A DNA stretch of 35,778 bases, taken from contig NZ_JANQOY010000171.1 in NCBI RefSeq assembly GCF_028285565.1, positions 1 to 35,778 on the forward strand, read 5' to 3'. The stretch comes from Acaryochloris sp. IP29b_bin.148. Lineage in GTDB: Bacteria > Cyanobacteriota > Cyanobacteriia > Thermosynechococcales > Thermosynechococcaceae. Shown here piece after piece: positions 1-35,778 of the stretch; position 1 is the first letter of the stretch, and every line of letters begins with the position of its first letter. The translations under genes and the position numbers were made by a program. The notes below the pieces were generated by a model. The model had not been told where the DNA came from and did not search any database. It saw only the letters and a program-made list of their open reading frames with translations.

Positions 1-79
1 CTCGGCTCAAGCATAGAAGGACCAAACCATTCATACTTTAAGCCTAATTTTTATCTCGTTAGAGTGATGAAAGAGCGTT

Positions 80-180
80 ATACCAATTACCCAGCTAAAC
101 GACCTGTATAGATCGCCGAACACATTGAAATTTCGTCAATCATTTGAGTTAAACAGTTCATCTCCATACGAAATTGGTAT
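80..180 (+). repeat. 101-bp fold-back repeat, copy 1 (MITE-like)
   Basis: The element starts with ATACCAATT and ends with the exact inverse AATTGGTAT. A second copy at 8540-8640 has the same length and orientation and differs at about five positions. The interior is also partly palindromic: in copy 2, ATGACCTGT and ACAGTTCAT sit at mirror-symmetric positions. There is no coding capacity and I see no clear target duplication. The element ends 15 bp before the start of the YHYH lipoprotein gene, so it forms most of that gene's leader. MITE is an inference from the inverted ends and the repetition. The parent transposon is not in this window. Confidence 0.75.
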
Positions 181-195
181 TAAGAGGATTTAGAC

Positions 196-1446
196 ATGAA
201 CGCTAAGCACAAATTTCTCGTGCCATTTGCATGGGGTCTAGCCGCACTAATATTGACTGCATGCTCATCGACTGAAGAATCTGCGACTACCAATGAAGTC
301 CCTTCGCCCCAGCCAGAAGAACCCTCTGCTAAGGCGTCCATCTCACTGAACCCTTCCTATTTTGTCAAAGAGAATTTAGCCAAGGAAATTACTCAGGAAT
401 CATGCACCTTATCCGATGGCACAAAATCGTCCTGCTATGTCATTACCATCAAACCTGATCCGCAGGAGCATCAAATGGGGCCTTGGTGTCCCACAAATGA
501 AAAAGACGGCAAAGAAAAGGGTGGGATTTGGTTTAGATCGGGGGAAGTTTACGATGTTGATGGGGCCTTTATTGCTGGCTTGGCCGACTTCTATTCAGAT
601 TCTGCCTGGAAATTAGTGAATGATGATGGTTCGATTCGAGTCACAAATACCCAAGAAGCCTTCGAAGCAGCGGCAAAACCAGACGTCGATCCGCGTTACA
701 ACAACTATTGCGTTGAAGGCCGTCCTGAGTGGGTCACCATTAACGCCAAGACTTACGTAATTCCGGTTACTCCCGTTTATCAGACGACCCCTACAGATTT
801 AGGTCGTGATGGGATTGGCGTTGCCTTCAACGGTGTCAATTTTGATCCCCCTGCGCCGCTGAATGCCATACTAGCAGCCCATACGATCGCCCCTTTAGAT
901 GATAATGGTGGTCATATCAATCCCCATACGGGTTATCACTATCATGCGGCAACGGGGCAAACCAAAGAGATTGCCCAAACGGATAACCATGCACCGATGA
1001 TTGGTTACGCCTTGGATGGATTCGCCATCTATGCCCAACTGGACAAAGACCAACAAGAACCCACAGGCTTGGACGACTCTCGTGGACATTCTGATTCAAC
1101 CCGGGGATATCATTATCACGCTGGAGCACCTGGGAGCAACCAAATTATTCAGTCATTCCGAGGGTTAACGGCGTCTTTAGGTACGGAGACATCTAACGAT
1201 TCTAAAGCCCCAGGGCCAGATAACCGCCCCCCACGCAGAGGCCCCGATTTCGCAGCAGCAGCACAGAAGTTGGGGGTGTCAGAATCACAGTTAAGAGAGG
1301 CGCTGGGCAGCCCTGAAAATTCTCCGCCACAGCCCGGACAGCGCCCCCCCAAGCCTGACCTGGCAGCCGCCGCCCAAAAATTAGGGGTCACTGAACAACA
1401 GCTGGCAGAGGCACTGGGTAGACCTCCCAACCCGCCGGGACGGTAG
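196..1446 (+). CDS. YHYH-domain lipoprotein with duplicated C-terminal motif
   Basis: A predicted exported lipoprotein of 416 residues. The N-terminus is a short basic and hydrophobic signal ending in a lipobox L20-T-A-C23, followed by an acidic Ser/Glu/Pro-rich linker. The YHYH domain (Pfam YHYH family, function unknown) is marked by two GYHYHA motifs, one in HTGYHYHAATG and one in RGYHYHAG. The conserved stretch IGYALDGFAIYA lies between them. The C-terminus carries two copies of a roughly 23-residue helical motif (start near 351 and 388, each with AAAAQKLGV and ALG), separated by a Pro-rich linker. The SD AGAGGA lies 7-8 nt before the ATG. The gene stands alone between a fold-back repeat and a transposase relic. 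The YHYH name is a family assignment only; the substrate or ligand is unknown. Confidence 0.85.
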   Translation: MNAKHKFLVPFAWGLAALILTACSSTEESATTNEVPSPQPEEPSAKASISLNPSYFVKENLAKEITQESCTLSDGTKSSCYVITIKPDPQEHQMGPWCPTNEKDGKEKGGIWFRSGEVYDVDGAFIAGLADFYSDSAWKLVNDDGSIRVTNTQEAFEAAAKPDVDPRYNNYCVEGRPEWVTINAKTYVIPVTPVYQTTPTDLGRDGIGVAFNGVNFDPPAPLNAILAAHTIAPLDDNGGHINPHTGYHYHAATGQTKEIAQTDNHAPMIGYALDGFAIYAQLDKDQQEPTGLDDSRGHSDSTRGYHYHAGAPGSNQIIQSFRGLTASLGTETSNDSKAPGPDNRPPRRGPDFAAAAQKLGVSESQLREALGSPENSPPQPGQRPPKPDLAAAAQKLGVTEQQLAEALGRPPNPPGR

Positions 1447-1560
1447 CAATCTCTCTTGACCCCACCGTAGACTGCGATGAAATCGGGTCGTTTATGAACG
1501 CTCAGAACCATAAGCAGTGGATCTGGCTAGAGCTGGATATCGCCACTCGTGAGAGATTGC
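1446..1560. repeat. 10-bp inverted repeat flanking the transposase relic
   Basis: GCAATCTCTC at 1446-1455 is matched by its exact inverse GAGAGATTGC at 1551-1560. The left arm begins on the last base of the YHYH stop codon. The arms closely bound the IS1-like coding relic. The loop of 95 bp is too long for an ordinary terminator. These may be remains of element ends or chance. Confidence 0.5.
1461..1553 (+). pseudogene. IS1-family transposase fragment (relic)
   Basis: Reading the plus strand in the frame starting at 1461 gives PTVDCDEIGSFMN, then HKQWIWLELDIATRE. This resembles the conserved catalytic-core block of IS1-family transposases in cyanobacteria (DE-W-SFV, then NKQWIWLALD, then TREI). 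The match covers only about 30 residues. It has no start codon, no flanking transposase sequence, and ends where the neighbouring vWA gene region begins. It is therefore a degraded insertion fragment between two convergent genes. The family call rests on motif memory, not on an alignment. Confidence 0.6.
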
Positions 1561-1584
1561 CCAAGGGTCATTTTAATTGCGTCC

Positions 1585-2364
1585 TTAAGCACCAAATCCA
1601 CCCAGAGAATTAAACGAAGCTGCTGACTGGCTGGCCCTGAGCGCCGACTGAGAAAACAGTTGAAACGCCTTGCGAATTTCATTTTGAGAATTGCCAGGGG
1701 TCAAGATCCATTGATCGCGTAACCCCATCTCGCGGAATACCTGTTTAAAGTCCGTCTGTCCATCCTCAATCCCCATGGCGGCAATGATATGGTCTTCCGT
1801 GCGTAGCATATCCTCGACCATCCCCTTGACCTTCCGAGCTGAGTGCCGAGAATGGGCATCGGCTCCATCCGTAATAATCAGGGACACCGTCCGCACGGGG
1901 ACACCATTCTCGATAAAGGATTGGGCCTTGGCCAGGACGGTGGCTAATAGAACCAAGGTTTGGTCATAGAGCGGTGTGCCCAGGTTAGGATCATAATTGT
2001 GTTGATCCATCCGAATCGCTTGGTCAACGGGACAGTAGGGATAGAGCACCTGACCATTGAGATAGCGGTTGTGAACCAGAATTTGATCTTGCTGCGGAGA
2101 CGTGGCTAAGGTATCTAGCACGGTATTATGGCCCGCCCGAACCACTGCCCCATTGCCCGCAAACCGGATTGAGCCCGAATCATCTGGCATGATTGTCACC
2201 AGAACCACTTCACTGGCCATTACATCATCAACGGGGGTGCCCAGGCCCGCCTGGATCTGTGCCCCAATATCGACAATATTGAGAGTCTGCATCGACGTGT
2301 TTGAGAGTACGCCATCTGCCTGAGCAGCTTGGAATAACGCATTTAGATTAGGGACTTGAGACAT
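1585..2364 (-). CDS. von Willebrand factor A (vWA) domain protein, TerY/YegL-type role
   Basis: A 259-residue soluble protein with a complete-looking metal-ion-dependent adhesion site: D61-D-S63-G-S65 (DxSxS), T130 in GTPLYD, and D166 in SLIITDGADA. vWA domains bind partners through Mg2+ and often act as scaffolds. The start is set at the ATG at 2364, because a perfect AAGGAGG lies five bases before it; an upstream in-frame ATG adds eight residues but lacks a ribosome site. The Ser/Ala/Gly-rich tail may be flexible. It is the last gene of the set containing a zinc-ribbon protein, a nicotinamidase-like enzyme and a protein kinase, with PP2C farther upstream. This resembles the TerY-P triad and E. 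coli yegI-K-L arrangement. The partner relationship is inferred from that. Confidence 0.8.
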   Translation of the reverse strand: MSQVPNLNALFQAAQADGVLSNTSMQTLNIVDIGAQIQAGLGTPVDDVMASEVVLVTIMPDDSGSIRFAGNGAVVRAGHNTVLDTLATSPQQDQILVHNRYLNGQVLYPYCPVDQAIRMDQHNYDPNLGTPLYDQTLVLLATVLAKAQSFIENGVPVRTVSLIITDGADAHSRHSARKVKGMVEDMLRTEDHIIAAMGIEDGQTDFKQVFREMGLRDQWILTPGNSQNEIRKAFQLFSQSALRASQSAASFNSLGGFGA

Positions 2365-2421
2365 AACATCCTCCTTGATTAAACTCACTAAAATTTCGAA
2401 AAAATAGGTATAGGAATCCTG

Positions 2422-2437
2422 GGGAGCGATCGCTCCC
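2422..2437. repeat. 16-bp perfect palindrome containing a HIP1 octamer
   Basis: GGGAGCGATCGCTCCC reads the same on both strands and has the cyanobacterial HIP1 octamer GCGATCGC at its centre. It lies in the 113-bp gap between the zinc-ribbon gene and the vWA gene, 58 bp before the vWA start. No T-tract follows it on either strand, so a terminator is unlikely. It could be a mere HIP1 site, an RNA hairpin that separates the two cistrons, or a binding site. Confidence 0.6.
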
Positions 2438-2477
2438 AGACATCAGCTTTTGCCGAAATGGATTGAAAGCGGTTTAG

Positions 2478-3020
2478 TTAACCACTATTAAGAAAAGACA
2501 GCAGAACATCCCTCTGGGGATGCTGATCGAGCCATTGTTTAACCCGCTGAGCTTCCACATAATCCTCGGCGCCAATGGTGTTGAGATACACTTGGTCCAC
2601 CTTTTTCTGCCGCTCATTCGCTCGGATTTTGGCTTGCCAGGGAGCGGAGAACACCTTATGCACCTCATCATGCAGCCCTCTTCGCTTGAGGCTGGCCCAC
2701 TCATTTTTGTCGAACCAGAGTCCCTGACATCTTGAGCATTGATCGAGATAGAAACTCAACTCATGGCCAACCCGATACTTGAGCATTAAACAACGGCAGT
2801 CTGGGCAAAGGGTCGCTTGTTGGTTATCAGACACTTGCAAGGGAGGGCCATCCGCAGGCGGTTCTGGAGGGATATCGTCCTGATGCTCTAGCCAAGCCCA
2901 ATAGTCATCGGCTGAAATCCATTCCCCTTCACATCGGGGGCAAGCAAAGGCGGGAAGATTGGATTCCAATAGGACTTTGGAGAGTTGGGGGGTTCTACAA
3001 ACAGGGCAAAGTTTAAGCAT
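2478..3020 (-). CDS. TFIIB-type zinc-ribbon protein (zf-TFIIB family)
   Basis: A 180-residue soluble protein with two treble-clef or zinc-ribbon units. The first has CPVC near residues 5-8 and CPRC with EGEWIS near 27-35. The second has CPDC near 97 and CSRCQGLWFDKNEW in the middle. The CxxC...C-xx-C-x-G-x-W-F-D pattern is that of the zf-TFIIB (PF13453-like) proteins, which are common and mostly uncharacterised. The C-terminal 60 residues are charged and helical. The gene lies 45 bp downstream of the nicotinamidase-like gene on the same strand and 113 bp upstream of the vWA gene, so it is probably in the same transcript. The start is the only reasonable ATG; no good SD is visible. It may be a protein-binding adaptor; the partner is unknown. 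Confidence 0.8.
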   Translation of the reverse strand: MLKLCPVCRTPQLSKVLLESNLPAFACPRCEGEWISADDYWAWLEHQDDIPPEPPADGPPLQVSDNQQATLCPDCRCLMLKYRVGHELSFYLDQCSRCQGLWFDKNEWASLKRRGLHDEVHKVFSAPWQAKIRANERQKKVDQVYLNTIGAEDYVEAQRVKQWLDQHPQRDVLLSFLNSG

Positions 3021-3065
3021 TTCAAACCCAATAGAGATGGCAACAGTTACTATTGACTATTCTGC

Positions 3066-4094
3066 CTAAGGATTGATTCCAGGCCAATTTGCGATCGCAT
3101 CCGTAGACTGCACCACATGCATCCCTGCTTGCTGGAATCGGAGAAACGCCTCATTGGCCTGCTCGGTAAAATCGACCACCCCCGGCACCACCACCGGCGA
3201 AGAACAATCTTCCAGTAAGTAGATTTTCTGAGCCAGATTCGGGTCATGGGCTTGAATTTCCGTCAGCAAGTCATCGATGGTCCAGGCGACACAGTGACTC
3301 TTGGCCTGTCCCGCAATAATCACCACATCAAAATCCAGCAGCTTTTGGATAAACCGGGTATTCTTTTGGGCAATCGGCCGTCCCTTAGAATCATCGAGGA
3401 CCTCCGGTCGAAGCACCGAGTAATTTTCCGTCAGCGGATTGCCCCCCTTGATTTCAAAATTCGTCTGACTATGGCGGGCCAGATTATGGAAAAAGCAGGC
3501 TTCCTCCACCGCCGCCACTAGGGCATGACCAATCCCCCCTAGCATGGAGTGATAGGGCCAAATCGTTAGGGGATATTTGCCCTCTTGGGAGAGACGTTGA
3601 ACATAATGGCGGGCAAAATTTTGCAGCGCCATATAATTGCCCAGACTATAGGCCATGGCTGGATTGACCTTCCAGGCCCCCTGCTCCACCTCCGCCAAAG
3701 AAATCATCGTCAGCGGCCCCGGAGACTCACCGCGATCATTTACCCAGAAATCAGCATGGAAGATCTGCATCGCCGTATGGGTATCCATCGTCGGTGCAAT
3801 TTCCGTAATCGTTCCTAAATTGCGGTAGATAAACTCGCAGAGTCGGCGATTATCCTCCACCGCCCCCACGCCAGATTGTCCCCCCACAAACAGCTCGAAC
3901 TCGGGAATACAAAAGGTATTTTGGACATCAATCGCCATTAGGCAAACCCGCGTTTTATCCTTTGCCGCTGGCTGTATTCCCTGGCTAGCCCAGTCCTGGG
4001 CCTGTTGGGCTCGTTCCTGGTAAGGAACCCGCCACACCTCTCCCACCCGCTGAGGGTCAAAGAAATCAGGAATCGGTAATTGCGTCAACATCAT
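3066..4094 (-). CDS. Nicotinamidase-like cysteine hydrolase (isochorismatase superfamily)
   Basis: A 342-residue enzyme of the cysteine-hydrolase fold. The visible elements match nicotinamidase: MAIDVQNTF (catalytic Asp), a [12 protein letters not shown] stretch like the metal-binding DWHP region, [12 protein letters not shown], an IKGGNP lysine followed by ENYSVLRPE, and [11 protein letters not shown] (nucleophile Cys). Nicotinamidase (PncA) hydrolyses nicotinamide to nicotinate in NAD salvage. It is usually about 180-220 residues, so this protein is long, with an extra N-terminus and insertions; the substrate may differ. The start is placed at the ATG at 4094, eight bases after TAGGAG, in which the TAG is the stop codon of the kinase gene, so translation is probably coupled. 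An in-frame GTG at 4103 touches the SD and is less likely. Confidence 0.8.
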
Positions 4095-4105
4095 CTTAAA
4101 CACTC

Positions 4106-5929
4106 CTATAACTGCAATAACTGAATCGTTTGGGACCCAACGGTATAGAGTCCCTGGGGGGCCGCCAACAACTGGCTGCCCGTCTGTACAAAGGGATCCG
4201 TTTCCGGGAATCGTCGCTGCACGATTAACTGCCCCTGCTCCACCTGCACTCGGATAATGCCCTCATCCGTAGCCACAAACAGCGTCTCTTCCACCGCCCA
4301 GTGGGAACAAGGGCCGGATGCCGTTGCGGCCCATTCCCCCACCTCTGCCTGTGCCAATACCTGTCCCGTCGGCGCAATCACCCAACAGCGCTGTTGCAGC
4401 ATCCCTTGGTCCTGGATTGTCACAAAGAGCCATCCGAGAGACTGACTAAAGGTACAGTGGGCCGCCACCATCGTCCCTGCGCCCATAGATAAGGACAACC
4501 GATCATTGATGCCTGAACGATCCGCATCGAAAACAAAGGCCCCATTCAGTTGGCCAGCGCGATAAAAGCCGAGGCCAAACCGAGGCCCCACCCAAAATTG
4601 GGTTTGTCCGGCCAAGACCTCCCCCACCACCGCATGGTCGCGTAGCAACTGTCCCTGATTGAGCCAATAGCAATGCCGATCATTGACCGTAAACTGAGAG
4701 CGACCTTGGTAGCTATCCACGGCGATCCGCTCCGTAGTCGGCACACCCACCACCTTCCCCTGCTGGGCAATCCAGGTGGTTTGCCCCTGAAGATGCCAGT
4801 CAAACTCAGAACTGAGATCCCCTGTGAGCACCACCGTTCCGTCTTCCCGCTTAAACTGTCCTTCCTCCCAGACCAGCCACTGTAGCTGCCCCGCCGTCAC
4901 CGATGCTGCCAGGATTACCCCCTTCGTTTGCAGCACCGTTGTCACCTGAACCGCACCGGTTGGCGGGGCGATGCCCACGGATTTTACACAGCTTGGACAA
5001 GCAGAGCGAGCATGCTCTGCCCCACAGGACGGACAGGTCTGCCAGCGCAAATTTTCCAAGAGCGATCGCGGAAACTCCCCCCGCCAATCCTGTTCAAACA
5101 CTCGGCGAAAATGATTCAGCAAGGGTTCCGGCAAGCGATCGCACGGTAAAGCTGGCTTGGGATAGCGCACCTGAGGATGAAATACCGTCACCCGATGTAA
5201 CGGTCGAGCGGCCTGTGGTAATCGCTGAGCCGGATCAGAAGGCTTATAAACCCCTCCATGGGGATCAACAAACAGCAGTGCCTGCATCAGCATCACCGTA
5301 AAGGCGTACCAATCCGATTCCCAGGAATAGGGGCGACATAATATCGGCTGTGTTGCTTGCGAATCGCACAGCAGTGGATCGACAAACCGGGCGGTAAAGA
5401 CCGAACAGGGAAACGAACCAAACTGGAATGAATCGGCATCAATTACAAAGGCCTGGGTACCCTGGACCAAAATATTGAGGTCGTTAAAGTCTCCAATCAC
5501 CACATCTGCAAAATGCAGCTTGGCGACGGTCTCGTGTAGATCTAAAAACAGGTCAACTACCGCCTGAGTCTCTATCATCTGCCTAAATCGCAGATCGCAA
5601 TACCGTAACAGCACCTCTGCATTGGTCAGTAACGGCATCGTATAGCCCAAAATACGCTGTCCAGTTTGATTCATCACCAACGCTTGGGGTGAAATAACCC
5701 GCTCAGGCAAAGACTGAGGGAATTGCCGTAGCTTTTGCTGATGCAACGCCAACCGCTCCCGCGCGCCCTGCTGGGCCTCAGCCATGCCCTCGAAATCTGG
5801 ATGACTGGGCGGTTTAAACAGCTTCACTGCTGTTGTCCGATTAAGGCGATACACATCCGCTTCTCCCCCCTTACCGATGGCTTGCTGGGGGCGCAGACGA
5901 ACTCGTTTTTGATTGATATAAACGTCCAT
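4106..5929 (-). CDS. Protein kinase with zinc ribbon and beta-rich C-terminal domain (YegI-like)
   Basis: A 607-residue protein. Residues about 10-290 form a protein-kinase-like domain: glycine loop GKGGEADVY (19-27), lysine in AVKLF (K36), a catalytic loop GDFNDLN with D147 and N152 at the standard five-residue spacing, a metal-binding D164 in DAD in place of DFG, and [10 protein letters not shown] (205-214) as helix F. The HRD histidine and arginine are replaced. A zinc ribbon follows (CPSC at 299-302, CPSC at 311-314). Residues about 325-607 are rich in short beta strands with W/G-rich repeats, suggesting a propeller-like sensor. The zinc ribbon after the kinase recalls kinases of TerY-P triads and YegI. 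No SD precedes the ATG; instead the leader has interleaved hairpins (5951-6018). The stop overlaps the ribosome site of the next gene. Confidence 0.82.
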
Positions 5930-5950
5930 AAAAATTGAAAAAGTAGATTT

Positions 5951-6018
5951 TCGTATCGCAATACCAATCGACGATACGAGTTAATAAGCTGTGGTATTGC
6001 TCCCAGGTCTTCTGGGAG
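5951..6018 (-). promoter_or_regulatory. Interleaved hairpins in the leader of the kinase operon
   Basis: Three exact inverted repeats are packed into 68 bp directly upstream of the kinase gene. Stem 1 pairs CTCCCAG with CTGGGAG (6000-6006/6012-6018). Stem 2 pairs GCAATACCA with TGGTATTGC (5958-5966/5992-6000). Stem 3 pairs TCGTATCG with CGATACGA (5951-5958/5972-5979). One arm of stem 3 lies in the loop of stem 2 and the other directly abuts it, so stems 2 and 3 are interleaved. They could be alternative RNA folds, a pseudoknot, or overlapping operator dyads. The lack of an SD before the kinase ATG at 5929 fits a controlled leader. Its role is not known. Confidence 0.6.
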
Positions 6019-6098
6019 AAAGGCATTAGGGCTTATCCATAAGCACACCTAAAATAGATGTGAATTGCATACTCTTTATCGCACCTATTAAATCAGGC

Positions 6099-6878
6099 CT
6101 ATTCAATCTGATAAGTTGCCATAAATGCCTCGACTACCTGCTGCAAATCTGCATCTAATCGTGCCCAAGTCTCCTGGGCAATCCGTTCTGGCACCCCACC
6201 ATAGAATCCTTGGGCAATACCACCCGCAATACAGGCTTGGGTATCGCTATCGCCTCCCAGAGATACAGCATTGCGAATGGCATCTTCAAAATCCGTCGAC
6301 TCTAGAAACGCCGTAATCGCCTGGGGCACTGACCCCTGACAGGAGCTATCAAACTGATATTGGGGCCGAATTTCTTCTAGACTCAAACTCAAGTCATAGC
6401 CAAAGGTGGCTTCGATATAGGTTTCAATCTCTGCTTTAGACCGTCCCCGTCGTCCCAGGTAAATGGCTGCAGCTGTTGCCTGTGCCCCCTTAATCCCTTC
6501 CGGGTGATTGTGGGTAACGGCTGCACTCCGCTCCGCTTCCTGCAATACCGTCTCTAAATCTTCAAAGGCAAACCCAACGGCACTGACCCGCATGGCCGAA
6601 CCATTTCCCCAACTGTGATACGGCTCCACACTATCGGATGCTCCCCACTCCCGAAAAGTCTTACCATAGCCAGCTTTGGGATAGCGTCGGTAATAGTCCT
6701 TGATGGTATAGACATAGGCTTTTTGTTGGAGAATGGCCTCAGCAACGGCCACCGTCAGCACCGTATCATCTGTAAATTTTGATTTTTTACTAAATAGGTC
6801 GAACTCTTTCCGTTTAATCCGTCGCCAATGGGGTTCAAATACCGACCCAATGATGTCACCTGCAATTGCACCTAGCAT
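6099..6878 (-). CDS. ADP-ribosylglycohydrolase (DraG/ARH family)
   Basis: A 259-residue enzyme of the ADP-ribosylglycohydrolase family, which removes ADP-ribose from modified proteins or other acceptors through a two-metal centre. The metal and substrate motifs are all present: GAIAGDIIGS at the N-terminus, FTDDTVLT (D37-D38-T39), GNGSAMR (91-97), THNHPE (122-127) and GGDSDT (208-213). Length is usual for the family. The ATG follows a strong AAGGAGGAGG. Its first 23 bases overlap the 3' end of the PP2C gene, so the two are translationally coupled and share the promoter near 7748-7776. The likely product, free ADP-ribose, is the known effector of NrtR regulators, and an NrtR gene lies just beyond PP2C. 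The physiological substrate is not evident. Confidence 0.9.
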   Translation of the reverse strand: MLGAIAGDIIGSVFEPHWRRIKRKEFDLFSKKSKFTDDTVLTVAVAEAILQQKAYVYTIKDYYRRYPKAGYGKTFREWGASDSVEPYHSWGNGSAMRVSAVGFAFEDLETVLQEAERSAAVTHNHPEGIKGAQATAAAIYLGRRGRSKAEIETYIEATFGYDLSLSLEEIRPQYQFDSSCQGSVPQAITAFLESTDFEDAIRNAVSLGGDSDTQACIAGGIAQGFYGGVPERIAQETWARLDADLQQVVEAFMATYQIE

Positions 6879-7707
6879 CCTTGCCTCCTCCTTCTGTCCT
6901 TTTCCGTCTAATGCTGATTAACGTCGTGTCGTCTGGTAATAACCCCGGTATCTTTCGCACCTGCCGGGTATGCCAATCTGGCCGTATCACCTCTCGATTG
7001 ATCTGAGCCAGCCGCCGTCGTACCTGATCGGGGTTCTGGAAATAGCGATCGCAACGCCAGAACTGATTCAGTGGTCCCACAGGTTCCGGTCTCCCTGGGA
7101 GGCAATTCTCCGCTACATCCATTAAGTCCCCCACCCCATCGCTCCCAATCAGCACAGACTGCACCTGTTCTGTGGGGTGTTGAGCATAAATCTGGATTTG
7201 AAACGGATCGGGGCCTTTTTCGGTGTCCCATAGCAAGCTGTAGGCCAAATAGGGCGGGGTATTATTGGCAAATGGACCGATGGGGTGAATCTGCTCATTG
7301 ATGGCAAATACCCCATCCCCTAAGCCAAAAATCCAGGTGGTTTCTGGGGTCACTAAACACCCCATCAGGGTAAATAACCAGTAATCCAACAGCCCTTGCG
7401 AATCCGCTCCTAACCGCTTCTGTAAAGTCTGCATCCCTCCTAATAGGCGCTTCTTCAACATCTGCCAAAATAGTTCGTCTTCTGGTCGCTCCGCTGCTAC
7501 GAGTTGGGCAAGCGTATGCACCGTTAGCTGAGCCCCAAACTGCGCTCCCACCTCACTGTTAGGTCGACTCCCGCACCCATCACAGACCACAGCAATCATG
7601 GCTTGTTCGAGCGCCAGACTTGCCCAAGCATCTTGATTATTCTGACTCACTCGTCGATGGTTCTGGCCCAGAATAGACCCAGCCGCGACTTCAAAATGCT
7701 GTTGCAT
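6856..7707 (-). CDS. PP2C-family serine/threonine phosphatase
   Basis: A 283-residue soluble phosphatase of the PP2C (PPM) family. Metal-binding motifs in order are NNQDAWA (D26), VVCDGCGS followed by SEVGA (D43-G44), a GLGDGVFAI stretch, IGSDGVGDL, and LLPDDTT near the C-terminus. The divergent PP2C_2-type layout resembles YegK. The start is set at the ATG at 7707: longer in-frame starts up to 7776 would put the -35 and -10 boxes and both operator dyads inside the coding sequence. The gene overlaps the ADP-ribosylglycohydrolase by 23 bp. It would be expected to reverse phosphorylation by the kinase encoded at 4106-5929, an inference from the conserved kinase/PP2C/vWA grouping. Expression is probably controlled by the NrtR protein encoded next to it. 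Confidence 0.88.
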   Translation of the reverse strand: MQQHFEVAAGSILGQNHRRVSQNNQDAWASLALEQAMIAVVCDGCGSRPNSEVGAQFGAQLTVHTLAQLVAAERPEDELFWQMLKKRLLGGMQTLQKRLGADSQGLLDYWLFTLMGCLVTPETTWIFGLGDGVFAINEQIHPIGPFANNTPPYLAYSLLWDTEKGPDPFQIQIYAQHPTEQVQSVLIGSDGVGDLMDVAENCLPGRPEPVGPLNQFWRCDRYFQNPDQVRRRLAQINREVIRPDWHTRQVRKIPGLLPDDTTLISIRRKRTEGGGKDARCNCR

Positions 7708-7714
7708 TGCTTTA

Positions 7715-7733
7715 TAGTGTAAAAACGACACTA
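7715..7733. promoter_or_regulatory. Operator dyad 1, candidate NrtR site
   Basis: TAGTGTAAAAACGACACTA has exact 6-bp inverted arms (TAGTGT/ACACTA) and a 7-bp spacer. It lies eight bases upstream of the PP2C start, downstream of the predicted transcription start. It matches the inverse of the dyad at 7752-7770 at 16 of 19 positions. The assignment to NrtR is from position and repetition. Confidence 0.7.
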
Positions 7734-7747
7734 ACTTGAATAAATCT

Positions 7748-7776
7748 ATCATAGTGTCACTTTTACACGATGTCAA
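7748..7776 (-). promoter_or_regulatory. Sigma-70 promoter of the PP2C/ADP-ribosylglycohydrolase operon
   Basis: On the minus strand, a consensus -35 box TTGACA (7771-7776) is separated by exactly 17 bp from a -10 box TATGAT (7748-7753). Transcription would begin near 7741, giving a leader of about 34 nt before the PP2C ATG at 7707. Operator dyad 2 fills the spacer, so a bound repressor would block polymerase. Confidence 0.75.
7752..7770. promoter_or_regulatory. Operator dyad 2, candidate NrtR site within the promoter spacer
   Basis: On the minus strand this reads TCGTGTAAAAGTGACACTA, an imperfect dyad with GTGT/ACAC core arms and the same 7-bp spacer as dyad 1. The two dyad centres are 37 bp apart. 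It lies between the -35 and -10 boxes for PP2C and 21 bp before the divergent NrtR start codon, so it could control both directions. Confidence 0.7.
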
Positions 7777-7791
7777 GATTCCCCCGCTCCT

Positions 7792-8484
7792 ATGCCCTAT
7801 ACCTATGACTATCCGCGCCCTGGCCTGACCGTTGACTGCGTGGTGTTTGGCCTAGATAAACAGATTGATCTCAAAGTCCTCCTGATCCAGCGCCAGATTC
7901 CCCCTTTTCAGCATCAGTGGGCCTTGCCTGGGGGCTTTGTGCAGATGGATGAATCTTTAGAAGATGCAGCTCGCCGGGAGCTGCAAGAAGAAACGGGGGT
8001 TCAGGGTATTTTCCTAGAGCAGCTCTATACCTTTGGTGATTTGGAGCGAGATCCACGCGATCGCATCATCTCCGTTGCCTACTACGCGTTAATCAACCTA
8101 ATGGAATATCCTTTACAGGCTTCTACTGATGCGGAGGATGCAGCCTGGTATTCCCTGGAAAATTTGCCGTCCTTAGCCTTTGATCATGCTCAAATTTTGC
8201 AACAGGCCATCCAGCGCTTGCAGGGCAAAGTTCACTACGAACCGATTGGCTTCGAACTGCTGCCGCAAAAATTTACGCTTACTCAAATTCAACAGCTCTA
8301 CGAAACCGTACTTGGCCATTCTCTAGACAAACGGAACTTTCGTAAGAAACTGCTAAAAATGGATGTCTTAATCCCTCTGGACGAGCACCAAACTGGAGTA
8401 GCACATCGGGCTGCTAGACTCTATCAGTTTGATCAAAGCAAGTACGAACTATTGAAACAACAGGGCGTTCATTTTGAGATTTGA
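7792..8484 (+). CDS. nrtR: NrtR-type transcriptional regulator (Nudix domain + winged helix)
   Basis: A 230-residue regulator. Residues about 10-140 are a Nudix domain; the Nudix box is complete, with G48, E54, R62-E63 and E66-E67 followed by T-G-V70. Residues about 155-230 form the winged helix-turn-helix typical of NrtR, with [16 protein letters not shown] and [11 protein letters not shown]. NrtR proteins repress NAD-metabolism genes and are released by ADP-ribose. The gene is divergent from PP2C/ADP-ribosylglycohydrolase, with two matching dyads in the gap. No SD precedes the ATG, so translation may be leaderless or from a very short leader. Because the Nudix box is intact, residual ADP-ribose pyrophosphatase activity is possible; in many NrtR proteins that site is degenerate. 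Regulation of the more distant kinase operon is not shown by sequence. Confidence 0.9.
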
Positions 8485-8539
8485 GCGTATTGACCCAAAG
8501 TCTGTTCCTATAAGAATTTAAACAATCCATAGAGCATTG

Positions 8540-8640
8540 ATACCAATTACCCAGCTAAATGACCTGTATAGATCGCCGAACACATTGAAATTTGGTCGAT
8601 CATTTGAGTCAAACAGTTCATCTCCGTACGAAATTGGTAT
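8540..8640 (+). repeat. 101-bp fold-back repeat, copy 2 (MITE-like)
   Basis: This is the second copy of the element at 80-180, in the same orientation, with ATACCAATT/AATTGGTAT ends. Internal arms ATGACCTGT (8559-8567) and ACAGTTCAT (8613-8621) are perfectly centred on the element midpoint and pair with one mismatch, so the whole unit folds back on itself. It lies 56 bp after the NrtR stop and marks the right edge of the cassette. Confidence 0.75.
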
Positions 8641-8760
8641 GACTACATTTTTTCTAAGAATTGCTCAACCTATTGTCTATTAAAGATTTGAGCGCTCTTT
8701 AAGTCAGCGCCCTGAAAAGTCCTGATTGGAACTAACAGGCATTAACGATAATTATGGATC

Positions 8761-8791
8761 AATTTAAATGATCTATAATTTCATTTAAATT
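8761..8791. promoter_or_regulatory. 11-bp inverted repeat enclosing a TATAAT box
   Basis: AATTTAAATGA (8761-8771) and TCATTTAAATT (8781-8791) are exact inverses, separated by nine bases that contain a consensus -10 box TATAAT (8774-8779) on the plus strand. A protein bound to the dyad would cover the -10 box. No convincing -35 box is seen 17 bp upstream. The likely target is the acyltransferase operon or the small ORF at 8858. Confidence 0.55.
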
Positions 8792-8857
8792 AAGCAATCT
8801 AAGTTAACATTGAGTAAATAAATCTGCGAGTTTGATTCATTCGAGTAGGATTTTTTT

Positions 8858-8905
8858 ATGCCTTCCAGAGAGAAAAAGCAGGCGCAAGATTGTCGTCAAC
8901 TTTGA
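8858..8905 (+). CDS. Possible 15-residue leader peptide
   Basis: An ATG seven bases after GAGTAGGA opens a frame for a basic 15-residue peptide beginning MPSREKKQAQ and ending in CRQL before TGA. It lies between a candidate promoter dyad and an intrinsic terminator, upstream of the MBOAT gene. A leader-peptide role is suggested only by this position. The peptide has no run of a single amino acid that would point to a classical attenuator. Confidence 0.25.
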   Translation: MPSREKKQAQDCRQL

Positions 8906-8910
8906 TTCTC

Positions 8911-8956
8911 AGTTTCGCTATTTCCCGATAGATCGGCGAACTTTTTTTGCTTTTTT
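8911..8956 (+). terminator. Intrinsic terminator or attenuator before the MBOAT gene
   Basis: AGTTTCGC (8911-8918) pairs with GCGAACT (8936-8942) with one bulged base; an inner CGAT/ATCG can extend the fold. It is followed at once by seven T residues, GC, and six more T residues. It begins six bases after the stop of the small ORF and ends about 48 bp before the acyltransferase start. It could end a short transcript or act as an attenuator. Confidence 0.65.
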
Positions 8957-9003
8957 GAAGGAATTTTATCTCGAAGTTTCAACTATATAAACTCATTAGA
9001 ACA

Positions 9004-10596
9004 ATGTTATTTAACTCTTTAGAGTTTATTTTCTTATTTCTTCCTATCAGTCTTGTACTCTTCTTCTCGTTGGGGATGTTGGGTTATCACAAGGCTGCAC
9101 TCTTTATTCTTATTGCTGTTTCCTTTTTCTTTTATAGTTGGTGGAACCCTGCATACTTAGGTCTACTCCTTTTCTCTATCGTTTTTAACTACGCGATGGG
9201 GCTAGCGCTATATAAATGCTCCGCCCCAGCCCACCACTCCAATCAAAAGAGGCTATTAATCGCGGGCATAGGCGTCAACTTAGCCTTATTAGGCTACTTT
9301 AAATACGCTAACTTCTTTGTCGAAACCGTCAATGGCTTACTGGCAACTAACTTTAATCTCAACCAAGTTATTTTGCCCTTGGCAATTTCATTTTTTACCT
9401 TTCAACAAATTGCCTACTTGGTAGATGTATATAGAGATACTGCCAAGAAATATAGTTTTTTTGATTACAGCCTTTTTGTTGGATTTTTCCCGCAGCTGAT
9501 TGCTGGCCCCATTGTCCACCATGACCAACTGATTCCTCAATTTAACAACCCCAAGGTTAGTCAGTTTAATGCAAGAAATATGGCGATAGGTCTGACTATT
9601 TTTTGTCTAGGATTAGGTAAAAAAGTACTGATAGCCGATAGCATCTCAGTCTATGCAACGCCTGTCTTTGAGATGGCTAGTCAGGGCACCTCAACCACCT
9701 TTGTTGCTGCTTGGATCGCGGCATTTGCCTATAGCCTACAACTCTACTTTGATTTTTCAGGTTATTCTGACATGGCCATTGGCATTGCCAGAATGTTCAA
9801 TATCAAGCTTCCCCTAAACTTTTACTCTCCCTACAAGGCCAAAAATATTAGTGACTTTTGGCGTCGTTGGCACATTACGCTTTCGGGTTTTCTCCGAGAC
9901 TATCTCTATATTCCATTAGGGGGTAGTCGGATGGGGATAGTGCGGCGCAATATTAACCTGATGGTCACCATGCTATTAGGAGGACTCTGGCACGGTGCGG
10001 GCTGGACTTTTGTCTTTTGGGGAGGGTTGCATGGCGCCTATTTAGTGATTCATCGGCAATGGCAATCGCTATTGAATTCTCTCGGCTATAAACCCCAAAA
10101 TCAGGGTTGGTCCACTCAGCTATTAAGCCGCTCAATCACTTTTTTGGCTGTTGTTGTGGGGTGGGTTTTCTTTAGAGCAGATAGTATGAGAGCGGCTATC
10201 TCAATTCTGAAAGGTATGGTGGGTGCAAACGGTTTATCTTTGCCTTACGTACTGGCTGATCAACTGGCCTTCCTGCAGTCTTGGAGCGTTACCTTTGAGG
10301 GTTTAGTACCAGAAATCGCGATTAGCTTTCCACCCTTTATTACTATATTTATGGCTGCATTTGCCATTATTTGGTTTGCACCTAATATTTACCAGTGGAT
10401 GGAGCAATATACTCCTGCTGCAGATTTAGCATCGCTAACCACTACAAATACGAATAAGCCAATCCGGCCAATGAATCGGTGGTTCCAATGGCGTCCGATT
10501 CAGCTCTTTAGTCTACTCGTTGGAGTTTTGGCCTTTATGACCGTCAAAACCCTTCTCGAAGCTCCCCAGAGTGAGTTTTTGTACTTCAATTTCTAA
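9004..10596 (+). CDS. MBOAT-family membrane O-acyltransferase (AlgI-like)
   Basis: A 530-residue polytopic membrane protein with about ten hydrophobic segments. AlgI/DltB-type markers are seen in order: SFFFYSWWNP near 40-49, FFPQLIAGPI (161-170), YFDFSGYSDMAIG (248-260), DFWRRWHITLS (284-294), and LGGLWHGAGW with the invariant catalytic His330. Such proteins pass acyl groups, usually acetyl, across the inner membrane to exported polysaccharides. Only five bases separate it from the next gene, which has an SGNH-type fold and is the expected periplasmic partner. The ATG has only a weak ribosome site. Control may involve the promoter dyad at 8761-8791 and the terminator-like hairpin at 8911-8956. 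The actual polysaccharide is not known. Confidence 0.9.
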   Translation: MLFNSLEFIFLFLPISLVLFFSLGMLGYHKAALFILIAVSFFFYSWWNPAYLGLLLFSIVFNYAMGLALYKCSAPAHHSNQKRLLIAGIGVNLALLGYFKYANFFVETVNGLLATNFNLNQVILPLAISFFTFQQIAYLVDVYRDTAKKYSFFDYSLFVGFFPQLIAGPIVHHDQLIPQFNNPKVSQFNARNMAIGLTIFCLGLGKKVLIADSISVYATPVFEMASQGTSTTFVAAWIAAFAYSLQLYFDFSGYSDMAIGIARMFNIKLPLNFYSPYKAKNISDFWRRWHITLSGFLRDYLYIPLGGSRMGIVRRNINLMVTMLLGGLWHGAGWTFVFWGGLHGAYLVIHRQWQSLLNSLGYKPQNQGWSTQLLSRSITFLAVVVGWVFFRADSMRAAISILKGMVGANGLSLPYVLADQLAFLQSWSVTFEGLVPEIAISFPPFITIFMAAFAIIWFAPNIYQWMEQYTPAADLASLTTTNTNKPIRPMNRWFQWRPIQLFSLLVGVLAFMTVKTLLEAPQSEFLYFNF

Positions 10597-10601
10597 CGCA
10601 G

Positions 10602-11585
10602 ATGAAATATCTTCACTATCTCAGAGCAACTGCTGTTGTATTCTTGCTGTGTTGGCTTATGTTTTGCTTGGCCACCATCTACAGTATTGGGGCACCCAGC
10701 AATTTTGCGGTGGCGACGAATGAGCTTTACAACATTAAATCTGAAATTGCAGAGCAGATCGAAGGCCAAAAGCTAGCTATTGTTTCAGGGTCTAATTCAC
10801 AACAAGGGATTAGCTGTGAACTGATCAGTGACATCACTCAGCAATCTTGTTTCAATGGCGGCAGTGTTATTCCCTTGGGAACAGATTACCTTCTTAAGCG
10901 GGCTCAGCACTGGCTAAAGCCTGGAGATATGGTCTTACTGCCCTTAGAATATAGTCTTTATCAAGATAATGGTCAGCCTAGGCAAGAGTTAATTGAGTAT
11001 ATTCTTAATTATGACCATCCCTATTTTTTCTCAGTTGGCCCCGTCACTCAACTGCAACTGTTTAGTGGTTTATCGTTAGCAACGTTAATGGATAGAGTGA
11101 TGGCCAAAGCTCAGCATCAGGTCCCCACAGCACAATCTTCTGAGTTAGTAGCGGTGAGAAATAGCCTTAATCGTTATGGGGATAACATTGATAATCAGCA
11201 AGAACAAATGAGTCCCCAATTATTAGAAGCGGTTGAAAATCTGACCCCGCTAAAACTCAATGGCCATCAACATTCAACCCGAGGCATGCAGGCTATTCAA
11301 GATTTCATCCAGTGGTGCGACCAAAACCAAATCCAAGTGATTGCGTCTTGGCCCAACACCGTTTGGTTCGAAGAGTATAGCGAGCCTCCTCAGCAAGAGT
11401 TTTTTCGCAATATCAAAAACTTTTATCGGCAAAATGATATTGCGATCGTAGGAGAGCCAGAGGATTTTATGTACGATACATCGATGTTTTATGACTCGAT
11501 ATATCATTTGCATGATAAGGGCGTTGAAGTCAGAACAAAGCAGCTGATCGATAAACTAACCCCCTATGTGGCGGCATTATCCTAA
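10602..11585 (+). CDS. SGNH-hydrolase-like partner of the MBOAT acyltransferase
   Basis: A 327-residue protein with one N-terminal membrane anchor (about residues 9-28) and an extracytoplasmic domain. Block I is LAIVSGSNSQQGI (about 58-70), where a GSN serine would be the nucleophile. Block V is YDSIYHLHDKG followed by RT near 303-316, giving the Asp and His of the triad. This SGNH layout is found in proteins paired with MBOAT acyltransferases, which complete transfer of acetyl groups to exopolysaccharide (as AlgJ/AlgX or DltD do). The gene follows the MBOAT gene by five bases and is almost certainly in its operon. Sequence outside the blocks is not one I recognise, so the exact family is unassigned. 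Confidence 0.75.
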   Translation: MKYLHYLRATAVVFLLCWLMFCLATIYSIGAPSNFAVATNELYNIKSEIAEQIEGQKLAIVSGSNSQQGISCELISDITQQSCFNGGSVIPLGTDYLLKRAQHWLKPGDMVLLPLEYSLYQDNGQPRQELIEYILNYDHPYFFSVGPVTQLQLFSGLSLATLMDRVMAKAQHQVPTAQSSELVAVRNSLNRYGDNIDNQQEQMSPQLLEAVENLTPLKLNGHQHSTRGMQAIQDFIQWCDQNQIQVIASWPNTVWFEEYSEPPQQEFFRNIKNFYRQNDIAIVGEPEDFMYDTSMFYDSIYHLHDKGVEVRTKQLIDKLTPYVAALS

Positions 11586-11605
11586 TTTGATATCTTTATA
11601 CAAGC

Positions 11606-11673
11606 GACTGTGAGCTTGCCACCTGTGCAAGTGACATTCTCCCGATGCTGACCGCATCGTTTCACTCACAGTC
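11606..11673. other. Three-stem structured element, possible IS200/IS605-derived end
   Basis: An outer stem pairs GACTGTGAG (11606-11614) with CTCACAGTC (11665-11673). Inside are two hairpins: CTTGC/GCAAG (11615-11619/11627-11631) and CGATGC/GCATCG (11643-11648/11654-11659). The phrase GTGACATTCTCCC between them resembles sequence seen at the ends of IS200/IS605 elements in cyanobacteria, from memory. It follows the SGNH gene stop by 20 bp. It might be a palindrome-associated element, a small structured RNA or a terminator, although no T-run follows. Confidence 0.5.
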
Positions 11674-11731
11674 CAACGCGGAAGCCCTACGCATAGCTGA
11701 CTCCGCTATTCTGTTGGTATTGAGCCTGCTT

Positions 11732-12208
11732 TTAGCACGCTGACTTCAGTGACGCCGTTTCTTCCACCTTCGGGAGTTTTGCCGTCAATACGATGCGCCC
11801 CTTTTGATCACGTGTCCAACCTTGTGCCTCGACAATCACGGGTTGGGGGATGGAAATGGACTGATAATTGCGGACTTTTTTGACCGCTAGTTTAGACGGG
11901 ACAGAGGCAGAAGACGTTGTTGGCTGGCTCAGATGATGAGATCGTAGATCTTGCCAAACAGCAGGTGCCGTCGTGATTTTTTTGGGCACAGAAGAGGGGC
12001 TAACTGGAGCAGGAGTATGGCTAGGACGATTGTGACGAGGATAGTCTGCAGAGCAGTTGATGCTGTGCGATCGCAGAGGCCCTGTGGTTCTACTCGAAGC
12101 AGTAGGTTGTTCGGTGATCGGCTTATCTAAAGAGCTTTGGGCCAGACTGGGTGCGATAAAGAGGGTCCCAGTACATACGACATTAAGGCATAAAACGGTC
12201 TTATTCAT
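11732..12208 (-). CDS. Small secreted protein of unknown function
   Basis: A 158-residue protein beginning MNKTVLCLNVVCTGTLFIAPSLAQ, a standard signal peptide with an Ala-x-Ala-like cleavage region near residue 23. The middle is a low-complexity Ser/Thr/Pro/His-rich linker. The C-terminal 50 residues (from SIPQPVIVEAQGW) look more ordered, with QGWTRDQKGRIVLTAKLP. That segment resembles the exported filament-like or S-layer-associated fragments often annotated as hypothetical in cyanobacteria, but I cannot name it. The start is the ATG at 12208 just after AGGTGG; an in-frame GTG two codons earlier is inside that ribosome site. The gene is convergent with the SGNH gene and divergent from glutaminase. 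Confidence 0.65.
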   Translation of the reverse strand: MNKTVLCLNVVCTGTLFIAPSLAQSSLDKPITEQPTASSRTTGPLRSHSINCSADYPRHNRPSHTPAPVSPSSVPKKITTAPAVWQDLRSHHLSQPTTSSASVPSKLAVKKVRNYQSISIPQPVIVEAQGWTRDQKGRIVLTAKLPKVEETASLKSAC

Positions 12209-12686
12209 TTCCACCTACCTTTGGGTTCATGGGAACAAATACAACGACTGACATTCCCAGGCAGAAAAATTTAACTGCTCAGCCTTTAGTCCAGATCGGT
12301 TGTGTTGAATCGCCATTCTGTAAACTTTTCGGGCTAAAGCGCAAAAGTTACTTACCTTTTTACATATCTTAATCAAGATGAACAGACGATAAAATCATAT
12401 GCCAGAATAATATTTTGATGCACATTCTGTACCGATCTGCTGATTATTTTTGGTTAGGATTTTTGGAGGTATTTATCGATAAAAACATTCTATTTTTTCG
12501 ATAATGGCTCCATTTTTGAGCTTTGATATTTTCTGGAATTTGTGGCGTTGTACAGGACTGAAGCTGAGCATGGCAGGGCTGGTCTTGGCCGATGGCTGGC
12601 TGTTCACCCGGCTGAGTAGACTGAAGGTCTTGCGATCTCAACTAAGACAATTTGCGACAATGATCTCAGGTTCAATGGGAGAAATC
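12209..12686. other. Intergenic region before glutaminase
   Basis: This is an AT-rich divergent spacer. A strong GGAGG (12465-12469) is followed by an inverted repeat TTATCGA/TCGATAA (12473-12479/12498-12504) that overlaps an ATG at 12504. That ATG is in frame with glutaminase and would add 61 hydrophobic/basic residues not expected in the family. The GGAGG is about 35 bases from it, so a direct ribosome site is unlikely unless the hairpin folds. I see no other gene. Confidence 0.4.
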
Positions 12687-13676
12687 ATGTCGGAGTTGCA
12701 AACGCTACTTGAGTCCTTATACCAGCAATATCAGCAGCATCAAGAAGGCGAATTAGCCTGCTATATTCCTGAGTTATGTAAGGCCAATCCGAATTGGTTT
12801 GCCATCTCAATGGTGACCGTTGACGGCCAAACCTTTCAAGTTGGGAACTGCGAGCAGACCTTTACGATTCAGTCCATTTCCAAGGTATTTGCTTATGGGA
12901 TGGCCCTCGCCGATCACGGGCGCGACACTTTACTCACCAAAGTTGGGGTAGAACCTACAGGTGATCCCTTTAACTCTCTGATTCGCCTCGACGAAGATTC
13001 TAAACGTCCAGATAATCCCATGATCAATGCGGGAGCCATTGCAATTACCAGCTTGATTAAGGGGAATAGTTCCACTGATCGCCTCAATCGCTTACTAGAT
13101 ATGTTTCATCGTTATGTGGGACATGAAGTCTTTATTGATATGCCCGTATTTATGTCCGAACGGGATACGGGACATCGCAACCGAGCGATTGCCCATTTAA
13201 TGCTCAATTTCGGCATGATCGATCACAAGATCGATGAAGCGTTGGATCTCTATTTTCAGCAATGCTCCGTACTGGTCAATTGCCATGACCTAGCAGTCAT
13301 GGCCGCAACCCTAGCCTGCAAGGGGGTTAACCCCCTTACTCAAGCACAAGCCGTTGATCCAAATTATGTCAAGGATATCCTCAGCGTCATGTATACCTGT
13401 GGTATGTATGATTTTGCTGGTGAATGGGCCTACAAGGTCGGTTTACCTGCTAAAAGCGGTGTCTCTGGTGGCATCCTGGCAGTGGTCCCTAATCAGGCTG
13501 GAATCGCTGTTTTCTCTCCACTTTTGGATGAGTATGGCAATAGTATTCGCGGTCGTCGAGTTCTAGAAGCCCTATCGCAAAAATTGGGATTGCATCTATT
13601 TGATTTGTCGATGGGCGGGTGTGGATTACAAGATGCGATGGATTCTGACAGCCCCACAGTTATCGTTACCCCTTGA
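12687..13676 (+). CDS. glsA: Glutaminase A
   Basis: Hydrolyses glutamine to glutamate and ammonia in the cytoplasm. The 329-residue product has the beta-lactamase-like serine-dependent glutaminase fold: [12 protein letters not shown] (nucleophile S63 and K66 of the SxxK motif), [13 protein letters not shown], a conserved [18 protein letters not shown], and [14 protein letters not shown]. Length is close to the usual 300-330. The start is put at the ATG at 12687, because GGGAGA lies five bases before it and the homologous region begins here; the open frame extends back to 12504. No STAS or cyclic-nucleotide domain is attached. It stands alone between a divergent secreted-protein gene and a glycosyltransferase gene. 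A hairpin at 13744-13757 followed by TTTT probably ends its transcript. Confidence 0.92.
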
Positions 13677-13697
13677 AGTTCCCTCTTGGCCATCCCT

Positions 13698-13714
13698 GAC
13701 TCACATTCTGAGTC
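13698..13714 (+). repeat. Perfect 6-bp hairpin after glutaminase
   Basis: GACTCA (13698-13703) pairs exactly with TGAGTC (13709-13714) across a five-base loop, 22 bp after the glutaminase stop. There is no following T-run. It may stabilise the mRNA 3' end ahead of the terminator at 13744. Confidence 0.4.
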
Positions 13715-13743
13715 TGCCGTAGAGAGAATGCGTCGTCACTGAG

Positions 13744-13760
13744 ACAGTTCTGACTGTTTT
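13744..13760 (+). terminator. Weak intrinsic terminator of glutaminase
   Basis: ACAGT (13744-13748) pairs with ACTGT (13753-13757) over a TCTG loop and runs into TTTT. The stem is short, so termination may be partial. It lies 68 bp after the glutaminase stop. Confidence 0.4.
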
Positions 13761-13916
13761 AAAGAGATAGCAGAAGAAACTAATTATCTTCTCAGATTGA
13801 ATTAAGCTAACCCTCGTCTTGGCGGGCTAGAATACAGGTTTTCCGCCCCTCATAACAAGCTATGGGTCAGGAGTAGCGGGGATTTTAAAAGCAAGATTAT
13901 TGATTGCAAGCATTAT

Positions 13917-15395
13917 ATGGGTATTCATTTAATTGATAGCGTATCAGGCATTATTCCGGAACTATATCTTAGTATTCTGACGCTGATCGCCATCTACAGC
14001 TTCCACAAAATTTCCATTATTTGGCGATACTACCTTCATCGCCATCGGGATATCCAGCCCCTAAAGCCCTTCTCCGAATCGGAACTCCCTCCAGTCACGA
14101 TTCAGCTCCCATTGTTTAATGAGATGTATGTGGTAGATCGGCTATTAGAGGCTGTCGCAGCATTGCAGTACCCCGCTGATAAATTGCAAATTCAGGTACT
14201 CGATGACTCGACAGATGAAACGCAAGAGATTTGTTGGGCTAAGGTTCAAGACTTAAAGCAGCGCCATCTGAATATTGAGTATATTCATCGCTGCGATCGC
14301 AAAGGGTATAAAGCAGGTGCACTGGCCTACGGACTCCAGTCAGCCACGGGTGAATTAGTCATGATCTTCGATGCTGATTTCGTCCCTGCTCCCAATACCT
14401 TAATCAATATGGTTCATTACTTTGCGAATCCCAAGGTGGGCATGGTCCAAGCGCGTTGGGGGCATATTAATCGCCATTATTCGATTCTCACGGAAATCCA
14501 AGCCCTAATGTTGGATGGGCACTTCGTAACGGAACAAACCTCCCGGAATCGTTCAGGCTGTTTTTTTAATTTCAATGGCACTGCTGGAATTTGGCGTATT
14601 CAAGCGATCAAAGATGCCGGAGGATGGCAACATACGACCGTCACAGAAGATTTGGACCTATCCTATCGAGCCCAACTCAAGGGATGGAAATGCATTTATT
14701 TACCCAATATTGTTATCCCTGCGGAATTGCCAATGGAGATGAATTCCTTTAAGTCTCAGCAATTTCGGTGGGCCAAAGGAGCAAGCCAGGTGGCCAAGAA
14801 ACTGCTCATGCCAGTCTTAACAGCAAAGATTCCTTGGCAGGTGAAATGGGAAGCTTTTTTCCATCTCACGAACAACTTTAATTACCTCTTGCTGCTGGTA
14901 TTACTGCTCTTATCTTTGCCCTATCAACTCTTTCTGGCCCAAACGGACTGGCGGTACGGCCTAGCGATTCATCTGCCCTTATTCTTGGTAACCACCCTGA
15001 GTTTATTGGCCTTCTATACCGTTGCCCAAGAAGAACAACGAGGCCAACAATCCCCTTGGAAGCTGGCCTCGAATCTATTCCTGTTAATGAGTGTAGGAAT
15101 TGGGCTGAGCATTAATCAATCCTTAGCCGTTTGTGATGGCTTATTTCGAGCGAGTCGAGATTTTGTGCGTACTCCCAAACATGGCGTCGTCAAAAACGAA
15201 GAGAATTGGAAGACGAGAAAATATCGAGCAGCCAAAAATTGGGTTCCTTATTTAGAACTGTCGATGGTGGTCTATTTACTCTTAACCGTAATGGTGGCTG
15301 TCCTGAATGCCCATTATCTGTCTCTGCCGTTTCTGTTGTTATTCTTAATCGGCTATGCTTACGTCTTATCTTTGAGTATGTTCCAGCATCGTTAA
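13917..15395 (+). CDS. Processive family-2 glycosyltransferase (cellulose-synthase-like)
   Basis: A 492-residue inner-membrane glycosyltransferase. One N-terminal membrane segment (about 14-32) is followed by a cytoplasmic GT2 domain with the D,D,D,QxxRW signature of processive beta-glycan synthases: LDDSTD (95-100), DAD (152-154), TED (243-245) and QQFRW (281-285). About four membrane segments follow (from about 310 to 490). There is no PilZ domain. The layout resembles CslA-like glucomannan or cellulose-like synthases, so it probably makes and extrudes a surface polysaccharide from a nucleotide sugar. A GGDEF/EAL protein is encoded convergently 42 bp downstream and an O-acyltransferase pair lies nearby. 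No obvious SD precedes the ATG; it is the earliest reasonable start. The sugar is unknown. Confidence 0.85.
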   Translation: MGIHLIDSVSGIIPELYLSILTLIAIYSFHKISIIWRYYLHRHRDIQPLKPFSESELPPVTIQLPLFNEMYVVDRLLEAVAALQYPADKLQIQVLDDSTDETQEICWAKVQDLKQRHLNIEYIHRCDRKGYKAGALAYGLQSATGELVMIFDADFVPAPNTLINMVHYFANPKVGMVQARWGHINRHYSILTEIQALMLDGHFVTEQTSRNRSGCFFNFNGTAGIWRIQAIKDAGGWQHTTVTEDLDLSYRAQLKGWKCIYLPNIVIPAELPMEMNSFKSQQFRWAKGASQVAKKLLMPVLTAKIPWQVKWEAFFHLTNNFNYLLLLVLLLLSLPYQLFLAQTDWRYGLAIHLPLFLVTTLSLLAFYTVAQEEQRGQQSPWKLASNLFLLMSVGIGLSINQSLAVCDGLFRASRDFVRTPKHGVVKNEENWKTRKYRAAKNWVPYLELSMVVYLLLTVMVAVLNAHYLSLPFLLLFLIGYAYVLSLSMFQHR

Positions 15396-15437
15396 CATCT
15401 GAATGATGCAGAAAAATATAGCAGTAAAGCCATTGGA

Positions 15438-17348
15438 CTACCCTAAGGTATGCTGGCCACTCGCCAGCATCTCACCCGCTAGCTCAGCATTGACAGGTTT
15501 ACAGAACAAATAACCTTGCCCATACTCACACCCTAATTTTTGAAGCTGCACCTGTTGCCCCGTCGTTTCAATCCCTTCTGCGACGACATCCATGCCCATG
15601 GTTTGAGCTAAGGTGACAATCGCCTGGACAATGGCGGTATTGCCATCTGCTGCATCCAAACGGTTGATAAAGGAACGATCTACTTTGAGGGTGTCGACAG
15701 GGAATCGATGTAAATAGCTGAGCGAAGAGTACCCAGTGCCAAAATCGTCAATACTTAAATGGATATGGCGGGCTCTGAGCTGCTCAAGAACCTTCGCGGC
15801 TGAGTCAGAATTTTCCATAATCGCACTTTCTGTGATTTCCAGCTTGAGGCAATGGGCTGGTAGTTCTGTTTCAGTCAGAATTTGATCAATGGTTTCGATT
15901 AGATTGGGCTGAGAAAACTGTTTCACAGAAAGATTGACACTCATGTTTAAGGGAATATCAGTCAGTTGTTCCGTTTGCCAAGCGCGTAACTGGCGGCAGG
16001 CCTCACGGAGGACCCACTCTCCCAGTGGGATAATTAAGCCATTTTCTTCAGCTAGAGGAATGAATTTCCCTGGAGAAATAAAGCCTAACTCAGGGCTGAT
16101 CCAGCGAACGAGCGCTTCAAAGCCCGTAATTTTTCCTGTCTCTAAGGCCACGATGGGCTGGTAATTGAGGATAAATTCCTGGCGTTCAATGGCTCGCCGT
16201 AAATCCGTTTCGAGTTGTAATGAGCTTTGGACATCTTCATGCATGCTGGTATCAAACATCACATGCCGTGCTTTCCCTAAGGCCTTGGCCCGATACATCG
16301 CTGTATCTGCATCCCGTAGCATCTCGGCAGGTTGCTGATAATCCAGTTGGCTCATCACAATACCAATACTGGCAGAGATAAAAAACTCATTGCCATCAAT
16401 TTGGAACGGTTTTAACAAGCTCTGTTGAATGGCATGGGCAACCTCCGTGGCTATTTGTTCCTGGGGGGTATTCTTGAGCAGAATGGTAAATTCATCTCCA
16501 CCTAATCGTGCTAATAGATGATCTCCCACACAGTTTTTCAGACGTTGAGCAATGGCCACTAAGACTTGATCGCCCACCAAATGGCCGAAGGCATCATTGA
16601 CGGCTTTGAAGCGATCGCAATCCAAAAACAGGAGTGCAAAAGATTGGTCTGAGTGCTCTCGATACGCTTGTAGGGCCTCTTTTAAGGTGTTAAAGAATAA
16701 AGTGCGATTCGGCAAATTTGTCAGCGGATCGTGCATAGCCATGTACTTGAGCAAGGCTTGCACTTTCTCGCGCTCAGCAATTTCTTGGTTGAGTCGCTCA
16801 GTGCGCTGGATCACTCTTTGCTCTAGTTCGGCATTAAGCGCTTGGATTTGGGTTTCGGCGGCGATGCGATCTCGGACTTCGGCTTGTAACCGTTCATTTT
16901 GTTGGCGCTGTGCCTTTTGCAAACGACCAATCGTGAGTTGGTTTTCGACACGCGCTAAGATCTCTGCTAACTGAAACGGTTTAGTAATGTAATCCACACC
17001 CCCAACAGTAAAGGCTTTCACCTTGTCTAAGGCATCGTCTAAGGCACTAATAAAAATTACCGGAATATCCTGTGTTGTTTCGCCGGCCTTCAGTTGTTCA
17101 CAAACCTTGTAGCCGTCCATCCCTGGCATCTTGATATCCAGCAATATCAAGTCAGGCGAAATATTGCGTGCCCCAATAAGCGCCATTGATCCGCTAGCTG
17201 CTCCACGCACTTGATACCCTTGTTTGGTTAACGCCGTCGATAGAATCTGTAGGTTGTGGGGGGTATCATCAACAATTAAGATCAAGCCTTTCGACTCTTC
17301 AGGACGGAGAGGAGCAACTATTTGAGATGCTTGTGTGTTAAATGTCAT
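15438..17348 (-). CDS. Response regulator with GGDEF and EAL domains (c-di-GMP turnover)
   Basis: A 636-residue cytoplasmic signalling protein. A receiver domain (about 21-140) has the acidic pair D27-D28, phosphoacceptor D71 in LLLDIKMPGMDG, S101 and K123 in TKP. A coiled coil (about 145-200) leads to a GGDEF domain with intact GGDEF (283-287). The EAL domain has EALVRW (411-416), NLSVKQF, EITESAI, DDFGTGYSSL, KVDRSFI and VVAEGIETTGQ, all the residues expected for active c-di-GMP phosphodiesterase. I do not see an RxxD inhibitory site just before GGDEF, so product inhibition may be lost. No histidine kinase is adjacent. It probably adjusts c-di-GMP in response to a phosphorelay; the convergent glycan synthase is a plausible but unproven target process. 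Confidence 0.92.
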   Translation of the reverse strand: MTFNTQASQIVAPLRPEESKGLILIVDDTPHNLQILSTALTKQGYQVRGAASGSMALIGARNISPDLILLDIKMPGMDGYKVCEQLKAGETTQDIPVIFISALDDALDKVKAFTVGGVDYITKPFQLAEILARVENQLTIGRLQKAQRQQNERLQAEVRDRIAAETQIQALNAELEQRVIQRTERLNQEIAEREKVQALLKYMAMHDPLTNLPNRTLFFNTLKEALQAYREHSDQSFALLFLDCDRFKAVNDAFGHLVGDQVLVAIAQRLKNCVGDHLLARLGGDEFTILLKNTPQEQIATEVAHAIQQSLLKPFQIDGNEFFISASIGIVMSQLDYQQPAEMLRDADTAMYRAKALGKARHVMFDTSMHEDVQSSLQLETDLRRAIERQEFILNYQPIVALETGKITGFEALVRWISPELGFISPGKFIPLAEENGLIIPLGEWVLREACRQLRAWQTEQLTDIPLNMSVNLSVKQFSQPNLIETIDQILTETELPAHCLKLEITESAIMENSDSAAKVLEQLRARHIHLSIDDFGTGYSSLSYLHRFPVDTLKVDRSFINRLDAADGNTAIVQAIVTLAQTMGMDVVAEGIETTGQQVQLQKLGCEYGQGYLFCKPVNAELAGEMLASGQHTLG

Positions 17349-17968
17349 AACTGAAATTAAGAGAAGAAAAGCGTGGCAATAAGCTGATGTTGTCCCTGAA
17401 TGGATCAGTCATTATGTACTGCGAGTTGAGCAGGATAGGGGAACGTCCTAAATCCTTTCCAATATTGTTCCCCTCTAATTATTTTTGTTGACAGTTGTGT
17501 CCTCATAATATTCCTCATTTTTTCTGCCGTCAAAATATTCTGCAGATTTGAAAACAATTACCCAAAAAAGCCAAGGACGATCATTTTCCTGTCGCCTAAC
17601 GTTAGCTCTTGGTGGATTTAAGGAAGAGAAATAGCGTTAATTGGAGTATCTAAGGAGTTAGAACCCTGAAATGCAGCTTATCTCCCTAAAAAGATTCTAT
17701 CCTAGCGTCAGAGCAGGTTCAACCACATAATGTTTAGCTTTGAACAATAATGAGAAAAGATGGGTTTTCATAGCTTAAATGTGTAGAAGAAGTTTTCTAA
17801 ATAATCTTGTGCCGCCAGTTGCTTTTTTGGGTTGAATTTGATACCATTATGAATGGAATTTATTCTATTTTTTAGAAGCAAACTTTAGCTATAAGCTCAG
17901 TGATTAGCAAGTGAGTTTTTAAAAGATTTAGGGAAGGCAGAAAGCAGGCTGAGATCGAAAAGGTCCCA
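17349..17968. other. 620-bp intergenic region
   Basis: AT-rich spacer upstream of the GGDEF/EAL gene. It holds a perfect palindrome CTAACGTTAG (17596-17605) and a 19-codon frame at 17671-17730 with a poorly placed AAGGAG. I see no convincing gene, repeat family or RNA. Promoters for the GGDEF/EAL gene must lie near 17350-17450. Confidence 0.4.
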
Positions 17969-19201
17969 TTAATTTTCGATGTTATGGGAAGATAACTGGA
18001 TAATTGTTCCAGCTTGCTGTAATCGATGAGCGAGGACATCTCCTAAACCTGTGGCAGGAGTGAGCACGCCACCTCGATGCTGGCCAGGTAGTTGTTCAGC
18101 TTGAAGGGCTAGACAGAGCGCCGATTCACATAAAAACTTCACAGTGGATCGATTGCCTGGATCGCCTTGGTTTTGAATCAAACCGTGAACGATGCGGCCA
18201 TCCTCTGCAACGCCCAACAATTCACACCGGAACCAGCCCTCATCCATTACCTGGGCCGATGGTCCCTCACCAGGCCGAGGAAAACGGGATTGCAGTACAG
18301 ACCAGACCCAAGATTGACTGAGTGCTAAGCCCAATAACCCCGTTCCTAATGTGATGCCTACGGCTACAAGACTGGCCCACGGTCCTTCTGCCTTGACGTA
18401 CTCTTGGTAGACAAAGTTGGAACCATAGGAGTCTTGCCATTGATCGTACAAAGCACTGCTGCGCCGGACCACTCGAGTATTGACAGGCCCCATAAAGAAT
18501 GGTGCAATCCATGCTCCTAAGTCACTGTCATACTGGGGCCATTGGGGATCTTGGCAATGCTGGCTGAGGCGCTGAGTGGTGTCCTCTGGGTTCAGCAAAA
18601 AGAGGTCAGCCATTTGAGAAGACTGCCCCGATTTTATCAAGTGGGTTACAGAGGCTAAGGTGCCACCATTTAAGCCACCAGATGCTTGGAAATAAGCTTT
18701 GACTTGCCGACAAGATACCCCTAATTCTTGCTGCATATAACGAACCAGTAGATAAGTGCCCAAATCAGAAGGAACTGAGTCAAAGCCGCAAAAGGGAATG
18801 ATGCGGGTACCCTCTGCCGCGGCTTTGGCATGGTACCGCTGAATTAAAGACTTCACCCACGGCGTTTCGCCTGTGATATCGACATAGTGGGTTTGCTTGC
18901 GAACACAGGCATCTACAATGCCATCCCCATACAGCGCGAAAGGCCCAGCCGTATTCAGAATGACCTGAGTTTGTTCCGCAATGGCATCCAACCCCTCTTG
19001 ATCCTGGCTGTCTGCAACGAGAATATCGACAGGGATAGCGAGCGTTTGTTTAACCCGTTCTAATTTTTGACGATTCCGACCTGCGATCGCCCATCGGACT
19101 TGCTCACGATCGACTCTATCGGCGAAATATTGTGCGGTTTGCTGTCCGGTAAACCCACTAGCCCCATAAAGCACAACATGATAGGGACGAGGATTGGTCA
19201 T
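17969..19201 (-). CDS. Saccharopine-dehydrogenase-like reductase (trans-acting enoyl-reductase family)
   Basis: A 410-residue NAD(P)-binding protein. The N-terminal Rossmann motif YGASGFTGQQTAQYF (about 11-25) and AIAGRNRQKLERV are typical of the saccharopine dehydrogenase NADP-binding family. HYVDITGETPW and IPFCGFDSVPSDLG follow in their usual places. A C-terminal segment (LVAVGITLGTGLLGLAL) is hydrophobic. Members include mycobacterial trans-acting enoyl reductases that work with polyketide synthases, and many plant and bacterial relatives of unknown substrate. No polyketide or lipid-synthesis gene is adjacent here, so a lysine-catabolic or lipid role cannot be told from context. It is isolated by about 600-700 bp spacers on both sides. 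The family call is firm but the reaction is unassigned. Confidence 0.82.
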   Translation of the reverse strand: MTNPRPYHVVLYGASGFTGQQTAQYFADRVDREQVRWAIAGRNRQKLERVKQTLAIPVDILVADSQDQEGLDAIAEQTQVILNTAGPFALYGDGIVDACVRKQTHYVDITGETPWVKSLIQRYHAKAAAEGTRIIPFCGFDSVPSDLGTYLLVRYMQQELGVSCRQVKAYFQASGGLNGGTLASVTHLIKSGQSSQMADLFLLNPEDTTQRLSQHCQDPQWPQYDSDLGAWIAPFFMGPVNTRVVRRSSALYDQWQDSYGSNFVYQEYVKAEGPWASLVAVGITLGTGLLGLALSQSWVWSVLQSRFPRPGEGPSAQVMDEGWFRCELLGVAEDGRIVHGLIQNQGDPGNRSTVKFLCESALCLALQAEQLPGQHRGGVLTPATGLGDVLAHRLQQAGTIIQLSSHNIEN

Positions 19202-19920
19202 ACTACAACCGTTTGACTGCTATTTAATCCTAGATGAAAGAGCTAAGTTTATACTCTAGCTGAGTATTTTTATTAACGTTATGCTTAATTTGAGTGAGGA
19301 CTGAGTTCCTCTCAGGCACAAAACGCTAAATCAAAAGTAATGGGCTCAGGTAATCTTTAACTAGATTACTAAGGAAATGAAATACTTTTCCACCCTCTTA
19401 ATTTCTGTAACATCTACTTAACAGATCTATCCCTTATTTGAGAGATAAACTGAAACGTATAATCGGTAAACATCCACAGCTATAAATAGAACCACGACCC
19501 CAGGTAACATCGAATTATTGAAATCATTGCTTATTTTGTTAAGTCTTTCTTAAGGGAAATGGGGTAATCAAGGCGTTATAACGATAGGTGTCACTTACAC
19601 TACCGTAGATACCTCATATATGCAAAGTGCCCTATTGACTATTATTTAAGGGATTACTGTTATCTGAAGGATTATAGAATCGTCCACAATACAGATTCTA
19701 TAAAACGATATCTTGCTATTCAAACTATCTCAATATAGATAATTCTAATTTATGTGGATGACTTGTTTTTTGGGCTTAGAATAGTAACCCAATGCCGTTA
19801 GATAGTAATTGCTTTGAACTTAAATACTTCTATGTTTTTATCTTTCGCTAAGATAAAAAATCTGCCTTATACGGAGATAAAACATATGCCTTATACCTAG
19901 ATACTGTTGAGTTGATAGCA
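19202..19920. other. 719-bp intergenic region
   Basis: An AT-rich divergent spacer. It contains a 10-bp direct repeat TGCCTTATAC (19863-19872 and 19887-19896) shortly before the next gene, and TAGGTGTCACTTACACTA (19585-19602), which looks like the NrtR-type dyad but with a shorter spacer. A 14-codon frame at 19377-19421 follows AAGGAA; it is too short to call. No longer gene is seen. Confidence 0.4.
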
Positions 19921-20481
19921 ATGACAAATACTTTACCTGAACGAACAGCCGTCTCGATTGATAAACATACGGAAAAAAAATGTAAACATGCTCCTCGCAG
20001 GTCTTTCTCCCATAGAAGGAGAAGAAAAAGAGACAGGTATGTTAAAAGAAGCAGACCTAAACATTTTCTGTTTATGGTTCAATTTATAACTCTGATCGGT
20101 GGTATATTGCTTGCCGGTTATAGTATTGCTTTTTTCCCAAAGTCGGGTGAAATTCATGATTCAAAACTATCACCACAGACGCAGCGTCAAATACAAGATT
20201 TGACCTCCCTGCCAAAGCCTGCTTCACCAGCAAAACCCAACATATGGGTGCATGAGGTGTGTAATCGAGGGTATCAATTTGTAGAATATGACGTCTACAA
20301 AACTTGCGTCATACCTGGCGTCACACATGATGATGTCGTTACAGTCTTTGGTTGGGATGGTAGAACGATTTCCTCTAGTGGCGATCGTTTAGTCCTTCGC
20401 TGGGAAGCTTCGATTGATCGATATTTTGAAGCTGAATTTCTAAAGGGAAGACTGAAGTCTTCAAAGCAAGTGGGGTTATAA
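19921..20481 (+). CDS. Single-pass membrane protein of unknown function
   Basis: A 186-residue protein I do not recognise. Residues 1-48 are strongly basic (KKCKH, RRRRKRDRY, KRSRPK), followed by one membrane segment (about 50-70, FITLIGGILLAGYSIAFF). The rest would face the periplasm by the positive-inside rule. That part has a Pro-rich linker and a compact domain with two cysteines (VCNRGYQF and YKTCVIPG) and GWDGRTISS followed by VLRWEASIDRY, which might be a small beta domain with a disulphide. The start is the ATG at 19921; the frame opens at a TTG nine bases earlier. It stands apart from the small genes that follow, with 189 bp between. Confidence 0.55.
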   Translation: MTNTLPERTAVSIDKHTEKKCKHAPRRSFSHRRRRKRDRYVKRSRPKHFLFMVQFITLIGGILLAGYSIAFFPKSGEIHDSKLSPQTQRQIQDLTSLPKPASPAKPNIWVHEVCNRGYQFVEYDVYKTCVIPGVTHDDVVTVFGWDGRTISSSGDRLVLRWEASIDRYFEAEFLKGRLKSSKQVGL

Positions 20482-20670
20482 AGAAAGCTGGCTGTTGCCC
20501 ATTTGCTGGAGGTCTCAGGCTTGTTCATAATGGTGGAGTCATTGCAAGTGTAAGTTGTTGGTAAACGCAATACTGAACTTGTGCCATAGCTCGAATGATC
20601 CAAACTCCTGGTTAATCTTGGCCTGAGATGAGAAGATGTAAAGACTTATTTGGACCTAGCAGCCGAAGTC

Positions 20671-20961
20671 ATGCAAGATATCAAAGATCAACTGGCTGAA
20701 GACATTGCTGATATTGAATGGCGAGATCTTATCCCTCATTCTCAGCGCGATGCTGTAATTGTGGTGACGCCTCACTTGAATTTGTTGGATGTAGGGGTTG
20801 CGATCGCAAATGACAATATCCAATCCGTCCATCATTGGATTAGCGAAAGTCTCATTCACAAGCCCTCAGCTCAACAGTTGAGCAACTGGAACGCCCAACC
20901 TGAAACCAAGTTCAGCACATTGATTGTTCAGCCCTTTGTTCTAGTTGCTCAGAGCGATTGA
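20671..20961 (+). CDS. DUF2288 family protein
   Basis: A 96-residue soluble protein of the DUF2288 family, widespread in cyanobacteria and proteobacteria and without known function. The conserved core is visible: IEWRDLIPHSQRDAVIVV, then LLDVGVAIANDN, then HWISESLIHKPSAQQLSNW and a closing IVQPFVLVAQ. The start is put at the ATG at 20671, which gives the usual family N-terminus (DIKDQLAEDIADIEW); an in-frame TTG at 20650 would add seven residues. The coding sequence ends 33 bp before the next small gene on the same strand, so the two may be cotranscribed. Confidence 0.85.
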   Translation: MQDIKDQLAEDIADIEWRDLIPHSQRDAVIVVTPHLNLLDVGVAIANDNIQSVHHWISESLIHKPSAQQLSNWNAQPETKFSTLIVQPFVLVAQSD

Positions 20962-20993
20962 AGAATAGGAGACCTAGGTTATTCCGCTCGAAA

Positions 20994-21308
20994 ATGAAGT
21001 TGAAATGTAACTGCGGAAACATAATTTTCGACGGAACAGATTCGCTTCCTCACAAAGGTCATATTCTGGCAGACAAAGATCTGTTTCCCATTTTAGATAA
21101 GCTCGATCGACTGCTAGAAAAGGTAAGCAAGCACGGTCGTGTAACGGACAGGGATTACATCGATGTTCGTAGCAATTTTCTTGGGCGAACAATCTATCAG
21201 TGCCCAGATTGTGGAAGGATACACATTTGGGACGCAACCATTAAAGGTGCATTCTCATTCCAACCAGAGGATGCTGACGTCAATAAACGCCTATTGGAAG
21301 GGCGATAA
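20994..21308 (+). CDS. Small CxC/CxxC protein, probable zinc-binding
   Basis: A 104-residue protein beginning MKLKCNCGNIIFDGTD. The CNC near the N-terminus and the CPDCGRIHIWD near residue 74 form a likely four-cysteine zinc ribbon around a helical middle (DLFPILDKLDRLLEKVSKHG). I do not know a named family. The frame opens at a TTG (20958) that overlaps the DUF2288 stop, but the ATG at 20994 starts right at the cysteine motif and is preferred. It lies directly after the DUF2288 gene; nothing shows its role. Confidence 0.6.
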   Translation: MKLKCNCGNIIFDGTDSLPHKGHILADKDLFPILDKLDRLLEKVSKHGRVTDRDYIDVRSNFLGRTIYQCPDCGRIHIWDATIKGAFSFQPEDADVNKRLLEGR

Positions 21309-21421
21309 AAAACATATAAGGAGTAGATGAGCCGAATAGCCAAGATGGCTTCCTTTGCGCATCTCCATCATTCTTCAGTCCAGTTATCCTGTAGGTTATT
21401 AGACTGTTTTTCATCTCTTCG

Positions 21422-21871
21422 ATGTTCTTGAAACCTGTACGATTCTGCATTACCCCCAAATTTTTATCTCAAATCAGTAAAGAAGGTGCACTCGCTTTAG
21501 CCGCCTCTCGGTTGGCCAACCAGAGCGCTCCTAAACTCGAACGTTTGACACAATTGTCAACATGGTCACTGATATGCGAAGAAATTGTAGATACTGAATA
21601 CAACGAACAATACTACGAGCGGGTCGTCAATGAACTCCTCTGCCGGGGGCTGAAACTAGACGAGATTCAAGACATGAGGTTACTCGCTTGGGAAACAGCA
21701 GGCTGGCTAAATTTTGAAATGAGATTGTGGGAATGGGTTTCGCTGGATGAAACTGATATATTCCGCGCGATAGATTGGCTACGCACGAAAAGGGAAATTT
21801 CAGAATCTGAAGTCCTTCAACTTCAACAACAGGTTGTACACTACCAAAAATTTGATTTAAATCCAAAGTGA
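21422..21871 (+). CDS. Hypothetical protein, mostly helical
   Basis: A 149-residue protein with no family I recognise. It has no signal or membrane segment. Predicted helices are rich in Leu, Glu, Ala and Trp (LALAASRLANQS; LSTWSLICEEIVDTEYNEQYYERVVNELLCRG; WETAGWLNFEMRLWEWV). No SD is visible before the ATG. It is 113 bp after the preceding small gene and 215 bp before dut. Codon use is unremarkable, and a coding assignment rests mainly on length and composition. Confidence 0.5.
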   Translation: MFLKPVRFCITPKFLSQISKEGALALAASRLANQSAPKLERLTQLSTWSLICEEIVDTEYNEQYYERVVNELLCRGLKLDEIQDMRLLAWETAGWLNFEMRLWEWVSLDETDIFRAIDWLRTKREISESEVLQLQQQVVHYQKFDLNPK

Positions 21872-22086
21872 AGAATACTTATAAAAATCAGCGAAAAGTA
21901 GATTATAAATGGATAAAATAGAGAATTGATTGTCTTTTTAGGTATAGATAATCTCTCATCAACTCTCAGTCATCTTAGGCATTGATTCCCATATTTCATT
22001 GCAAAAAATTTGCTTTACTCTGTTCCCTGCCAATCTTCCAGCGTTTTGATCAAGGACAATGCTTCAAAGTGGATGAACAGCCAACC

Positions 22087-22518
22087 ATGAAAATTAAAAT
22101 TATCAAGCTAAACGAAGCAGCCCAAGTTCCTCTCTATAGTCATGCCGATGACGCAGGACTAGATTTGTTTGCCATCCAATCCCAGCAAATCTCGCCGGGA
22201 GCATCTGCCCTGATTCCCACCGGGATTGCTATCGAGTTGCCCCAGGGAACAGAAGCCCAGGTGCGACCACGCAGTGGGTTAGCCCTAAAACATTCCATTA
22301 CAGTATTAAATTCACCAGGAACCATTGATGCGGGGTATCGCGGTGAAATTGGCGTAATTTTAATCAACCACGGTCAAGAAGCCTTTCAAGTGGTTGAGGG
22401 GATGAAAATTGCTCAAATGGTGATTGCACCCATTTTGCGAGTCGAGATTGAAGAAGTCTCTGAACTAAGCCCTACCCAAAGAGGGGAAGGGGGATTTGGA
22501 TCAACTGGATATGCTTAA
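22087..22518 (+). CDS. dut: dUTP diphosphatase (dUTPase)
   Basis: Converts dUTP to dUMP and pyrophosphate, keeping uracil out of DNA and supplying dUMP for thymidylate synthesis; homotrimeric, cytoplasmic. All five trimeric dUTPase motifs are present in 143 residues: DDAGLDL (21-27), PRSGLA (61-66), [10 protein letters not shown] (78-87), the KIAQMVI region, and the C-terminal [10 protein letters not shown] (about 131-140). The start is set at the ATG at 22087, where [10 protein letters not shown] matches the family N-terminus. The open frame runs back to 21982, but those 35 residues have no counterpart. It is a single-gene unit; the next gene is convergent. Confidence 0.95.
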
Positions 22519-22592
22519 GGCGGGTTAACGAGAAATACAAATGCTTGGCCAAGCTTTGATGGGGGAGGAGATATCCAACCTCAAGACAGTGA

Positions 22593-22865
22593 TTATCGAT
22601 GGGGTTTAACAATCGTTTTGTTAGGTCCCTTCACGACAGTACCTTTGGGGCCATTGAAGACAGTGTGCTTAGGGCCATCGTAAAACGTGCGCTTCGGACC
22701 ACTATAAAACGTCCGTTTGGGGCCACTATAGAAGGTGCGCTTGGGACTCCGAACTAAGGTTCTTTTGGGACCTTTACGAATAATGGGTTTCGCATTAGCT
22801 GGGATCGCAATTCCAGCAGAACCTAGTACTAGAACAGCTGCTAAAACAAGGGATTTTTTAGTCAT
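22593..22865 (-). CDS. Secreted cationic peptide with seven 8-residue repeats
   Basis: A 90-residue exported protein. A signal peptide (MTKKSLVLAAVLVLGSAGIAIPANA) ends in a classic ANA cleavage site. The mature chain is almost wholly seven tandem octads of the form [GS]P-[KN]-x-T-[FVI]-[YFV]-x, with GPKRTFYS the central version and GPKGTVVK/GPNKTIVK at the end. Central DNA repeats are nearly identical (24-bp units), while outer ones have diverged. The chain is very basic, with alternating beta-prone residues. I know of no named family. A surface-binding, structural or antimicrobial role is conceivable, but nothing shows which. It is downstream of recG on the same strand but separated by a terminator, so it has its own promoter. 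Confidence 0.75.
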   Translation of the reverse strand: MTKKSLVLAAVLVLGSAGIAIPANAKPIIRKGPKRTLVRSPKRTFYSGPKRTFYSGPKRTFYDGPKHTVFNGPKGTVVKGPNKTIVKPHR

Positions 22866-23059
22866 AAGTCAATTGTGTAACGCTACTGCTTAGACTGGCG
22901 CGGTTCTAGAAAGGTTCAAAGAGCAGTGAAATTATTTGTTTGATCTCGTGCCTCTCCAGCAAGATGATCTCCAAAATCTTTCTGGATAAGCTTTAGAGAG
23001 GGCTTGGAGATTTCAAGAGAGAGCTGTCTGAAAGGTGAAGAGAAGATGCTCTATCAGCC
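22866..23059. other. Upstream region of the repeat-peptide gene
   Basis: Together with the terminator this makes a gap of 308 bp between the repeat-peptide gene and recG. Promoter elements for the peptide gene must lie here. I do not see convincing -10/-35 boxes or any other feature. Confidence 0.3.
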
Positions 23060-23123
23060 AATTTAAAAATAAATTGCCCCGGGAACGACAATTACGGAGT
23101 CTAAAGTCGCGGATCCCCGGAGC
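23060..23123 (-). terminator. Intrinsic terminator of recG
   Basis: On the minus strand, GCTCCGGGGAT pairs with GTTCCCGGGGC in an 11-bp GC-rich stem (arms 23113-23123 and 23076-23086, including G-U pairs). A further CGAC/GTCG can form inside the loop. An A/T-rich tail with five T residues follows (23060-23075). It begins about 50 bp after the recG stop. Confidence 0.7.
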
Positions 23124-23173
23124 ACACACATGATAATTATTTATGATACCCATAAATACGCATTGTTGCAAAT

Positions 23174-25651
23174 CTATGTAAAAATTGCCCCACCCATCAG
23201 TTTTTGGTAGCGAAGATTTAATTCAGATTGCATCAGGGGCCAAGCCGCTAAAGTGCTGTCTTTTTTCAAGACTTTTTCAGCCGCTTGACGGGCTAATTCT
23301 AGGGTCTCTTGATCGTCCACTAAGCTGGCTAGGGCTAGGTCAGGCAGTCCCGATTGGCGGGTGCCTAAAACTTCTCCTGGCCCCCGAAAGCGCAGATCCA
23401 TTTCGGCAATAAAAAAGCCATCTTGGGACTGTTCCAACACCGCTAACCGCTGGCGGGCCGTTTCCGTTTTCGAGCTATTCATCAAGAGACAATAGGATTG
23501 ATGGGCTCCTCGACCGACCCGACCTCGGAGCTGATGGAGTTGGGATAGGCCAAACCGATCGGCATGTTCAATTAACATCACCGTGGCATTGGGAATATCG
23601 ACGCCCACTTCCACCACAGTGGTTGAAACTAAAATATGCAGGGTATGCTCCCGGAACTGGGAAATCACCTCTTCTTTCTCCGCCGAAGTGAGCCGACCAT
23701 GCAGCAACCCCACCTGGAAGTTAGGGAAAATGGTGGTTTGCAGGCGATCATGCTCTTGCACTGCTGATCGCAAATCCAGTTTCTCGGACTCCTCCACTAG
23801 AGGTAAGACAATATAAATTTGCCGTCCCTGGGCGATTTCCCGCCGCATCAGGTCGTAGGCATGGGCGCGATCACGGGTCGTTAACATCGTCGTCTGAATC
23901 GCCTGTCGCCCCGGCGGTAGCTCGTCAATCTGACTGACATCCAGGTCGCCATGAAGGGTGAGGGCCAGGGTGCGGGGAATAGGAGTAGCGGTCATGGTGA
24001 GCACATGGGGATGCTGACCTTTTTGCTGGAGCAGGGCTCGCTGTTGAACGCCAAACCGATGCTGTTCGTCAATAACGGCTAAGCCCAAGCGATCAAATTC
24101 CACGTTGTCTTGAATCAGGGCATGGGTGCCAACAAGTAAGGGCAGTTCGCCCGTTTTGAGCTGTTCAGCAATTTGTCGGCGCTTGGCCGCTTTGGTAGAG
24201 CCCGTCAGCAAGTCAACGGGTAGGTGGAGCTGATTAAACCACTCCACAAGCTTGTGATAATGCTGCTCCGCCAGAACTTCCGTGGGGGCCATCAGGGCGG
24301 TTTGGTACCCAGATTGAATGGCTGACAGGAGAGCAATCACCGCCACCACGGTTTTACCTGACCCCACATCTCCCTGGACCAGGCGGTTCATGGGCTTGGT
24401 GGATTGCAGGTCCGCCAGAATATCCTGGACGACTCGCTGTTGCGCCCCAGTCAGGGTAAAGGGCAACACCTCGTAAAACCGCTCCAGCAATTCCCCATGC
24501 ACGCTTAAGGGCACACTTTCTTGGGTCTGGCGCTGCTGTTGGCGACGGACTAACATCCCGAGCTGTAGGTAAAAGAATTCATCGAAGATCAAGCGGCGGC
24601 GGGCTCGATCTAAGGCATCGCTATCAGGGGGGAAATGTACATCTGCGATCGCACTCGGCAAGTCCGTCAAATTATTCTGCTGCCGCAGGCCCTCGGGCAA
24701 TGGATCGCGCAGGCTTTTTGCCGCGGGCAGGGCCGCCACCACCGCTCGCCGCACCAGGTCCGGGGTCACCCCTTCCGTCAGGGCATAAATGGGCACCACT
24801 CGCCCAATGACCATGGACTCAATTTTGTCCCCAGAATGGTTGAGTACTTCCAGATCAGGGTTATCTAGGGTGATGCCATACTTGCTGCTTTTGACCAAGC
24901 CAGAGGCCGCCACCACGGCGCCAGGGGGATAGAGACGCTTTTGTTGCTCTTGCCACCCGCGACTACGAAAGCGATTACCGGCATAGAAGCGGCTGAGCTT
25001 GACTTGGCCAGTGGTGTCTTTGACCACTAGCTCAAAGATGGTGAGTTTGGGATTGCGGGGACTGCTAAAGCAATTCACCCGCCTCACTGTCGCCACTAGA
25101 GTGACCGTTGCCCCTTCTTCCAGATCTCGAATAGAGACTTGGCGCGCATAGTCAATATGGTCACGGGGATAGTAGAACAGTAAATCCCGGACGCTATATA
25201 GCCCCAATTTCTCCAGCTTCTGAGCGCTTTTAGGGCCAATCCCGGACAAGGACAGAATGGGGAGATCCAAGGACAACTTCTGAGGGGCAGCCGTTAGCTT
25301 TTGCGTGGCAGGCTTACGAGGCTTTGGCGGCGGATCAGTCGCCTGACGATAATCTTTCTGGGTGGTGTAGAGGAGGCGGCGAGTTTCAGCCACCAAGTGT
25401 TGGCGCTGATTTAGAGTCAGTTCTGCATAGCCACCAAACTTCTGAGCCGTAGACTGCCACCGCTCTTGCACCGCAGACTCGGAATGGGGCGGGACCGTGC
25501 TGGCCAAACTCTGTTGGAGAAATTGACTAAAGCGAAATTGCTTGCCTTCTAGGTCACAAAATCCGCGATCCGCTTCTACAGAGAGGGCCTGTTGCAACCT
25601 CACCCAATCGGGCAGGTTGGCGGTGGACACAACTGGAACAGAATCACCCAT
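23174..25651 (-). CDS. recG: ATP-dependent DNA helicase RecG
   Basis: Reverses stalled replication forks and processes recombination branches. The 825-residue protein has the cyanobacterial N-terminal extension (about 130 residues before LSLDLPILSLSGIGPKSAQKLEKLG), then the wedge/OB domain. The helicase motifs follow: GDVGSGKTVVA (Walker A), MAPTEVLAEQH, VIDEQHRFG, MTATPIPRTLALT, VSTTVVEVGVDIPNA and QLRGRVGRG. The C-terminal domain ends in RFRGPGEVLGTRQSGLPD, as expected. The length fits cyanobacterial RecG, which is longer than the E. coli enzyme. It follows pmbA by 228 bp on the same strand and is ended by a strong hairpin at 23060-23123. The ATG has no clear SD. Confidence 0.96.
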   Translation of the reverse strand: MGDSVPVVSTANLPDWVRLQQALSVEADRGFCDLEGKQFRFSQFLQQSLASTVPPHSESAVQERWQSTAQKFGGYAELTLNQRQHLVAETRRLLYTTQKDYRQATDPPPKPRKPATQKLTAAPQKLSLDLPILSLSGIGPKSAQKLEKLGLYSVRDLLFYYPRDHIDYARQVSIRDLEEGATVTLVATVRRVNCFSSPRNPKLTIFELVVKDTTGQVKLSRFYAGNRFRSRGWQEQQKRLYPPGAVVAASGLVKSSKYGITLDNPDLEVLNHSGDKIESMVIGRVVPIYALTEGVTPDLVRRAVVAALPAAKSLRDPLPEGLRQQNNLTDLPSAIADVHFPPDSDALDRARRRLIFDEFFYLQLGMLVRRQQQRQTQESVPLSVHGELLERFYEVLPFTLTGAQQRVVQDILADLQSTKPMNRLVQGDVGSGKTVVAVIALLSAIQSGYQTALMAPTEVLAEQHYHKLVEWFNQLHLPVDLLTGSTKAAKRRQIAEQLKTGELPLLVGTHALIQDNVEFDRLGLAVIDEQHRFGVQQRALLQQKGQHPHVLTMTATPIPRTLALTLHGDLDVSQIDELPPGRQAIQTTMLTTRDRAHAYDLMRREIAQGRQIYIVLPLVEESEKLDLRSAVQEHDRLQTTIFPNFQVGLLHGRLTSAEKEEVISQFREHTLHILVSTTVVEVGVDIPNATVMLIEHADRFGLSQLHQLRGRVGRGAHQSYCLLMNSSKTETARQRLAVLEQSQDGFFIAEMDLRFRGPGEVLGTRQSGLPDLALASLVDDQETLELARQAAEKVLKKDSTLAAWPLMQSELNLRYQKLMGGAIFT

Positions 25652-25733
25652 AGACGTTGCAGCAATATTGCTCCCATTGTAGTGATCAATGGAGATTTTG
25701 AGTCCTGTTTATCTGAGATAACACGGTCTAAGT

Positions 25734-25830
25734 ACTCTTATCAGCACTTCATTGAGATCAATCATACTGGGTGGGTTCAACGATAAGAGTGCCATCAGTA
25801 AGGATAGTGTTCTGAAAGAGCGCACTATCC
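25734..25830. repeat. Two inverted repeats between recG and pmbA
   Basis: ACTCTTATC (25734-25742) is the exact inverse of GATAAGAGT (25782-25790), 39 bp apart. GGATAGTG (25802-25809) is the inverse of CACTATCC (25823-25830). Both lie in the 228-bp spacer. Neither has a good T-run on the minus strand. They may form the pmbA mRNA end or recG regulatory structure, or be remains of a repeat. Confidence 0.45.
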
Positions 25831-25879
25831 CAAAAACGACAGTCCATTGATTGAATCACTAAAGCTAGCCTATAGCGTG

Positions 25880-27220
25880 TTATTCACCTGTAATGGATAG
25901 CTCATCCACCCAGATTCTGGGGCAAATACCACCAGGTGTGAGTTCCGCCTCCGATTCAACATAAATAATCGACTTAAGCAATTCTCGGAAATCTCCAGCA
26001 ACAGTAGCTGATTCAATACTGACCCGCTCGCCTTTGTTAACCAGCCAGCCATCAAAAGGCAAAGAGAAAGATCCTTGCAGCGCTTTCACCCCAGCATGAA
26101 GGGCTTGAACATCATCAATAAAGACGACATTTTCGGCAGTCTCTAAGCTGTAGGCTTGCTCAGGGGTGCTGGCGGCAAACACATGGTAGAAATGTGGCCC
26201 CACGGTAACCTTGGCTCCAAGATTGGCATGCCCTGTAGGTTGAGTATCTAAGCGCTTAGCCGTTCCTGAACTATGGAGGAAATTTGTGAGCACCCCTTTA
26301 TCAATAATTGGAATGCGTCGGGTGGGGGTTCCTTCGTCATCAAAGGTGGTTTTGCCCACGTTGTCGGCATGGAGAGCATCATCAGCAACGGATAGAAGGG
26401 GGGATGCAATTTCTGCTCCGAGTGACTCAACCGTAGATAGGCTGCGATTATCAAGTACGCTTTGGGCATTGAACAGGTTGGAAAAGGCCCCTAACAAGCT
26501 AAGAAACGCTTCGGCAGACAGGACAACGCGATACTTGCCCGAGGTAATCGGCTGATAGTTGAGGTGACTGATGGTTTTCTCTGCGGTTTCTTGCAAGCAT
26601 CCTTCAATATCGAGCTGCTTTAGACCTTGGCTGACTCGGTAAGCGCCAGCACTGCGGGGACGTTTGCCTTCCTGTTCGGTTTTGCTATAGAGATAGATCG
26701 AACTGGCTGACCGGGCCTCTTGCCGCATAGCCCCCTCACTGTTGAGGTAGAACCGCTGGGCATCTCGTTGGGCAAGGCCATTGTAAGGAACGCCTGCGAT
26801 CGCATCATGGGCTTCCATTAATTTTGCTTCGGTCTGCACCAGATTCTCAATCAAGGTGGCAATTTCCGCCTGGGGTACTAGCTCAGATTGGGTGGCGTCC
26901 AGAGCGGCGGTGGCTTCTGGACTAAAATCCGGCACATGCTCTTTGGCTCCAAAGGCACTGGCTTCTTGGGCCGTTTTGAGTGCCAATTCGAGTCCCAGTT
27001 CATCCACTTCGCTGGTGGTGGTGACGCCGACGGTATGGGCTTCATTCCAGACGCGGACCATCACGCTAGAGCGTTTGGAAGCCTTAACCTGTTTGGGTTC
27101 GCCTTGATCGACTTGGACGCTGGCTTCATCGACGGTAGACCCACAGACATCAAACTTTTGAATGCCTAAGGCTTGGGCTTTTTCTTTTGCGATCGCAGCA
27201 ATGGTAGCAACATCAGACAC
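25880..27220 (-). CDS. pmbA: TldE/PmbA-type subunit of the TldD/TldE peptidase
   Basis: The non-catalytic partner of the TldD/TldE metalloprotease, which trims modified peptides (microcin B17 leader in E. coli) and degrades the CcdA antitoxin. The 446-residue protein has the U62/PmbA layout: an N-terminal domain with VDQGEPKQVKASKRSSVMVRV, then the C-terminal domain with TTFDDEGTPTRRIPIIDKGVLTNFLHSSGTAKR and ATGHANLG-like segments. It lacks HExxxH, as TldE does. The start codon is GTG at 27220, nine bases after AGGAGAG. It is the distal gene of the tldD-Uma2-pmbA set on the minus strand. Its peptide substrate in this organism is unknown. Confidence 0.9.
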   Translation of the reverse strand: MSDVATIAAIAKEKAQALGIQKFDVCGSTVDEASVQVDQGEPKQVKASKRSSVMVRVWNEAHTVGVTTTSEVDELGLELALKTAQEASAFGAKEHVPDFSPEATAALDATQSELVPQAEIATLIENLVQTEAKLMEAHDAIAGVPYNGLAQRDAQRFYLNSEGAMRQEARSASSIYLYSKTEQEGKRPRSAGAYRVSQGLKQLDIEGCLQETAEKTISHLNYQPITSGKYRVVLSAEAFLSLLGAFSNLFNAQSVLDNRSLSTVESLGAEIASPLLSVADDALHADNVGKTTFDDEGTPTRRIPIIDKGVLTNFLHSSGTAKRLDTQPTGHANLGAKVTVGPHFYHVFAASTPEQAYSLETAENVVFIDDVQALHAGVKALQGSFSLPFDGWLVNKGERVSIESATVAGDFRELLKSIIYVESEAELTPGGICPRIWVDELSITGE

Positions 27221-27315
27221 GCTATTTAACTCTCCTATGTTTTATTTGTTGTCGAGGTGTTTTTTATACCTATATGGAGCCAAAACCTTATACCTATTAA
27301 ATTGATTGGTTGGGA

Positions 27316-28050
27316 TTACAGCAAACCTTCAGCCTCTGGATCAACCCCCATTGCCCGCAGGCGTTCACCCAACTGTTGCATTTTGGCTTCCGCTTGACTG
27401 GCCCGTTCATTGCCAATCAGCAACAATTCACCCGCCAAGGTCCACCACCGCAACCAGGTTCCTTCTTGGTTTTGATAGTGTCCTTGCCAGAGACCTAATT
27501 CGACCTGCAAAGGGGGAATAGGATAGTGCCCGCGATCATTCGTCGATAACTGTTGATATTGGCCACCCACCAATTCGTAGACCTCTAATTTGGCAGAATT
27601 AATCTCATAAATTCCATAGTAAGGAACTCGGATAATTTTTTCATAGACCCAAAACTTGCCAGTAAAAGGGGTCTGATCCCGCTCTTCGCTACCGCTCCCC
27701 GAGGCAAATTCCAGTACAACGGCTGGGGCGATATACTCTCGCCACAACACGTAGGACCGTCGAATCTGATTATTGAGTTTGGGGGGCACATGAGGAACAT
27801 AAAACCAATCCGGTGCAACCGCGCCCTGTTCTGCGGGTTCAGTTTCTCGCCAATAAATGCCGCAGTCCTGGCCAATACAATACTGGCCATCTGGATGCAG
27901 TTGTCGCAAAGTCGTGCTGAGTGAATCCGTTAGTAACAGACTTTGCGGATGTTCCTGGAAATTTTTCACAAAGGTACCATCTGTTTCCGGTAACTGAGTA
28001 TGGTCAGGGAAACGAGAAGTAATGGCCTGTGGGGATGCAGACTCAGTCAT
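27316..28050 (-). CDS. Uma2-family PD-(D/E)XK protein
   Basis: A 244-residue protein of the Uma2 (DUF820) family, very numerous in cyanobacteria and related to restriction endonucleases but without a settled function. Visible landmarks are APDWFYVP (catalytic Asp region), AVVLEFASGSGSEERD (Glu in the second strand), KFWVYEKIIRVPYYGIYEI, and YPIPPLQVELGLWQGHY. A C-terminal helix (NERASQAEAKMQQLGERLRAMGVDPE) is the usual coiled tail. It lies between tldD (49 bp upstream) and pmbA (95 bp downstream), on the same strand. It looks like an insertion of a mobile-prone gene into a normally adjacent pair, or a functional link. I favour chance placement. Confidence 0.85.
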   Translation of the reverse strand: MTESASPQAITSRFPDHTQLPETDGTFVKNFQEHPQSLLLTDSLSTTLRQLHPDGQYCIGQDCGIYWRETEPAEQGAVAPDWFYVPHVPPKLNNQIRRSYVLWREYIAPAVVLEFASGSGSEERDQTPFTGKFWVYEKIIRVPYYGIYEINSAKLEVYELVGGQYQQLSTNDRGHYPIPPLQVELGLWQGHYQNQEGTWLRWWTLAGELLLIGNERASQAEAKMQQLGERLRAMGVDPEAEGLL

Positions 28051-28099
28051 ACAAACAGAGTGTAAAGCAGTTGAGCAAGTTGAAGTAGCAAGCTTTTAC

Positions 28100-29569
28100 T
28101 TAGCGACCACCCACGGTAATCTCATCCACTTTGATATGGGGCTGTCCCACCGTGACATAAATACTGCCACTAATGGAACCGCAGAAGCCTGCCGCTAGGC
28201 CCAAATCTTGGGAGGACATGGAAATTCGCTTCATAATCTCCTTGGCTTCCCCAATCAAGGTCGCGCCTTTGAGGGGCTTGGTGATTTTGCCATTCTCAAT
28301 CAGATAGGCTTCATCCACACCAAAGTTAAACTCACCCGTCGGGCCAACACTGCCGCCCCCCATCTTTTTGCAATAGATGCCTTTCTCCACCGAGTTAAAT
28401 AGATCCTCATTGGTGAAGTTACCGGGGGCAATATAGGTATTGCGCATCCGACTCGCGGCAGCATGGGTATAGCTTTGCCGACGACCACTGCCCGTGCGAG
28501 GATGTCCGGTGCGGATACAGCCGGCTCGGTCAGACAGGAAGTTTTTGAGGATGCCGTTTTCAATCAATAGGGTACGCTGCACGGGCATGCCTTCGTCGTC
28601 CATATCAATGGAGCCAAAGGCATTGGGAGACAATCCTTCATCCCAAGCCGTTAGATTCTCATGGGCGATTTTTTGGCCTTTCATGTCCGAGAAGGGACTG
28701 GTCTGGCGCTCAATTTGGGTGGTTTCTAATAGATGACCACAGGCTTCATGGAAGATCACCCCGCCAAACTCATTGGCCATAATAATTGGATAATTGCCAG
28801 ACTCCACATAGTCCGCATGGAGCATTTGTCCGGCGGATTCTGAGACTTCCGCTGAATCCTCGGCATACTGCCAGGAGCGGAGGAAATTAGGATTATTCGT
28901 AGCACCCACCCGCTTGTTAATGGAGGCGCGATCGCTACCTTCTGCACAGAGCAAACTGTAGCCCACCGATTGGGTGAGACGAATATCACGGGCAAACACG
29001 CCATCGCTGGCTGCCACTAAGACTTCCTGCCAATCTCGGAAATAGGTGGCGCGGCGAGACTGCACATGAGCAGCATCCTTATTCAGTTGGGCATTGGCGG
29101 TGAGCAAAATATCGCCCATTTCCTGCATAGAGCTACAATTAGACAGCCAAGCCTCTTTGCCATTGGCAGCAGCATAGTCGCGCAGCAGCTCTAGGTTAAT
29201 TTCAGGTATAAACGCCTGCGGATTAGGTAGGTTTAAGCCCAGAATCGACAGGGCTTTTTCTAAGGCCGACTTCAGGCCCTTAAAACTCATATCATTAGTG
29301 CTGACGTAGCAATCTCCCTTACCCAGAAAGACACGGACGCCTGCGCCCGCAACCAGTCGGGGAGAAATGCTGGTGATCGCATCTTCTTCAGCCAAACAGC
29401 TAATGTAGTTGACTCGCTCTAGGAAAAACTCGACAAAATCAGCTCCAGCTGCTCGGCCTAACCCTAATAGCGTGGATAAGGGTGATCGCCAGGTATCGTC
29501 GAAGCGATCGCGGGTCGCAGAATAGTCCAAGGTGGGGAGTTCGCGGGAAAGCAGCGCAGTTGGAGACAT
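28100..29569 (-). CDS. tldD: TldD zinc metalloprotease subunit
   Basis: The catalytic subunit of the TldD/TldE peptidase, which cleaves unfolded or modified peptides. The 489-residue protein has the active site [10 protein letters not shown] (H274, E275, H279, the HExxxH motif), then [13 protein letters not shown] and [42 protein letters not shown]. The C-terminal cysteine in [12 protein letters not shown] supplies the third zinc ligand. Length is slightly above E. coli TldD. It is first in the set tldD-Uma2-pmbA. It is separated from the upstream phospholipase D-like gene by 196 bp containing a bulged hairpin (29660-29700), so it probably has its own promoter in 29570-29650. Confidence 0.93.
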
Positions 29570-29659
29570 AGGTATAGTGATTCCAGTGGATTGCAGATGG
29601 GCAAAGGCTGATCAGCAAATCTGATATCAAGGGCCAATGTAGTCAGTGTAACAAACTCA

Positions 29660-29700
29660 GCCCGTGCGAGCAGACCCGCCCAAAATCAGTCTGTACGGGC
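29660..29700. repeat. Bulged hairpin between the PLD-like gene and tldD
   Basis: GCCCGT (29660-29665) pairs with ACGGGC (29695-29700), and inside them CAGAC pairs with GTCTG across a one-sided bulge. It lies 66 bp after the stop of the PLD-like gene. No clear T-run follows on the minus strand, so it is a possible but weak terminator. Confidence 0.45.
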
Positions 29701-29765
29701 AAGGCAAACCTCTTCAGCTCGCCATGATTAACCGTTCAACAGACTCGTTATCCAGAGGCTGACTG

Positions 29766-31445
29766 CTACCAGGTCACTTGTCCTCTCAAGGTCTCAAGGA
29801 GTTTGGGACCCACACCTGGCACCCGATCTAAATCTGCTAGCGAGGTAAAAGAACGCTGTTGTCTCGCCTGAATAATACGGGATGCTAGTTTTGGCCCTAT
29901 CCCCGGTAATTTCTCCAATTCTGCCTGGCTGGCTGTATTGAGATTTACTAACGATGAAGTCTGAGGGGACGGCGGAGCAGAGGGAAGGCTAAACGGAATA
30001 GATGCGGCTGTCAGTTGTGGTCCACATTGACGTTGGTGATCTTCAGCTTTGCGACGCAGAAAGGCCGGAATTCCCAGGCGACTATTCGCATAAAGACGCT
30101 CAAATTCCCGCTGATAATGGGCTGCAACTTGGGGATGTTCGATGACTAATATCGTTTCATCATTGAGCCGATTGGCGGCATCTGACCAATTATGAGATCC
30201 CACGATCACAGTTTTGTTATCCACAACTCCAAACTTGTGGTGAAGCACATCCCCGCTTGGCAGTTGAGACGTTCCTGCGGTTTGGAGGGGCTTTAACCAG
30301 GGTCGATTGTGCGGTTCGGCTTGACACGTCAAAGCGCCACTCCGAGAAGGACTAAGTGTTACGCCTAGCATATCTAGCACTTCGCTGTAGCTTTGATAGG
30401 CGAACTGAGGATCACTCAATACGCGTAGTTTGACGCCTTGCTGATATTCCATTGCCAGCTGATCCACGAGGGGCTGTTCGGAGAACACAAATAAGGCTAA
30501 GTCGATCTGCTGTTGGGCTTTGGCTAAGGTTTGACCGATCAGCCCGTTGGTACTATCCAACCAGGGAATAGAGAGAGATGATGGCGAAAATTGTACCCGT
30601 ACTTTGGCATCACCTACCCTGAAGGTTTGGGCAGAACGCCACGGTTTATTCACACCAAATTTGCTATCCGTTGCCTGGCCCGGACCATCCCCCCACAGCG
30701 ATTGAAACTCTTCGGTAAACAACTGAGCTAAGAGCTGGCTCTCAATCACAACTAGGGAATTCGGATTCCCTCTGCTATCTGGCGCGTCTAAATCACCGAG
30801 CAAGCCTGACAGGGTAAAGTTAGCCGTGGTCACCAGGGTAGTCTGACTATCGATAACCACAAATTTATGGTGCATCAGACCGCTCCCAGCAGACCCATCA
30901 GCTGTATCATCCAGCCAAGGAATGCCCGCGTTGCGAATCACCTGTAGTGCATCGTGTTCATTGATTTCCGTGGGGCTGAGTTCACCATTTTGGTCTTGAT
31001 CGATCAAGCGAAAATTGGCTTGATATCGCTTTTGCTGCCGCGAGTTCATTTGCGCAACTTCTGGAGGCGTGAAGCTACTCCAGGGACGACTATAAATGTT
31101 TTCCAACACCACTCGGACGCGAACCCCCGCCTGCTTGCGATCGCGCAATGCCTGGGCAATCCGAGGCGATCGCAATTCCTGGATCGCTACATCCACCGTG
31201 GACTGAGCCGCCTGAATTTGCTCGACAATAATGGACTCCAAATCGTCTCCAGGTCGGGTAATTTGCCGATAGGCGTCCGTAAAAGAATTAGCCAGACTCT
31301 GGTTCATATAAACCCGAATCTGGCTATGTTGTGGGAGAGGTTCGATGGTCTGGAACTGGGAGTGCGATCGCTGCCAACGATTCACCCCAATCCCTACGGC
31401 ACCGAGGAGAACAACCAAGGTTAGCCCCCATTGCAACCGCTGCAT
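29766..31445 (-). CDS. Membrane-anchored phospholipase D-fold protein with EF-hand and HhH motifs
   Basis: A 559-residue extracytoplasmic protein. An N-terminal signal anchor (about 5-22) is followed by two PLD halves: HKD1 at H192-H-K194-x4-D199 in MHHKFVVIDS with TTANFTLSG, and HKD2 at H402-H-K404-x4-D409 in LHHKFGVVDN with GSHNWS. A canonical EF-hand loop DQDQNGELSPTE (149-160) sits inside the first half, suggesting Ca2+ control. A C-terminal ComEA-like helix-hairpin-helix pair (LPGIGPKLA 513-521; VPGVGPKLL 542-550) would bind DNA. I therefore suspect a surface nuclease rather than a lipase. It follows the SYLF gene by seven bases and is likely in one operon with it. The HhH fusion is known among cyanobacterial PLD proteins only from memory. 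Confidence 0.88.
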   Translation of the reverse strand: MQRLQWGLTLVVLLGAVGIGVNRWQRSHSQFQTIEPLPQHSQIRVYMNQSLANSFTDAYRQITRPGDDLESIIVEQIQAAQSTVDVAIQELRSPRIAQALRDRKQAGVRVRVVLENIYSRPWSSFTPPEVAQMNSRQQKRYQANFRLIDQDQNGELSPTEINEHDALQVIRNAGIPWLDDTADGSAGSGLMHHKFVVIDSQTTLVTTANFTLSGLLGDLDAPDSRGNPNSLVVIESQLLAQLFTEEFQSLWGDGPGQATDSKFGVNKPWRSAQTFRVGDAKVRVQFSPSSLSIPWLDSTNGLIGQTLAKAQQQIDLALFVFSEQPLVDQLAMEYQQGVKLRVLSDPQFAYQSYSEVLDMLGVTLSPSRSGALTCQAEPHNRPWLKPLQTAGTSQLPSGDVLHHKFGVVDNKTVIVGSHNWSDAANRLNDETILVIEHPQVAAHYQREFERLYANSRLGIPAFLRRKAEDHQRQCGPQLTAASIPFSLPSAPPSPQTSSLVNLNTASQAELEKLPGIGPKLASRIIQARQQRSFTSLADLDRVPGVGPKLLETLRGQVTW

Positions 31446-31452
31446 CGGCAGA

Positions 31453-32175
31453 CTAGAAGCGGCTATAGGTCCCTAGTTCTGACTCTTCAAGTATCTGTCG
31501 GAGAGAATCAACAACGATAGGGGCTTCTACATCTGGATCTCTAAAAATTCGGCGAGGGGTAATGGATTGGCCATATAAATCTCGGTTTTTGCCTTTGTTA
31601 AACCCTACTTTTGAGCCATCAATCGCAACCCCCCCAAACAAGCCACTACTGCGTGCATAGGTCAGAATGGGAGAATTGCTGTAATCATCTGTGGGATCGA
31701 CTGCCGTGGCCCCGACTGGCCCTGCCGTCCCGGAAATACTGCCACCAATATCAAAGGATTTAGACATCACCTCATTCACCGTACTGCGATTGGGAAACAC
31801 CAAGACAATGTCGCTCGATTTGGCCCCAATTTGTAGACCAAAACTACCGCCTGTGATGCTGATAAAGGCAGGATTGCTCCAAGATCCATCTTCTTGCCGG
31901 AGCATCATCACTCCAGTCCCTCGACGTGCCCCAAACAAGAATCCCGCTTGAATCACGCCAGGGAAAATTGCGATACCTTGACTTTGCTCCAGTAGCTCTG
32001 AAGGGATTTGCGTTTTGGGATCGCTCAGAATGTCTTCTAAGACATCTTGAGACGAGTGAATAATCTTTTCGGCGTTCGCCTGCTTCTCCACATCTGAGGC
32101 TGCCATCGTTGGCATCGTTGTGGTGACGACAAGCACTGCGGTTACGGGCACAGCCACCATAGACTTGAGTTTCAT
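31453..32175 (-). CDS. SYLF-domain (Ysc84-type) lipid-binding protein, secreted
   Basis: A 240-residue exported protein. A signal peptide ends near TMAASD. The SYLF domain follows: KIIHSSQDVLEDIL, IPSELLEQSQGIAIFPGVIQAGFLFGARRGTGVMMLR, WSNPAFISITGGSFGLQIGAKSSDIVLVF, and ILTYARSSGLFGGVAIDGS. SYLF domains bind phosphoinositides or other lipids in eukaryotes; the bacterial role, probably at the envelope, is not established. The ATG is preceded by AGGGAGAG at a good distance. It is the first gene of a pair with the PLD-like gene, which raises the idea of shared envelope or lipid surface work. The 270-bp gap to the divergent CPBP gene must hold the promoters of both. Confidence 0.9.
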   Translation of the reverse strand: MKLKSMVAVPVTAVLVVTTTMPTMAASDVEKQANAEKIIHSSQDVLEDILSDPKTQIPSELLEQSQGIAIFPGVIQAGFLFGARRGTGVMMLRQEDGSWSNPAFISITGGSFGLQIGAKSSDIVLVFPNRSTVNEVMSKSFDIGGSISGTAGPVGATAVDPTDDYSNSPILTYARSSGLFGGVAIDGSKVGFNKGKNRDLYGQSITPRRIFRDPDVEAPIVVDSLRQILEESELGTYSRF

Positions 32176-32445
32176 CGCTATCTCTCCCTAGACAAGACGC
32201 TCACAAGGATAATGACCACCAGTTTGTTGGAAAGTTTCAGCATCCTCATTAAACAAAACAGTTTTGGAATACTAAATTTGGTGGAAATGGACAACACCAA
32301 GCGGGAACAAACTGATTTCAATCCCTTATTTTCTAGCCATTGGATAGCATCGAAATCATAAAATAGCAAGGTTTTTGAGATGAAACTTGTTGTTTGATAG
32401 TTCTAGTCCGTTTTTTCATCCACCATTTCAACGTTAGCCACCAAG

Positions 32446-34893
32446 ATGCGTTTTAACCGGGTTCGAAACCGCTACCAATGGGCCTTTAGTCTGATTGCTG
32501 TCACGTTTTGTCTGGGCTGGGGATTGCTCCATCCAGACAGAACCACTCTGAGTGCTGAGCCTCAGACTGCTCCGACGCTTCAGGCATCTAACATTGAGGA
32601 CAGTCTTTATCGCCCGATGGGGCAATGGGTGGGTCGCCTAATCCTACCGCCACAGGCAGATAACACGGACTGGGTTTGGTTCGAGGTCTACCACAGTCCC
32701 CTTACCGATTTTGTCGGTCAAACAGTGCGATTGCAATGGCAGGACAATCCTGACGTCCAAGCTCAGGTCAAACGGGTACAACAGGATGTCAAACTCTCGG
32801 CAGAGGCCCATCAGAGCCGCGAGAAGGGTAATATTCACCCTCACCGATTAGATGGACGTCAGCAAGTTGGGCCACTGCAATCTCTAGCAGGAGCAAGACC
32901 CACAGACGATATCCTAGTGAGATTAAAACAGGTACAAGTGGAGACGAGTCCCACGCCTCACCTCAAACTTGCAGAAGATCCGGTACAAGTCCCTGGCATC
33001 GACTACGGACTCGTCAAAGTCCTCGGTCCAGTCCCCACGACTCAATCCGTTCCCAAACAATGTCCTGGTCCTTCTCCCTGTCCCAGTGAGTTGACTCGGG
33101 TTCGTCACTACAATCCCAACACTCGACGGTTTAATGGCCCCGAAGAAGTCGTTCACATTCGTCAGGATCAGCCCAATTCTGCGGGTGTCTTTCAATCCAC
33201 TCCTAGAAAATTGGCATCATCTCCAGCAGGTAAAGCAGGCTGGTATATCTATGGCTCGAAAAACGCTGAGGGGATATTTGAGGTGAGTGCGATCGCACCT
33301 CGTTCCCTCTTCCAACTTCAGCCCGATTATCACTTTTCCAGCACTAGCGCTGGCAAGCATTACTTTAAACGCAAAGTCTGGCAACAAACGGCCCAACATA
33401 AGGGCAAACTCCAACGGGCCATCGTTGATCACCCATTCCGAAAGCATCAAGCAGCCATCGATCAGTGGCAGGTAGGCGATCAAGCCCTAGTGGTCCATCT
33501 CTTTGGTGGGATTGGCGGCAAAAAAGCAGAGCCGCAGGCAGTCATCGGCACCGTCACAGGTCATTTTGGATATGGGATCGCTACGGTTATCCAAGATCCG
33601 TTTACGGGAGAGCCACAATTCGAGGTTGAATACCAACAGGTCTATGCCCATAATCCCGAGGGCATCGTCGCTGGCCCCACCCATTGGGCCGAATATATGG
33701 GGCATCTCAACCGAGGTTGGTTAGGGAGTCGTCCCGTCTTGGATGTGCTGGTTAAATCTGAAGCCCTGACACAGCCCTATCAATTTGGCGAGATTGTCAT
33801 CGATCCCTTATCAGCGCTAAAAATGCAATTACAACTAATGGCCGCTCGCTACCGGATTGGCGATGGGACAGGGTCAGCGCTGGTCACCCCTGCCAAATCC
33901 TGTGTGCAGGATTCCAGTCAGGCCGTCTACCAAACGATTAAGCGGATCCAATACCAGGTACAACGGTCCCCAGCCATTCAAACTTGGTTGACCGAGCATC
34001 CTCAAGATCCTCAAACGCAACGTTTTCAAGAATTAACGACCTTAGGGAATGCCTTAGAGAGAGAGCTGGTTCCGCTAGGGATTGTCCGGCGTGATTGGCA
34101 ACAAAATGCCCAAGTGGCAGCAGGCATCGCTTCACCCGAAACCTTTAGCCATGCTGACGATTTTATCGCTCAAATTCTCAGCTGGCGAACGCTCATCCCA
34201 CGGGTAGCCCAGGATCAAATCATTCGTATCTTTCTCAATCAAGGCACCCCGCTGTGGTTCCTCAATACCAATCAGGTGGGCGGTTGGAATCCAGGCATTA
34301 GCCCTCTGGCTCCCACAGAATTATTTGGGCAATGGCCACTCCTTTCCTTTTCCTTTTCTCGGTTAGTAGAAGCCACCACAACTTTGCCCACCCCAAGGGG
34401 ATGGTTAGTCTCAGGGCTAATCTTGGGGGGATATGGTCTGATCGCCTTAGGGTGGGGCACCCAGGTAGGATTTCTGTCCTCACCCCAATTTTCGGCCTAT
34501 TCCCGATCGGTCCAACTTCGGGTTTGGATTGGCAGTCTAATTATGCCTGCCCTAGTGGAAGAATTACTCTTTCGCAGCTTGCTGATTCCCCATCCCCAAG
34601 AGGGTGTGTGGGAGGTGACGGTGCTGCTTTGGTCAGGACTGAGCTTAATGCTTTTTGTGCTGTACCATCCTCTCAATGCTCGCACCTTTTACAAAGCAGG
34701 TGATCCAACTTTTTTTAACCCCACCTTTTTAACCTTGGCCACATTGCTAGGCATTGCCTGTACCTGCACCTATCTGCTCACAGGTTCAATTTGGCCAGGC
34801 ACAATCATGCACTGGCTAGTGGTGGCGATTTGGTTGCTGTATTTAGGCGGACAGGAGCGACTGAGCAACACTGAGGCCAAGTCTAAACCCTAG
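32446..34893 (+). CDS. CPBP-family intramembrane protease with very long N-terminal region
   Basis: An 815-residue protein whose last 200 residues are a CPBP (Abi/Rce1-like) intramembrane protease: EELLFR (E705-E706...R710), LFVLYH (H741), and TIMHW (H789), each in a hydrophobic segment. CPBP proteins are usually 200-300 residues. Here about 600 residues precede it: an N-terminal hydrophobic segment (about 14-31, signal-like), then a large extracytoplasmic region with many YxxG and W motifs (WVWFEVYHSPL, GLVKVLGPVP, VDHPFRKHQ, QVYAHNPEGIVAGPTHWAEYMGHLNRGWLGSRPVLDVLV), which I do not recognise. Its stop overlaps that of the convergent gene (CTAG). A processing or bacteriocin-immunity role is typical of the family, but nothing here defines the substrate. 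Confidence 0.82.
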   Translation: MRFNRVRNRYQWAFSLIAVTFCLGWGLLHPDRTTLSAEPQTAPTLQASNIEDSLYRPMGQWVGRLILPPQADNTDWVWFEVYHSPLTDFVGQTVRLQWQDNPDVQAQVKRVQQDVKLSAEAHQSREKGNIHPHRLDGRQQVGPLQSLAGARPTDDILVRLKQVQVETSPTPHLKLAEDPVQVPGIDYGLVKVLGPVPTTQSVPKQCPGPSPCPSELTRVRHYNPNTRRFNGPEEVVHIRQDQPNSAGVFQSTPRKLASSPAGKAGWYIYGSKNAEGIFEVSAIAPRSLFQLQPDYHFSSTSAGKHYFKRKVWQQTAQHKGKLQRAIVDHPFRKHQAAIDQWQVGDQALVVHLFGGIGGKKAEPQAVIGTVTGHFGYGIATVIQDPFTGEPQFEVEYQQVYAHNPEGIVAGPTHWAEYMGHLNRGWLGSRPVLDVLVKSEALTQPYQFGEIVIDPLSALKMQLQLMAARYRIGDGTGSALVTPAKSCVQDSSQAVYQTIKRIQYQVQRSPAIQTWLTEHPQDPQTQRFQELTTLGNALERELVPLGIVRRDWQQNAQVAAGIASPETFSHADDFIAQILSWRTLIPRVAQDQIIRIFLNQGTPLWFLNTNQVGGWNPGISPLAPTELFGQWPLLSFSFSRLVEATTTLPTPRGWLVSGLILGGYGLIALGWGTQVGFLSSPQFSAYSRSVQLRVWIGSLIMPALVEELLFRSLLIPHPQEGVWEVTVLLWSGLSLMLFVLYHPLNARTFYKAGDPTFFNPTFLTLATLLGIACTCTYLLTGSIWPGTIMHWLVVAIWLLYLGGQERLSNTEAKSKP

Positions 34894-35723
34894 TCGTAAC
34901 ACCAGGTATCAAAGGAGCGGCTGGGAGGAGCCTGATTCGAACGTACCGGGCGATGAAAGATAGAGCGGGTATTCGTGGACTTTTTACGTGAAGCAACCAA
35001 CGCCGACGACTTTTGTGGTCTTCTCGCTGTCGAGCTGGTCTGTAGCTCAGTCAATTGTTTTTGTAGTCGATCATTTTCTTTTGCTAATCGCACCGCATCC
35101 TGAGTCGTTTGCTCTAGCTTCTCTTTAATCGTATCCATTTGATTTGACGACTTTTGCAGGGCTGTCAGGGCTGTTTTTTGTTCAGCCAGCTGCGACTCTA
35201 ATTGAGCCACCTTCTTTTGCAACGCCGTTTCTTTGGTTTGAGCTGCCTTTAAGTCCTTTGTTAGGGCACTGACTTTCACTTCTAGATCAGCTTTAGTGGG
35301 TTGAGTGCTCTTGGCAGTAGAGGCAGTCGCGCTACTTTTTGCGGTTGAGGCGGGTTTCGCTGCCGTTTTCTTTGCGGTTGAGGTCGCTTTAGTCTTCTTC
35401 GCTGTCGCCGCTGCTTTCCGGCTCGATTGGGTTGTCGCTGACTTCTTTGTTGAGGCGGATTTGGCCGTTGCCTTCTTGGCAGTGGACGCAGTCTTTTTAG
35501 CCGCAGTCTCGGTTGTCTTTTTAGCCGCAGTCTTCTTAGCTGTGGACGATTTGGCCGTGCTTTTCTTGGCAGTCGTCGCCGTTTTAGCCGCAGTTCTTTT
35601 AGCGGATGCGGCTTTCTTTTGGCTGGTGGATGTGGCTGATTTCGCCTCATCTTTTTGATCAGGGGTCGCAGTTTTAGTTGCTTCTTCCCGTAGTAAATCC
35701 GACAAACTTTTCTTCGTAGCCAT
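34890..35723 (-). CDS. Histone-H1-like Lys/Ala-rich protein with coiled coil
   Basis: A 277-residue protein. After MATKKSLSDLLREE comes a 120-residue low-complexity region of Lys, Ala, Ser and Thr (repeated AAKKT, TAKKS, AAAT blocks), like eukaryotic H1 tails and bacterial nucleoid proteins. Residues about 150-225 form a strong coiled coil (LEVKVSALTKDLKAAQTKETALQKKVAQLESQLAEQK). The tail is Arg/Ser-rich and ends FDTWCYD. The start is the ATG at 35723; an in-frame TTG four codons earlier is unlikely. It may bind DNA or polyanions; this is compositional inference only. The low-complexity DNA also yields a long open frame on the other strand, which is a shadow. The stop overlaps the CPBP stop by sharing CTAG. 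Confidence 0.72.
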   Translation of the reverse strand: MATKKSLSDLLREEATKTATPDQKDEAKSATSTSQKKAASAKRTAAKTATTAKKSTAKSSTAKKTAAKKTTETAAKKTASTAKKATAKSASTKKSATTQSSRKAAATAKKTKATSTAKKTAAKPASTAKSSATASTAKSTQPTKADLEVKVSALTKDLKAAQTKETALQKKVAQLESQLAEQKTALTALQKSSNQMDTIKEKLEQTTQDAVRLAKENDRLQKQLTELQTSSTARRPQKSSALVASRKKSTNTRSIFHRPVRSNQAPPSRSFDTWCYD

Positions 35724-35778
35724 TAACTTTCCCAATCCCGCTTAATTTCATCAACAACGCGGCAATAATCTGCTTTTG

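Follow-up and report, generated by a model that had tools for sequence, protein, structure and literature searches.

Control of NAD salvage in bacteria is generally ascribed to repressors and to enzyme kinetics. In M. smegmatis, the repressor NrtR represses its own gene and is released by ADP-ribose (excerpt of PMC6800001). TerY-P, a triad of vWA protein, phosphatase and kinase, is reported to be active against T7-like phages (excerpt of PMC7699616). Operons centred on an ADP-ribosylglycohydrolase (ARH) that also encode vWA proteins and transcription factors of Nudix type have been proposed as conflict systems (PMC9503650, section 3.8). Phages themselves carry genes for NAD replenishment, with NadV/NadM/NadR salvage (PMC9503650, section 3.6) and the NARP1 NAD reconstitution pathway (excerpt of PMC12774641) as described cases.

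The window, i.e., the whole stretch of 35,778 nucleotides analysed from Acaryochloris sp. IP29b_bin.148 (contig NZ_JANQOY010000171.1), holds elements resembling several of these systems side by side. The original prediction had named a kinase, a PP2C phosphatase, a vWA protein, a nicotinamidase-like hydrolase, an ARH and NrtR, all of which were found at or very near the positions it gave, and the 23-bp overlap it reported between the PP2C and ARH genes is exact (6856-6878). The features are:

1585..2364, minus strand: vWA-like protein; likely start ATG 2364, in an open reading frame that opens with GTG 2388 and runs to 1585
2478..3020, minus strand: Zn_ribbon_TFIIB protein (PF13453, 47.3 bits), between PNC and vWA
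3066..4103, minus strand: PNC, nicotinamidase-like amidohydrolase
4106..5929, minus strand: YegI-like protein kinase with a Cys4 zinc ribbon and a predicted beta-propeller C-terminal half
6099..6878, minus strand: ADP-ribosylglycohydrolase (ARH), accessory (PF03747, 131 bits)
6856..7707, minus strand: PP2C phosphatase (PF13672, 77 bits); likely start ATG 7707, in a frame (6856-7776) that opens with TTG 7776
7715..7733, no strand: O1, a predicted operator for NrtR: TAGTGT-N7-ACACTA, palindromic without mismatch
7748..7776, minus strand: promoter-like site of the PP2C operon, TTGACA-17-TATGAT, a consensus match only
7752..7770, no strand: predicted NrtR operator O2, one mismatch, 37 bp from O1
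7792..8484, plus strand: NrtR-like repressor with Nudix domain, NrtR winged helix and complete Nudix box

The TTG start of PP2C lies inside the best promoter match and ATG 7707 was therefore taken as its likely start; for vWA, ATG 2364 is preceded by AAGGAGG and is likelier than GTG 2388. The zinc-ribbon gene was missing from the original gene list, and no relative of it was found in any of the 80 cassette loci described below: it is a local insertion outside the conserved cassette. The kinase, PNC and vWA of the window matched no Pfam family at E 0.001, and at E 1 PNC and vWA were still without a match and the kinase gave only sub-threshold zinc-ribbon and DUF matches; annotation pipelines may therefore miss the system. 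PF00069 was present in 4 of the 120 kinase relatives among the matches listed. The three labels come from motifs, from the fold of PNC and from the homology of the kinase to E. coli YegI, the vWA label being the weakest.

Conservation was assessed by a kinase-based genome scan, in which the best 80 of 191 loci were analysed. Among these, and counting loci with room for the gene concerned, PP2C adjoins the kinase in 73/74 and PNC in 71/75, a vWA-like protein is found at 62/64 and NrtR lies within 8 kb in 59/68. Gene order is conserved in 67 of the 69 complete genome loci, with PNC between kinase and vWA, and within the phylum kinase and vWA are restricted to the same 11 of 292 genomes. The repeated co-occurrence in distant genomes that the original prediction called for therefore holds for kinase, PP2C, PNC, vWA and NrtR, which recur in cyanobacteria, myxobacteria, Patescibacteria and others. 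A chance neighbourhood was rejected, since order and linkage are kept across phyla and the palindromes are conserved. Exceptions exist: one genome (G211) has the genes scattered over three contigs and its vWA interrupted by a stop, and in another (G014) no PP2C is adjacent. Annotated plasmid and phage collections gave only partial, weak kinase matches, to four plasmids and one phage record, and carriage by plasmids was rejected. No description of the cassette was found in the literature listings searched.

The ARH, whose closest solved relative is of ARH3 type (E 2.8e-16), was adjacent in 16 of the best 80 of 191 loci, all of them cyanobacterial, and absent even from another Acaryochloris locus (L035). 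Close relatives (E < 1e-60) occur in 8 of the 11 cassette genomes and also in 20 of the 281 without cassette. The emphasis first placed on ARH and ADP-ribose release is thus not borne out, and a central role for ARH in the system was rejected, the gene being optional. The constant partner on the NAD side is PNC, which links the triad to nicotinamide salvage rather than to ADP-ribose release: nicotinamide salvage is the stable partner, and ARH a cyanobacterial accessory. The same figures bear on a possible role in defence against foreign ADP-ribosylation, a reading suggested by the resemblance of a Nudix-type regulator with ARH, vWA and phosphatase to the conflict systems of PMC9503650 (section 3.8), by the anti-phage activity reported for the TerY-P triad (excerpt of PMC7699616) and by a match of the NrtR-like Nudix domain to the candidate model PDC-S07 (E 5.6e-10). 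We consider it very unlikely, as ARH is so rarely adjacent, the systems in that section use rhodanese-type and other phosphatases and no kinase or nicotinamidase is named there, order and sequence are strongly conserved rather than rapidly changing, and viral contigs themselves carry the cassette. In PADLOC, moreover, kinase, PP2C, PNC, ARH and vWA had no match at E 0.001, and vWA none even at E 10; with the PDC-S07 match as sole exception, a catalogued defence system was discarded.

The regulator contains PF00293 and PF21906 above cut-off and a full Nudix box; its score against NCBIfam NF050029 (188 bits) is below the equivalog cut-off of 400, and it is therefore called NrtR-like. Among solved structures it comes closest to AraR, the arabinose regulator, rather than to an established sensor of ADP-ribose. 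The palindrome TAGTGT-N7-ACACTA was present upstream of PP2C in 60/73 loci, against 0.03 expected, with two sites in 51/73 and none in 10/73. Nowhere else in the 5.07-Mb assembly is the motif of O1 matched exactly; at two mismatches the genome-wide count of single palindromes (78 per strand, below the 259 in the reversed control) is uninformative. Within the window alone, two sites at ≤2 mismatches arose in 10 of 100 shuffles and are not rare, and the weight therefore rests on the comparison across loci. O2 overlaps the promoter-like site of the PP2C operon, which matches 11 of 12 consensus bases and is the best of nine between 1440 and 9100, where 7.6 are expected from shuffles and most matches are due to chance. 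The palindromes are predicted to be operators of an NrtR-type repressor, and their conservation upstream of PP2C agrees with the proposal that NrtR governs the block, so that NrtR control of the cassette, as judged from sequence, is well supported.

The signalling proteins retain the residues of their respective families. In the kinase, the glycine-rich loop, K36, D147, N152, D164 and D166, as well as the Cys4 set C299/C302/C311/C314, are conserved across 93 sequences; E. coli YegI aligns with it in hhalign at 97.3% (E 2.2e-11) and scores 59 bits on the family profile. Kinases are matched by its model, and beta-propeller proteins by the second half of that model, structural matches used loosely because of a pLDDT of 76, with parts below 50 and a middle of low confidence. 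The metal-site residues D49, D66, D213 and D282 of PP2C are conserved, E. coli PphC scores 44 bits on the PP2C profile (E 2.3e-15 in a three-protein search) and PF13672 matches both proteins. The vWA-like protein (numbered from GTG 2388) keeps a MIDAS-like set, D69, D70, S71, S73, T138 and D174, in 82-83 of 83 sequences, and a serine-rich tail, FSQSAxRASQ...GGFG, in which S246 (82/82), S248 (81/82) and S253 (82/82) are near-invariant; YegL matches it over a part only, and weakly (9 bits; hhalign probability 10% over 45 columns).

PNC, with 345 aa and a long insertion, keeps an Asp-Lys-Cys triad and an Asp-His-His metal site in all 86 cassette and all 20 stand-alone sequences. Its model has the nicotinamidase fold and is structurally closest to solved nicotinamidases, and families outside the comparison list may also match. 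The profiles of PNC, vWA and kinase gave no match among solved-structure sequences, and PNC had none to the Pfam isochorismatase profile PF00857 at E 0.001 or E 1; it was therefore called nicotinamidase-like and not filed as PncA. PNC could nonetheless be an amidohydrolase for another small amide, its NAD link being indirect and through NrtR only. The missing Pfam match would fit, as would a fold family that includes maleamate, biuret and N-carbamoylsarcosine amidases, the 76 residues between H109 and H185 (many more than PncA has), and a PF00857 protein in 9 of the 11 cassette genomes of the phylum, so that these may have a nicotinamidase besides PNC. The best structural matches and the six retained catalytic and metal residues make this highly improbable, as do the neighbours: NAD-salvage genes of pncB/prs/nadD/nadE type lie within 10 kb of the cassette in 7/12 Patescibacteria loci, and in 7 of 12 small genomes with PncB and no NadA no candidate but PNC was found. 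PncB, NadD and NadE are encoded nearby in many Patescibacteria and elsewhere in the Acaryochloris genome, none of pncB, nadE, prs or nadD being found in the stretch examined around 34 cyanobacterial loci. Replacement of PNC by PF00857 proteins in cyanobacteria was not seen, 9 of 11 PNC-less genomes lacking both.

Within the phylum, PNC matches occur in 72/292 genomes and the cassette in 11; being often alone in cyanobacteria, PNC does not need the triad. Co-regulation only, in which kinase, PP2C and vWA serve a general NAD-stress response with targets outside NAD metabolism and PNC shares the operon merely through NrtR control, would account for this, for an E. coli YegI-PphC pair that resembles the triad without a nicotinamidase in the stretch read, and for PNC itself: no Ser, Thr or Tyr specific to cassette members is common to all taxa, and such a phosphosite in PNC was rejected. 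The position of PNC between kinase and vWA in 67/69 complete genome loci speaks against co-regulation only, and so do the viral contigs. Ten distinct ones carry kinase, PP2C, PNC and vWA, and in all ten PNC follows the kinase (in L125 with two small open frames between), with vWA preceding PP2C in L120 and L127. No NrtR was found within these stretches, and no palindrome upstream of PP2C in any viral locus (0/10; nine distinct, L125 left out); shared NrtR regulation is therefore not an easy explanation of the linkage in these contigs, and we regard co-regulation only as unlikely. PncB, NadD or NadE accompany 3/10 viral loci. Terminase is weak evidence that the contigs are viral, because the same model matches 11 of 14 control genomes.

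The reading we prefer, to which we assign a probability of about 0.6, is that the cassette would be a NAD-salvage module that ADP-ribose would switch on at the level of transcription and reversible protein phosphorylation would tune. It builds on gene set, order, catalytic residues, palindromes and co-occurrence, which are read directly from the sequence; from these we infer the ligand, the enzyme activity, the phosphorylation target and an action of phosphorylation on salvage. Cleavage of NAD would raise the levels of both ADP-ribose and nicotinamide. The former would free the tandem palindromes, which overlap and follow the PP2C promoter-like site, from NrtR; the latter would be deamidated by PNC, yielding nicotinate for use by PncB, NadD and NadE. 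How far a partner is phosphorylated would depend on kinase and PP2C, the best candidate being the near-invariant serine tail of the vWA-like protein, and this partner would gate PNC or the salvage complex. In cyanobacteria and myxobacteria the full Nudix box may let NrtR destroy its own inducer and so reset the switch, and ARH, where present, would feed the same signal by freeing ADP-ribose from modified proteins. In its fullest form the proposal is offered tentatively, as a possibility we would not favour as a whole: an undescribed module common to cyanobacteria, myxobacteria, Patescibacteria and giant phages, whose YegI-like kinase and PP2C would phosphorylate and dephosphorylate the vWA serine tail gating a new class of nicotinamidase, under an ADP-ribose sensor hydrolysing its own inducer, phages having adopted it to refill NAD during infection. 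A five-gene unit with a shared operator, its order fixed in several phyla, would tie NAD salvage to Ser/Thr phosphorylation and, if the proposal is true, give YegI-type kinases and vWA partners a role, provide a nicotinamidase for Patescibacteria in which NadA was not found, and explain why kinase, phosphatase and vWA stand beside a nicotinamidase-like gene on large viral contigs.

Compared with known systems, the cassette shares with E. coli YegI-PphC-YegL a kinase whose homology covers the kinase domain and zinc-ribbon region, a PP2C homologous to PphC and a vWA gene that is nearby in E. coli too; the E. coli stretch read, however, is without nicotinamidase or NrtR, and the second half of the cassette kinase is a predicted beta-propeller. 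TerY-P combines the same trio of activities, vWA, phosphatase and kinase (excerpt of PMC7699616), but even at E 10 the PADLOC models do not match the cassette vWA, the weak matches of kinase and PP2C (E 0.003 at best) are to models of other systems, and a nicotinamidase-like gene and NrtR are additional. PNC has the fold and the six active-site residues of PncA and yeast Pnc1, and differs in its length, its insertion and its place outside the Pfam isochorismatase model. While phage NAD pathways replenish NAD as well, the cassette would follow a deamidating route accompanied by kinase, PP2C and vWA. A Nudix-type regulator (59/68 loci with room) recalls the ARH-centred systems (PMC9503650, section 3.8), in which ARH and sometimes vWA are found, whereas here ARH is optional (16/80), PP2C replaces the rhodanese-type phosphatase and kinase and PNC are constant. 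Like the NrtR regulons of NAD metabolism, the cassette has a Nudix and winged-helix repressor encoded beside NAD genes, and a palindrome in the intergenic region that they share. In M. smegmatis this motif reads GTTTTCGA-N7-TCGAAAAC (excerpt of PMC6800001), in the cassette TAGTGT-N7-ACACTA, and the predicted targets extend here to kinase, PP2C and vWA.

The original prediction had joined a kinase/PP2C/vWA triad and NAD/ADP-ribose genes into a single block, and this gene set was indeed present, with an overlap of exactly 23 bp (6856-6878) between the genes of the PP2C phosphatase and the ADP-ribosylglycohydrolase (ARH, PF03747). The features considered here are:

within 1585-8484, minus strand: genes for PP2C, ARH, a YegI-like kinase, a nicotinamidase-like amidohydrolase (PNC), a Zn-ribbon protein and a vWA-like protein
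within 1585-8484, divergent from PP2C: gene for an NrtR-like regulator
7715-7733, between NrtR and PP2C: palindrome copy 1, TAGTGTAAAAACGACACTA
7752-7770, between NrtR and PP2C: palindrome copy 2, with one mismatch

The only Pfam families found in the block were PP2C, ARH, Zn ribbon and NrtR; the window's kinase, PNC and vWA-like protein matched no family above the cut-off, and PF00069 was present in 4 of 120 kinase relatives among the matches listed. The kinase is 93% identical to that of Acaryochloris sp. CCMEE 5410. The Zn_ribbon_TFIIB gene (2478-3020) is an insertion separating PNC from vWA, and none of the 80 loci compared below, another Acaryochloris locus (L035) included, holds a relative. 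Elsewhere in the window, an MBOAT acyltransferase gene followed by that of an unnamed 327-aa protein (9004-11585) possibly represents an O-acetylation pair, and a Uma2-type gene is flanked by two TldD/PmbA-type genes (25880-29569).

Conservation of the neighbourhood was assessed by scanning a database of one genome per species with an alignment of 18 kinases, which yielded 248 pattern matches and, from these, 191 relatives; the open frames of the best 80 loci were compared with the window's proteins, and all locus counts rest on these closest relatives. Among the best 80 of 191, and considering loci with room on the contig, PP2C adjoined the kinase in 73 of 74, PNC adjoined it in 71 of 75, vWA lay alongside in 62 of 64 and NrtR was at most 8 kb away in 59 of 68. 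The order and strand PP2C, kinase, PNC, vWA were kept in 67 of the 69 loci holding all four genes, the exceptions (L090 and L114) being loci where long open frames overlap and obscure it. The 80 loci comprise 34 from Cyanobacteria, 25 from Myxococcota, 12 from Patescibacteria and 9 others (with labels including Blastocatellia, Desulfococcaceae, Aenigmarchaeota, Riflebacteria and Elusimicrobia), groups that follow the records, several of which are metagenome bins whose assignment could be wrong. Repeated co-occurrence in distant genomes had been proposed as support for the prediction, and the neighbourhood does recur across phyla; the cassette is solidly established as a gene module. One locus labelled Comamonas sp. 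KCTC 72670 (L072) has flanking gene families in common with Myxococcus loci, and its assembly is probably mislabelled or mixed.

Of the 292 genomes sampled from the window's phylum, 11 gave full-length kinase matches (E 1.5e-88 or better) and the same 11 gave vWA matches; a further 54 gave only weak matches to other kinases. PNC matched in 72 genomes, as compared to the 11 with the kinase, and is therefore also a stand-alone family. Eight of the ten cassette genomes besides the window's hold PP2C, kinase, PNC and vWA in order on a single stretch, which in some includes further genes among the members; the kinase of G286, one of these eight, is interrupted by TAG. G014 has no adjacent PP2C, and in G211 the cassette genes are spread over three contigs. 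ARH relatives (E < 1e-60) occurred in 8/11 cassette genomes versus 20/281 others of the phylum, so that ARH is correlated with the cassette and is neither necessary nor specific. Of the coupling originally proposed, between phosphorylation and ADP-ribose release or NAD breakdown, the linkage to the NAD side is retained while the emphasis on ADP-ribose release is not, and the weight moves to nicotinamide salvage. In Pseudanabaena-type loci (L056, L057, L059, L060, L065, L066 and L110, with L066 labelled Phormidium tenue) two tandem ARH genes lie between PP2C and kinase.

The six PNC positions expected of a nicotinamidase, D59, K219 and C271 together with D107, H109 and H185, do not vary across 86 cassette and 20 stand-alone sequences. 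Of the structures compared, those nearest to the PNC model (pLDDT 93.9) were nicotinamidases, from fly (22.1), yeast (Pnc1, 21.6) and Acinetobacter (20.9), other members of the fold scoring 18.6 or less; Foldseek agrees on nicotinamidases as closest. NAD-salvage genes (pncB, nadE, prs, nadD/NMN adenylyltransferase and NAD kinase, a sample confirmed by family models) were counted up to a distance of some 10 kb from the cassette and found at 10 of 80 loci (7/12 Patescibacteria, 2/9 others, 1/25 Myxococcota), with none at the 34 cyanobacterial loci. At L159, a locus outside the 80 whose bin has 9% contamination, the cassette is followed by PncB, a Prs-like gene and NadE. Sixteen cassette genomes, in which bins may be incomplete, were searched for NadA, PncB and PF00857: in the 12 small ones (0.7-1.2 Mb) NadA was always missing and PncB always present, with no PF00857 protein found in seven, and the four large ones held NadA in three, PncB in three and PF00857 in all. 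Within the phylum, at least one PF00857 protein was present in 9/11 cassette genomes, which counts against a simple salvage reading; the sole one found in the genome of the window, which is 87% complete, is on contig C242. Nicotinamide salvage is the likely function of the cassette. On contig C62 of the window's genome, a second NrtR-like gene (41% identical) is grouped with pncB and a NadE-like gene (L162), with no TAGTGT-N7-ACACTA palindrome near NrtR. In other cyanobacteria, a stand-alone PNC is divergent from NrtR with two weaker palindromes between them, of two mismatches each (L132), or divergent from pncB (L143).

The region from 450 bp upstream to 120 bp downstream of the PP2C start was searched for the palindrome in 73 of the 80 loci, those in which PP2C is preceded by 150 bp or more. 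With up to one mismatch, the palindrome occurred in 60/73 loci (0.03 expected from Markov shuffles), in Cyanobacteria, Myxococcota, Patescibacteria and others; 51/73 had two sites with up to two mismatches, most commonly spaced by 22, 26 or 23 bp, and 10/73 had none even at two mismatches. Elsewhere in the loci (1.32 Mb) there were 14 sites. In the window, copy 2 covers the spacer of the region's best promoter match (TTGACA-17-TATGAT, 11/12 bases) and copy 1 lies just downstream of it, a position that suits repression. On this sequence evidence the palindrome is a solidly predicted NrtR operator. The Nudix box of NrtR is complete in the window and in 24/24 cyanobacterial, 25/25 myxobacterial and 4/6 other sequences, suggesting that the repressor may also hydrolyse its own ligand in most lineages, and is complete in none of 11 Patescibacteria proteins. 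The box is degenerate in those of L068, L069, L075, L082, L083, L089, L092, L093, L101, L102 and L103, patescibacterial loci each of which has the palindrome, at one mismatch or none, close to NrtR or PP2C. The best-scoring solved relative of the NrtR-like protein was the arabinose regulator AraR (196 bits), with 3gz5, which we take to be Shewanella NrtR, third (119 bits); the ligand, ADP-ribose, is therefore predicted from gene context and from published NrtR work (PMC6800001).

A scan of viral contigs returned 12 loci (L118-L129), 10 of them distinct after two duplicate pairs, and all 10 hold PP2C, kinase, PNC and vWA, in that order in eight and with vWA first in L120 and L127. The distinct contigs measure 97 to 545 kb, 8/10 exceeding 200 kb (a 42-kb record is a duplicate), and 7/10 match a large-terminase model (8/12 records) that also matches 11/14 control genomes. 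PncB, NadE or NadD lie near the cassette in L121, L128 and L129, and L120 has a NADAR gene; presumed macro-domain genes, recognized by motif, follow PNC in L129 and lie nearby in L125 (PHROG 335 'phosphatase'). The palindrome was absent upstream of PP2C in all 10 viral loci examined (9 distinct; L125 left out) and the locus stretches showed no NrtR, indicating that the four genes are a unit travelling without NrtR.

Searches of the open full-text literature, subscription journals being mostly outside that coverage, gave no description of this gene set among the matches listed. Anti-phage systems built around ARH, with vWA and regulators of Nudix type, have been proposed (PMC9503650), and neither PP2C nor nicotinamidase turned up in a term search of that article; nor is the cassette described in the available portions of PMC7824862, PMC6800001, PMC7699616, PMC3840689, PMC7196632 and PMC1262709.

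Catalytic residues of the kinase and PP2C are kept in nearly all sequences, and a putative phosphorylation control of salvage is plausible. The C-terminal tail of the vWA-like protein, FSQSAxRASQ...GGFG, has three serines that are near-invariant from cyanobacteria to viral contigs. Since no Ser/Thr/Tyr of PNC is both specific to the cassette and shared by all taxa, the vWA tail is taken as the likeliest, although guessed, kinase target. With respect to known systems, the vWA-like protein matches E. coli YegL weakly, and the cassette kinase and PP2C are relatives of E. coli YegI and PphC, respectively.
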